In this document: piece after piece, positions 1 through 64,000 of the stretch
How positions within the stretch are numbered: the stretch's first letter is position 1
Layout: the number at the start of each line of letters is the position of its first letter
NCBI GenBank assembly: GCA_010356995.1
Contig: ML996691.1
Location: 906,211-970,210, forward strand
Source of the DNA: Trichodelitschia bisporula
Lineage: Eukaryota > Ascomycota > Dothideomycetes > Phaeotrichales > Phaeotrichaceae
DNA length: 64,000 bases
Direction of reading: 5' to 3'
Notes under the pieces: model-generated
The model's database searches: none
What the model saw: the letters and a program-made list of their open reading frames with translations, nothing else
Told to the model about the DNA's origin: nothing
Position numbers and translations under genes: made by a program

Positions 1-3000
1 CAGCGCCCCAAAATTTCTGCACGGTGGGAGCTTCAACATCAAATGGTAGGAAGAACTCAAACATGGCTCCAGTCACGTTAAACAAACAGACCTTCGTAGC
101 GTGAAAGATGGCGGCTTCGTCCTTTTCGTCTTTGGCGCCAGACACGGTTTCATTCTCGGCCGATAATCGTTCGTACACCGCAGCTCTTGTCTTCAAGGGG
201 CAAGCATTGTAGACTAGTCGATCAGAAAGTTTGGTTCGATACCGCAGATACTGGTCGATATCTCGAAGATCCGCTTTGAAAGCGTCATCGTTGATGGCAG
301 TGGGTAGAGCTAGAGAGTTACTTGTGGATGCGGGCGCATCAATCTCATCAGGTTCCTCAGAAGAAGACGGGTAGGTGTTGATCCATGTGAACACCTGGAA
401 CTGTTCTGGAAATTGGGACATAGGTGGTGGCAAGGGGCTAGGAGCGCCCACTCGCCTAGCAGCGGCGTCACCTCCAGCAGGGGCGCCATCCGAGAAAGTC
501 GCCTGCTCACCGGACATCTGAATTCTCACAGTTTTGGACTGCGGTGGCGGTGCAACTCCAGTTTTGGGGGTTGCTCCTGCAATGTCAGGTTTTGCGCTTC
601 CCGTGGCGGACTGGGATTTTCCAACGTTAGGTGGAGGCACAGCAGTCGAAGGCGCCGAGACACCAGCCGTAGACTGCGCTTCCTCAGCGCTAGACTTCGA
701 AGCACTAACTGGAGTCTGCGATTCACCAGTGGCAGACAGTGGCGCCCCAGCCGTGGATTGCGATTCTCCAGTGCTAGCCTGTGGCAGATCAACTGTAGAT
801 TTCGGATCGCCCTTACTGGGAGGTGGTGCTTCAGTGCTAGGTTGTGGCACCCTAGCTGCAGTATTCGAATCGCCAGCACCGGGCGGCGGTCCTTCAGTGC
901 TAGGTTGTACTACGGCGTCATCCAATAGAGACTCCCCAGAGCTGAGAGGCGATCTTGCGGTACTCGCCAGTGATTGCCCTGCACTGACCTGCGGCCCGGG
1001 GGGGCTAGGACGCGGCTCCTCCGTGTTGACTTGCGGCCCAGGAGTGCTAGGCCGCTGCGCTCCAGCAGAAGCTTGAGGCTGGGGTTCTTTGGGAGCAGAC
1101 GGAGCAGCTGGAGTGCTTGGCTTGCTTGCTGGAATAGGATACAAGTCTTCGGGTAGAATACTTCGGATAGGTCGCTTGGGTACAGCCCTAAGGCCGGTTA
1201 GCAGGATAGTCACCGAGGATGGCGAACACACCATGAATCCAAGTAGAGATGGATCTGGGTCCGTTCCGCTGCCGACACGACCTTGGACCAGTCGGTCTGG
1301 CCGATTGTCTTTCCGTTGTATTTGATATTGCCCCTGCGGGGAAAGAACTCTCGGAAATGAGACATGAATGCCTCGCGGGATTAGCGATGGCCAACGTGTA
1401 ATACCCGAGAGGAAATGGCACATACAAACCATGTTTGACACTCGGATAGCGGTAACGCCCAACACTGGTCATCCCCTCTGTGGACCAACAGTACGGCGCC
1501 CGAAGAAGACTGGTCTGGATGACCTTCCTTCCCTGATGTCGCCGAGGTTGCCTCTTTCACTGGGCCAGTGACGACCGCGGTGCCTTCAAACACTGAACGA
1601 GGTATTTCGGCACACGACACTACCAGTGCTATTCACATCAGCATCGTGTCAAGTGGCTCTGGCTTACTTACAATCTCCTACGACAAGACACCAGAGCTGA
1701 GCAATGTGAAAACAATGTTCAGGCTTCGCAGTGCCCAACATGCACACAGCCTGCTTCATGTCTTGTTCCCTAGAGGACAGTGAATTGTGCGCCTCGATGA
1801 GAGTTCTTGTCGGATGGGATGCTTTAGCCCTACTTTGCACATCCTGATACTTCTTCAGCGTGAAGTACGGGAGGCAGGTCCACGACACGTATTTAGTCGG
1901 AGTCGGTGCTCGCAGAGTCTCCGGCGGTATAGTTTCTTGCAGGTAACATGGCTCCATATACTTCATCTTCGAATTGCGGCTTGTAAGCAGAGGCCTGTCG
2001 TACTTGTGACGGAGACGGCGCAAAAGCGTGCTTATGGCCTTTTTCTCGGCTTCAGTGACCCGAGGTATGCGCAATATTTTCGTCTGCAACACCATTAGTC
2101 TCCGAACGCGGTTGGGGATCAGCTGGACATACCTCGAGATCATCAAGGTCCATCTTGGGATCTTCGAAATGGCTACAACAACCATGAGCGACTATCAGAC
2201 GGCGGGTGAGTAACATACACCCATCGATAAAGACAGTTAATTCGCTTTTTCATGCCCAAAGCCAAAGCCGTCTTTTCGTCAATCATCGCCAGTCGACCAG
2301 ACTGACTGCCTCCCGGAATGCCTTCTCCAATATATTGAGCTTCCGAAATCCATCGAATCTCAGGGGACAAGGACACGTCGCCGGTGCTGGGGCTGCGCTC
2401 GCTCTTCCCCGAGTGCACTGATACGGATCCGCTGCTGCTGTCCGGTAACACAGAGGCTCGTGAATGGCGCCGGAGGGTAAAGGAGTACGCCCTGTCCACA
2501 CTGCCATCGCTGTCGCTGTCGCTGTATGACGTGCTCTCGTGGTATCTCGGCCTCCTCATCCTACTCCTGTCCCTATCCCTCGACCGAACGTCACTTCCCG
2601 AGCCACTCGCTGAGTCACTCTCCTCGGACGTTTCCTCAGAAATCTCCTCGATATAGTCATCTTTCCGTCGTCAGCATAATCGAAGCAAGTGAAAAGGCAT
2701 AGATCACACCTGATGGTACGATCTCAGGAACAGGCTGGCGTGGAGGCGGAGGCATCTGGGCCTGATACATCGGCGCCCCGGGCGGGGGTGGCGGAGAAAC
2801 ATAAGGAGAAACATAAGGAGACCCAGGAGGAGGCATGGGCATGGCACCGTGTGGAAATGGAGGTGGAGGTGGAGGATAATACCCGCCCGCCACATAAGTT
2901 GGTCCCCCCGGAGCCACACCGCCGTACATCCTAAGAGATGAATTTTGCTGCAGGCTCCGCACGCGGTCTTCTCTGTAGCGCAGTTCTCGATTACGCGAGC

Positions 3001-3565
3001 TTTCTTCCATGCGTCTAAGCTCACGACGTGCCGCTTCCCGCCCGGCCCGATCGTCGCCCGAGTCGTACGCTCTGACGTTGTCGCGCGCTATTTCGAGGTC
3101 GTGCGCTCTTTCGAGGTCGCGTACTCTGTCTCTCGAGCTCTGGCGAGGGGGTTCGGGTATATGATGATGAGACGGACCCACGTACCCACCCTGGAATGGG
3201 GCTGCCCACGGGCTCACAGCCGGATATTGGGGTGCGTAGGGATGATCTTCCTCAATGTAAGCAGTATCGCGCTCACGCGGTCTCCGCCTCTGACTCCGGC
3301 GGTCATTTACCGCACCGTCATAAGCCGAAAGATTGGACCCGACGCGTCCGATCCCCGGTATCGGCTCTTCCTGGACGTAGCCGCGCCTGCGCCCCGCCTC
3401 CGCGTCCTCGACCATAGAGCGCCTGCGTCGCGGAGCAGCATCCGCGAGATTCGAGCCCGCGCGGCGTAGCCGCTCAATCTCGTCCACTTCCTCCATTTCC
3501 CTCACATCTGGCCGGCGCGACCGCTGCGGGTGGTCATCCGAGTCGTCGACAGAGCTCCGCCGCAT
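1..3565 (-). CDS. CorA-like / ankyrin-associated fungal protein, 5' part (runs off left edge)
   Basis: Minus-strand gene starting at the ATG at 3565 and still open at base 1. My model has exons 3565-2710, 2660-2219, 2172-2133, 2083-1672, 1628-1426, 1371-1232 and 1187 to the edge; the phases join cleanly, giving about 1093 residues here. The first 280 residues are Arg/Glu-rich and Pro-rich and disordered, and an acidic Ser/Asp stretch follows. A conserved block then begins with RWVHFEDPKMDLDDLE, followed by KYVSWTCLPYFTLKKY, a HPTRTL motif, CFHIAQLWCLVV and CQTWFAFMSHF. I recognise this order from the large fungal family annotated as CorA-like magnesium transporters or ankyrin-repeat proteins, usually with C-terminal membrane helices. 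Those helices, if present, lie outside the window. Transport has not been shown for most members, so the function is an inference. A Pro/Ser/Thr linker (about 425-1080) separates the block from the next conserved part. Confidence 0.7.
534..1080 (-). repeat. Degenerate Pro/Ser/Thr-rich repeats in the linker of the CorA-like gene
   Basis: In the coding frame this stretch reads as imperfect units of about 10-20 residues, such as QPSTEGPPPG, QPSTEAPPPS, QASTGESQSTAG and LSATGESQTP. It is open in several frames because of its biased composition. It is best read as a disordered linker, not as a separate gene. Confidence 0.6.
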
Positions 3566-4731
3566 TGTTTGGGCGGACAGATCGCGTTGTCGTCGCTAGC
3601 AGCCCGTTCAGACGACTAAAATTCACCCGCGCAAAGCAATGGCGGTGTCCAGCTTTAAAGCAGCACACACGCGCCCATCCTCGGAGCCTCGTGCATGGGT
3701 GGCGCACCTTAGCTCGCAGTTGAGTACAAGGGGCGCGCCATCCAATAGCGAGGAACGCGATCCCGGCGGCCTTCATGTTTGTGGCAATCGCCGCGCTCGC
3801 TGTTATGTACGCCCTGCGGCAGAGCTGCCTTCAGCCCCAACTACGATCAAATGCAAGGAGTTTGGGGTCCGGAAGTCATTGGTAGGAGGTGCGTCGGACT
3901 CGAGGCACTGCACGGAGGTTGTAGCTGAAAGAGGGGTTCTCGGCCAATACGAGCTTCGGAGGTCGAGTCCTGGACCGGACTCGGCCCATGCGGTTTTCCT
4001 GTCAGGTGCGGCTCGTTGACGATCACTGGACCCAAGAGTCCTCTGGCCTTGACGGAAGCGAGCTTGCAGAAGCTTCAAGTTGAACGAAATAGGCTGTCCA
4101 TGGCAGATCACAGACGACGTCGCTGCCGCTGAGCCAGCAAGCCGGTGCAGCTTGGTGCGCCAACCGCGCGGTTTGGACGTTGGAAACGAAGTTGAGTATC
4201 TGCCAACACTGATTGTCGTGATGTCAAGAAGAAAGCAAAAGGGTTGCAACTTGGATTGCAAACTGAGATGAAGAGGAGGAGGGCTAAGTTACAACTGTTC
4301 TCGGGGACTTTGTCCCCAACGCTGTCAAGAAGCTAGTGCTCCGCTCCTTTCTCTTTAAGTTGAATGTACGTCATAGTGGCAGCGCACCACAGCCCCAGCC
4401 CCAGCCCGCGAACTAAAGCATATCATCAAATCCTCAGTTTCCAATTATCAAGCCCAGATAACTGGCATGCTACCGTACAAATCAGGCGGACATACAGACA
4501 TACAGACACACAGACACACAAACAAGCCATGAAGCCAAAGCAGCCTCGCATACCCACAAGTAACAAAGCGCCAGTGCTAAGCAAATCCCAGTGTCCTCAT
4601 TCCATCAAAACCGAAGAAAGTGTTCCCGTACAAATCAACCATGACCCACCCGGCCACCAGGTGCCCATGAGAACTGCTCTGTTTTTAGAGACCAGCAGGT
4701 TACAACTACCCAGCTGCTCTCTCAACGCCCG
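3566..4731. other. Intergenic region with no convincing gene
   Basis: It lies between the start of the CorA-like gene and the end of the small gene at 4732. Open frames here are short, lack recognisable motifs and are not joined by plausible introns. It probably holds the promoter of the CorA-like gene. Confidence 0.5.
4490..4523. repeat. Short ACAGACAC microsatellite
   Basis: A run of imperfect ACATACAG/ACACACAG units, 34 bases long. Confidence 0.7.
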
Positions 4732-5169
4732 TCATGCGCTCGACTGGCTTCCGACGTGCTTCGCCACCTTGTCGGTGTTCGCCTTCGTCTTTTCCATGCA
4801 CTCTGCTGTCTTTGGGACAGACACATGTAAGACCACTTCTGCCAACCGATCCACTCGTCCGCGTAGTACTCCAAGCGTCTCCTTGCACGCCCAGAAAGCG
4901 TCCTCAAGGAGGTCAGCGGCCAATTCAACACACTCCTCCTCTGCCTCAAGGTAACACTCGACGCAATTCTGATGAAATCCGAGACGAACCTGACAAAACA
5001 ATGGGTTAACATCGCTGGTCCAGTGAGATGAGTCCATAACGAGTGGTACGGGGACGCGCCCCGGGATGGTAAACGCAGAGCATGTAGAACAAATGAAAAC
5101 AAAGACGAGATAGGAAGATTGGATCGCTGCGCAAAGGATATCAACCGCATCAAAGCTCGACGCAAACAT
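4732..5169 (-). CDS. Small hypothetical protein (145 aa)
   Basis: Uninterrupted minus-strand frame of 145 residues. I do not recognise the product. The C-terminal 85 residues look like real protein: an acidic, helix-prone segment with regularly spaced Cys (CVECYLEAEEECVEL) and no low complexity. The N-terminal 60 residues contain a hydrophobic stretch (YLVFVFICSTCSAF) that could be a signal anchor or could be non-coding sequence before a later start. An internal Met at about residue 45 (MDSSHWTSD) is an alternative start. The TTTTGTCAG just before VRLGFHQ could also be a 3' splice site. Codon use in the C-terminal part matches neighbouring genes. Confidence 0.4.
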   Translation of the reverse strand: MFASSFDAVDILCAAIQSSYLVFVFICSTCSAFTIPGRVPVPLVMDSSHWTSDVNPLFCQVRLGFHQNCVECYLEAEEECVELAADLLEDAFWACKETLGVLRGRVDRLAEVVLHVSVPKTAECMEKTKANTDKVAKHVGSQSSA

Positions 5170-5496
5170 GGCCCATGTTCCCGCCCGAAGCTCCGTCAGA
5201 CACCCAAATCAACGAGCCGTGCTTCCCAAACATAACGAGTCCCCTACATCCGCGCGCCGCCGAGACAGTAAAGTGTCCTTCTCAACAGAAGGGGGGTATC
5301 CAAATCGAATGCGAAGTCGCTTGCGCTCACCAGGCCGCGTGCCCTCATCATACACTCTCTCCCCATACATCGATGCCATGCGCGAGGCTTTAGGCGAAAA
5401 CAGTAAGAGAATTCGTTGACGAAAATTACTAAAGGAAAACGGTCAATCATGCTCCGAGAGCCAACGAAAGCACACCAATCGATCGCAAAAATCAGC
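5170..5496. other. Spacer between small gene and RasGAP gene
   Basis: 327 bases holding the 3' flank of the RasGAP gene and the 5' flank of the small gene, both on the minus strand. I see nothing else in it. Confidence 0.5.
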
Positions 5497-8058
5497 TCAC
5501 CACCCTTTCTTTCTCGCGAATCTCCGGTTCAGGAGATTCAGCACTTTCGTCACGTTGAATTGGACATACTCGAGATCGAGATCTTCTTGGTTGTCCTTTT
5601 GCATCTCCAGCAAGTCGTCAAGCTTCAGGTCAAGTTCGAGGAGACCCCGGTTGCGGCCTGAGAAGACAGAGTCAGCGTCTGGAGACAAGCAGCGGCCTAG
5701 ACTGAATTGCCCACCTTTATAGTGCAGTGATATGACAAACGTGCCCGGCAGAGGACTAGTGAAGTTGAAGAAGATGTTCGCGCGACGGTTCTCCGGAACG
5801 TTGCTCTTCTGGATGACACCCTCCTTCTCGAGCTGTTGATGCGTAAACTTGTACGGCCCGAGAATCTGCTGTTTCTGCGCCTTACGCGTCTTGCCTTCGG
5901 CTTGACTACGCACGTTGTGAAGATATGACTTATACGTCTCGAGCTGGCTGACCAGGTAGGCGTTGTGATCGCGAATCGTGCGGAACACCTCCTCGAGTTT
6001 CTTCGTCTCCTCGACGACCTTCTCCTTCATGGAGCCAAGGTGAACAAGCTCTTGCTCGACTTCATCGCGGAGGAGCGCGAAGCCATCGTCCTTGCTGATC
6101 ACACCTAGCTCCTGGAGCTGATTAATCAATTCCATGCTGCGGATCCCTTTCTTGACCATGACAGAGTCATTCTTGGTAGTTGCGGCGGCTTCTGCAATGC
6201 GCTCGAGCCGCAGCGGTCTCCGAGTAACGGATGTGTTCGGCGGCAGGGACCGCATGATCATGACGAAGGTAGACTTGGCTTCCATGAAGTAGACCTCCTC
6301 CTGCGTGATGTCCAAGGCAGCTGTGAGGTCATCCAGAGGCGTCTCCCACTTACTGAAAAGCGGGAGGTTGATGGTGCGGTTCTCCTTGCGCGGCAGCTGG
6401 GCTGGTGCAGTTCCGAGCTCTTGCAGGAGCTGACTCAGATGAGAGTTCTCGTCCCGTGCGAGCTCGCCGGTGTGCTTCTCCAGCAACGCGTGCGTCGAAT
6501 AGACTTCGTTGAGCGTGATAGACAGCTCGAGGTCACGCTTGGAGAGTGCAACGTAGTTGTCCATCTCGAGAGTCTCGTAGAAGTCTTGCACCTCGCAAAG
6601 GTCGAGCAGGAACTTGTTGATACGCTCCTTGTTACGTTGGATGAACGGTTGGAGCTTCACCATGTACGGCTCCTTGGCATATGACGGCTTGTTCGCAAGG
6701 TTCTGTAGCATCTTAGCAACATAGGTCAATGTCCGACGGGGGTTTTCGCCGGGATTGTTGTCGATGAGCATGTAAGAACGCGGTGTAACGATAGCAGGAT
6801 TGATAAAACGGAGGAAGAAGAATCCACCGATGAGCGTGCAGATTGTGTGGTCTTGGGCGTCCGGGTACTTGCGCTTTGATAAGCTGCGAATCTGCTTGCA
6901 AATCCAGCGGATGCCATATGGGGTTTCCTCCAGACCGGTAATGATGGTATCCAGGAAGGAGTTACCGATGTCCATCAGCTTTTGTAGGCGGGGCTCGATG
7001 ATCTCCTGGACGGTCCTGTTCTCGGCTGCCTGTTCTGCGGTCACGCTCCGGGCAAGGTCCGGCGGCAAGGAGCCTTCGTTCATTTCGATGTCCTTGACCA
7101 TCTTCTCGTACACCTTCAGGGGGTTGATCTCGAGATCCAGATCACTGAGCTCTACCAGCGCGTTGATGCGCGTTTGCAGCACCGCCTTCAGATAGCTCTG
7201 CCCGGGGCCGCGGCGGGTATATGTGGTCATCATGCGAGAGACGGGGGTGTTCGCGCGAAGCAGGGACGAATACTCGGGAGTGTTGTCGAATTGCCAGGTG
7301 AGGACAGACTGGTAGAGTTAGCGAGCTGCACTTCGGGGAGCAGGAGGGGCGACAAACCTGGAACATGGTGAGGAGAAGATGTTCCTCTCTGCTCTCGTAC
7401 TGGTTCCCGTAGATTGTGAACATTACGGTTTGCAGGAGCGAGTCGATTTCAGCCATGGTGACGAGGCGACACAAATGCGCGATGTGGCGCGGCTCCGACT
7501 GAAGCAGAAAGAGCAGATTGCCGTACTTCTGCGTCTTCTCGTCGTTCGGGAAGAAGCCTTCCTGGACCTCGGTCGAGTCCTCCATGTGGGTGGCCATCTC
7601 CTCACGCTGGAGGTGTCAGTTTGCGCGACGTCGAGAAGGAATGTTAAATACCTCTTCCAGCGCCATGCGATTCTGAATTAGGAGCGCTATCCGCGAATCG
7701 AGATAGCGCACATCCTTCTCGAGGACGAAGTTCTTCTTTGATTGTGACGAAATCTTGGCCTTAAGTTCGCGCAACATCTTCTGGGCTGTGTAGAACGTCA
7801 ACAATATGTTGCTAGGAATTGCGTACTTGGGAATCGAAGGTTTGGGGATGTACCTTTTGCGAGGTCGTCCTCGATCTCGAGGTCTTGCTCCTTGGCAGAC
7901 ATTGACAGGTACAGTGCGGTCACCGAGTACCGCTTGGACTGGCGCACCGAGCGCGAACCATCTTGAGACGACATGGTGTTCTGCCTCGAGACGGGTATGA
8001 AGGAAGACGACGACGAAGTAGACGCCCGCGAGGGAGCTTGAAGCATCGCAACCGACAT
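5497..8058 (-). CDS. gapA: Ras GTPase-activating protein, Gap1/Sar1 (IQGAP-related) type
   Basis: Five exons (8058-7854, 7785-7652, 7606-7358, 7308-5715, 5657-5497) give a 780-residue protein, close to the fission yeast Gap1/Sar1 length. It should stimulate GTP hydrolysis on Ras and so limit Ras signalling in polar growth. The N-terminus is Ser-rich. A helical segment ([16 protein letters not shown]) precedes the RasGAP domain, which carries [19 protein letters not shown] and the core [16 protein letters not shown]. The C-terminal third is the RasGAP_C domain, with a coiled coil and the ending [16 protein letters not shown]. The last intron (5658-5714, 57 bases) has no stop and keeps frame, so an unspliced reading looks coding. 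I removed it because [20 protein letters not shown] restores the family sequence. The start was chosen as the first Met of the open frame upstream of exon 2. Confidence 0.92.
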
Positions 8059-11000
8059 TTGGTAACTCTGCGCAAAGGGTCGGCACGTCCAAGGACTAGC
8101 CTAGGAGGTGTATCAGCGCGCGTGCGCAAGGTTATAAGGGAATGAGTTTTCGTAGTTGGCGTATAGGACTCGAAATATCGCGGTCGCAATGGTGATTTGG
8201 GATGGAAGGGGGGGGGGAACCGGGGCTCCGTGGAGCAGTTGGGCTCGAGTATCGTGTCGCGCCCGAGGAGCGATAGCTCGAAAGGAAGGCGCAAAAACGA
8301 CTACTACCGATTGTTGACGGAGGTGGGATGTTGGGTGTAATGTGCGCTAAATGGTCGGACGTGCGTGGTGCGACGAACAAAGGGATTTTAGTGTTCAGTT
8401 TTAAGGCCGGCCGATGTTTCCGTTGTCGCTCTACACGTTTGAGAGAGGAGGGTTGAATGGGTTGTACGACTGGTACCAATGCGATTAGAATTATCGGGGT
8501 TGCTGCCAGGCGTCTGTTTGGGGATGAGAAGAGGGCCGAGCCAATGCGCAAAAGGAGGGCTCCGACGAGTTTTGGTGCGGAGATTTATGCTGATGGGTGA
8601 GTTGGTGATGTTTGGTGTTGCACTGAGCGCGAGATGAGATGGCGGAGCGCGAGAGTAGGTGGAGAAGGAAGCGACGTACGGAGTACCGCACCTGCTGTAG
8701 GAGGTAGGGGGGGGGAGGAGAGGGGAAGAGAGCTGACTGGTCTTAGGGTTGGAAACGGAATGGGCCGTAAGATAACGAGCACTTCGGTTACGCTTGGGGC
8801 GGGGTGGGAGGGAAGGGTGTTGGCCTTGTTGGCCTGCTGGCTGTTGGGCTTGGGCTTGAGCCCAGAGTGTGGGAAGGGATGCTGATGGGGGTGTGGAGCA
8901 CGGGCCAGTTCGATATCTAGGGACAACCCAAAAAGGCACCACAAGAGACCCGACGACCGATCATGGTCTCCAGTCTCCACACTTTCCATATTTGAGGCTG
9001 CAAACTTTGATGTCACTTTGGCATCACGAAAGCTACGGTAGTTCGACCATCTCCGTTTGGTCACTGTCTTGATCCACCTGCTCTAGACTTGTTGGTTGGT
9101 TCATCGTCCTTCCGCTCCAAACCAGCCTTGCACTCTTCTCCATCTCACTCCGCTCAAACCACCCTATGATCCCAGATCGATTACTACGTATGTAGGCTGG
9201 GCCCTGCGCATGGTTCAAACAGACTGTTGTCGGTCGTCCCATCACCGTCAAGGTTGTAAATATATATACATCCGTATCGAGTTTCGCTTCTTACCATGAT
9301 AGCCTATAAATGGCAAGGAGGTTGCAAGTTTCATATTGGAGGCACCAAAGCTGATGCTTAATATCCAGGCCTCATTCCACCTTGTCCGGTCTGTTGCTCT
9401 AGCCAGGCGTTGTTTCAGGAATACCTTCAAGTCGGGCACGCAGAGCAGCTGCCAGCTCAACAGCCTGGCATCCAGCAGTTTGGGTGCAAGCTACGGGTTC
9501 GAAGTTGCTCAGGCAATTTCCTTTGCCAATTCGTGCCCGTAAGTCTGACGCTCTGCGGTCACGGTGACGTTGTCGTGATCCACGGATCTCTCTCACCATT
9601 TCTCAAACGCCTTGTGCGCCAACAACCGTCAACCTCGTCGCATACCGTAATGGCAGGCACATGTGCGATTCCAGAGCTGCTGAGTTAAGTGTGCGTCTCA
9701 TCCTTCTGACACCGGGTTTCATTCCTGTCAAAAAGATCCAACATTGGAATTCTGCACACCTACATTCCAATTGCCTCGTTCGAGCTCGTTCGAGCATCCG
9801 CCGACTTGCCTTAGGTAGCCGGGGACGCCAGGCCAGGATGCGGGCCGCTGCGTGTTTCTGCATGCCGAAACCAGTGTATAACGTACTTTAGGTAAGGCTA
9901 TCTAAATACGGCGTAGGAGACGTACTACGTACGGTACCGTAGACTGAAGAGGGGTAGGGCCGACAAGGGTGGACATGGGGCTGGTCAAGTGGATTGGGGA
10001 AAGTGCGACTGCAGAGACTCTCGGCTCAACCTTAACCTGCAACTCCCGATCAACTTCTCCTCTCCTTCATACCACTCTAGGCTTGGCATATCCATATCCA
10101 TCTCTACCGTATTTTGCTTGCCTTCCTGTCTTCACCGGCTTCAAGCTTTAGCTCCAGTAGCAGCAGCAGAGCAGTCGGTAAAAATGAGCAGTCGGTAAAA
10201 ATGCGCAAAGACGCCGCATCAGACATTTGTCTCCGAAAAGAGATGCCTGCAGCGGTGATGTCTCAATATCGCCCCCCTCCCGCCAAGACCGGCGCGTACG
10301 GAAAATATATTTGAGAGAAAGGGGAATGGCTTCAGGAACAAGCCCTGGCGAAGCAACGGTCAGCTGAACGCCAGCTAACCTCAGCGCCGGGCGCCGCTGG
10401 CGCAGGACCGCCAAACACGCTGCACACAAGGGCTTGGGCCTGGACGTGCGCATCCTTGGGGGAGGAGGACGAGGACGAGGATGAGGGGAGGGGCGGGGGG
10501 GTGGAGGGGGTGGTGTTCGAGGATGGCTGACCGACTGCAGCATCGCGCAACTCAATTTCGTTGCCTTTGACCTCGATCGGTATTATCGATGCTCGACTCG
10601 CCTTGCTGGTTTGTACCGGGTCAAAGGATGTCAAGACTAGCCGACTCGTCCTTTGAAATTTCGCTGCGACAGCAATCTTCAGCGGTCAGCCAGCATTGCT
10701 TGTCGTGAGCTGTCTGATCGTCCTGATCCCACCTGGTGGTTATCTTTGCCCCTCGGCGTTTCAGACCGTCAGTGTTGGAGCGGGGTGGAAACACGTCTGA
10801 GCTCTTATTCCGTGAGCGATGCACCAACGACACTCGGCGCTATGAGGAATTATGTGCAGTGCGCCTGTGCGCTCTGAGCGTTAAGCGTCAAGAGCACCAA
10901 ATACCCAAAGCCAACTAAGCTTCATACAGCACTCTTCTCACACTGTGCAGGTTATGAGGCAGCCCGAGAGTATGGGCGGCAAAGAAAGGGGCATGCAAGC

Positions 11001-12527
11001 TGTGCAGCGCCGACCAGAGCACGCTCCACCCGCCACACGGCCATGCCTGCAGAAACGCATCGTGTCCGTCCAAAGACCGTTCAGACGGAGGTTTACGCAT
11101 CTCATGTCGAGTCAAGACCTTAGGCGGCAGCTTCGGAGCACGGCATGCGCTAACCACAACACCACAATGTCAAGATAGCGACGGTTCGTGATACCGTCGC
11201 ACTGACACCCGTCACCCGTCTGTCAGCAGGGACCTGGCGGCGCGGAGAGAGAGAGACTGATGTCACCAAACTCTCCATCCTATCAACCCAGCCCCCTTCG
11301 CAAAGTAGCAAGCCAACTCGCCTCTCGAACTCCCCATCGCAGTTCTAACCACTCAAAATACGGAGTACAGTACTGTACTACGTTGGTACGTACTGCAGGC
11401 AACCACCCACCAATCCATATCTCCGGGGAACCGGTTCCGCGAAAGTCTCGTCCTGCCCGCCGTCGCACAGCCTTGCATCAGTTCGCGAATGCCCTCGTCA
11501 ACCTCCAACACCCTCCAGCCTTCCCCCATCCCACCAACCACAAGCAACTACCGTAGCAGCGCCGCGCCAGAGGCGGGTAATCCTCCATCCCGCCGAGCGC
11601 ACTCGGATCCTCCAAATCATCCGATAAGGCTACAACATCTGAAAGAAGTTTTGCGAACAATGTACACTAGGCAACGCGGCGCAGCCTCGCCTGTCCGCCT
11701 CATCGTCCGCGCCGCCGCAAATGTTCCCCGCACCGCCACTACCGTAGGTACGCGCTCACCGTACCCCAGTGCGATACGAGCGAGGTGCGCGCCTCGCGCG
11801 CGCATGGGGAAAACCCCGCCGCCGTGTGCCCTGTGCGCGATCGCGCGGGGCTATCGGTGGTGAGATTTGTATCCGCTTACGGGCGGAGGGAACGTGCTTG
11901 CCTAGCCTCGCGGCAGATTGCTAAAAACGCGGCTTGTTCATCGCGGCCCGAAATCGGCGGCATACTATTTGATATTACTGCTTCCGGTTTCGCGAAATGC
12001 GCGACTGACTTTCCGCGCTTCTAATCCCCTGGGGGACTCATTACTGTATGACGACTTGCATGAAACCACGCCCTGTGGTGGGGACGAAACCATGATCCCA
12101 AAAGCAAAACAAACAAATACCCATCAGCGCCGCTGATGCTCCGCCAGGTCCCAGGAACAAACACACTCGCGTCGTTAACACCCCAACCCCAGGATCCCCG
12201 GGCGTCGGACGCCGGCGCTCTAGTCCCTCTCCGGAAACAACTCCGCCCGCGCCACGCCGCCGATGCGCCACACGATACCTCAGTATTGATATCCTGATAC
12301 TAGCCGAAGCGGCCTCCCCGATCTGCGCCAAACCGCTCAGCCTCGCCACCACCGCAAATCCAAAATCATCCATTCTTCATCCACATCATGGTCCCGCACA
12401 CCGGGAACACTGCGGGAATGCGCTCGGGCTCCCGCGCCGAAACGCGCGTGTCTGTGGGTGCCTTGCGCGGCAAGGCTTGCATCACGCGGACCTTCCTCCG
12501 CCGTAGACCAGCCTGCGCTCCCCATTG
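8059..12527. other. 4.5 kb region without a supported gene
   Basis: Only short frames of biased composition occur here. One minus-strand frame at 10332-10634 begins MTSFDPVQTSKASRASII and runs into a Ser/Pro tract; it could be a small gene but I cannot support it. The stretch from 8060 to 8950 is likely promoter and 5' leader of the RasGAP gene. Several TACGGAGTAC or TACCGTA-type near-palindromes occur (8677, 9926, 11359). Confidence 0.5.
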
Positions 12528-14632
12528 TCACACAATAGCCGCCACCAGAGTCATCATGGTGAAGTAACTACAGCGTTTTATCAGCATCATCGTCATCCTG
12601 CAGATCCCCCGACGGGGGAACCTCTCCACGTACCTAGCAGCACAAAACGCCCACTCAGCAACAGGCATCATCTCTCCAAACCCCGCCCCCGACACCGCCG
12701 CCATGCCCGCCGCCTGCAGGGCAAGTAGCACAAGCAGCCGCGCCGCGAACCCCGGGATCGCAGTGAAAGCCAGCGGTGGCAGGAGCACGAGCAGCGGGAG
12801 CACAACGCCGAGGCTGGGCCGCATGCCGAGCGGCAAGTCGGCGAACCCATCGGGCGCCGGCCGCCTCCTCTGACGCTCCCGCTTCGGCTCGTGTTTCAGG
12901 CCCTCATGCTTCGGGCCCTCGTTCTCGCCCCGCTCGTGCTCCCTGCCTTTTCCGTCAGATCCTACAGGCGCGGACTCACGGCGTCGGCGCAGCGGCGCTG
13001 CCTCGGGCGCCAGGCACATGAGGTCGCGGTCGTGAGATAGGAAGTGCGTTTCCATTTTCTCGATTGGCGCGTGGGTGCGCATCCACGCGCGGTAGGCGGC
13101 GACGTGCGCGGCCGGCGCGGGCTCGAAGTTCTTGCCCGCGGACGAGTAGGCCTCGAGGGCCTGGTCTCGAGTGTGCGTTAGCGAGGCTTCCATCAAAAGA
13201 TGAACGGAAAGGCATGAAGCTCACTGTACTGCGCCAGCTTGACAAAAACACGCCCAAGCACATTCGTCCGCTGGAAATGCAAACTCCCACCCAACCGCGC
13301 CTCCGCCCGCCGACTCGCCGGCTGCAACACCCGCCCCTCAGTCGCCGGCGTCATTTGCGCAATCCCCTCATCCAACCCCCGCAGCTCCTCCTCCAACTCA
13401 CTAATCTCATCTTGCAAATGCAGCAAGATGCGATGATTCAGCGCCTCAAACCTGCGGTACACAGGCCGCGGCGCCGCCTCCCCGTCCCCGTCCGCACCCG
13501 TCAACATTGCAGCCACGAGTTCGTACCCTGTCAGCGTACGCTTGCGCGGATCGACGCCCAGCCCGAGTCCGAGACCTAGGTGCGGCGGCGCGGGGGCGTG
13601 TAGCAGGCCCTGGGGCGGAGGGGGCATGCCCAGCGCGCTGGGGTGCGGCGGGCCTGGGTACGGCGGGTACAGCGCGGGGTGGGCATGCGGCGGGTGTGGG
13701 GCGGGTGGTGGTGGGAAGGGGTACGCGGTGTCGAAGAGGGGGAGGGGGGGTGCAGGGGATGGCGCATAGGCGGCGGTTATGGGTGGCCGGTAGTGTCGTG
13801 TGGGCTGCGGGCTATGTACGACGACCGGAGGCTGGGTGTGTCGTCGTAGGTCTTGCTCTTGCTCGGCCATACGGCGGGCGATGGGGTCGGTATCGGGGAG
13901 AGTGCGGACGGTGCGTGGGGAGGGGACGAGAGGCGGGGAGGGCGGGTGGAGGTGGGGGTGGGGGTGATGGTGGTGGGAAGAGGAGGAGGCGGCTTCGGAG
14001 GACTCGTCATCATCATCCTCCTCCTCCTCCTCCTCCTCCTCCTCGTCATCTTCATCGTGGGAGTCGGAGTTGAGACTTCGGGAGGAGGCGGAGGAGGAGG
14101 AGTAGTTGGACGAGGAGTCGTCGACGGGGTCGAGGGGTTTGACGTCCAGCCCCGCGGAGGGCGAGCTGCTGCTTACGGAGATGCCGCTGTCTGAGTTGAT
14201 GAAGCCGTGGCTTTCTCGTCGGGGTTGTTGACGGCGGCCGCGGGGGAAGGCGTTGGGGAAGGGTGGAGGTTGGTCGCTGGGGAGTGGACCGTCTGGGATG
14301 TTGTGGTTGTGGGAGAGGCCGTTGGGAAGGCTGTGGGACTGACCATTTGGGAAGCCATTCGGTGGTCCGTGGTACAGTCCGTTTGGTAGTCCATTTGGCA
14401 ATCCGTTTGGCAATCCATTGGGGAGTCCATTGGGCAGTCCGCGGGATAGTCCATTCGGCAGTCCGTTGGGCAACCCATTTGGCAGTCCGTTGGAGTGGCC
14501 TGAGTGTCCGCTGGAGAAGGCTGGGAGTCCGTTGGTCAGGCCATCCGAGCGGTCCATGTGTGCTGGCGATGCCGACGGCGATGGGCGGTGAGGCTCCATG
14601 GCCGGGTGGTTCGTCGACTCTCCGGAATCCAT
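12528..14632 (-). CDS. DUF6594-type membrane protein with N-terminal NGLP repeats
   Basis: Three exons (14632-13225, 13165-12634, 12567-12528) give 659 residues. The N-terminal half is disordered: an NGLP repeat (residues 48-107), a long Glu/Asp run, a His-rich patch and Pro-rich segments. The conserved part begins near GYELVAAML and continues with YRRFEALNHRILLHLQDEISELEEEL, then LAQYNQALEAYSS. After a charged linker come hydrophobic segments (LGVVLPLLVLLPPLAF, LLVLLALQAAGMAAV) and a last one completed by splicing (FCAASYFTMMTLVAAIV). The order of an RFE.LNHR.LL.LQDEI block, a helix pair and C-terminal membrane helices is that of fungal DUF6594 proteins, whose function is unknown to me. The last intron (12568-12633, 66 bases) is free of in-frame stops. 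GTACGT...CTGTAG and the better C-terminal helix support its removal. Confidence 0.82.
14312..14491 (-). repeat. NGLP tetrapeptide repeat in DUF6594 gene
   Basis: About 14 imperfect 12-base units encode NGLP and variants (SRGLP, YHGPP, NGFP). The DNA units differ at several sites, so the array is not a fresh expansion. Confidence 0.85.
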
Positions 14633-17600
14633 CTGCCACTTGGGGTGGGGCAGAAATCAAATGGTTGGTCCAGAGGGGTAAGATGAGGTGTCTCTGTGAG
14701 AGGAGAGGAGGAAGAAAGAAAAAGTCGGTGTGTGTGACGGATTTCCTTTATCCTTTGCTTGCTCCTGGCTCGGAGTATAAAGTCCTTTGGTTCCTGGCTG
14801 TGGGGTAGATGGTCGGGTGAGGCGCCGGTCTTTCTGCCTCTGCTGGACTACAAGTCTACGGGGCGTGAGTGATTGCCTATGGGGCACGGGTCACGCTGGA
14901 GGGCGCAGGATGTACGAGGTCAGGGACGGGACGGGGAAGATTGTCCATGCGGTGTTTGGCGGCGATCAAGCAAGGCCGGGTGATGGAAAGGGCAAATCGG
15001 TTTGTGGCTTTTCTCATACCGATGTTGTCTTTCTCATGGGGGGATGGAAGAGGGCTCGGTGGAAGTCGGGGCCTTCGTCTTTTGCGGCCGGACGTACGAT
15101 CAAATGCATCCAGGCCAGCGGGAGAGGATGCAGTTACTTTTGCTGACGGTGCGATTGCGAGACCGCGGGGAGCTGTGGTTGGCGTCTTGCAATGGGTTGA
15201 GGGAAGTGTTGTCTGGGCCAATTGGTCAATCGGACGGGGTCACTCAATATTTGGGGTTCCTATCGATGGCGACGGACGGGCTTGTGCGGGGGATGCGGGG
15301 GAGGAGACGAGTCTGGTTTTTTTTTCTGGATTGGCGTTTCTTTTGGTGAGTGGCCTATGGGGGAGTGGATGGTGGGGCTGTTGGTGGATGCGAGGAGAAC
15401 CGGAGTGGATGTTGATTGAGGGATGGGCGGACGTGGGGAAGTGGAGTTGGGGAAGTGATATCTCACGAGTTGAGGAAGTAGGAACCTTGGACCTTGGGCT
15501 GGGGGGCTTGGGAAGTGGCTTGACGGGGTTGGAGGAGAAGGCGAGGGAGGGAGGGGTGGAGGCTCAGAGGCCGCGGTGGACAAAGGCACCAGCGAAAAGA
15601 GGCGGCTCGATTGCGTGCCTTTTGAGGTTGTATAGAGTGAAGCGGTGATGGCCGGGGATGATGCTTGATGCTCGAGATGGAGACGGGGATGCGGACGCCG
15701 ATGGCGATGGCGATGGGGAAGCACAAAGCCGCGCCACGTCCAGCGAAAGGAGCAAAAGCAGCAGAAACAGAAACCAAGCTGTGGAACAGCCACCTACTCC
15801 ACTCTCTCTGCCTCTCTCTCGAGAGAATCGTCAGTTCTCTTCCTCGATCCGCGAAACGCAATATCGTCTGCCTTTCTTTCAAGCAGTCAGTCTTCTGTCC
15901 GCTCAATGCTCAATTCTGCCTTCTCACATCATCCTCGTTCCCCTCCTCCACCTAAAGTTTAAAGCTCCGCCGTGCCCCCCCCCGCCATTGCTTCGCTGTC
16001 AATCACCATCCCTCCCTCCCTCCCGCACGGGCGCCAGCAGCAAGCACCGACACCAGCACCAGCACCAGCACCAGCAGCACCGCAAACGGCGGCAATAGCT
16101 GCGGGGGGGGCGGGGGGGGGGAGGGTAGGGTGACACAAATCCAACAAACCGGAGCCTCGCGCGGTGCAGCGAACCGGAGGGTAGCGAGCGAGCCATTAGC
16201 TCTGCCCACCCAGCAAAACGCAGCATCCCACGCACAACTGCCGTCGTCAAACAAACCAACGAGCGCGCATCACCGCGCAGGCGAATGCCATGCCATGCCT
16301 CCCAACCGATTGCACAACCCGGCCCTGCAGACCGGGGTGCGGCGCGGGGCACAGCGCGGGCCAACGTGGCAGGTTGCCGCGACGCATCGAACTGGACTCT
16401 GCGCGCTACGGCCGCCGCGCTGTCCTGTGTGAGACTTCCACGATGGAAATTGTGGGAGAGGTGGATGGATATATAAAGATACGAGACGAGATGGGACAGC
16501 AAGCTCTTGGTGCGTACCATCTACTCCGTACGGTACAGCGCTACGTGTGCTCGTAGACGAATCGTCCCGACCCGACCCGACCCGCGCGGGGCCCAATTCC
16601 CTGCCTCGCCTCGGCCCGTGCGCGCCCGCCCTGCCCGCCGCCCGTGCGCCGCCATCGGGCGGAGATTAAAGCGGACGGAGAGCGCGCGTCTCGATGCGCG
16701 GGGCTCGATGTGATGTGCGTGCAGGGCCAGGGGAAGGGATGGGGGGTGATAAGGCTGCTGCTGCGAACCGTGCCCTGGCGAGGGGTGGATGCGGCGGCCT
16801 CTTTGGCATCAGGCTGAGGGTATGGGGAAGCGTGGGGTCGGGGGTGGGGTGGCCTCTTTTTTTTCCTGCGGGCTCAGCCTTGAGCTTTTGTCTAGCGTAT
16901 TGCTTGTTCGATGAGGCTGCCGTCTGCCTGCTACTGCTTCTAGTAGCCGATAGATTTGCCTTACTTTCCCTCGCTCTAAGTCTGAAGCATGCTCGCAGCG
17001 GAGCGAGGTAGCAAGAGTTGAACACTGCCGCTCACCAAGCCTATGCCTCTCACGGCCTTACCTAATCACGACCACGTCAACTTCGCCCTACCGCACCTCG
17101 CCCCGCGGCGGGGCGTATAGATCGGAAACCCAGTTTCAATATGCTTGCTGGAGATGTGGAGGCATGGTATTGGCACTTCGGTAGCGCTTCGGGCCGAAAG
17201 GAGGTTGGCGCTTGACTCCAAATGCCGCTTTTTGTTGTGGGAGGACGTTGAGGTCGTCATCGGTGTTCTGGGATCAGGGCCGTTGACGGGGCGTCGGGGT
17301 GCAGGTACGAACGTGCGCTGGAGGGATTCGTGGGCGGCGGTTCGCCTAGTAATAGTTGACCTGGATGGTCCCTTTGGTCTTATCTCATTGTTTTCCTTTT
17401 GTGCCGCTGGCTTCCTGTTTCTGCAGTTCGAGTGTCTCGATGTAGGACGGGAGGAGATGGATGGTTTGATGGCTGCCTCTCGGGATGTCGAGTTCGAGGG
17501 ATGAACACCACGTCGGTATGTTCCGGATCACATGTGATATGCACGTTTCGTGCCTGGCTTGACAGATCAAGCATGTGAAGAGTCGTCGTCATTTCACAGA

Positions 17601-17935
17601 AAGCACTCCCCTTATGTCCTCTCTGTCACTGGCACCATTCACTTTCCTGTTAAGCATCTGCTCTGGATTGCTAAAGACGTCCCAGGTGGAGCATATAGCT
17701 CAACTACCAACACGGGACATGCTTGTCTGGCTGAGCTATTCTATAAAAGCAATGGAAGCTTATAGCCTGGCTTTTGGAGGCATGAAGGATCACAAATCGG
17801 TATATCGGCATATAATCTCACGATCTCGCAAGTAGCAAATATCAAATATCAAACGCTGTTATCCACTTTTAGTAGGTATTCCCTCTAGCTCGAGACCAGC
17901 AACCCGTGCCGCAAACACTACTCCCTCTCCAGCAC
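14633..17935. other. 3.3 kb intergenic region
   Basis: It lies between the start of the DUF6594 gene and the 3' end of the ubiquitin hydrolase gene. It is rich in G or C homopolymer runs and purine/pyrimidine tracts, for example the pyrimidine-rich 15,940-16,030. A plus-strand open frame at 14869-15648 (259 codons) has Gly/Trp/Arg-skewed composition typical of chance frames in GC-rich DNA. I find no gene. Confidence 0.5.
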
Positions 17936-20325
17936 CTACAAGTGGCGGAAGAAGTAAATGTACGCAAACTTCTTCATTTCATCCACATCCGCCGCCTTAG
18001 CCACCTTCTCATCGTTGAACAGTACCCACGACGGCTGCTCCACGCCAGGCAGCTGCTTGCGGATGAACGAGACGTAGTGCCTGAACATATTAGCAGCATC
18101 TTCATCAGATCACGAGAAACTCACCCAGCATGTATCGACGCGCCCTTGTGGCACACAATCGACTGCAACTGGAACTCGGCCGGCAAGCCCGCATTCCCAG
18201 GCAAAGCCTTCTCCTTCACCTCGTCCCCAGCCTGACCGGTCTCTTCAACCTCGCCCGTCGCGTCCGGGTGGCTGAACACCCACTCAACCGCACGATCCAA
18301 TTCGCCGTCCGTCTCGCGCAGCGCCTGGCGCGCAACCGGCTGCGAGAACCCCATATCGACCAGGGCCTGCAACTGGACCTCACAGACAGCATCGGACTTC
18401 CCCTTGGGACCGCCACCAAAATCCATCGGCGCATCGATATCAGGATCTTCCATGTGGGCAAACAGCCACTCGGACGCAGCTTCGACGTCAGAGTTACCAG
18501 TGGCGTGTAGGGCCTTCTCAGCGCGCACCTGCGGGAAGCCCATGTCCATGAGCATGCCTAGGGCGCCGACATGGGGCGTGAAGGCGGGTGCGGGGGCAAC
18601 GGCGTCCTCAGGCAGCTCCTCCTCATCGGGAAGCAGGCCGTGCGATTTGTACGCGTCGAGAGCAATCGGCTCATCATCAACCAGCACGGGCACGTCGCGC
18701 TTGTTGGGCACCCAGTTGACGAGCTCGAAGCGGCGGGCAGTGATGACGAGAATCTCGGGGAAGGTCTTGAAGAGCGTGCGCTTGTGGAAGCCGTCTTTAC
18801 TGCCGCAAGCCGGGCACGTGAGTTCCACGACCTCGTCGGCCGTGAAGATGTCCAGGCACTCCTTGAGCGTCACGGGCTGGTACTCATCCTTGTCCTCCAT
18901 GAAGCTGGCGGGCTTCTTGCGGATTGGGACGGGGAGCGTCATGCTCTCCTGCTCTTCGGTGCGGTAGCGTACTTTCTTGCAGCTCGTGCACTGTAGGCGC
19001 TGCTCCATGGCGAAGCGGAAGGAGGCGACGGGGTCATGGAGAGGCGCCGGGTGCGCAGAGCGCGTGATAAGCTTAAGGATGTGGAGTAGGAATTCCGAGG
19101 CATCTTGCTGCCGCATGGTCGCAAACTCCTCATGCCCGCGGCCGACGAGGTACTTAAACATGGCCGGCGCAAGCCCCTTCTGGTGCGGAATCTCTGGGGA
19201 GTACTCGGACGCCGTCACGTCGCTATCCGGCTTCGCGTAACGCCCTGACAGGACGCCATCGGCCAGCTTCCGCAGCTGGGTCTCCAGATCCTCAGCGGGG
19301 GCCGAGACGTGCGGCGGTGCTTCGTCGGGGTGGTAGTAGCGCTCCTGGAACTGGGGAAATGAGAAGATGGACTGTACGATGCTATTCAGATAGCAGCTAT
19401 TGCCCAGATTCTTGAGCCCGGTGAAGCCAGCCCCAAACAGTGGAAGCAGCTCTTTGCCGTCCTCGGTGGTCATGGAAAACTCCCAGCGTAGGTTTTGCTC
19501 AATTTGCATCTCCGTCAAGTTCTTCTCCGTCTTCTGACGTTCCGCGATGTCGACGCCCCAGTGCGCGAGATGGGCCTTGAGATCCTCGTCGACGCGTTCC
19601 TCGTTACAGGCGTAGCAGTAGATATCGGCCTCGCCGTCCGCCGTCAGCGAACCCAACTTGACCGCCACGCCATGTCCGCTGGACTCGAAGTGTGAAAGCG
19701 CGTGCGAGTTACCTCCCAGGCCACCGTACTGCTGCCGACCGCAGCCCAAATTGCCACACGAAAGACACAGCCACAAGTTCTCCTTGAGATCGCATTGCGA
19801 GCAGTGACCCAAGGCTCCGGAGTCGATAGCCCGAGACTCAGCCTGCTGCAGCATCAAGATGTGCTCACAGCTCGTCAGCTCCAACTGCCAGGCCTTGACC
19901 TCCTCCTGCTGCGCAAACGTATTCGCCTTCAGCACCGCCGCGATCACAGGACCTAGCCGCCCTGCATTCTGATCTACATCTGCGACCTCACACTTGTAGC
20001 ACTTGACGCTCGTGACCGTCTCATACCGATCAGACTCCGTCTCCGCGGCGATGGACAGCTTGGACATTTTCTGCGGCGGCTCATCGCGGCTGACGGGCTT
20101 GCGTGTGCGGCGGATGTTCAGTGCGAGCGGGTGCCCCGTGTGCTCGACGTGCAGGCGGGCATGGTTGCGGTCGCCGGCGCAGCCGCCGTTGAAGCAGTAG
20201 AGGCAGACGTCGAGGCCGGCAGGGTCGTCGATGCTGTCGAAGCACTGCGTGCAGTCCTCGCGGTAGACGGCCTTCTTGGGGTGTGGCGGGGCGAGGTCGA
20301 TATCGTTGACATGCGAGCAAGCCAT
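17936..20325 (-). CDS. UBP14: Ubiquitin carboxyl-terminal hydrolase, UBP14/USP5 family
   Basis: Two exons (20325-18125 and 18080-17936) give 781 residues, the usual UBP14 size. This cysteine protease disassembles unanchored polyubiquitin chains and recycles ubiquitin. An N-terminal Cys/His-rich variant zinc finger is followed by the ZnF-UBP that grips the free C-terminus of ubiquitin (CSQCDLKENLWLCLSCG, GNSHALSHF). The catalytic Cys is in GLKNLGNSCYLNS near residue 310. Two UBA domains follow (MLMDMGFPQVRAEKAL near 595, LVDMGFSQPVARQAL near 660). The His box is created by splicing: HAG joins HYVSFIRK to give GHYVSF, then WVLFNDEKV and YIYFFRHL at the end. The 44-base intron 18081-18124 has GTGAGT and GCTAATA signals. 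It is divergent from DPH5, with start codons 584 bases apart. Confidence 0.95.
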
Positions 20326-20909
20326 AGTGGGCAGGGTTGGGAGATTACCAGCGGGGAAGCTCTACGGGGCAGAGGTGCGGATGGGACGAGCGTGTGGGTT
20401 TGTTGGAGTGTAGAGTGTGAAGTGTGGAAGCCTGAAGGTGAGGTTGAGCTTGGGGATGCAGAAGTGTGCCTTGCAGCAAACAACCTGGCGGCGTCATCGG
20501 GTTCCGGGGGAGGAGGAGGGGAGGAGGGGTTGAGAAGGCAACCGCTTGGCATGCACGGCTGAAGCAACAACACCGGTGAAGCTCCATCTACAGCTTCCTA
20601 TTGACGCAGCTGATAGCCGATCTGCTTTCTGAAACAGTCATCGAGAAGGGATATGCTCTATTCAGAAATAAACTATTCGATCGACTAATGGTAGCGAAAG
20701 ATGAACGACTACACATCTCCGTCCCTAAAGCGGTAACGAAACATCACCACCCGGACCAGGGTGCAAATTCCTCCCCCACCCCTAACCCCACCTTCATCTC
20801 GTCTTATCCCAAACCACCACCACCATCACCACGTTCGCAACCACCACCAGCACTCCCCTCGCCCTCTCCAACCTCTCTTCTCTCCCCCGTCGGGAGCCCT
20901 ACCCCGAAA
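20326..20909. promoter_or_regulatory. Divergent promoter region of UBP14 and DPH5
   Basis: 584 bases separate the two start codons, so both promoters must lie here unless they overlap coding sequence. A C-rich segment (about 20765-20900) precedes DPH5. No individual element could be assigned. Confidence 0.6.
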
Positions 20910-21835
20910 ATGCTCTACTTCATCGGCCTCGGCCTCGCCGACGAAAAAGACATCTCCGTCAAAGCCCTCGAAATCGTGAAGCGCGCCGAGCGCGTCTACC
21001 TCGAAGCGTACACAGCAATCCTGCTCGTCGACCAGGAGCGCCTGGTGCGTCCCCGTCACATTCAATCCCCACGAGAAGACAGATCCCTGACCCTCCGCGT
21101 TTCCAGTAGGAGTCCTTCTACGGCCGCTCCATAATCCTCGCCGACAGAGAAATGGTAGAATCCTCCTCCCACACCATCCTCTCCGGCGCCACCGACTCCG
21201 ACATAGCCTTCCTCGTAGTCGGCGACCCCTTCGGCGCAACAACCCACACAGACTTACAGCTCCGCTGCCGCGAAGAAGGCGTCCCAACCCGCACCCTCCC
21301 CAACGCCTCCATCCTCACCGGGATCGGCGTCACAGGCCTCAGCCTGTACAACTTTGGCGCCACGCTCAGCATGGTCTTCTTCACCGAGTCCTGGCGGCCC
21401 GCAAGTTTTTACCCTAAACTCGCCGCCAATGCGGGACTGGGCTTGCACACACTCGTCCTGCTGGACATCAAGGTCAAAGAGCCGGATTTGGATTTGATGG
21501 CCCGGACGGGGCGTACCGTGTACCTCCCGCCGCGGTATATGACGGTGGCCGAGTGCGCGGCGCAGATGGTGGAGGTGGAGGAGAAGGAGGGGCAGGGCGT
21601 GTGTGGACCCGATGTGCTGGCCGTGGGCGTGGCGCGGGTAGGGAGCGACGAGTGCAAGATCGTAGCCGGGACGCTGGGCGAGCTATGTGAGCAAGATCTC
21701 GGGCCGCCGCTGCATAGCCTCGTGGTTGTGGGGAAGAGGGGACATGATATCGAGCGCGAGTTTTTGAGGGAGTATGCTGTTGATCCCGAGCGCTTTGATC
21801 GCATTTGGAAGGAGGGGTATGGGCAGCAGGGTTAG
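20910..21835 (+). CDS. dph5: Diphthine methyl ester synthase (diphthamide biosynthesis)
   Basis: Two exons (20910-21044 and 21110-21835) give 286 residues, the normal length for Dph5. The enzyme uses S-adenosylmethionine to methylate the modified histidine of elongation factor 2, an intermediate step in making diphthamide, in the cytosol. The start [15 protein letters not shown] is the standard N-terminus. [14 protein letters not shown] and [17 protein letters not shown] are the conserved SAM-binding segments, and [21 protein letters not shown] is typical of the family. The intron GTGCGT...CAGTAG was ended at the second AG (21109), because that gives VDQERLESFYGR as in homologues. Ending at the first AG would shift the frame. 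Confidence 0.96.
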
Positions 21836-22333
21836 GCAATTCAATTGAATGAGAAGGCTGTGCAAGCGGGGCAAGGCCGAGTTGAATTGATCTCGAGATA
21901 AAGCCGTAGCTACAAGCTCCACCTAGTCGGTCACCGCGGTGCCATACCAATAAACTTACGCCCCCATCCACGGGTAAGGTGTAAAAAGCCCCCAGCCGGA
22001 GGTACCCGAATCTACCGATTAGACAAAAACACCCAGTTGCGCATGGGCAAAGAAACACGCTGAGGGAAAAGAGGGGGTATCAGTCAAGGACAGAAAAGGG
22101 TTGTCCCGGTAAACGCAAGCGCCAGCCCAAATCATGGAAAGCCATACCATACCGTAACCCATCATCTCCAAGCCGTTTTCCGGCGTCCGCACTCCACATT
22201 CGCTATCCAACAGCGCAGCGCCGCCAAAATGCATCCTCACAACACCATACCAAAATAAATATCGATGCCAACAGTCAAATCAAAATCCAAAAGGCACTCA
22301 CATCACCACCCACCATCATACATACCTTACCCC
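21836..22333. other. Convergent 3' region of DPH5 and frq
   Basis: 498 bases between the two stop codons, so both genes must terminate here. No open frame of interest. Confidence 0.6.
21949..21954 (+). terminator. Possible polyadenylation signal of DPH5
   Basis: AATAAA lies 114 bases after the DPH5 stop codon. Fungal polyadenylation signals are loose, so this is only suggestive. Confidence 0.3.
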
Positions 22334-25300
22334 CTAATTCACCCTCTCATGCTTCGACACTCTCCCCTCCCCCGGTGGACTATCATCAGTCCGACTCCTC
22401 TTCAAACTTGGCACCCTCCCCACCCCCATACTCTCATCCCCATCACCAAGCATCTCCGCCCGCTCTTCTAGCGAAATCGGGCTCCCATACCCACTCCCTC
22501 CTCCGGCGGTAGCAGCACTACTGCCTGTGGGAATCTCCCCCGGTAACCCGTTAGTCAAGTTACTCTCAACGCGCTCGTCATCGCCGTCGAGGCCGAGCGG
22601 CGAGCGCGCCATAGGGAAAGGAAGAAATTCACTTTCCATGGCCGCAGCCTCGTCCGCCTCCTCCGAGTCTGAGCCCGATGAGTCCGATGACCACGTCCCC
22701 TGAAACACTCGCTGCGGTGCCCATTTCCCGCGTGCCGGTTCCGCATGCGCAGTGTGTGCCGCATCGTCTGACGGGCTGCCGTCGTCCCCGCTGCTGGTGT
22801 CGCAGTCTTCTGTCGAGAGCGAGTCGTCATCATCGTCTTCCTCCGGGGAGCTGAACTGGTAAAACGAGGCTGGAGGCAGCTCCGACGCGGGCAGGTCACG
22901 CTTGCGCGCAGAAACAATCTCCGCCCTGAACGTCCGGGCGTGCCGCGATGGATCCCGCGCCGCTGTGTCGACCGCCTTCTTGCTGGCCAAGACGTTGCGG
23001 ATGCCTTGGGAATACGGACGCGCGCGCTCGACAGCCGCGGCCGACGGTGTGGCGACCGGACCATCGATTACCTCGCGCTTGCTGCGCACATTGATCGAGA
23101 AGTTGTCATCCGGATGCACGCCACCCAGGCCCGAGGCCTCAAACTCCATCGGCACGGGGCTGTCGTCCGATGATCCGTCGCGGGAGAGCTGCTTGGTCAG
23201 GCTCTCGACCTCGAGATCGCTGGTGCTGGTGCTCGGTGCGTCGCCATCCACGTCCATAGCGTCAGTGGCCAGGGCGTCGCGACATGACAGCGGACCCTTT
23301 GCGTCGCTACCGGGCTGGCGGTTCGGCTGTGGAGCCAGGCCCAGCGGTGCGGTCTGCAGGCGCAGGTAGCTGGCCGGGTAGGCAGGTTCGCCCCCGCGCG
23401 CCGGGTTGCCGCTGAGATCGGTGATGAAGCTGGCCTGGTTGTAGAAGATGAGCGGGCCTTCAACGGTAAGGCGCTTGCGCGGCGAGCCTGTGCGGCGCGA
23501 GCTAGTGAAGCCGGGCGAGTACGCGGCGCCGTAGCCGGGATCAGGGGCACGCGGGCTCGACCAATCCGACATGCTGTCGTCCGAGGCGTCGTGGTAGCCG
23601 TGCGATTCGTCGAGGCGGTGCGAGAAGAGGGGAACATAGTCGAGCTTTTGGCCTCTGTGGTGATGCGGTTGCTCGTCCATGGTCGTCGGTCGGCCGCTCT
23701 GCTCCGATCTGGCTAAAGTATCATTTGAGCTGTCAGTGTTTGTCATGCCCAGTTCGCTCCTCCTCTTCCCCTTGCCGTGGCCATGGACGCCGCTGCCCGC
23801 GGCATGTAGAGAGTCAGGGCTGTCTTCCCCGTCGCCAGGCGAGCCATTGCTGCTAGTGCGTGTGACGTTCTTTCCGCCCCTCCATCTCACCTTGCGGCCG
23901 TCGTGCGAGAGTTCCAGCTTGCGGCTGTGCTCTGAAATCGCTTTCTTCACAAAGTCAGGAGCTACGCTGATGGTATGAAGCTGCGCCATGTTGGTGAGCA
24001 CATTCAGGTAGATCCAGCCGTGGCCGTCGGCCTGGGGAAGCATGGTATCGGCATCAGGGGGCGAAAAGCCCAGGTGACGAATATACTTGATGTTTTCAGC
24101 AGGAACCTGTGCCCGATACGGATCCAGGTCAAGGGGCCGCGTGGGCCGCTGCTCTACAGACCCATCTTCACCCCCCTGTCCCACGGGGACAGCCTCTGCG
24201 GCTTCCGCCGCCTGCTGCTGGTTCTCCGGAGATGACGACTGAGACGGCGCTGGAGATTCCTCGCCAGTTGTGGGGGCTTCAAGTGCGTCGCGCTCGGCGC
24301 CCTGCATGATGCGTGCCTCGCGAGCCCCTTCCTCGAGAGCGAGCTGGCCACTGGCCTCGATAGCGCGCCGGTCAGCCAATGCGGCGGAGTCGGAAACCTC
24401 CTGCTGCTGTTGTGGCTGCTGATGACCGCCAAGCGTCGACGCTTTGCCAGCGAACAGCTGCTCCAGTCGGCGTACGACCAGCTTGCGCTTCGCCTTCTCC
24501 GACATGGCTGCCGGGTTCTTGAGGAGCAGACCACGGGGGATGTCGTGGAGGTACGAGTGGATGGTCTGTTGCTGCTGCTGGTGCTGCGCGGCGGCCGACC
24601 CTTTTGACTGTTGCTTTTTGTGGCTCCCCAGGCCTGACGGAGCCGTCGAAATAGAGGTCTGACCTCCCGAAAGTGAGGCGTACGCCGAGTCTCCAAATTT
24701 TGCCGAAGTTTTTGCCGAAGTGAAGGAGGAGTTCGTCAGGTGCGGTTTCAGCATGGAACGATAGCGATCCGATCCGTTTCCCGACCCCTTCACCGAGCCA
24801 TTTCCCGATGGATAACCAGGCGGCGTCGTCTCCTCGAGGTTTTGCGCAAACTTCGTCAGCGTCTCTTCCAGCTCCCGTCTCTTTTCCGGTGGCAATCCAT
24901 GAAAACGAATCTCAAACAGCTTGTCTTGCTGGTGGTGTGAATCGTGCAGTTTCTCGTACTTTTTCAGCCTCCGCTTCAACTTTTTGTTTTGAATCGTCAA
25001 ATCATCAATCACGCTTCGAAAGTCCTCCGAGCTGCTCCCTCCCGTCTCTGTATGGTTCATCATAGCTCCACGGTATGGTAATGCAGACGACCCGGGTAGG
25101 ACGTGTGCCGGACGTCCCTCATTCATCTCGGGCGACGCTTCGGACGACGATGAATTGCGCAGAAAGAATGGTGGCTCATCTACGCTATGCGTTAGCGGAT
25201 GCGACGGCGACCAGGGTTGCTGATGTGGGCGCCTACTGTCCATCAATGCGGCCTGGCCGGGCTGAACATTGTTGTTGGACTTTTCAAACCACTTCTCCGC

Positions 25301-25603
25301 ATTGCTGCTCTCGCCGGAGCTGGTGTACTTTTGAGGTGGTGGCCGAAACTCGATATTCGGCTCTTCGTTGACATGTAAGGTGGTGGGGGTCGGCTTGGGG
25401 CCGTGGCCGTGGCCGTGTCGCTGGCGACGCGGGTGTAATTGTGACGATGGGATCGCGTCCTTTGGCGTGTGGAGAAGCGAGACGGACTTGTGGGCTGGTG
25501 GTCGGCGCGGATGCTGTTCAATGAACCGCCTGGGGTCACCTGGCGGGGGTGGCGACTGCCCCTCCATGGTTGGTAGTTGTTGTGGCTTTGCTTGAACAAT
25601 CAC
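22334..25603 (-). CDS. frq: Frequency clock protein FRQ
   Basis: One uninterrupted frame of 1089 codons. FRQ is the negative element of the fungal circadian oscillator: with FRH and casein kinase 1 it inhibits the White Collar complex and is progressively phosphorylated and degraded. Segments shared with Neurospora FRQ, in order: SSGESSNAEKWFEKSNNN; the coiled coil FRSVIDDLTIQNKKLKRR (about 195-220) with DKLFEIRFHGLP; KRKLVVRRLEQLFAGK; RPTRPLDLDPYRAQ with ENIKYIRHLG; the casein-kinase-binding region GWIYLNVLTNMAQLH and LELSHDGRKVRWRGG; IFYNQASFITDLSG; SGLGGVHPDDNFSINV; and acidic Ser-rich C-terminal regions. Two close start codons (25603 and 25567) are possible, and the second (MEGQSPPPPGDPRRF) resembles the usual start more. 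Neurospora makes long and short FRQ from different starts; whether this gene does is not visible here. Open frames on the opposite strand are shadows. Confidence 0.96.
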   Translation of the reverse strand: MIVQAKPQQLPTMEGQSPPPPGDPRRFIEQHPRRPPAHKSVSLLHTPKDAIPSSQLHPRRQRHGHGHGPKPTPTTLHVNEEPNIEFRPPPQKYTSSGESSNAEKWFEKSNNNVQPGQAALMDSRRPHQQPWSPSHPLTHSVDEPPFFLRNSSSSEASPEMNEGRPAHVLPGSSALPYRGAMMNHTETGGSSSEDFRSVIDDLTIQNKKLKRRLKKYEKLHDSHHQQDKLFEIRFHGLPPEKRRELEETLTKFAQNLEETTPPGYPSGNGSVKGSGNGSDRYRSMLKPHLTNSSFTSAKTSAKFGDSAYASLSGGQTSISTAPSGLGSHKKQQSKGSAAAQHQQQQQTIHSYLHDIPRGLLLKNPAAMSEKAKRKLVVRRLEQLFAGKASTLGGHQQPQQQQEVSDSAALADRRAIEASGQLALEEGAREARIMQGAERDALEAPTTGEESPAPSQSSSPENQQQAAEAAEAVPVGQGGEDGSVEQRPTRPLDLDPYRAQVPAENIKYIRHLGFSPPDADTMLPQADGHGWIYLNVLTNMAQLHTISVAPDFVKKAISEHSRKLELSHDGRKVRWRGGKNVTRTSSNGSPGDGEDSPDSLHAAGSGVHGHGKGKRRSELGMTNTDSSNDTLARSEQSGRPTTMDEQPHHHRGQKLDYVPLFSHRLDESHGYHDASDDSMSDWSSPRAPDPGYGAAYSPGFTSSRRTGSPRKRLTVEGPLIFYNQASFITDLSGNPARGGEPAYPASYLRLQTAPLGLAPQPNRQPGSDAKGPLSCRDALATDAMDVDGDAPSTSTSDLEVESLTKQLSRDGSSDDSPVPMEFEASGLGGVHPDDNFSINVRSKREVIDGPVATPSAAAVERARPYSQGIRNVLASKKAVDTAARDPSRHARTFRAEIVSARKRDLPASELPPASFYQFSSPEEDDDDDSLSTEDCDTSSGDDGSPSDDAAHTAHAEPARGKWAPQRVFQGTWSSDSSGSDSEEADEAAAMESEFLPFPMARSPLGLDGDDERVESNLTNGLPGEIPTGSSAATAGGGSGYGSPISLEERAEMLGDGDESMGVGRVPSLKRSRTDDSPPGEGRVSKHERVN

Positions 25604-25827
25604 TACGTCGTAGTATGTCTCCGGTTTAGAGTGTGAGTGTTGAGTGAATAGATATCAAGTAAAATCAGTACATGCGATTGTTCAATTGCTAACACAGTGG
25701 ACGATGAGGACGAAAGGTTCGAGGGATAGCGGAAGGGGTAATGGCGGTAACAGGTGAGCACGGTGGCAGTCATCGCCTCGAATGATACGGTAGTTCGGTG
25801 GCGGCTCTTGGTTACAGAGGCATCGGA

Positions 25828-25833
25828 GATCGA
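25828..25833. promoter_or_regulatory. Candidate White Collar (GATCGA) site, proximal
   Basis: GATCGA about 225 bases upstream of the frq start. Light-response elements bound by the White Collar complex contain GATC/CGAT cores, so this is a candidate by similarity only. Confidence 0.25.
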
Positions 25834-26245
25834 GATTGAGGTGTGGATGATCTTGGGATATGTGGATAGCCTACCCTGCAAGACTAGGAGGGGAATGGGA
25901 CATGCGGCGGACGTAGAGTACTGTTTGGTAGGAATGGCAGTAGGGGCAACAAGGGACGAAAGGGAGCTGTTAGCTTGAGGGGAGAAGGAGTAGGACGAGG
26001 GGGAGTGTTGTTTAGAGGCGCTGATGATGTACTTGGTGTACTCGTATATGAGATACACATGACGAAGAGGAGAAGAGGAAGAAGAGGAAGAAGAAGAGAA
26101 AGAGTAGGACGAGCAAAAAAAGACCGTGTGGATGGGTCCAGGTGGGGGGGGGGGAAGGGGTGGTTGGCTGGGAGTGGGAGGTGGTGCTTTGGCGATGGAA
26201 AGTTATTACTCGATGGCCACAATACTGGGGGGTGTTGAAGCTGGG

Positions 26246-26253
26246 GATCGATG
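26246..26253. promoter_or_regulatory. Candidate White Collar (GATCGATG) site, distal
   Basis: GATCGATG about 645 bases upstream of the frq start; GATC and CGAT cores overlap here. A six-base core occurs by chance, so weight is low. Confidence 0.25.
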
Positions 26254-28420
26254 CGGCGGCGCAACCTCGATTTGCGTTTTGGGGCTAGAAGTGGCAGACA
26301 ATTGACGCGCGCCGGGGTGGCGGATAGTGAAGAGACAGGGCATTTTATGCTGCATCAGAGCCAAGAATGGCCACTCGTCCTTAAGGGAACCGGACTCAGG
26401 ACCGGAGGGAGCTTGTCATGCTTTGAACTTCGGCATCCTTCGACATTTTGAGGCTTCTTCTGTTTGATGCCGACGTCCTGTGCTCTACGGAGGTATTTCT
26501 GCAGAAACGGGCGAAGAACTGGGAGCTGTATACCGTCCATCTCCGCTCCACTCCCACGCTTTCTCCCGCTTCCACACCCGCTCCACTCCCGCTCTCACTC
26601 TCTCCAATGGCGAGATGAGGCACAGTAAGAGACACGGAAAGAGAGAAGATCATGAGAGAAAAGAGATGTCGGTTCGGCGATGGAAGTTCGGTAGAATCAA
26701 CAGCAAGGCCCGATAGAGTAGGCGAAAGCGTGGATCGTTGGACCCATGGGCCAGGATAACGGCGTGCGCTGCCGACCTTTGACCAATCCCTTACTTGTGC
26801 AGCATTGTGCGCTCTCTAGAACGTTGTTAGCTGGCGATAAACCACAATGCATCGAGATTCCAGACTTATGCAGGACCCTAGCCGATTCTCGCCCCTCTCC
26901 ACCAACCATGACGATCAAATGTACCCCTATGCAAGGAATGGAAGTTATGTAGGCCACGCGATACCGCTTCAAGCCTCGCGCCTTTCCCTGACGATGCACA
27001 ACTCCGACCCGTCCCCATGCGCTCACGCAAGCCACGCCACCCCCGGCATGCCGAGGACAACGGGTAAAGAACCTCCTGCCACCCTCCCACATCGCCGATA
27101 CACTCCCAACTCCACGATGCTCAGAGCTTTTTCGATGCGAGAAGTCGTTTCTCCTTCCCATGCTCCCCTTGAACACGTACGCCGCCCACACTCAAACAAA
27201 GCCTTTCTCTCAGCGATCTCCACTAGACCCGAAACGTCCACCAGAAGTGGCGGTGCACCCCGCCCGCCGGCCCACCACCGCGCCTGTCATCCACCCTCCT
27301 TGCGCCTTCTTCACCATCGTCGATCTGCACGTTCAAAAGCCTAGATTACCGGGCGCCCATCAGCAACGCCCACCAGCGGCAGCAGCCAAATTACCCTGCG
27401 GCCGTCACACCCGTACGGATTAGAATAGCCCAAAAACTCCCCGCCCGCGCTTCACACTCTCCTCGTCTACCCGCAAAAACTCTAAAGGAAGCGGTCGCGC
27501 AGCGCTCAGAAAGGACACGCGGACATCCGCGGAAACCCCACACACTCTCCCCTTCCTTCCACCATCTTCCTCTTCCTTCCATCCTCCTCTACCTATCATG
27601 TCGAGCTGTCTCACTAACGCTCCCCTCGTCCACCAGGCCTCCCGCGTGTCCCAAAACTCGCCCTCTCGTAGCAGAGGGCTAGTCCCGCCCCGCGCATAGC
27701 CACGACCTCAGATCGGCGATCGCGTCTCTTCGCCCACTCAACCTGCCACCCGCACGCCGACGGCCCGTGGACCCTTTTTCTCACAACCGCTCCCTACCGC
27801 CGCTGATGGGCGCACTAGTGACGCTGCCGGGTTGGCGTCCGCTCAGCGCGCAACAGCGCAGGGAGAGGCATACCGATCCGCACACACACACGCAACGCTC
27901 CGGAGGCGAGAGCGGTCTCTACGAGCGGGGTGCACTCCGGTCGCTGGGGTTGCGAAACAAATGCTGGACCCCTGTACGCATGCGCGGAGTTGCAGCGCTG
28001 CTATTCTCCCCGTCCATCGTCTTTCGCGGCCTTCATCGCCAGAATCCGAGGTCCCCCCTTCTCCGTCCTTTGATCCTGGATTTTCGCCGCTGGCCCCGTG
28101 GCCGTCGCGGACCCGTAATTTGCGCGCCTGGTGCGTGGGGTGCTAGCCGAGCGTGCGAGTGAGCGAGCCAGACGGGCGTGACGTTGGTTTACATCGCCGA
28201 TGCACTGCTGTGGGTACGGAGCGTCGCTCCGGCCCCCACCGTCAACGCTGCAGAAGGAAAGCAAAAAGCGGTGCTCGTACGATGGTCACCCGTATTTGCC
28301 TGGCGCTAGTCCGGTCCATGAAGCTGGTTGCCCCGAGTCTACCCGCTACTGGGCTACTTTGACGCGAAGGATGGGAAGTAAGCGCGCAGCATGTACTACG
28401 TAGTACGGTGAAGGATCGGG

Positions 28421-28460
28421 TCTGCGATGCTTGCGTCGGGTCTGCGATGCTTGCGTCGGG
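28421..28460. repeat. Perfect 20-base tandem duplication
   Basis: The unit TCTGCGATGCTTGCGTCGGG occurs twice in a row with no difference, which suggests a recent slippage event. Confidence 0.9.
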
Positions 28461-29928
28461 CGGCGTGGTATGGTGGGGTTGTAACCGCGATTGGTAGAGC
28501 TGGTACGGCGATTGGTGCAGCTGATGCCGTATTTCTGCCCGGTGGAGATGCAAGCCGGGCCGGGTGGGTCGGCTGGATACCGGGCAGCTACATGCAGAGA
28601 CCTTACCGTACGGTACATAGAGATTTGCCGAGATACGCACGTCGATAGTCTACCTTCGTGCTTGGTTGCAGAAGTTGCACGCTGCATCCGACAACCCTGA
28701 ATTCTAGAAAAAGATCTTGCATCGAGGCATGAAGCCGAAGACCCTTTTCTACCTCGATCGTGAGGTACTGCGTATAACCACGGAGCGCGGTCCGGCTCAA
28801 AGTCTTGCGGCACCCGCTCCGGCGCTCCCGGATTGGATGCAACCGGCACATTTTTCACCTAAACCGAACCTCACCCCAATCCCCTGTCTCTGAAAGCCGC
28901 AAAGTAGAATAAAAAAGCACGCCGTTCCATGCACTTCTTGCACAAAACGCACAAGTACCTACCTACCCACCTCTCGCCAACAGTCTCCCCACCCGGCTAT
29001 CGCCCGGTCTGGCCAATTGTGTGCGCTAGGGTCCTGCATGTCGTCACTGCGCGTTGATGGCGGCCCGCGGCTCGTGACGGGTGACGTCAAGGTGCAGGGA
29101 TAGCGGGCGGGACACTGCAGAGCGCCGAGGTGTCAATCCCGTGGGTGGATCGTGGAGTTGTGGGTTGGGATCAGGAGGGAGATACGGTGTGGATGTTAGG
29201 TAGAGTATCTGCCACGGTGGGTGTACCGCGCAGTTTGGAAATATGAGAAACCGCGCGCTGTGAAGAACGACGGCAGGCACCCGATAGCCCACGATGTGCC
29301 GCGCCCCGGTTCGGGGTCCAAATCCCATTCCACAGCCGCGCCCGCAGCCGCCGTCCGCGCTGTATACAACCAGCCCTTCTCGACACCTTCCCTCCGCGAT
29401 TATAACATTCTTTCCAGCGCAATTCGGACACACAGCCCGCAACCGCGGCCTACCTCCCCGCCTCCGCGCACCCCTCATCCAACCTCGCTACCAGCCAAAC
29501 CTCCACCCCCAGCTAGCAGCACTCGCATCACTGCAGTACCTGCGCTCGACAATCCCATCTACGGTAAAGCCCCCAAGCGAACAACCCCACACGCGAGCGC
29601 CCTGCGGCCACGCATGCGCGGGGCGCCGGTGATCGCCACCGCGCGAGGGAGCGGCGATCCGGCGCTTTCCGAGACCCTGCGGCGGGAAGGGGGGGCGGGG
29701 CTTGGAGCCGCACAGGTGATGGGTTTTGTGCAGTGCATGATAATAGTGAAGGCTGTGTTGGTTTTGATACGGAGGGTTGATGGCGGGGAGTTGGGGCTGC
29801 GCTCCGGAGAGGGGGACGGTAAGTGCGTCTGGAGGAAAAAGATTGGGATTAGATGCGGCCCTACGGATGTAGAGGAGAGGAGAGCGGGAGCGGGATAGGA
29901 AATTGGTGCCTCATCGGGCAAAAGAAGA

Positions 29929-30009
29929 GGTCCTACCCGGACTCGAACCGGGGTCCCGGGAAGCTTCTGTGTCAGAATCCCGTGTGCTAACCAACTACAC
30001 TATAAGACC
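29929..30009 (-). tRNA. tRNA-Gln (CTG) with 9-base intron
   Basis: The minus strand folds as a complete tRNA. The acceptor GGTCTTA pairs with TAGGACC with one G-T pair. The anticodon stem CGGGA/TCCCG encloses loop TTCTGA-T with anticodon CTG. The T arm is CCCGG-TTCGAGT-CCGGG. Nine extra bases (CACAGAAGC) sit one base 3' of the anticodon, the standard place for a nuclear tRNA intron. It decodes CAG codons. Confidence 0.93.
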
Positions 30010-30319
30010 TTCGAATTGATGAGGGCGATTCTATATCCTCTGGTACATGTAGAGCACCAAAAACGCTAAACATCAGAAAACAGGTGGGATGAGGACGAGA
30101 TCGAGGCTCCATCCGCGATGATGTGGGGGATGCTGCCGCTGCGGTTACCCGACGGGAAGGCAATGCGCAACTCGGAGTAGGAGCAAACAGATGGTTTGAC
30201 AGACCGGTCAGGCACATCGTATGCTATCCAGGTTACACGGTCGACGCAAGGTTCCGGGTCCCATTCCCTCAGCACTGGTATCTAGAACCACATCGCGCCA
30301 TCCGAGCGGCCATAAGAAC
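30010..30319. other. Spacer between tRNA-Gln and DUF167 gene
   Basis: 310 bases with no gene. It contains the 5' flank of the tRNA and the 3' flank of the DUF167 gene. Confidence 0.5.
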
Positions 30320-30802
30320 TCACGCCTTCACCTCTGCCGCCTCCTCCAGCGCCGCCCGCACACCTTCGACAACCTCATCCTCCGCTTTTCCCGGTGCGGC
30401 AGGCACAACGAGCGTCTTCTCGCGCGCCTTGTGGCCACGAGCGATAGTGACCGATGACGTTGGGAGGCGGAGGACCTAACCCATCTCTCATTAGGTTCTA
30501 CGCTTACACCACGACTTACGCTTTCATTCAGGGCCTGGTGCTCGATCTTGGTACCTCCATGGCTTACGGTAAAGGTGGTGGAAGAAGCATACCTCGGCGA
30601 TGAGCTCCCGCACCGCTTTATTCGCTTCACCGTCGCGCGCCGGCGCTGAGACACACAGCTCGATGGCCGAGGGCGCGAGGCTGAGGATGCGATCCCGCTG
30701 TTTGCGCGCGCTGGGCTTGACGTGCACGGTGAGATGGAGGCATGCTGGCGAGGGGGGTTTGGACGGGAGGAAGCGGATTGTGGGAAGCGGATTAGGAGGC
30801 AT
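30320..30802 (-). CDS. DUF167 (YggU-like) small protein
   Basis: Two exons (30802-30593 and 30475-30320) separated by a 117-base intron give 121 residues. The core HLTVHVKPSARKQRDRI, then IELCVSAPARDGEANKAVRELIAE, and after splicing VLRLPTSSVTIARGHKAREKTLVV, is the DUF167 fold. The conserved signatures are VKP and the GEANKA loop. The family is small, widespread from bacteria to humans, and without an established biochemical role. The frame extends upstream to a Met at 31102, but I chose the Met at 30802 (MPPNPLPTIRFLPSK) because family members start just before this strand. The longer version would add about 100 basic, Pro-rich residues resembling promoter sequence. It is divergent from arginase. 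Confidence 0.8.
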
Positions 30803-31489
30803 TATGACAGCGAAGTCAGGGCGTGGTATCCGGTAGGCATTTATGTCCGCGATCTCGATAACGACGTTAGATGGTGGTGAGGCTCTCAGCACATCCTCCG
30901 TCACCGGACCCGGCCACCGCCAGCTCGGCTTGGATCGGAAGCTTGGCTCGGAGGGCGCTGCGGCGGTGATTGGGCAGAGATTGGCGGCTCGGGAGAACCT
31001 GTACTTAGGGGACGGGAGTGGGCGAGCGACACCACGGCTGTGGGGCTTTGTTCCCCTAAAAGCATATCTACGCGCAACGAGCGGCGAGATGAATTTGGGC
31101 ATGAGAAGGTTTACGTAAAGCGGTCAGCGGGATTGGGGAGTTATGGAGTACAAATAGAGGAGGGGAGGGGGATGAGCAGTGCATTCCACGCTTTCTTTGA
31201 CTTACGAAGTTGGATCAGACGGACGGAAGCAGTAGAACTAGACGTTGTATGCACATTATCTTTCTTCACCGCATCGGGCTACTACACGTGTGTCTTCTCT
31301 AAGTCTGAGTTGCTACCTCTCCTCCTTGTTACCACTGTCGTCGGCCAATTTCGCCTCGAACTCCCGACTCCGACTCCAACTTGGACGGCAACGTCCCCTC
31401 TCGACATTACTCGATCATCGCAGCGACCCTCCTACCACAGCATCTTCCATCCCTCCAGCAATAACACTCACACTCTCCCAACCGCAACC
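30803..31489. promoter_or_regulatory. Divergent promoter region of DUF167 gene and arginase
   Basis: 687 bases between the two start codons. A pyrimidine-rich leader (about 31310-31480) precedes the arginase start. If the DUF167 gene starts at 31102 instead, the shared region shrinks to 388 bases. Confidence 0.5.
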
Positions 31490-32558
31490 ATGACCTCCGC
31501 CCCAACCCTCCAACCCCGCTTCCTCCCCTCCCGAACCGAACTCGGCCTCGTCGCCGTCGGCTTCTCCGGCGGGCAGGTACATTCCCCCCCCTCCTTCCCC
31601 ACCAACCAACCCCTAACACCCCGCAGTGCAAAGACGGCGTCGACGCCGCCCCCATGGCCCTCATCGAAGCCGGCCTCATCACGCAACTAACCTCCGAACT
31701 CGACTTCAACGTGCACTACGACGGACAAGTACACTCGTACGCCGACCTACGCCCTGAACACGACCCCCCGCACCGCGGGATGAAGAACCCGCGCGCTGTG
31801 TCCGCGGCCACGCAGGCGCTGAGCGCGCAGGTGTACGCCCATGCGAAGGAAGGACGGTTTGTGCTCACGCTGGGCGGGGATCATAGTATCGCCATTGGCA
31901 GCGTGAGTGGTGTGCAGAAGGCGGTTAGGGAGCGGTGCGGACGGGATGTGGCGCTGGTGTGGGTGGATGCGCATGCGGATATCAACACGCCTGAGAGTTC
32001 CGGGAGTGGAAATATACATGGCATGCCAGTGGCGTTTTTGACGGGATTGGCGAGGGAGGAGGATAAGAGTATGTTTGGGTGGTTGGAGGAGGAGGGGAAG
32101 GTGAATTTGAGGAAGATTGTGTATATTGGACTCAGGGATGTGGATCGCGGGGAGAAGAAGATTTTGAGGGAACATGGGATAAGGGCGTTTTCGATGCATG
32201 ACATTGATCGGTATGTTTTATGTTTCTTTTGAAGGCAATGGCTGACGGTGATAGTCATGGCATCGGCAAGGTCATGGATATGGCTCTCGGCTGGATCGGC
32301 AGCGACACACCCATCCACCTCTCCTTCGACGTCGATGCCCTCGACCCCATGTGGGCACCGAGCACAGGTACACCCGTACGAGGCGGGTTGACGTTGCGCG
32401 AGGGAGATTTCATCGCCGAGTGTGTGCACGAGACTGGGAATCTGGTGGCCCTGGACCTCGTCGAGGTGAACCCCAGCCTCGAGATCACGGGCGCGCAGGA
32501 GACGGTACGGGCAGGGAACTCAATTATTCGGTGTGCTCTGGGTGACACCTTGCTCTGA
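31490..32558 (+). CDS. car1: Arginase
   Basis: Three exons (31490-31576, 31627-32210, 32255-32558) give 324 residues, the usual arginase length. The enzyme hydrolyses L-arginine to ornithine and urea and opens arginine catabolism. The manganese-binding motifs are all present: LTLGGDHSIAIGS, VDAHADINTPESSGSGN (DAHAD in place of the more common DAHTD) and LSFDVDALDP. APSTGTPVRGGLTLREG and LVEVNP complete the signature. Intron 1 (GTACAT...CCGCAG) and intron 2 (GTATGT...GATAG) are canonical and join GGQ-CKDGV and DIDR-HGIG as in homologues. Confidence 0.96.
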
Positions 32559-32976
32559 AGCTCTCGCCATTGTGCTAGAAGTTTTTACCGCCAGTAGGGT
32601 GGGGTGGTTCGTGGGCAAGATGGGTTGGCGTTGTGCGGTGGCTTTGGGTTAGATTTGGCTTCAGCCTTGTGGAAGACTTGTATGACCAGCATACGTTCTA
32701 TCGCTAGTGAGGCTCTGCGGGTGGAGTTAACTTCGTGGATTAGTTTCCTATGAGATTAGAATGATGCATCATTTACTTGATTATCTTCGTCCGCTTATCC
32801 TACGTTTGAAGGTGCTGACAAGCCTCGTGCAGCTGTGATGTCATGCCCCGCCCCTGTGGTGGTGGGGCACTTATCGCAACGAGCTCTACAGCAACAAACA
32901 TGATCCCGAGCGATTGACGCTCCTTTATCTCCTTAACCTTTCAACTTTCCATCGTAGACACACCTCTCCGTCTTCA
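32559..32976. other. Spacer between arginase and NADH dehydrogenase genes
   Basis: 418 bases between two plus-strand genes: 3' flank of arginase and promoter of the NADH dehydrogenase. No gene seen. Confidence 0.5.
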
Positions 32977-34802
32977 ATGGCATCCCTCGTCCGCTCACGC
33001 CTCCGCGCGTCGTTACCGGCGTCTCCCGCCCTATCGCGCTGTATCTTCGCGCCCGTCCAACGCCGCAGCATAACCATAGAAGGCCTCGACAGCACCAAAA
33101 GGGGTATTCATCATCCCAACCCGCGTTCTCTACAAGCCAACTGACCCTTCCGCAGGTCGCGAACGCGTCCTAATCCTCGGTTCAGGCTGGTCCGGCTTCA
33201 CCCTCGCACAGCGCCTCGACGCCTCCAAATACCAACCCGTCGTCGTCTCTCCACGCTCCTACTTCGTCTTCACACCTTTACTCGCGAGCACAAGCGTTGG
33301 CACGCTCGAATTCCGCACAGCCCTCGAGCCCGTACGGCGGAAGCGGAGAGGCAAGGGAAGCGAGGTGGAATATGTGCAAGGCTGGGCGGACCGGGTGGAT
33401 TTTGCGCAGCGGACGGTGGAGGTCGAAGAGGCGGTTGAGGATCCGAGGATTGGCCTGGCGATGACGGGGGAGGGGAAGAGGACGGAGGAGGAGGTGAAGG
33501 ATGAGAAACGGAAGGGAAAGGTTTTTAAGCTTGAGTGGGATAAGCTCGTGGTGAGCGTCGGGTGCTATGTGGAGACGTTTGGCACGCCAGGGGTTAGGGA
33601 GCATGCGCTGTTCTTGAAGGATGTGGGCGATGCGAGGAAAATTCGCAATCGGTTGCTGGCTTGTAGGTTTCACACCTGGGGGAGAGGAAACGGGCTGACG
33701 AGCCAGGCTTCGAGATGGCGGCCCTGCCGACCACGACGGATGAAATGCGCAAGGAGCTGCTCAACTTCGCCATCGTTGGCGGTGGCCGTACGTCCCTCCC
33801 CCGTTTCCCCTCTCCATTCTTCTAACCCTCTCAGCTACCGGTATCGAGTTCTCGGCCGAGCTACACGACATCATAAGCGAAGACCTGTCCCGCGTCTACC
33901 CCGAGTTAGTCCCCTTCACCAACATCACCGTATACGATGTCGCACCACAGGTACTCTCCATGTTCGACGCCGAGCTAGGCAAATACGCTATGAAGACGTT
34001 TCGGCGTGAGGGGATCAATATCCGGACGGAGCACCATGTGGAGTGTCTACGACGCGGCCCGCCGAGCGGGAGCGAGGATGTGAGGAATGGGGACGGGGTG
34101 TATACGCTTAAGGTCAAGGAGGTGGGCGAAATTGGCGTCGGCATGGTGGTCTGGTCGACGGGGCTGATGATGAATCCGTTCGTAAAGCGGGCACTGACCG
34201 AGGTGCAGCCGCTGCCGAAGGAGGGGGTTGAGGTCAGGAACGTGGAGGCGAAGGATACGCAAGACATCACCTGGCGGGTGAAGAAGCATCCCAAGATTGG
34301 GTCTGTGATTACAGATGAACATATGCGGGTGATGCTCGAAGGCGAAAGAAAGGCCAAGGGCGCGGGCGAGGGAGAGGGAGGAACGAGCGATGAGCCGCCG
34401 CGCGCCATCCTCAATGACGTCTTCGCCCTCGGCGACTGCGCCTCCATCGAGGGCACCATGTACCCGGCCACAGCGCAGGTGGCTTCTCAAAAGGCGGAGT
34501 GGCTCGCGAAGAGGCTTAACAAGGGTGATATTGGGCAGACGGCGTTCCACTGGCGGAATATGGGGGTTATGGCGTATCTGGGAAACTGGAATGCTATTCT
34601 GCAGGGCGCTGGGAGGGGTATATCTGGGCGTACGGCGTTCTTGATCTGGAGAGGGGCATATCTGACGAAGAGTGTCAGCTGGAGGAATAAGGTGAGTTTG
34701 CTCCCTCTCTATGGGTCGTGGGTATACTGATGCGGACAGATTCTGATCCCGACTTACTGGTTTATCAACTGGGTCTTTGGACGGGACATGTCAAGATTCT
34801 AA
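32977..34802 (+). CDS. Type II (alternative) NADH dehydrogenase, mitochondrial
   Basis: Five exons (32977-33103, 33156-33662, 33707-33787, 33835-34691, 34740-34802) give 544 residues. The enzyme oxidises NADH and passes electrons to ubiquinone without pumping protons, bypassing complex I at the inner mitochondrial membrane. The first 35 residues are Arg/Ser/Ala-rich with no acidic residue (MASLVRSRLRASLPAS), a typical mitochondrial presequence. The FAD-binding Rossmann motif is VLILGSGWSGFTLAQ. The NADH-binding motif NFAIVGGGPTGIEFSAEL is completed by splicing at 33788-33834. FALGDCAS is the second FAD contact. The C-terminus SWRNKILIPTYWFINWVFGRDMSRF resembles the membrane-binding end of NDE/NDI proteins. 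Whether it faces the intermembrane space or the matrix cannot be told from sequence. A charged insertion at about residues 125-170 follows the first domain. Confidence 0.93.
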
Positions 34803-35033
34803 TGACGGGTTGTCAGGTGGGAAGATCAGTTGACAGTGAACGGAGCGCATTGCGGAAACGCCAATTGAGTAATTGAATCCTCCATGCCTCCCAGTCCGTA
34901 CCCAGCGGTCTGCCCAGAGTGATCCACCTAATAAATCCAAAGACCAGATAACCTCCATTGCATATCCCTCCCATCCTGCAGTAACCCAGCATGCAAAATC
35001 CAACGCCCGCAAACTCCCAATCCCAGCATCAAG

Positions 35034-36923
35034 CTAGTTCGTATGTCGATGCACCGGCGCCACCTTGGAAGGGGCATTAACACTCGACCCACTCCGCCTC
35101 GCGTCTCCACTCCCCATAACAGCCGTCGTAACACTCCTCCTCAGCTCATCCCCACTCGCCCTCATTCCATCAAACCCCGCCACACTCTCCCCGCTCCCCG
35201 TACTCACAACATCCTCCGGCACCCCATCAATCCTAACCTTGCATATGATAGCCGGCTTCCCCTCCGCCTCCCTTCCACTCCCGGACGGATGCCACTTCAA
35301 CTCCACATCCACATCCAGGCGCAAAACGCGGGTCGTGTCCGTCCGCTCCACCCCTTCCCACAAACTTTGCATCCCATGCAGACTTCCCGGCGCCTCAAGG
35401 ACATTACACCATATCTGCCTCCGAACGTGCCCAACCACCAGCACGAAACTCCTCCCGCCATGTTCCCGCGCCTTAAACAGCAGCGCAACATGCGCCGCAG
35501 TCAACGCCAGCAACCTCTGACTCCCCTCATACAACCCATCCGGAAACGAAATAACCCCCCCAGCCTCACTCCAACTCCGCGGCGGATACGCCCCACCAAC
35601 GTGATACCGGGGCCGACTCGCCCTATCCAGCCGCAACCCAATCCGAAGCCCCAGATTCACCCCGCTGAGCACAAACTCCTTGACAAAAATCACCGTATTG
35701 GTCAGTGACTTGAAAATCGGAAACCGATACGCGCTCACGGGCCGTGGCCTCGAGGACCCCAGCCGCGCGAACCGCGTCTGCTGCGCCGGCATCCGCACGA
35801 GCAGGATACACAGCTCGTCGGTCGGCGGCGCAGGCGCCGGGCTGCCCGACCCCGACCCCGGGGTCGACTTCGGCCCAGCCCCGTCCTCCTCGCTCCGCTC
35901 AACGCGGCACGAGAGCAGTGCGACGTACGGCCCGCGGAGCCCGAGCTCGGCGAGCTGGTACTTGTCCTGCTGATCGGCGATCGGGCCACCGAGGCGCAGC
36001 TCGATGCGCAAGCCGCGGTTCGTGAGGGCATATGGATTGGAGGACAGAAGCCCGGGACTGGGGACTATGTCACCAGATTCCGCGAATTCAGCCGGAGAGC
36101 GGGCGAAGAGGCCGCGCAGGCGGAGTGCGCCAGACCAGGGCTGCCTGGAGCCCCAGGCGAAGATGGATTGGTCCTCGGAGTCTTTGATTATTTCTTCCTG
36201 CAGGCGGAGGAAGGCCTTGTTGCCCTCGCCGTAGAGGAGGGGCATGTTGACGTTGAAGATTCCGAGGAGGCAGTATGCCGTGTCTTCGAGGCGTGTGGTT
36301 GTGCGTTGTGACGCCCAGGACATTTTCTTAGCCACCGAAGCGTGCCGTAGGTCCTTCCCGTCGAGATACGCGACGTCGATTCCAGTGATGCGCGCGATGG
36401 TATGCCGCATCTTGCTCCGCGTGCCGATGAACGTCCAGTCCTTGCTATAAAAGCGCACGTCCGGCGGCGCAAGCAACTCCTGCAGCGTCCAGCCACGCTG
36501 GAACCAGCGCGCGGCATACAAATGCCTAAGCCATTTCTCGCTAGGCGTTTTGGGAGGCACGTCAGCGAGGAAGGCGTAGCACACGCGCGCGCCTTGGTAC
36601 CAGCGGAACATGCTGTTGATGGCCTCGCTCAGGTCCGTCAGGCTGTTTTTGTTGATGCAGCACGTGTCTACCCACACGTAGTCGATTTCGTCGGCGAGGG
36701 CTTGCCGGCAACTGGATTCGATCTTGAAGAAGCCGGTTTTTTTGGCGGTCTCGATGTGGGGTTTCTCGTCGCCGGCGCTGGCGCGCTCGGCGGCTTCGAG
36801 CATGTCGGCGAAGGTTACTTCCTCTGTGATGGAGCCCCATGTGTGGGATAGGATGGCGTAGCGCGGGATTTCGTTGTCGGCGAATTCGCGCAGCTGGATG
36901 GTTTTGGCGTCGAGGAGCCACAT
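35034..36923 (-). CDS. HET-domain (heterokaryon incompatibility type) protein
   Basis: Single exon of 629 residues starting MWLLDAKTIQLREF, the standard start of this family. HET domains act in allorecognition and trigger death of incompatible fused cells when activated; most of the many copies in a genome have no known partner. The three conserved blocks are intact: YAILSHTWG (about 22-30), YVWVDTCCINK with EAINSMFRWYQGARVCYAFL (about 82-117) and WFQRGWTLQELLAP (about 142-155). RLEDTAYCLLGIFNVNMPLLYGEG follows, as in the HET-E/HET-D-like group. The C-terminal half has no NACHT, WD or ankyrin repeats that I can see and ends in a Ser/Gly/Arg-rich tail. Confidence 0.9.
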   Translation of the reverse strand: MWLLDAKTIQLREFADNEIPRYAILSHTWGSITEEVTFADMLEAAERASAGDEKPHIETAKKTGFFKIESSCRQALADEIDYVWVDTCCINKNSLTDLSEAINSMFRWYQGARVCYAFLADVPPKTPSEKWLRHLYAARWFQRGWTLQELLAPPDVRFYSKDWTFIGTRSKMRHTIARITGIDVAYLDGKDLRHASVAKKMSWASQRTTTRLEDTAYCLLGIFNVNMPLLYGEGNKAFLRLQEEIIKDSEDQSIFAWGSRQPWSGALRLRGLFARSPAEFAESGDIVPSPGLLSSNPYALTNRGLRIELRLGGPIADQQDKYQLAELGLRGPYVALLSCRVERSEEDGAGPKSTPGSGSGSPAPAPPTDELCILLVRMPAQQTRFARLGSSRPRPVSAYRFPIFKSLTNTVIFVKEFVLSGVNLGLRIGLRLDRASRPRYHVGGAYPPRSWSEAGGVISFPDGLYEGSQRLLALTAAHVALLFKAREHGGRSFVLVVGHVRRQIWCNVLEAPGSLHGMQSLWEGVERTDTTRVLRLDVDVELKWHPSGSGREAEGKPAIICKVRIDGVPEDVVSTGSGESVAGFDGMRASGDELRRSVTTAVMGSGDARRSGSSVNAPSKVAPVHRHTN

Positions 36924-37891
36924 GGTGGTTGTCGGATGTGGAGACGGATGATGGGTTGAGTACGAACAAGGCTGTACAGCTCAGGCCTTGCAGATAGCGA
37001 TGTCCTATATGGTAAAGTGGTGTCCCTCGTGCTTCCGGAAGAGCCGCTAGCGGGTACGGTTTACTAGTCCTCGAAATCCAGTTGAAACATAGTGATTGCG
37101 CGCGGGCTTGCGCAGGCGTGCGTGGCCGACGCGATGCCACGACGTCGGTTGGTGCCCGCACTGCACGGTGCATGCTGCATGAGCTGGGATATAACCCCAC
37201 TGACCATTGATATTTCATTCTGGTCGAGATGGCGCTATGTTCCGCTTGGTCTCATTCGCACCCGAAGTTTTCTCCGCAGGTCTCGTTGGGCACTGCTCGG
37301 GCGACTACGTTGACTTGTTGTTCGGAGCCGCATGATGGCGAACGCAAGTACTCGTCCGAGGAATCCGTGAGGCGAGGTACCTTGCGAGGTCAGCATGACT
37401 TTTTTTCTGATGCGTTGTCATATGAATGTCCTCCGAAAATACTGATTGATCGCGCAGAGCCTCAATCACTGCCAATCGAAAGGTTAGACGCAGGGTTGAT
37501 CTCCGGTGTAACCCACGCTAGCATCTCGCTGATAGAGTCTTGAATGAACGTCACGCGAGTACTGCAATGTCAACAGTCACCCTCCATCCACAGCTCAATT
37601 GGCTCCCAAAAACCTGCAGTTAGATACCTCACTAAGCCCTAGTAGAAGTCTCGAAGGCCACTCACAAGCAGCCCGAATGCCCGAGACACATGGCCATACG
37701 AATCGGCTGCTGGAAGTCAAAGAGACATGAAGAAAAGCTCGGTCAGCCCGACAGAAGGACCCCGGCACCATAACGCCATAACACGCTTCCAGCCGCCCTT
37801 GAAAATCTGTTAACACAAGCAGCGAAGAATCATTCCGGTCACAAAACTTCAAACACTCTCCTCCCTCTGTCACATATTCCATCACCCCTGC
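36924..37891. other. Intergenic region upstream of HET gene
   Basis: 968 bases, likely the HET promoter and the 3' flank of the CYSTM gene. No coding sequence supported. Confidence 0.5.
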
Positions 37892-39567
<1,676 letters not shown>

Positions 39568-40200
39568 ATGGCTCCAATCTTCGGCGCGTCAGCGCCGCTC
39601 AACACACCCGCGACGCCGCTCCCACGGGCAGCCGACGTCGCCGCATACCTCTCTTCGGCCGCGCGCTCTCTCGCATCGCATGTCGCATCGCGCCGCTCCA
39701 TCCTCCCACTCAACCGCCGCCAAACCACCACCGCCGACCAAACCGTCGGCATCATCCCAGCGGGCTACGCCAAGCTCAACGACGGCCCGGCTCCAGGCAC
39801 GGTAGTGGGCATAGTGCTTGGATCCGTAGCCGGCTTCCTTTTGCTTATCTACCTGATAAGCATGGCAACTGGCAATAATAATTTTTCTCAGCCGGTTGAA
39901 GAAGAGATTGTGCGCGTGGAGCGGCCTGCGCAGCGGCGGCGCTCGCATCGAAATAGCGGCTCGATACGCGGCTCTGTGGCGCGCAGCCGGTCGCCGCGTC
40001 GCATCATTGTCGAGGAGCGGAGGGAAATGTCGGGTGGCCGGCCGAGCATAATAGTCGACGAGCGGCGCGGCAGCAGGCCTCCGAGCAGACACCATGAGGT
40101 TGTTGAGGTCTTTGAGGAGGGAAGCTCCATTGATATGCCCCCCCGGCGGCACCGGAGGAGAAGCAGTGGTGGTTACAGGTTAGTTCCCACGTCCTTTTGA
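39568..40200 (+). CDS. Single-pass membrane protein with basic cytosolic tail
   Basis: 210 residues without recognised domains. After an Ala/Pro-rich N-terminal region (about 75 residues) comes one clear transmembrane helix, GTVVGIVLGSVAGFLLLIYL. A long Arg/Ser/Glu-rich tail with RRSHRNSGSI and SRSPRRIIVEERRE follows. This layout is common in small fungal plasma membrane or ER proteins of unknown function. The 3' end is uncertain. GTTAGTTCC...GCTAACCGTCAG downstream of GGYR looks like an intron; using it would replace the last six residues (LVPTSF) by an immediate stop or a few other residues. Confidence 0.7.
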   Translation: MAPIFGASAPLNTPATPLPRAADVAAYLSSAARSLASHVASRRSILPLNRRQTTTADQTVGIIPAGYAKLNDGPAPGTVVGIVLGSVAGFLLLIYLISMATGNNNFSQPVEEEIVRVERPAQRRRSHRNSGSIRGSVARSRSPRRIIVEERREMSGGRPSIIVDERRGSRPPSRHHEVVEVFEEGSSIDMPPRRHRRRSSGGYRLVPTSF

Positions 40201-43200
40201 TTATAGCTGTTGCTAACCGTCAGATAGCAGCAGATATTAGACTCTCACCCCGGATTAGATGGCGGAGTGTTTGGCGGTAATCTTCTGGTACAAAACTTTG
40301 GCTTACCTTCTGGAATTTCTCCCGGACGGATCATCGGCAAAAGACTTTTGGTCTCGGCTCGGTTGGAACCAGATTGATCTCACTATTGGAAACTATGCTT
40401 CCATTGTTTTAGAAGGTAGTTGATCGTGCTTTTCCTGTGGCTGTGTTTTTGCATTTTCGGCGAGTCGCCGGATGGCAGAGTAAATACCCGGTTGGGCTGC
40501 ATGTGGGGAGGGAGGGGTCCTGCGTTTGGATGAGCTGGTGTTTGATATTGGACCGGGAGTGGCATGGCCGGTAACGGATAAGGAAGGGACATGAGTTATG
40601 GAAGAGATGGAGTTGAGAGGGAATGAGTACATGATATATGGTATGGATGATGCCATGCTGCCGCAAAACTTCTTGATATCTTTGGGTCGCCGTACCGCAT
40701 TCGGTTCGTCCAGCGACGAACCTTGCTTGCTGTTGCGCATCTACAGCCTTGTGTTTCTAGTTAGGACGTAATGCTAGTTTGTGGCTGCCTAGGTGCCTGT
40801 GTGCCTTTGTGCTAGCCTTTGTGAGCTTTGTTCTGATTGTTCAGACATCGGGATGACGACCGATGAAGTCCGTCCTTGTGCTTCTTTGACAACCCTTTCC
40901 TTGTGCGGAATGATAGCTGCAGTCTGGTAAGAGTGGCATGTGAGAGATTTGTTCTCGATTTTTGGTACATTTGAATTCTCCACCGACAGTTCTGGTTTAA
41001 TTTTAGGGTTGAGCTTGCACATGAACAAAAATCAGGGTAGAAAAAGGACCAGCTGCTTCTTGGATGGATTCCCGGATGGATATCATTCAGGACAAGCTCC
41101 AAACTTCCAGGAAGAGGGAAACATATACATCCGTAACGAGAAGAAGAGGGATATGGTACATCGGCAATATTGGACCCAAGATGCTTTCCATTACGAGACA
41201 TGGGGCTCGAGGTAGAATGACGGCATTCTTGGCATCTGATACTCAGCTTCAGTTCCACTAGAAGTGAAGAATCATAAATCCAGCGATGGTATCTGGACAA
41301 AGGATGGAGCGTTTAGACGACATATTGGTGAAGACTGGGGAACAAAGCCTATCTTCACCAACTGATCCCAACACAGCACGAGGCAAACAACGCTTCATAA
41401 GCACATGGCCGACCTCAGCCAGCCTCCATCGATTGCGACATTGAATCACAACTCACTGGCCCGTACAGTTAGCCCGCCGCCGTTTTGAGGAGTAGGACAG
41501 CACGCCATCCAGCTGGATGCAAGCCTCAACGGCAGCGCAGTGCCTCGCATGGCATGGCATCTCAGCCTCCGGGTTGCTCAGTGCTGGCACAGGCAGCGTT
41601 TCGTTCCCCCGCACCATCACGATCTTCTAAACATGCAACGCAGCGCCAGCGTAGGAAACGGCATGAATGCGAGTGGTTTGATCTGCTGGTTATGCTTTTG
41701 GATGGGGTGGATCTGTTTGTGTCTGCTGCACTTGATGTTCAGCTGGCCGCCGGCATTCCCCACGTGTTTGCAGACAACACCGTACGGTCTGGACTCAGCG
41801 ATCTCGCCATGGTCAGCACTGCGGCGGCGGCCCTGCGGCGGGCATATTCAACGTTACACGGCATGGCATTTTCTTCTGGAATGTTCAAGTGTAACGCAAC
41901 GCAACGCTCCACAACACAACCCACGCCTCGCTGACGCGGTGGCGAAGAAAAAAAGGTCTTCACCCAGAGTCACATACGAGGCAATAGCCCGAGTAAAACT
42001 CCATAGCGACTCGGCATTGGCTCTTCGTATTAGCAAGCGATCGGGTCAGAAGCTCGAGAAAAGTAGCACCGTCTGTGGTTCTTTAAGTCTGAGCATGGGG
42101 GTTTGGGGTGGGTGGAGCTGAATGGGCTATGAATAGGCAGCACAGCCACGCTGTGGGTCACTAGCGGGCCTTTAGACATAGATGGCGTGTACACCAGCCA
42201 CGGCCCGCGGTCTGCGGTTTGAGGCCGACGGCGGCGCCGACGGCGATGGCGATAGTAAGACTGAGCGTGGCAGTCTCTGGATAGCAAAGCAGTTGCGCAT
42301 ATGCGTCGCTGCGTCGAGATGCTGGGCTCAACGACAGCGCGCGCGAGGAAGAGCGCTTAATCGAAAGCCATGGGTGATGTCACCACGATCGTCAGGTCGA
42401 GAGGGGGTTCATATTGATGGGTTATTGACAGGCCGCGGGGATTATGCGCCGAACAAGGAGCGCTCGGAGATATTCCCCAGCAGTCGCTCACTACGGATCG
42501 TACTATCGGCTCGGAGGGGCCCGTGGTGTCGAGGGGGCATACGCAAAGCGGTTTGCTGACAGGCGGCACGCGGCTTCAACTCTGCTGCGGCATCCATGGT
42601 GAGAGGGACCGGCAGAACCGGGGGGTGTTAAGGAAGGGAGACGGTGTGAGTGGTTCTTGCCGTGGCCACCCTGGCCAGAAAAATAGAGGGTAGCAGGGCG
42701 CAGCAGGCATTTCTACTCGCTGACATGGCTGTCAATAGTCGCTGGGGGTGGCCATGGGTGTAACTGGTAACTGGGAGGGCATGTCGTAACACCATTGATG
42801 GTCGCCCAAGGAAGTCTTAATAATCGCCTTGCCTTCCTTCACCTCATAACTCTTTCTTAACTTCGTAGACAAAACACCACAACCATCGTCAGAGAAACAA
42901 TAGTCGTGGCGACTCTCTGCTTAATTTGTATCTGCACCCACAAAGGCCCGACTCCTTTTCCCGTGCCTGACGCCAAGCTAGCGCGCGTCCTCTCTCCACT
43001 AGGCCTCGACCACCCCCCCCCCGGCCGTACCTTGAAACAGCCACTCCCTTTTCCGCTTCAGATTCTCCACTCTCCTCTCCCTGTTCCTTCCCTTCATCCT
43101 CTCTCCCCCAGGCGAAGCGACCCCGTTTCCTCTCGTCTTCAAACCTCCACACCACTACTCTCTCTCTACCCGCCGGAACACTCTCTTTCCCTCAATCGTT

Positions 43201-43599
43201 GCGCGTTTCCATCTCTCGTTCGAATCACGCTTCACTCGTTCCCTCCTCTCCCTCTCTCGCCTTTTCCCTACTGTCTTTCAACCCATAGTTCGGCTCTCCA
43301 TCTCCTTTTTTTTTTAACCAACTTTCACTCTCAGGACAACACGACCCTGGCGGATCCTGTTCAGTCTACTACGCCCGTTTAATCCACGACCGTTGATCAA
43401 CTTGCACGTCACTTCCACCTACATCATCCATCATAGAATAGGAGCTCGCAAAGCGCAGACAGGGACCTCCAATAACCAAGGAACACACGCGTCGAGTCAA
43501 ACCCGCATAGAAAGAAAGCTTCGACGTCAAGGGAACCCAAGTGCGCTTCCCGCCGCGCTCATCATCATTTCACCCACACACATCCACACATCCTCCAAC
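40201..43599. other. 3.4 kb intergenic region
   Basis: The left part (about 40200-41480) is lower in GC than its surroundings. Several frames of 60-190 codons exist, none with recognisable motifs. The longest (41540-42121, plus) is Cys/Trp/Arg-skewed and lacks support. The right end is the leader of the next gene. Confidence 0.5.
42985..43330 (+). promoter_or_regulatory. CT-rich leader/promoter of the TRP-like gene
   Basis: About 350 bases strongly rich in C and T on the coding strand, ending 270 bases before the start codon. Such tracts are typical of promoters or 5' leaders of well-expressed genes in filamentous fungi. Confidence 0.5.
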
Positions 43600-45879
43600 A
43601 TGAAGGTCCGGTGGCGGCCCTCGAACCTCCTCGCCTCCCTCCTCATCCTAGGTGCTCTGCCGGTCGGAGTACTCAGCGGCGATGTGCTAGAGACTAGCGG
43701 CTTCAGCACCTGCGGCGGCGTCGCCGACATCACGGTGCAGCGTATGAACATTCAGTACAACCGCAACACCAACAAGATCGTCTTCGACGTGGCCGGCACG
43801 AGCTCCAGGCAACAGAAGGTCAAGGCCTCGCTCACCGTGACTGCCTACGGGAAGGAGGTCTACTCAAACCACTTTGACCCGTGTCAGGAGGGAGCCAAGA
43901 TTGACCAATTATGTCCAGGTTTGTGCTTTGCCGCTATCATAACTGACAGTAGCTAACCGTGTGCAGTACCCGAAGGCAACTTCGCCGCCAAGGGTGAGCA
44001 AGACATCCCCACAAAGTACGCGAACATGATCCCCGCCATCGCCTTCAACGTGCCCGACCTCGACGGAATGGCCAAGCTGGAACTCACCCCTGCCGATGGC
44101 GGTGCTCCGGTCGCCTGTATCCAGTCCGTCGTCGGCAATGGCAAGACCATGTCAGTGGTGGCAGTACCCTACGTTGCCGCTGGCATCGCCGGCGCCGCCC
44201 TCGTTGTATCCGGGCTCTCTGCTCTTGCAGCAGGCGGTGCCACGGGTGCCGCGGCACCCAGCCCCAGCTTCTCCGAGGTCGTCGGCTGGTTCCAGTCCAT
44301 GGCGCTGAACGGCATGCTTAGCGTACAGTACCCATCGGTTTATCGCAGCTTCGCGCAGAACTTTGCTTTCAGCGGCGGCCTAATCCAGTGGGAGTCGATG
44401 CAGCAGTCGATTGACAGCTTCCGCAACTCAACTGGTGGCAACTTGACGACGGACTCAGTCGCCTTTCTGAAGAAGGCGACGCTCGTTTATGGGACTGAGA
44501 ACGGGACACTGGCGAAGCGCGATCTGGCGACGCGTGCGTTTAACCTCTTCGCGCGCGAGGTTGCCGTCTCCCAGAATACCAATAATCCCACGAATGCCAC
44601 TGAGGACAGCAAGACGATGCACTTTGTCCACGGCATCCAGGGCTATGCCGAGAAGCTCATGATCCCGCAGTCCAACACGTTTATGACGATTCTGCTTATC
44701 TTCGCTGTCATCATCGGCGCCATCGTCGTCGGTATCCTGCTCTTCAAGGTCATCCTCGAGACGTGGGCACTGTTCGGTTCGTTCCCGAAGCGCCTCACCA
44801 GCTTCCGTAAGCGCTACTGGTGGATCATGGCCAAGTCCATCACCAACTTAATCCTGCTCCTCTACGGCGTGTGGACCCTGTATTGCGTCTACCAATTCAC
44901 ACGCGGCGACTCGTGGGCTGCGAAGCTGCTCGCCGGCGTGACGCTGGCACTCTTCACTTTGGTGCTCGCCTACTTTGCATGGAAGATTTGGTCCGCGGCG
45001 CGCAAGTTCAAGAAGGCAGAGGGCGACGCCTCGGGCTTGTTCGAGGACAAGGAGACGTGGCGCAAGTACAGCCTGTTCTACGAGAACTACAAGAAGGGTT
45101 ACTGGTGGCTGTTCTTGCCCGCCATTATCTACATGTTTGCCAAGGGCGTGGTTATTGCGGCTGGTGACGGGCACGGCATGTTCCAGACTGCTGGCCAGCT
45201 GATCATCGAGAGCATCATGCTGGTTCTGCTGCTGTGGTCGCGGCCGTACACGCTCAAGTCCGGCAACTGGATCAACATCACGATTCAGGTCGTGCGTGTG
45301 CTGTCCGTCCTGTGTATCTTGGTGTTTGTCGAGCAACTGGGCATTTCGCAGACGCCGAAGACGATCACTGGCGTTGTGCTCATCGTCATGCAGTCGGTGC
45401 TCACGGGCCTGCTGGCTATCTTGATCGCAGTCAACGCGCTCATTGTCTTCTGCAAGGCGAACCCGCATCGCAAAGCACGCAAGGAGGCTGGTACGTTCCC
45501 CTTTCTTTCGAGTATGTACAGTACTAACAGCATTGCAGAGAAGAAGAATCGTGACATGGACGCCTTGACGCCTCTCGATGCGCGCAACTCGCTCCTGCTC
45601 TCGCCGGAAGAATACAAATCGACTGGCCGCGGACAACCGCCAATTACCGACGTGCCGACTCTCGACCCGAAGCACTACAAGTCGAACAGCCAGGACAGCT
45701 ACCAAATGGAGGAGACGTCGTACCGCGCATACCACCGGCCGGCGGAGAGCCGTGATAGGCTGCTGTCGACCAGTCATAGCAACGAACAGGTTATTGGCCG
45801 GGACGTGAGTCCGCAGCCGTCGATGCGGGCGCCATTGTTGCCGGAGGTGGATTTGGGGTATCGGAGAGGGGGTTACTAG
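43600..45879 (+). CDS. ML-like / TRP-domain membrane protein (flavin carrier, Pkd2-like family)
   Basis: Three exons (43600-43918, 43967-45490, 45539-45879) give 727 residues. The first 26 residues are a signal peptide (LLASLLILGALPVGVLSG). Next is a luminal ML-like domain with conserved Cys (TCGGVADITVQRMNIQYN, HFDPCQ, QLCPVPEG), then a region with one early hydrophobic segment. From about residue 330 a TRP-like block of roughly eight helices follows, starting FMTILLIFAVIIGAIVVGILLF and including RKYSLFYENYKKGYWWLF. The tail is Ser/Pro-rich and cytosolic. Fungal homologues (Flc1-3, Pkd2) are linked to FAD import into the ER, calcium handling and cell wall integrity. The second intron (45491-45538) is 48 bases, stop-free and in frame. 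GTACGT, a perfect TACTAAC and TTGCAG support its removal. Confidence 0.93.
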
Positions 45880-46611
45880 GTTGACTATAAATTTGTTGGA
45901 ATTTTTTGAGGATGGGAAAATAGCGGACATGTGAACTGGGGAGGTGCAGATTATGATCGTGGATTTAATTGTGCGAAATAGGCTTCAGGCCTGTGAGGAT
46001 CGGCTTCAGGGCGCTGAGAGATGTTGAATACCCCGCTGACGACGGCTTTTCCTTGTGTTGTGTGGTGAAGTTGGTGATCGGGACTGAGGTTGAAAGAGGA
46101 GGTAACTTTGGTTGCCCACATGTGCACATCTACGGTGAGGAGCAGCGGAATCTTCTTATTCATATGCATTCCCTTTGCCCGTCTATCTGATTGACATCTG
46201 TTTCTTTACTCATTGTTAGCGCAGGTCGGGTCGGACGGCGTTTTGCAGGTTGAGGAATTTCGAGGGAATCATTCTGTGTGGCTCGTGTGTCGTCATTTGT
46301 CTTCAGCCTTGTTTGTGGATGATAAGACAGGGTAGGGTATATATGAGCGCTGTACTATGTACATTACTACCTTCCGTACCTAGTTGCGGATCGGAGAATT
46401 CAATAGCGTGGTTGTCGATCTTATTGATGCCCTTGACGTGGCTCAGCCTCGTTGCACTTTATTCCGGTCCTAGCCCCGGGGGAGTCAGGGATGAGTCTTG
46501 CCCATCCTTGTCTGTAGGGAGGGCAAGACGGCACAACGTCATCTCATTTCGCGCCTCGGCCCTGCTGGCGGGGGAAGTCCACGATGTCTCGCGTAACATG
46601 GCTTTCATTAT
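45880..46611. other. Convergent 3' region
   Basis: 732 bases between the stop codons of the TRP-like gene and the hydrolase gene; AT-rich start, no coding sequence supported. Confidence 0.5.
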
Positions 46612-47553
46612 CTACCCCATGGCCCATAATCCGATTAAAGCGACAAGACACCACCACCCCGCAAACGCTCCACCGCGGACCGCGTCGCCTTTCTCTGCGC
46701 CGGCCGCTTTGCTTTCGCCTAGATACCACCGCCCCACGCTGGAGAGACCGCCCTTTTTGTCGAGCAGAGCGGCGCTGGGACCGATGTTGCTGGCGTCGGA
46801 GCGGAAGGTGCCGAAGTAGGCGTGGCGGGAGACGTTTCTGCTCGTCCCATTAACGCACCATCCTTCCACAGCGGAAGAAGTGACTTACTTATGCCCCTCC
46901 AGAAATTCCACCGTCTGGTTGAAGAACGTTTCTGTTGTTTTGGCGTCCGCGCCGGGGAGACCCCACTCCGTAACCCAGATCTCTTTCGACGGGTACGTCG
47001 AACTGACGTTCGTGATGAAGGGCACGAGGCCCTCGAACGCGCCGTACCAGTGCACGGCCACGAAGGCCGCATCATCCTCGCACTTGCACGTCTTGAAGAA
47101 ATCCGCAAGCCAGGCCAACCCCCGCGGTGACCCCGTAATGGCCGGCGCACCGACTTTATACCCCTCCTTGCGCAGCGGCGCGAGGTACTTCCCCCATAAA
47201 TCAGCCGCGGTGCTGACGGACATGCTGCTCCCGCCGGTTTTGGTAGGTTCGTCGGGTTCGTTGAAGGAGAGGATGTATTCGGGTTTAGGGCTGAGGGAGT
47301 GGATTTGTCCTGGGAAGGCGGAGGGGATGTGGCTGGTGTCGGAGCCCCAGAGCATGGGGACGAAGGAGAGGCTGGAGGGGAGGCCCGGGGCGGGGAGGGG
47401 GGAGTAGTTGTAGTACCATATTAGCTCGGGGGAGCTGGTGTAGGTGGTGAGGTCGGTGGGGTGGGCGGGGTGGATGTACACGAGACCGCGTTTGGAGGAG
47501 GCGGCGAGGGTGAGGGGAGTGAGGAGAGTGAGGGTGAGGAGGAGGAGGTGCAT
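46612..47553 (-). CDS. Asl1-like glycoside hydrolase (GH128), secreted or GPI-anchored
   Basis: Two exons (47553-46889 and 46837-46612) give 296 residues. The signal peptide is MHLLLLTLTLLTPLTLAAS. The catalytic core shows WYYNYSP, FVPMLWG, YILSFNEPDEP (likely acid/base Glu), AFVAVHWYG and EIWVTEWGLPG (likely nucleophile Glu). It ends with NVSRHAYFGTF and GRWYLG after the 51-base intron 46838-46888. GH128 enzymes cut beta-1,3-glucans and Asl1 proteins localise to the cell wall. The last 20 residues (GGAFAGWWCLVALIGLWAMG) are hydrophobic after small residues, which suggests a GPI anchor. The upstream Met at 47643 would place a non-signal sequence first, so I start at 47553. Confidence 0.9.
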
Positions 47554-48166
47554 TTTACGGGGAGAGGTCCGGAGACCGGGGAACGGAGACCGGAGGGCTG
47601 GATTAAACGAGACTAACAAGTTACACGACAGTAAAGGCGACACAACATCACGGAACCACGCAGGAACAGCGAGGCTATATATTCAACGGGCGCAGATCGC
47701 ATCAACGGGCAGATGACCGTTCCTACGCCCTCCACGCGGCGCAGAAAACAGGGTCTCGAAGGGGTTTACAATCACTGCAGATGTGTGGTGCAACGTTGAC
47801 TGTGCCTGCATGGTATTTTTACCTGTCTATCCCCTCCCCAATTCAGGTCTTCCAGCCGCTGATGTAGGCCAAGCCTGACCCCTGTCCATCCGACCGGTAC
47901 CCTGGTAAGGCGCAAGGCTGAAGTCTCAACACAGCATTTGTGTACGAGCCATGCGTCCGGGAGCCCCGGTGGCGGAGTTGGCTTTTATCTGCATCACACG
48001 GTCGCTTTGATAATCTCCCACCCAGTCATCAGTCTGTTTAGATGGACTCCAGCAGCGGGGAGGCAGCACGGCGGTCAGATTCGTCGGCGTGGTCTCGGGC
48101 TCGATGTTCATGATGAGAAACCGGGTGACCTTGGAACAGCGGATGCGGGTGCAATACGTTGCTGAA

Positions 48167-48640
48167 CTAGGTGGCAGCTGGGGAACTCCAGTTGTCGGCG
48201 CCAATCCTGAGTATATACCAGTACGTCATGCCTTGATCGGTACAGCAGGTATATATGCCTCTCCTTCCTCTTATACTCGCATCCGACCGGTCACTCCTTA
48301 TCACGATCCCGTTCCGAAAGTTGAACACAGAGGGTGGAGTGATTTCCAAGGCAAAGGCATCGGGCAGGCCTGCAGCCCGAACGGCCGCGAGGACGTCGGT
48401 AGGGTGAGGTTGACTCGGGCTCTTCGTCCTCATCGCTGTACTTCTCCATGGCGCTGGGTGTGGCAGTGGATCAAAGTCCCTGAAGTCCCCCTCCCTGCGG
48501 TAGTAGAAGTACCGCTGGTACTCGGCTTCGTCCAAGCGGTCTTAGAATGTGGACGGTTGGTCAAAGATCAAGTCGCTGGGCCGAACGTCCTCCGGAGTGC
48601 CGGGTATGGCGCCGCTATACTCGAAGTCCGCCCGGTATAT
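48167..48640 (-). pseudogene. Unidentified gene relic
   Basis: The minus strand reads protein-like sequence (GTPEDVRPSDLIFDQPSTF, a stop, then DRLDEAEYQRYFYYRREGDF and PTDVLAAVRAAGLPDAFALEI). The frame is interrupted once and has no start or family signature I know. Confidence 0.35.
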
Positions 48641-49160
48641 ATCCCCTCCACCTCCGTCCTACGACGCGTCTCTCTTATACCCGTGGTGAGCTTTCCGCCG
48701 CTTTGAAAGTGCGAAAAGCTTCGTGAATGCCCGTCTCTCGCGCAGGATTTATATAGCGCCTCCTCCAGGACCGGCGAAATGGTCAACTTCAATGGGATCT
48801 GGAAGTAGTGGTGTTGGAGGTCGCATAAGGTTATACATAGTGGAGGAATTTCTCCGGCAGATTATCAAGAGATCGTTGAAGTTATAGCGTATCCTCAACC
48901 TTGCGGCGGGGTTTCGGCAACAATACTGAATGACTAGCCTTGTCGAGCTGAGAAGTCCTCGCAAGGCTGACCGAGAGTTGAGGATTCGCTGACGAAGAGG
49001 GCCGCCTTGATGCAGAACGAAGCACCAAAGGGCTACTTCCATCATCCTAGCACACGCACATGGCCTCGGATTGAAACCAATCAAACTCGCTGGGAGCTTG
49101 ATGTCGTGAGATGCCGGTATACATATACGCCCGCGCATGCGCTATACTTGTACGGCGGCT

Positions 49161-49550
49161 TCATGCCAACCGGCCGGTCGAGACAGCCGGTATATATGAA
49201 TCCTGCGTGGTGTCGGCACCGGGGCGGGATGGGGCGCGGGGCTTGCTCTTCACGATGCTGGCGGACTGCGCACGGGGTTGTGGATCCCCGGCGGATGAAG
49301 CTTCAGTCGTTTTTGCCTCGTCCTCGCCAGCGGGCTCTTCCGGCGCCGCAACTTGGAACTTCTTCGGAAGACCTGGCAGCAACGCCTTGAGCTGTGCCGC
49401 CATAGCGGCGTCCACCTTTTGGAATGGCTTCTTCTTATATAGCGCCTTGAAGCTTAGAAGCGTTGTCGCGGGAAGAAGTGTCGGGTCGAACAGCAATGAT
49501 TCGTCCACGTCGATGGACTTGTTGCGCTGGTGCGCACGAGTGCTGGCCAT
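49161..49550 (-). pseudogene. Unidentified open frame, possible relic (129 codons)
   Basis: Starts MASTRAHQRNKSIDVDESLL and contains helix-forming and charged sequence (KKKPFQKVDAAMAAQLKALL) before a low-complexity end. It might be a small gene or an exon of a lost one. It sits among TATA-rich strings and relics, which favours the latter. Confidence 0.3.
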
Positions 49551-49879
49551 CTTATATACTGTGCGAGGATTCCACGCGGTCTTGCGATTGCTGGTGCGTT
49601 AAAGAAGAAGGATTTGGAGATATAAGTGGTGAAGGATATATACGACGTGACGCCGGGCGCGAGATTATACTTCGCTGGGCCAAGACCGGCTGGTCCGCTG
49701 GGAGGGTGCCGCATGATGATTGTAATGTCCGCATTGCCGGTGATGCTCCGCTGGACTGTGCAGTTCATGGTGGATGTTGTTGATTTGGCATGTGATGTTG
49801 GTTTTGTTGGATAGGTGCGCCGCTTCAGAACGCGGGGAGATAGGCGTTGGAAGGGGATTGGCAAGAGGCCATCTTCGAT

Positions 49880-50115
49880 CCCTTATACTTAGTAACCGCC
49901 TCGTCCTTGAGTGCATCGACATCCGGGTCACCGAGTCTCGGCTTCCCAGCTCCGCAAGCTCTTGGTCTGAGGGACGCGACACAGTTCTTTAAGCTTTGAA
50001 TGAGTGGACTTTTCAACCTTCTGAAGCTCTGAAAGCCGATATGTAATAATGGCTTTGAGGTCGTGGCCATGGCATGCCGCAGCGAAGGTCTGAAGATTGG
50101 CCTCGGAAGCCTCAA
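49880..50115 (-). repeat. DNMT5 fragment 1 (source 53672-53909)
   Basis: Encodes EASEANLQTFAAACHGHDLKAIITYRL, matching the intact EASEANLQTVAAACHGHDLKAIIAYRL. Over the 93 bases from 50021 I count 8 differences. Confidence 0.9.
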
Positions 50116-50249
50116 AAATATATAGGAAGAGGACTTCAGATGACTTCAGATGATGCTGAGTATATGGGGCTTTGAATATAAGACGCTTTCTTCGATGAAG
50201 GTGATGTCGAGGCATGCATTGGTGGGTGGTCAGAAACTTTTTGAGGTAC

Positions 50250-50412
50250 TGTGGAATCGAGAAGCTAGGCATCTTTTCGTTTCAGAACCAAAGGCTCAAC
50301 GAATCAATACCGAAACCACAGCTAACTCGAGTAGAAGTAGTAGGAGTGCGACAAGAAGTGGGAGAGTAGTTTCGAAGAGTTAAAGCTTAGGCTCGAAACA
50401 TCGAAATCGGGA
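50250..50412 (-). repeat. DNMT5 upstream-flank fragment 2 (source 59511-59672)
   Basis: Aligns to non-coding DNA before the DNMT5 start; both have the AGGAGTGCGA...GAAGTGGG string and a following TCGAA...GTTAAA segment. A short TTCGATGAAGGTGATGTC at 50193 matches 59704 but lies on the other side, out of order. Confidence 0.8.
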
Positions 50413-50566
50413 TTCAAGGCCGAGAAGTCGATATAGGACAAGCCAGCAATAAGAGCGCCGATATTGCCTGGAACTTTGATGAAGGACCTATACGCGGTAG
50501 TGCCCTTGGGTTTTAAGTCGTCTTTGCCTTTGACAAACTCGGTGATATCACAGAACAACAGGAGGC
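50413..50566 (-). repeat. DNMT5 fragment 3, catalytic-domain piece (source 58133-58288)
   Basis: Encodes FCDITEFVKGKDDLKPKGTT and then LIAGLSYIDFSALN. The intact gene has FRDITEFVKGEEDEKPKGTT and LIAGSSCVDFSKLN; the catalytic Cys is Tyr here. Confidence 0.9.
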
Positions 50567-50701
50567 CTATGGGATTAGCGAGATACACTACCCGCGGTAG
50601 AAATGACAGCGGCACATACCAAATTTATAGTCCTCTAGGCCTATATGAAGGACCTGCCCGTGCAGTATGTCTGCTTCCAGGCCGGAGAAGTCGGCTGCGA
50701 C

Positions 50702-50844
50702 GCCTGCAGGCCGAGATGATGCGTATCTCGGAAGACGCAGAAACCGCGGCACAGCCCTTGACCTGGCACTTAACATCGTCCGGTTTAGTGGCCTCACGCT
50801 CGGCGCACTTTAGGCGGCCCATGGCTTTATAGAACCGCAGGATG
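50702..50844 (-). repeat. DNMT5 fragment 4, RING-proximal piece (source 53442-53584)
   Basis: 143 bases align without gaps; I count 18 differences, of which 13 are transitions. Encodes EREATKPDDVKCQVKGCAAV (intact: DREATKPDDVKCQFKGCAAV). Confidence 0.92.
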
Positions 50845-50928
50845 TTTGCCGCCCACACCTGGGCAGTTTTCAATGGTGTGCCTCTGTAACTGAAGCGGAA
50901 TGAGAAAGGGAGCTTTTTGGTCCTCGAT

Positions 50929-50979
50929 GCCGCGATATAGTGCTTAGGGTTGCTCGCACATCCGGAACAGGCGTTGTGA
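50929..50979 (-). repeat. DNMT5 fragment 5, zinc-finger piece (source 56951-57001)
   Basis: Encodes HNACSGCASNPKHY, matching HNVCSGCVSYPKHH of the intact protein. Confidence 0.75.
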
Positions 50980-51000
50980 TGCCCTATAATTTGTATATTC

Positions 51001-51149
51001 GTCCACATCGATGGTGTGAAGTGTAACCTAAGACCGGTTAGGGGAAAAACTTGCGGTGCGGGGGGACTTACGAAGCACCAGACGTTGACCTCTTTCTGCT
51101 GGCCAAATATATGGCAGCTGCAAACAGCTTGAAGCATGGTATCTTCGTA
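51001..51149 (-). repeat. DNMT5 fragment 6, 3'-end piece with intron (source 52814-52963)
   Basis: Spans the last intron of DNMT5 and encodes TMLQAVCSCHIFGQQKEVNVW (intact TMLQAVRRCHRFGQQKEVNVW). The intron GTAAGT site is retained, showing a DNA-level copy. Confidence 0.9.
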
Positions 51150-51165
51150 TACGCGCTTGGAGCCG

Positions 51166-51259
51166 ATGCCTTCCTCTGCTCCGAAACGCTGACGCACGCG
51201 GCGAGTGATTTGAGGAGTCGAATGCCGAAATTGGATGGGGCATCTCAGAACAACTCATG
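51166..51259 (-). repeat. DNMT5 fragment 7, central piece (source 55946-56040)
   Basis: Shares CTTC...GCTCCGAAA..., the GCGNGTGAT...GAGGAGTC string and a closing ACTCATGA/ACCCATGA. It separates fragments 6 and 8, which are neighbours in the intact gene. Confidence 0.75.
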
Positions 51260-51332
51260 AACCCAAAAACAACCTGAACCATATAATCTTCTCGCGCTTA
51301 CGCTTGCGAGCGTCGCCGCTTATATTCCGAGT

Positions 51333-51450
51333 CTTCATGCTGGTCCTTAGCGATATAGGGCGCTAAGAACACGACATGATTCGCATTCTGAAGGTTTCTG
51401 CTAAGGTTAGCTATGGTTCGCTCGAAGGCCTATTGAACTTACAGTCCAGA
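51333..51450 (-). repeat. DNMT5 fragment 8 (source 52963-53082)
   Basis: Shares TGCTGGTCC(C/T)TAGCGA, TAGGG(T/C)GCTAAGAA and ACGACATG(G/A)TTCGC with the intact gene and covers the penultimate intron. Just left of it, 51291-51312 resembles the first exon of DNMT5 (59270-59291). Confidence 0.85.
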
Positions 51451-51501
51451 TTATACCGGTTTGAAAGTATAGAAGAAGGAGACCGTGTGGCAACCAACTT
51501 C

Positions 51502-51720
51502 TCATGAGTGAGGCGGCGGAAGGTGACAATAACAGCATGTTGCTCGGAGCTTCCAGAGGATGTTATTGAAAGTTGAAAAATGTGACAGTGAGCATCGGAG
51601 GTGGTCCCGAAGGATTTGACTCTCTGTTGAAAGATCGATATCGTTTGAAATCGAGTCGTCAGTGTCTTCGAAACTAGGAACTTTCTTCGATGAAGATGGT
51701 GTCAAAGTAAGTGAAAGGGA
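51502..51720 (-). repeat. Diverged copy of DNMT5 upstream sequence
   Basis: Shares a GATCGATAT...TTTGAAAT segment and CTTCGAAAC...CTTCGATGAA...GTGTC with 59680-59726. A minus-strand frame here reads SSKKVPSFEDTDDSISNDIDL, comparable to SSKRVFRFEDIDLLISNLS upstream of DNMT5, so a small decayed coding sequence may be part of the repeated unit. Confidence 0.5.
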
Positions 51721-51820
51721 TGAGGTGTAGGCAAAGGTTTACAGTTCTCACTGGGTGAATGTTGTAGGAAGAAAGCAGAGTGCGAGTGGAAGTGAGGACT
51801 TTGTTCACCTCGAGGGAAGG

Positions 51821-52154
51821 CGGGCACTCGCTTGGCCGCAGAGGCCGGAGATTCTTCCCCCGAGCTATCGAGCGGGCTTGTGCTTCAATTTAGCAAGTCC
51901 GGGGCTTTATTTACCTGAGCGGTGAGTTGGGGCACTGGCTCGAAGATTCAAGCCATCAAACAGTGGGCAGTTGAGGACACCATCAGGAGGCGGTGATGAC
52001 TTGGCAAGGCTGGCGGGAGATCATTCTGCATGGGCCATCGAGCGGGCTATAACTTAATTCAACGGATCTGGAGTAACGTTTACCCAGGCGGTGAAGTAGA
52101 TTCACTGGCACGACTGGTTCGGAGATTCTAGTAATCGGACAATGGGCAGTTGAT
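51821..52154. repeat. Degenerate direct repeat, two copies
   Basis: Copy A (51821-51975) and copy B (51990-52154) share, in order, CTTGGC, a GGAGAT.ATTCT segment, CATCGAGCGGGCT or TATCGAGCGGGCT, CC.GGCGGTGA or CTGAGCGGTGA, CACTGGC and GGGCAGTTGA. Many substitutions separate the copies, so the duplication is old. Confidence 0.75.
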
Positions 52155-52426
52155 AGTTTGCGGAAGTTCAAACCAAAAGGAGGTTTAGAAAAGATCTTGT
52201 CAGCATAACGGCTTTTACAGTAGTGATCGTATGCCAATCAAATGTCCATGACACACTAGCACGCAACATTGCAAGAGATTCGGAAGAGCAGATGAGATTC
52301 TCGAGCTAGAAACCTCAATTATCTCCCCAGCCAACCAGACTATTACTCGTCCAAGGACTACGGTAGGGAGACCTGGGATAAGGTGAGATCTCAGCGATCA
52401 TCCATCTCGGCATCGTCCAACTCGTC

Positions 52427-55400
52427 CTACAACTCGTCTCCCGATTCCTCCTCTGACTCGTCCTCCGATTCGTCCTCCGATTCGTCCATCGACTCGTCCT
52501 CCAGCTCCTCCGGCTCCTCCATGTCCTCGTTCGAGTCGTCGTCCGAGTCCGCCTTCTCTTCCACGTCCACCGAAACAGCAAAAGAGTAGGGCAGAAGCGA
52601 CCCAGAGGTAAATCCCTTCTTTACCTCTGAACCAAGTTTACGAACCACACTCTTCGGAACTAGAGCGTAGAGCCCGGTCGTCTCAAGCTCAATGAGCTCT
52701 GCGTCCTCGTTGCCTTCCACGTGCGTACCGAGCGAGAGCGTCTGTGGATGGGACCTCATGGAGCCGCGGTCAACCAGCGCGCGCTTAAGGCGGCGCTCGC
52801 TACGCTCAAGAATGTCCACGTCGATCGTGTGAAGGGCAACCTAGACCTGTCAATGGAGAAACTTGCGGTGCGGGGGGGAACTTACGAAGCGCCAGACGTT
52901 GACTTCTTTCTGCTGGCCAAACCTATGGCAGCGGCGAACCGCTTGAAGCATGGTAGCTTCGTACTCCTGCTGGTCCCTAGCGAGGTAGGGTGCTAAGAAT
53001 ACGACATGGTTCGCTTTCTGGAGGTTCCTGTTGAGGGTTAGTGATGGGATTGGATAGAGGATTATGAAACTCACAGGCCAGACTGCTGCCTACTGTCGAA
53101 ATCAAGGATGAGCGCCCGGAGACTCTTTTCCGTCTTGAAAGACTTTATCGCTTTCTCGGTGGAGCCGATGACACAGGCGATATTATGAGTCTCCAAAGTG
53201 CGCTCCACGATTTTGCCGAGCTCTCCCGTCTGGACAAAGATGACAACTTTATCGTCATGCGGTAGCTCACGAAGAAGAGAGGCGATTTCGTCGATCTTCG
53301 AGCCTTCGGTCTTGTCACCATTGTCGTCCCCAAAAGCTGTGACGGGAAGGGCGTGGGTGGGAAGGAAACCAGCGTCGCAGCCGTCAACGCCACAGACAAT
53401 GGGCAAGACTTCGTTGCCCAGACACTTCGTGCAGACACAATGCCCGCAGGCCGGAATGATATGCATCTCGGAAGACGCAGGAACCGCGGCACAGCCCTTG
53501 AACTGGCACTTAACATCGTCTGGTTTAGTGGCCTCACGATCGGCGCGCTTCAATCGGTCAATGGCTTCATAGAAGCGCAGGATGCGGTGCTGCAGAACAA
53601 GCTGCAGCTCCACACGCCGAATCTCCTCCAAGAACTTGCGAGGATCCACCACTGTTCCGGTCTTCTTCTGGGCTTTGTACTGGGCAAGAGCCTTTTCCTT
53701 GAATGCATCCGCATCCGGGTCGCCGAGGTCTTGGGCTTCCCAGTTCCGCAAACTCTTGGTCTCACGGACGCGAGGCAATTCTTTAAACTTTGAATTAGCG
53801 GATTTTTTGATCTTCTGAAGCTCTAAAAGCCGATAGGCAATGATAGCTTTGAGGTCGTGGCCATGGCATGCCGCAGCGACAGTCTGTAGATTGGCCTCGG
53901 AAGCCTCGGAGAAATCGGGTTCCGGCCCCACGCCAGGATAACGACGAGGCGCGCGAGGGTCCACCTTCTCCGCCGGTGTTCCCAGAAACTGCTCCTTTTC
54001 CATGGCATACCGAGCATCCTCATAGAACGCTCGATGAACGCAACTCAGATTGACTGGCTTAAGGAACTCATGGCAAACAATACCGTGCAGCGGCGCTTCG
54101 TTTTTGCGAGCGAAGGTCCTCAAGAACTTTGCTGCCATGTCGTGGCGCGCCTTATGCCAACGATGTGACTTCTGCTCCTGTAACGACCGAAACGATTCAC
54201 CAACCGTCAATTCCGCGCGGAATTCTTTCAGCTTCTTCTGATTCAGGACGTCTTTTGACAGAACCTCTGGTCCCAGATCAATTCCAATCAAGCTCGCCAT
54301 GAGCTTGATATCCGAGAAGTCCGCCACTGGGGGTGTGCCCGAAAGCACCCACTTCTTCGACGCGCAAATGCTCGCTGCCGAGTCGAAGACAGGCGTGTAT
54401 TTCTGATATGCGCCCTTTCCCGGACCCAGCTCCATCAAGTCGGCGTACTCGTCGATGATGACGCGGTTCCACTTGAACAGCTGCAAGACTGGCTGCAAAA
54501 GGTGATTCCAGGCATCACTGGCATCGGTGCTCTGCACTCCACCCTGTACCTTGCGACGAGTCTGAGGCTTGCTGACCTTAAGCTTAGCCTTTAGTTGAGC
54601 AGCGTTTTGAGCCCCCTTCATGCGCTTTGTCGGAGCAGTGGCGATAAGCTTCTCGTCGGACAAGAACTCGCCAATACGGTTGTCGAGGTATGTCGAAAGC
54701 TCGGAGACCGTATGGCCTTTCATAAATTCGACGTTTTGACGAAGGCGACCATCTGCCACCTTGTACCACTGTTGGAATTTACGACCGGACAAGTTCGGAG
54801 GTGGCATCCCGGCGAGCTGCGCCAGGTGAGACACATACGTATCGTAAGTCAACAAGCTGAAGGCGATAATGACGATCTTGGCGCGCTGAACTTGGGCCAC
54901 TGTCAACTTCCTCCAGTCATTGATCGTGCGGATGACGATGACCATCTCTTCGCCGAACTCGGAACTATCGAAGAACTTCTTGTGTTCATTAGCCCACTGG
55001 TCTCGCAGCAGATCCGGAGCGATGATCAGCGTCGCGGCCGTCGGAATGAAGCCGGAATCGGATTTGAGCGGCTCCTCAATCTCATCGCGCTTCAAACGCA
55101 TGAACTCTTCGTGGATCAATGCCAGAGACGTCAGAGTCTTCCCGAATGAAGGTGCATCTGCTAGGATCCCGCCCTTGACATTAACAATGGTTGAGGCACG
55201 GATCGCAGCGCGCAGTTGAATGCGATCAATCATCGCCTCTTCGATCGCCTCAAGCTTGAAGGGGCGTCCCTTCTCCTGAGAAATCATCCAGCCCAGCGAG
55301 CGAAGCTGCTCATCTCGAAGCTCGACCTTCATGGCTTCAGGCTGGTTACACATCGCATCATCGGCGTTGTTCAGAAGATTTTTCTCCAGGGAGGGAAATG

Positions 55401-58400
55401 CAACGACTGGCGGCACGAAATAGTCCGTCTCAATGACCCAGTGAAGGGCAATGACGTCGGCCTGGCCTTCTGTCAAGTTTGCCATCCGAGCAAGCTCCAT
55501 GATTGCCCGATGCGACAATGACACCACGTTCAAGCCGATCTTGAGCGAGGCGCTGAGCCCAGCCACCTCTGTATCAACCACAAAAGGCTTAGGGCGCGAC
55601 TTGATGGCATTTTCGAAGTCGGCTGCTTCAATGTGGTCTTCAACAGGGTCCGTCTGGTTAAGCCAGCGAAGGTGGGGTGGCATAGGGCTGCAACGGCACC
55701 GGAAGGCGGAGACGATAATATCCTCACGCATCTTGTGCCAGCGATTCGCAGTCCCGCGAGCCTTGAACGCATCTGGCCCCAGGTTTCGAGTGGTCCACGC
55801 CAAAGCATCCCAGAAGCGGGAATCGTTCGGGTCGTGCTGGGCCTTGGTAGGGGGGAATTTCTCCTGAAGGTGTGACGGTATTTCAGAGAATGGGAATGCA
55901 GCCTCGAAGAAATAACCGGCCGTGAGACAGATATTCTCGTCGTCGTTACCTTCTGATGCTCCGAAATGATGACGTAGGCCGCGGGTGATCAGAGGAGTCC
56001 CATCTTGAAATTGTATAGAGTTTCCTAGACTAACCCATGAGCCGGGAAGCAAAGCGTCGACGCGCCAAGGTCCATGTTGCTCCCGCAATTCCGAACGCCA
56101 CGGATTGAACACCGGGACGTCAGGCTTGTTCCAAGGACGCCAGGAGGGCACAGACGCGATGATGTCCCGCTTTTCACCACGGCCAAGGCGCTCGTGAGAT
56201 TTGGCGAACACGAAAGGATCTTGATCCGCCTCTCCCATAGGATCGGGATCCAGAAACAGATTGACCTCGGTGTTGCCCTCCTTCTGGTACAGCGTGGAAC
56301 AGGCTGTGCCACAATTGGCTAAAAGGAGATATTTGCCTTGAAGTTTTTCAGCCGTCGTACCCAGCCCTTGTCCGGCCACAGATATCTCCAGGCGCTCGGG
56401 GACTGTCTCATCGAGATAACCCGGGATGTTCAGCTTCGCCCGGAAGGAAGGTAGCTTCTTTCCCTTCCCCCTGAGAAGAAGATTACAATGCTTGTCTTCT
56501 GGCAAGAAAACGACCCACTGCTCGGCGCTCAATTCAGAACCCGAAAGCCCAGAGCAATCGGCTTTGATGATGGGAGTCGCTAGCACCTTACGCAGCCAGG
56601 AATTGGCGGGCAAGTTATCCACCGGTTTGGCATAGACCTCCCAGTACATCATGCGGTCGGTGGGAATCTTCAGCTCCGCCCAGGCGTTGGGAGCGTCATA
56701 GATGACTGACCATTCGCGGCCGCGGTGGTAATTTTTCCAGACGAAGTCGGAGTTCAATGCGACCGTGAGAGCCTGGCCGTACATCACGACATTGTTCGAC
56801 AGCCCGGTGCTCTGGAAAACCGCATTCAGCCTCTTCTCACACGAGTCCATGGAAGTCTCCGCAACGATCCTGAAAATACGCGGAAAGTGCTGGCCGGACT
56901 CCTTCCAGAAGGACTCCGGAGGCGCTCTATCTGCGCGAAGAACCTTCTTCGCCGTGAGATGATGCTTCGGATAGCTCACGCATCCCGAACAGACGTTGTG
57001 TCCACAACTATCGCAGACCAGGATGTCGAACTTGGAGAGACCCTTCTGACCTTCGCAAGTGCAACGACGAAGTGTCTTCTCCGCACAGCTACGGATGGTT
57101 TGAGTGACTGCTTCGGTGTTCTGGCTGGTCACGTTGATCAGGTCGGGTTCAAGAGCGTTCTTGCCCCAGGTGGACAGCTTCTTGACTTCAGTCCCTGGCG
57201 CGCGAGCTGGCTCGATCGACTTCGTATCGAGTTTCCCGTGGGCGACGATGAGCGCGGAAAGAATTGCCGAGCCGACAACAGTCGTGCTCATGGCGTTACC
57301 GGCAAGATCCTTCAGCTGGCTGTCCGTCTCCGAGGTAAAGGTCACCTCATCAATGGGAATGCCTTGCAGGCTCAGCGTCTCCTGCCCAGTGAGGAGACCA
57401 ATGCGATCAGTCAAGAAGCACATGCCTCGAGGCGTCAAGCATCCAGTGAGTCCCAACTGGGCGCGGTCGACGCGGTCGACGTTCTGGCTGATGTCGATGA
57501 TGCGGGTCTTGTACGTGAAGTCAATGCCGTTGCGAGCATGCTTCCGGAACAAGATGTCGATCAGATCTGAATCACGCATTGGACGGTTCTTGAGCCAGGC
57601 CTTGTGCGCATGCTCGGGCATCTGCTGCAAGAATGGAGGTCCAGAATCGATGTTGAGGTCTTCGCGCGCGTTGGCATGGCGGTTGCGACAGGCTTCCCAC
57701 GATAACTTCTTTGGCGCTGTGAACTGTTGAGCGTCCTTGATGTCAATTGCGCGAGGATCGTCATCCTGAAGAAGGAAGTCCGAGACAGGAGCACTAGCCC
57801 GACGCTTGAACCCGTCCATGACGCTTTCCCACTTGCGGCTGTATTCGGTGGCTTCTTCGAGGGTGAAGTGGTCCCGGATGTCCAGGCAGATCATGTATCT
57901 ACGCTCACGCGTGTGCGGAATGTAGTACTCCTTGGTATCCGTCTTGACATCTTTGGCTACGTATCCCACGGACCAGAAATAGTCACGAAAGCTCTTCCAA
58001 GTCTCCGCTTTGGCCACTACATTTTCCAGAATAACGATGGCTGGGCGCGTGCGCTTGGAATACTCCAGGATGGCCATGAACGTATTCGTAGACTCGCCAT
58101 TGCGCTCCCTCGGCATTGTGATCATGTTGGTGTTCAACTTCGAGAAGTCGACACACGATGAGCCGGCAATGAGGACGTCGATGTCGCCAGGAACTTCGAG
58201 GAAGGACCCATACGCGGTGGTGCCCTTAGGCTTTTCATCCTCCTCGCCTTTGACAAACTCCGTGATATCCCGGAACAGCAGCGGAGGCTTGAAGTTGCGC
58301 TGAATGTACGCCTGCTTGAATGCGTCGATCTCCGCGCTGAAGACGTGCTCGACCTTGAAGGGTTCCTTCTCCTTTTTCTCCAGAGCTAATTGAAAATCAG

Positions 58401-59295
58401 CATATAAGTCAAAATTAAACCGCACATTGTAACTTACACTTCTGGACCAGAGTGAGAGCAAGCAATGGGCTCTCAGTCCCACTGCACATGGTGGCGACCC
58501 GAAGAGGCCTGCCATTGAGGTGCCTCAGAACATCTTTGAATCCAAGATCAATCGCCTTATCGGTGAGCGCATCAAATATCTCATTGATGTCCGAGATTGG
58601 CGGGAGCTCCATATCCAGCCCCTTGACGCGACGGCGCGGAGTCTTGCGAGTGCGGCCAGCGGCGACGTCCGATTCTTCCTCAGAATCTTCCGAACCAGGC
58701 TCTTCCTCAGCCTCTTCAGTCTCAGACGGAACTTCCTTATCATAATCCTCGACAGTACCCGAAAGACCAGGCGGCCCATCGTCGACGTCCATCTGGTTGG
58801 CGTCATCTTCGGCGTCGGTGGCTTGAGCCTCGTCCCGACGAGCCTCCAGAACTGGAAAAGCTGTATAAGGCTCATAAGCATCTTCACCATGCTTGGAACG
58901 ATTGATGGACATACGCCCAACCGACGTAGTAAGCTCGTCGTCGTTGTTGCGCGCGAGAGCTGTCTGATGTTAGCAAGGCTGAAATTCTTGGGCACGTGAC
59001 CGACTGAGAACCGAGATGGGACCAGCAACAGTCGGACAAAAACACCGCACAGAACATCGTGCAGCGAGAAACTTTGCGACAAGAAACCAACTGCTGGATA
59101 CATGCTGGACGGGGTGCACCCCCCGCCCGAATGGAAGGGGGCAAGATCGAGTGGGATGTGGGCAGAATGCTGCGACTTACAGCGAGTGGGAGTCCGCGGC
59201 GGCTGCGCGGAGCGAGCACGCTTCTGGTCGCCTTCTGGGCTTACAGACGATTTGTCCGCTGTAAGCTTCGCCTCACGCTTACGCTTCGACTCCAT
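52427..59295 (-). CDS. DNMT5: DNA methyltransferase DNMT5 (cytosine-5 MTase + RING + SNF2 ATPase)
   Basis: Five exons (59295-59181, 58959-58438, 58385-53075, 53027-52886, 52840-52427) join in phase to 2167 residues. DNMT5 enzymes are ATP-dependent maintenance CpG methyltransferases of fungi. MTase motif I is LRVATMCSGTESPLL (near 195), completed by the family-typical catalytic loop AGSSCVDFSKLN (Cys about 290). Motif VI is ILENV (about 333). Then come RRYMICLDI, and the C-terminal motifs GLLTGQETLSLQGIP and QLKDLAGNAMSTT. A Cys/His cluster follows (CTCEGQKG...CDSCGHNVCSGC). The SNF2 ATPase has GGILADAPSFGKT (Walker A, about 1290), RVIIDEYADL (motif II, DEYA, about 1525) and KWVLSGTPP. A RING-like finger (CGHCVCTKC, about 1860) is inserted before the helicase C lobe, which ends with CHRFGQQKEVNVWRF. 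The last 45 residues are almost all Asp/Glu/Ser. No chromodomain is visible in the N-terminal 190 residues. The start at 59295 (MESKRKREAKL) is preferred to 59343. Confidence 0.93.
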
Positions 59296-59472
59296 GATCG
59301 TGATGTTGCAACTTAATGTGTGGACTGAGACCGGAGTTAGCAATGATCGGAGACACTTTTCTACTTAAGGAGCCTAATGCTGTTTGCTTCTTTCCGTTGA
59401 TACCAACAGCTTTAACCCATTGAGCAAGAGGTAAAACAAACCATTGATGTATCGAACCCCAAATGGGGAAAC

Positions 59473-59775
59473 TTACCTTGTGGATGTTCCGTAAGGAACC
59501 GAGAGATTAACGTGGAATGGAGAAGGTAGGCTTATTTTCGTCTTAGAACCGAAGGTTCGACCAATCAATGCCAAAACCACAGCTAGCTCGAGCAGAAGAA
59601 TTAGGAGTGCGATAGGAAGTGGGGGGTAGTTCGAGAAGTTAAAACTTAAGGTCGAAAGATTTGAAATTAAGAGATCGATATCTTCGAAACGGAAAACTCT
59701 CTTCGATGAACGCGATGTCGAAGTAATCGTCGAAGTAAGCGTTGAAGCCCGAGGTCTAGGGGTTTTTTCATTCAC
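59473..59775 (-). pseudogene. Short open frame in the repeated DNMT5 upstream flank
   Basis: 100 codons with RFEDIDLLISNLS and a hydrophobic stretch PPLPIALLILLLELAVVLALIG. Similar strings occur in the copies at 50.3 and 51.6 kb. I cannot tell whether this is a small membrane protein or a relic of a repeat-borne gene. Confidence 0.3.
59511..59726. repeat. Upstream DNMT5 sequence that recurs in the patchwork
   Basis: This non-coding stretch is the intact counterpart of 50250-50412, of the short match at 50193 and, more loosely, of 51502-51720. Confidence 0.75.
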
Positions 59776-59779
59776 TCTA

Positions 59780-60160
59780 GGTCGTCACGGGGCTCTACAA
59801 TTGTCTACTTGACATCGGCGCCCGAAAGCCGACGACATCGATAAAAGCTTCGTTAACGGAGAAACCCTTTAACCGCTTCGAAAATACTAGCCCGAGCAGT
59901 TTCTTAAGCATCTTTAAGGTAGAAGAGCTAGAGGTAACTGCTCTACGCATATCAGACTAGGGTAGACAGCTTACTCTATAGCGATGGGATGAAAAGGCTT
60001 CTAATCCTATAAGTTATACGAACTCGAACTTCTCTTCTTCTTCCTTATTCCCCCTTACTTCGCCTTCCGTCTCGCTTAAGTAGAGACAATTCCATGCAAA
60101 GGAAGCAAGGGGTAAGCCTTATAGGATAATTTGAAGAGTCTAAAAGCCCCTCTTAACCTT
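59780..60160. other. AT-richer repeat-like stretch
   Basis: The sequence is noticeably richer in A/T and in TA steps (CTATAG, CTTATA, TTATAC) than the genes around it and has no open frame. This look is common for repeats mutated by RIP in ascomycetes, but I could not assign a family. Confidence 0.35.
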
Positions 60161-60772
60161 CTCAGCATCGAACGCAGTCTTTGAATGATACCGTATTCCC
60201 AATCCGTAGCCAACATTCCGCATCGTATTCCGCTTGTCCTGCCCGAAATGCAAACGAAGAATCAAGTCCGCACATCTCCAACCGTTTCAAAAGCCCACTG
60301 CCAGCACCAATCCACCATATCTCTCGTATTGCGCTTGAATTGCACCAGTTCAGTCCGCGGTAGTCGCCGAGAGGAACCCCTAACCCACGCCCCGGGACGA
60401 TCCGGTAAGCGAACCCTAGCCGAGCCCAAGGCAAGCGGCTCACGCCCCACTCCGCGCGGCGAGAAGATACGGAGAATATTTGACGGAAGCACGCATCGCA
60501 TCGGTGCATTGAAGGCATTGGATACGGGCACTGCGTTCGACGGCATGGAGTAAGAGCGGTGATGATGCGCTATCTGGCGGCAGGAGTTACTGTAGGATGA
60601 AGAAACGCTGAAGACGGAAGATTGCAGTTTCGTACGCCCGAGACGCCAGGACATTACATGAGAGACAAAGTTCAACGACCAATATGTTATCAAACCGGCC
60701 GGGCATTACGCATTGGGCAAAAGGCTGCTCCACGTCGTCTGGAACGGCAAAAAGAAATATCAACTGGATATT
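60161..60772. other. Spacer left of tRNA-Gly
   Basis: No supported gene; overlapping frames of 118-143 codons on both strands lack motifs. Confidence 0.45.
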
Positions 60773-60864
60773 GCGTCGGCCGGGAATCGAACCCGGGGCC
60801 CGTCGAATCGTCCCCGAATGACTTCGGATGGCAACGACGGATTTTACCACTAAACCACCAACGC
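60773..60864 (-). tRNA. tRNA-Gly (GCC) with 22-base intron
   Basis: The minus strand folds as a tRNA. Acceptor GCGTTGG pairs with CCGACGC with one G-T pair. The D arm is GTTTAGTGGTAAAAT. The anticodon stem CGTCG/CGACG encloses TTGCCA-T with anticodon GCC. The T arm is CCGGG-TTCGATT-CCCGG. The 22 bases after TTGCCA are an intron at the standard position. Confidence 0.93.
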
Positions 60865-61529
60865 GCTTTGATGCAAGCTGGACCTTAAACAAAAGTCTTC
60901 TAGCGGAAAGTACTAACTGCGGCGCTAAAGGGGTGTTCTGAGCCATGCTGAAGCCTAGTCCTAGATCCGGAGGGAAAAGGCAACAGAGGAATCGTAGAGA
61001 AGGAAGTAAAATGGGCTATCAGTGGGAGGACGTTTGCCAAACATGATCAAGAGTCAAAGAACAACGGCGAAAGGGAGTTATATGAAAGTATATTCTCATG
61101 AGTCTAGGCACCCCTGTTACAATCCTAAGCAAACCGTCAAACGAGGCCCCAAAGACGATGGTCATGGTATCACATTCTCAGACGTTGGCTAGCAAACCGG
61201 GTGGCCGTTTGGCATGTCGAATTTGTTCATCAAAGGGACCAGAATAGCGATACATCATAAGTGATAATGGAACGTCCATTTCAGCTTTCAACAGGCCACT
61301 CAAATTGCTTCCTAGTGGAATCAGCAAAAAGACTTCCTTGATACCCGATATCTGCGACTGGCTGTACAATGGAGTACGCTCCAAAAACTGTGCCTCCCGA
61401 GGGTATATCGAAGGCGGTGACCGCCTACCTTAACAAAATCATCCAGAACGGGGGCGCTCCGCTGGAGTCGACTATGATGACTAGGGGTCACCATCGTCGT
61501 ACTTAACTCCATTATTCAGAGGAAGACTC
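60865..61529. other. Spacer between tRNA-Gly and dCMP deaminase gene
   Basis: 665 bases with no supported gene; includes the tRNA 5' flank and the 3' flank of the deaminase gene. Confidence 0.5.
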
Positions 61530-62857
61530 TTAGAACGGAGTTGATGTGACAGCCTGAAACCCAGCGGCCAGGTCAACAAGGCCTTCACGAGGCTGCGCAA
61601 AGTTAGTGTTGTGACACGGAAGCAGTAACGCGAAGACATGGTCATAACTACCGGAGAGAACTGCCTCAGCTTAACCCCAGCTTCTTGAAAGATAGCAGCA
61701 GCCTGGAGGTGTTAGTCAGGCCGATAATTACACTCGTCCAAGCTTACCGCCGAGTCCACATTGTAGCCGACGCTGTACACCACCTCGCTGATGCCGACTT
61801 GAGCGATCTTGACGCTGCAAGTCAGACAAGGACAGCTAAAATAGTCAGCCCAGTCCCTCTGGCAGAGGAAACGATCCTCACGTGTCGCAATAGAGAATCG
61901 ACCCATCCCGAATACGATCCCGACCCGCCTCAAGGAGCGCATTCTCCTCCGCATGTAGGCAGAGACATGTATCCAAGCCGACACCTACACCGCTGGCGTC
62001 GTTGCACCTAGGGCCTGAGTTATCAGCAAACACTCAACAAGGCCCGCGCGAAACCCACATCCGCCATCGTTGCAGTTCCTCATCCCGCGCGGTGTCCCAT
62101 TGTAGCCTGTACTTATGACCCGCTTTTCGCGCACCAGTACACAGCCCACCCGCCGCTTCATGCAGTTGCTCCGCTGAGCTGCCAGATGCGCAAGCTGCAT
62201 AAAGTATTGGTCCCAGCTGGGGCGCAAGCGGCTTTCATTGGGGAGATCCAGCTTTGCGAGCGCCTCGTGTAGTTGGGAAAGGGAGCTGGTGGAGTTCAAG
62301 AGGCGCAGCTGGGCGCGGCCGAGGAGCGGTGCGAGGCCAGAGACGGGGGTGTAGTGCTCGTTGTCGTTATAGAGGAGGAATGAGTCTAGCATGGGCATTG
62401 GACAACGGCGAGCGCTGCAGCTGCGGGGGTTAGTGATGTTGAGCATCCATGTGGTTTCTGATACCGTGCTAGCAACCGATTCCATCGAACACTACCGGGA
62501 GCATCGACGCTTATGAACAGGAAAAAGGGCCTTTTTAGAAGTATATCAAGCACAGACTCGTCCCAGACTGAGGATGTCACCCAGCGGCCCCGCCAGTTCT
62601 CGGTTACAAAGTCTAGCAAGGACTGCGCATCGCGGAAACGGAAGGTCGCATCCGGCGGGGTGTCTCTAGACTCCAAGAGCTCTGCAAGTCGCGGCGGATA
62701 ATCGGAAGGGAGCTCAATCGAGAGGAGCTGGAAGCCGTGCTCTTTGACCAGGTACTCGACGACCGATGTTTTGCCAGCGCAGATACCTGACACAGCATGA
62801 GCACATAGCCTTGGTAATCGGAGGGAGAGAAGTACTGCCGCAAACGCCGATCAGCAT
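61530..62857 (-). CDS. dcd1: Deoxycytidylate (dCMP) deaminase with N-terminal P-loop domain
   Basis: Seven exons (62857-62836, 62786-62465, 62420-62059, 62014-61882, 61835-61748, 61702-61652, 61592-61530) give 346 residues with all phases consistent. The enzyme deaminates dCMP to dUMP, feeding thymidylate synthesis. The N-terminus MLIGVCGSICAGKTSVVEYL carries a Walker A-like P-loop, as in other fungal Dcd1 proteins. The deaminase domain starts at WDQYFMQLAHLAAQRSNCMKRRVGC and continues with GYNGTPRG. The zinc site is HAEENALLEAG with CDTCPCLTC, the latter assembled by splicing at 61836-61881. It ends GLVDLAAGFQAVTSTPF. The first exon is only 22 bases. Six introns of 44-59 bases make this the most intron-dense gene here. 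Its start lies 332 bases from the atg7 start on the opposite strand. Confidence 0.93.
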
Positions 62858-63189
62858 CTTGTGAGAGATATGGTACCCGTCAGCAGTATGAGATAACGCT
62901 CCGTTTCCCCGTCTGCTGGTGGGGGGATGATGGCTTCGCGCGCGTTACGCCCCTGGCGGATGACGAACGGCGCGCGGGACGCAGATCGGCCAGGTGCTTG
63001 GCGTCCCACCAACCCCGCCTGATCGTTGACTGGGGTGGGGGAACGTCACCAGGCAGCTGAGGGAGGTTGGGAAGTAGAGCTTTAACTCATCCCACTTGCG
63101 ACAAATACCCGTCATCACAACCTTCGGCGTATCAGTACTGTATAGGCTCATCGAAAAAGCCATATCCATCTTCTTCCAGAGTTCCGACT
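62858..63189. promoter_or_regulatory. Divergent promoter region of dcd1 and atg7
   Basis: 332 bases shared by two divergent start codons. No specific element recognised. Confidence 0.55.
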
Positions 63190-64000
63190 ATGGCGAGCCT
63201 CCAGTTCGCGCCCTGGTCCTCGGACATTGAGCTCGCTTTCTACGCCGCTCTCGCCTCGCTCAAGATCAACCATGATAAGCTCGACGATTCGGCACGAAAG
63301 GTGCTCGGGCTGTACGAAGTGCGTCCTGGCGAGCGGGCGGAGCGCTCCGGGCGCATGCAGATTACGGGGAATGCGCTGACGACGGATGAGTGAGTGGTGT
63401 CTAGAGAGGAGATGGGATGGCAGGCTGACGGTCGCAGAATCCCCAGCGGCTTCTATCGTGCAGAGGGCTGGATAAAGAACTTCAATACGATCGAGGAGTA
63501 CAAGAACGCGTCTCGGCCACAGATTATTGAGCTGGCGAGCCGGACGGTATCTATTACTTCTCCATTTGTCTGAGTCCCCGCTGACAGAGCAGGTCTGGGA
63601 CGCCGTCAACGACGAGACGATATACTCGTGCCCTTCACTCCTGTGCTCCTTCTATGTCATATCCTTCGCAAATCTTAAAAAATACAGGTTCTCTTACCAC
63701 TTCGCCTTTCCAGCCTTGCATTCGGATCCGCCGTGGAAGCTGGCAGGAGCGTCAGAGCGCTTCAGCTCACCGGAGACGGTACAACTTGTTGAATCGGTCC
63801 AAACATGGAGGTACAGCGTCGATGGCCGGCAGCACGGCTTCTTCCTCGCAAAGCGCGTTTACCCGAGCAAGCCCGCAGAGGGCGAGACCTCCACGCCGCA
63901 AACACCGCAAACACCGCAGCCCGAAGACGGCCTCGGCTTCAAGTGGGCCATCGGCTCGCTGTCTGCCTTTAAGACAGGCTTCTTCAACGACGTAGCGCCC
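63190..64000 (+). CDS. atg7: Autophagy E1-like enzyme Atg7, 5' part (cut by right edge)
   Basis: Exons 63190-63389, 63438-63546 and 63593 to the edge give 239 residues of the N-terminal domain. Atg7 activates the ubiquitin-like proteins Atg8 and Atg12 and is essential for autophagosome formation. [30 protein letters not shown] is the usual N-terminus. [30 protein letters not shown] matches the conserved N-domain strand order. The end of the window falls at [13 protein letters not shown], so the adenylation domain with its catalytic Cys is outside. Introns GTGAGT...GTCGCAG and GTATCT...GAGCAG join in phase. [11 protein letters not shown] micro-repeat lies in a loop near residue 210. Confidence 0.9.

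Follow-up and report, generated by a model that had tools for sequence, protein, structure and literature searches.

Patch repair in plants is a filler-DNA process comparable to the insertion of copied sequence at breaks, and RIP-mutated gene duplicates occur in filamentous ascomycetes. More generally, gene-fragment capture is already known from Helitrons and from break repair. In yeast, copied genomic fragments inserted at breaks are documented; the inserted DNA often originates from fragile regions and several fragments can be joined, and where rad27 and RPA-related mutants insert two pieces of the same locus, an inverted arrangement is the usual one and a direct arrangement very rare (PMC11724301). 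Maize Helitrons capture several gene fragments in sequential steps (PMC3288121), a filler-DNA model has been discussed for a fungal Helitron (PMC4289320), and Pack-MULE and Pack-TYPE transposons carry host gene fragments (PMC8903248).

The locus considered here lies in a stretch of 64,000 nucleotides from the ascomycete Trichodelitschia bisporula (the window), which corresponds to C5:906211-970210 in a 25.65-Mb assembly of 30 contigs and in which FRQ, HET and TRP-like genes are present, as befits a filamentous ascomycete. The intact gene next to the pieces is DNMT5: the predicted protein combines the Pfam DNA_methylase and SNF2 domains by which membership of DNMT5 is recognised. Its best solved relative is 7r76 (1e-190), whose PDB title reads 'DNA repair protein Rad8' and which is the Cryptococcus DNMT5.

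A gene-fragment mosaic beside DNMT5

When 48.6-52.4 kb of the window was compared by BLASTN with 52.4-62 kb, nine counted pieces spanning 49.87-51.74 kb matched DNMT5 or its upstream flank with E-values from 2e-47 to 4e-4 (Table 1), far above four control comparisons with the reversed gene region and three other stretches of the window, which returned 0, 2, 2 and 5 hits with a best E of 0.35. A first-pass annotation of this DNA had reported pieces of the neighbouring gene in rearranged order, in the orientation of the gene and with introns included, and it is borne out in each of these respects: all nine matches are on the plus strand, like the gene region, their order is shuffled relative to DNMT5, and intron-like sequence, with splice motifs read by eye, is present in the pieces at 51001 and 51331. 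Its argument that neither simple tandem decay nor inversion fits also stands, the order being shuffled while the orientation is constant. The further step from introns to a DNA template is less strict, since unspliced RNA carries introns too. One match of 49061-49199 to 54268-54406 (62%, E 1.5e-4) was left out of the count, together with three chance-level hits (E 0.63 to 4.2, one on the minus strand). The pieces 51001..51159 and 51331..51452 are contiguous in the gene, the copy of 52814-53084 being interrupted at ~52963 by an insert whose match can be extended, at 59%, from 51156-51438 to 55936-56226.

The 1.57 kb described at first is the right-hand part of a mosaic of ~48.2-51.5 kb, in which TATA runs reach 7-11 per kb versus 0-3 per kb in neighbouring 1-kb bins, and for which DNMT5 is the main local donor. 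Besides, window 46.0-49.9 kb (3.9 kb) has at least eight matches at seven other loci, self excluded. Two of these eight, both to C10 and with their spacing kept, fall outside the TATA-rich part, on its left side (47.0-47.5 kb), and may belong to a gene family.

Three other observations were made in the window. An imperfect local duplication (51791-51974 and 51962-52153, 63% over 196 bp) lies between the tract and the 3' end of DNMT5; a tRNA, possibly intron-containing, is called by ARAGORN just upstream of the gene (60772-60864, minus, anticodon unreadable: gcca); and 13451-14001 shows a weak inverted similarity to 31428-31975 (56% over 571 bp).

Table 1. Features of the mosaic and of its local donor in window coordinates, with the places of a recurrent intron-like sequence (last row)
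Feature	Position	Strand	Source, match or basis
TATA-rich gene-fragment mosaic tract	~48200..51500	minus (clear-call donor fragments)	TATA runs and codon orientation
Fragment at left edge of TATA-rich part	47973..48108	minus	matches C9:487772-487907, 92%
Fragment	48349..48644	minus	matches C4:282015-282310 (75%), also C1:1355767-1356024 (70%)
Fragment	49352..49436	not called	matches C5:377803-377887, 80%
Fragment	49449..49621	minus	matches C5:625933-626102, 86%
Fragment	49692..49782	not called	matches C8:313483-313573, 77%
DNMT5 piece	49867..50121	minus	from 53659-53915, 81%
DNMT5 upstream-flank piece	50204..50407	minus	from 59463-59667, 75%
DNMT5 piece	50407..50568	minus	from 58127-58290, 77%
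DNMT5 piece	50698..50844	minus	from 53438-53584, 86%
DNMT5 piece	50929..50978	minus	from 56951-57000, 78%
DNMT5 piece with intron-like sequence	51001..51159	minus	from 52814-52973, 84%
Insert splitting the 52814-53084 copy	51160..51330	minus	51169-51263 matches 55949-56043, 72%
DNMT5 piece with intron-like sequence	51331..51452	minus	from 52961-53084, 76%
DNMT5 upstream-flank piece	51631..51741	minus	from 59648-59758, 67%
DNMT5 gene, intact	52430..59295	minus	ORFs and sequence; outer limits judged by eye
Long exon ORF of DNMT5	53071-58515	minus	
Places of GTAAGT...GCTAACAGCCGCTAG	L043, L072, L073, L062, L017:9181-9241, L018:3359-3427, L019:9660-9773, L020:199-255		

Tracts on other contigs and their sources

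Mosaics of gene fragments form a wider class spread over the genome and are not an accident of the DNMT5 locus. Whole-genome protein and DNA searches, followed by finer local comparison, located further DNMT5 pieces at C1:1219611-1221306 (seven), C6:935354-936178 (four) and C2:393882-393995 (one, on the opposite strand), and none in the two 60-kb C5 flanks; the count omits a weak similarity (62%, E 0.002) between C8 and the end of the DNMT5 gene that bears the acidic repeat. The event was not local to DNMT5, as had been supposed, with pieces of the gene in four tracts on four contigs and many other source loci represented. DNMT5 had also been singled out as a notable victim: it is indeed a donor, but not the sole one, and its prominence is biased, the tracts on C1, C6 and C2 having been found via DNMT5 and the class being established from these three and that of C5. 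As a whole, the initial interpretation is partly supported.

Self excluded, matches elsewhere in the genome number at least 19 for C2 388.5-394.0 kb (5.5 kb; merged to 14 separate tract fragments), at least 17 for C6 928.5-936.0 kb (7.5 kb) and at least 11, two of them overlapping, for C1 1216.5-1221.0 kb (4.5 kb). These counts, as well as that of the window, include DNMT5 and are lower bounds drawn from the best candidates scored. A 20-kb window control gave one spot, matched by four places, and missed its own place, being therefore less sensitive than the shorter tract queries. The FRQ protein, searched across the genome, matches itself alone, without a second place. In an all-against-all comparison of 264 kb, a tract is involved in 25 of the 29 pairs; once the DNMT5 pairs are removed, six pairs involve a tract (27 kb) and four do not (237 kb).

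The fragments measure ~40-300 bp and their present identity to the matching locus is 68-95%. Nine source loci were considered with wider flanks: four hold stop-free frames of at least 300 codons, four hold shorter frames, and one, on C16, is TATA-rich and therefore another tract. One donor is Ada3 and three other donor frames are without a Pfam family; intactness of the donor thus refers to DNMT5 and to four of the nine wider stretches. Some tract matches are other tracts or gene families and not single-copy donors. C3:1625949 and its relatives, pieces with an intron-like core that are repeated across several tracts, probably do not represent a single-copy donor either.

The donor regions C4:282k, C11:188k, C3:1813-1814k and DNMT5 are each shared by two or more tracts, which mostly hold different parts of them, and such recurrence seems to exceed random choice among thousands of genes. 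A tiling of DNMT5 by the pieces of different tracts was considered and rejected, the cross-tract overlap being close to random in a hand estimate. Separately, an intron-like short sequence (GTAAGT...GCTAACAGCCGCTAG; Table 1) was seen eight times or more, with several of its places inside mosaic tracts, and points along the tract in C2 and C6 (direction by eye); it may represent an introner-like element or else a gene family that is repeated.

Coding strand, nesting and TATA content of the tracts

Within a tract, nearly all donor fragments share their coding strand. When a clear call is taken to need a codon-score margin of at least 5, and each donor, DNMT5 among them, votes once in each tract, 23 of the 24 donor/tract cases agree: minus in 4/4 for C5, 6/6 for C1 and 7/7 for C6 932-937 kb, and plus in 6/7 for C2. 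Simple arithmetic gives a chance of ~8e-6 for such an agreement. On C6, a plus reading was obtained for two fragments at 929 kb (margins 11.7 and 5.3), which were set apart after the data had been seen, because an intact ORF lies between them and the rest; without this post-hoc split the agreement is 23/26, and the chance with both fragments included becomes ~9e-5. Strand was called by codon usage, which was correct for 51 of 53 slices of the training ORFs themselves and hence optimistically estimated. One 22-bp match and the C10 donor (47.0-47.5 kb), which also reads minus, were dropped from the votes. The counted DNMT5 pieces face a single direction within C5 (nine), C1 (seven) and C6 (four) and the other donors follow, which disfavours the random joining of broken fragments put forward at first. 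The C4:282k gene reads plus in C2 and minus in C5, following its tract each time.

The C2 exception (L072) is minus by codons while its intron-like part points plus, and the calls for L045/L060 and L049 are weak, the best frame having stops or a negative score. Under the margin of 5, two calls agree in C1, five agree and one (L073) disagrees in C6 932-937 kb, and in C2 the two calls on the intron-bearing piece that recurs agree, beside one tie and one disagreement (L073). The donor-less sequence carries a strong strand signal in C2 (plus in 29/37 windows), a moderate one in C6 (21/32) and no clear one in C1 (15 plus, 18 minus) or C5 (8 plus, 6 minus). Finally, the flanking long ORFs, read by eye, point along the tract on both sides of C1 and C2, on the right only in C5 and on the left only in C6.

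Fragments are also found inside one another. On C6, a DNMT5 copy of 56187-56368 (~79-83%) is interrupted at 56287/56285 by ~335 bp that comprise 169 bp matching C17 (91%) and 114 bp matching C3 (82%), and a C11 piece (79-81%) is split by 129 bp matching C3 (86%), with the 4-bp repeat GTGA seen by eye at the ends of this second insert. On C1, the gene stretch 57347-57516 (host pieces 72-85%) breaks off at 57401/57404, where two pieces are inserted, the first derived from 53512-53707 and the second from C3; one of the two is at 87% and the other at 71-73%. An insert more similar than its host, as expected if it were younger, is seen in the two C6 cases, with a mixed picture in C1; the reverse is seen in C2, where a C18 insert of 75-76% is flanked by C14 pieces of 80-81%, and in the window, where an insert of 72% is enclosed by pieces of 84% and 76%. 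Identity therefore does not order the insertions cleanly, and differing constraint on the source loci may blur this order. Homology ends abruptly in both tract and source (20 source loci, short stretches). Adjacent fragments frequently meet to within 0-3 bp, share up to 15 bp or stand 13-40 bp apart, divergence blurring the ends.

Compared with the sequence outside, TATA is 7.4x, TATATA 22x and TA 1.34x as frequent in the tracts, whose borders are sharp, and TA standing alone is slightly less frequent there than in the controls (26.4 vs 29.6 per kb). Relative to the sources, TATA was gained 28 times, kept twice and never lost (5188 aligned ungapped columns, 80.5% identity, 41 alignments with overlaps reduced to the best), whereas 1000 simulations with the observed substitution matrix yielded 7.5 +/- 2.8 gains and a maximum of 18. 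Other words also depart from simulation (CTTC 46 vs 24, ATAT 20 vs 8 expected), but with losses too. Alignments of at least 87% show one gain in 399 bp and older ones 5-7 per kb. The gains are without a flanking motif and spread evenly over the codon phases (11, 9, 10), and protein selection is not supported as their cause.

Several other origins of the TATA gain were considered, of which RIP and microsatellite slippage are rejected. As for RIP, C-to-T change is without CpA dominance (CpA 0.149, CpG 0.146, CpC 0.108, CpT 0.086). Microsatellite slippage is disfavoured by runs that nearly stop at three units, (TA)2, (TA)3 and (TA)4 reaching 5.1, 1.7 and 0.07 per kb in tracts and 1.07, 0.045 and 0.015 in the control, and by the fact that most gains are substitutions. 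A role as joining linker is weak: of 118 fragment ends, 25 have a TATA run no more than 10 bp away vs 16.5 in the null (P 0.02) and 42 no more than 20 bp away vs 29.5 (P 0.006), but mismatch clusters bias the points at which alignments end. UAUAUA is a polyadenylation efficiency element in yeast, with a maximum at three repeats (PMC8522215). A yeast-type element of this kind is not supported here, as 63 long ORFs outside tracts have 0.3-1.6 TATA per kb in the 300 bp past the stop and 3.0 at 300-400 bp, compared with ~9 per kb in tracts. The proximity of donors to TATA clusters gave P 0.066 for 13 donors on C1-C3, with the clusters taken among the matches listed and the donor C1:1355767, beside a cluster, left out.

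The tracts (27 kb) contain 16 instances of a three-TATA pattern that is absent from the 237 kb outside and has 271 instances genome-wide. Scaling from this rate suggests up to ~460 kb of tract DNA in the genome. This is an upper limit: simple repeats account for some of the matches, the tracts that set the rate were not randomly chosen, and the mirrored control pattern is even more frequent genome-wide (508). A blind test of C3:1802.7-1804.7 kb, chosen by TATA alone, detected two fragments in 2 kb with three matching places, a result that is supportive of the class but weak.

Origin of the tracts and comparison with known systems

Many sources, nesting, close abutment, a shared strand, frame-breaking decay and TATA gain are observed in the four tracts. 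The reading preferred here, in which our confidence is evenly balanced, is a serial copy-insertion of gene fragments of ~40-300 bp into the same intergenic stretches, in a single orientation and as one genome-wide class. Ectopic template sequence would be copied into breaks, by filler-DNA or template-switch repair, in transcribed intergenic DNA, and fragments would be inserted successively, sometimes inside earlier ones, from other loci of which several are clearly open genes. Repeated copying into breaks would fit because of the nesting, the intact donors, the wide identity range and the mixed sources. Nevertheless, break repair alone is insufficient for the orientation and an extra cause is needed; we infer that the single orientation could arise from an RNA template, or from the removal of antisense inserts by selection, because break repair predicts a random orientation, which is not seen.

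A more specific version is tentative and, in our view, rather doubtful: a directional transcription-linked process would copy host-gene pieces, via RNA or transcription-linked breaks and in sense only, into dedicated tracts, which a sequence-specific mutational or selective drive would then bring to (TA)2-3. If true, the tracts would be a new kind of gene-fragment archive, neither transposon nor ordinary pseudogene decay.

Among the rival explanations, the gene fragments could have been gathered stepwise, as in maize, by non-autonomous Helitrons that are now old and degenerate, or by a comparable transposon able to capture fragments, and both the filler-DNA model discussed for a fungal Helitron and tract sizes of ~3-10 kb would fit. 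This is nonetheless unlikely, since no common end or backbone was found among the four tracts (all-against-all, E 1e-4, at which ends of 20-30 bp could be missed), inter-tract matches besides DNMT5 consist of two of 41-42 bp (C2-C6, C6-C5), and the TATA gain is not accommodated by the model. Reverse transcription with template switching on unspliced transcripts, from which chimeric cDNAs would enter the tracts, accounts for one coding orientation per tract and allows introns. We consider it quite unlikely, as the interrupted DNMT5 piece on C6 resumes at the same place and the identity range is wide, both of which point to separate insertions, and as the upstream-flank DNMT5 pieces, which reach ~460 bp upstream of the ATG, require a long 5' UTR.

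A history in which DNMT5 was repeatedly duplicated on the spot and the copies then lost sequence through many nested deletions, which was among the initial suggestions, draws on the C5 pieces, which can be split by eye into ~4 descending runs when read along the coding strand, and on one duplicated neighbour pair of DNMT5 pieces in C1. It leaves the DNMT5 pieces of C1, C6 and C2 and the fragments from other loci unexplained and is improbable; largely refuted for the class, it could survive for part of the C5 order alone. More improbable still is that the tracts are functional chimeric genes with captured fragments as exons, the sense orientation then reflecting protein selection. Donor-frame stops (7 vs 20.9 +/- 4.4 simulated; 1299 codons, 30 fragments, all change put in the tract) and nonsynonymous codons (411 vs 516) are both below simulation, as such genes would predict; but change on a constrained donor branch also lowers these expectations, 43 of the 49 gaps in tract-versus-donor alignments shift the frame, and the TATA gains ignore codon phase. 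The frame-shifting gaps support tract decay without frame constraint. An assembly artefact, judged from the assembly, is hardly credible, as the pieces differ by 5-32% from the matching loci where chimeric reads would be near-identical, and as at least four contigs carry the same signature.

Should the orientation rule hold in more tracts, short-fragment insertion would be tied to transcription or RNA, a link that is rarely visible in natural genomes, and the specific TATA gain would constitute a quantitative signature not given by the mutation processes considered. For a fungal genome that is compact, the tracts would also be a source of pseudogene fragments and perhaps of new transcripts. 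Both the orientation rule and the TATA gain are testable from the sequence of sister species. Among the open-licence papers listed, neither one strand per tract together with a specific TATA gain nor fungal mosaics of this kind were recognised.

With regard to described systems, the tracts resemble RIP duplicates in being decayed duplicates in an ascomycete with C-to-T change raised at CpA, but CpA is not above CpG, single TA is not enriched and the order is shuffled. With regard to Pack-MULE and Pack-TYPE elements, which carry host gene fragments as well, a search for inverted repeats of at least 25 bp found none in 49.0-60.5 kb, the tract itself beginning further left. As in maize Helitrons (PMC3288121), fragments of many host genes appear to be collected stepwise, but among the four tracts no common ends or copies were seen, short ends being poorly detectable. 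The templated insertion or filler DNA of yeast and plants comes with short copies from distant loci, no loss of the donor and multi-fragment joins. The tracts likewise hold short copies from distant loci, with an intact donor and a host piece that resumes without loss; unlike templated insertions, they pile up their inserts, nest them, keep them mostly on one coding strand and gain TATA.
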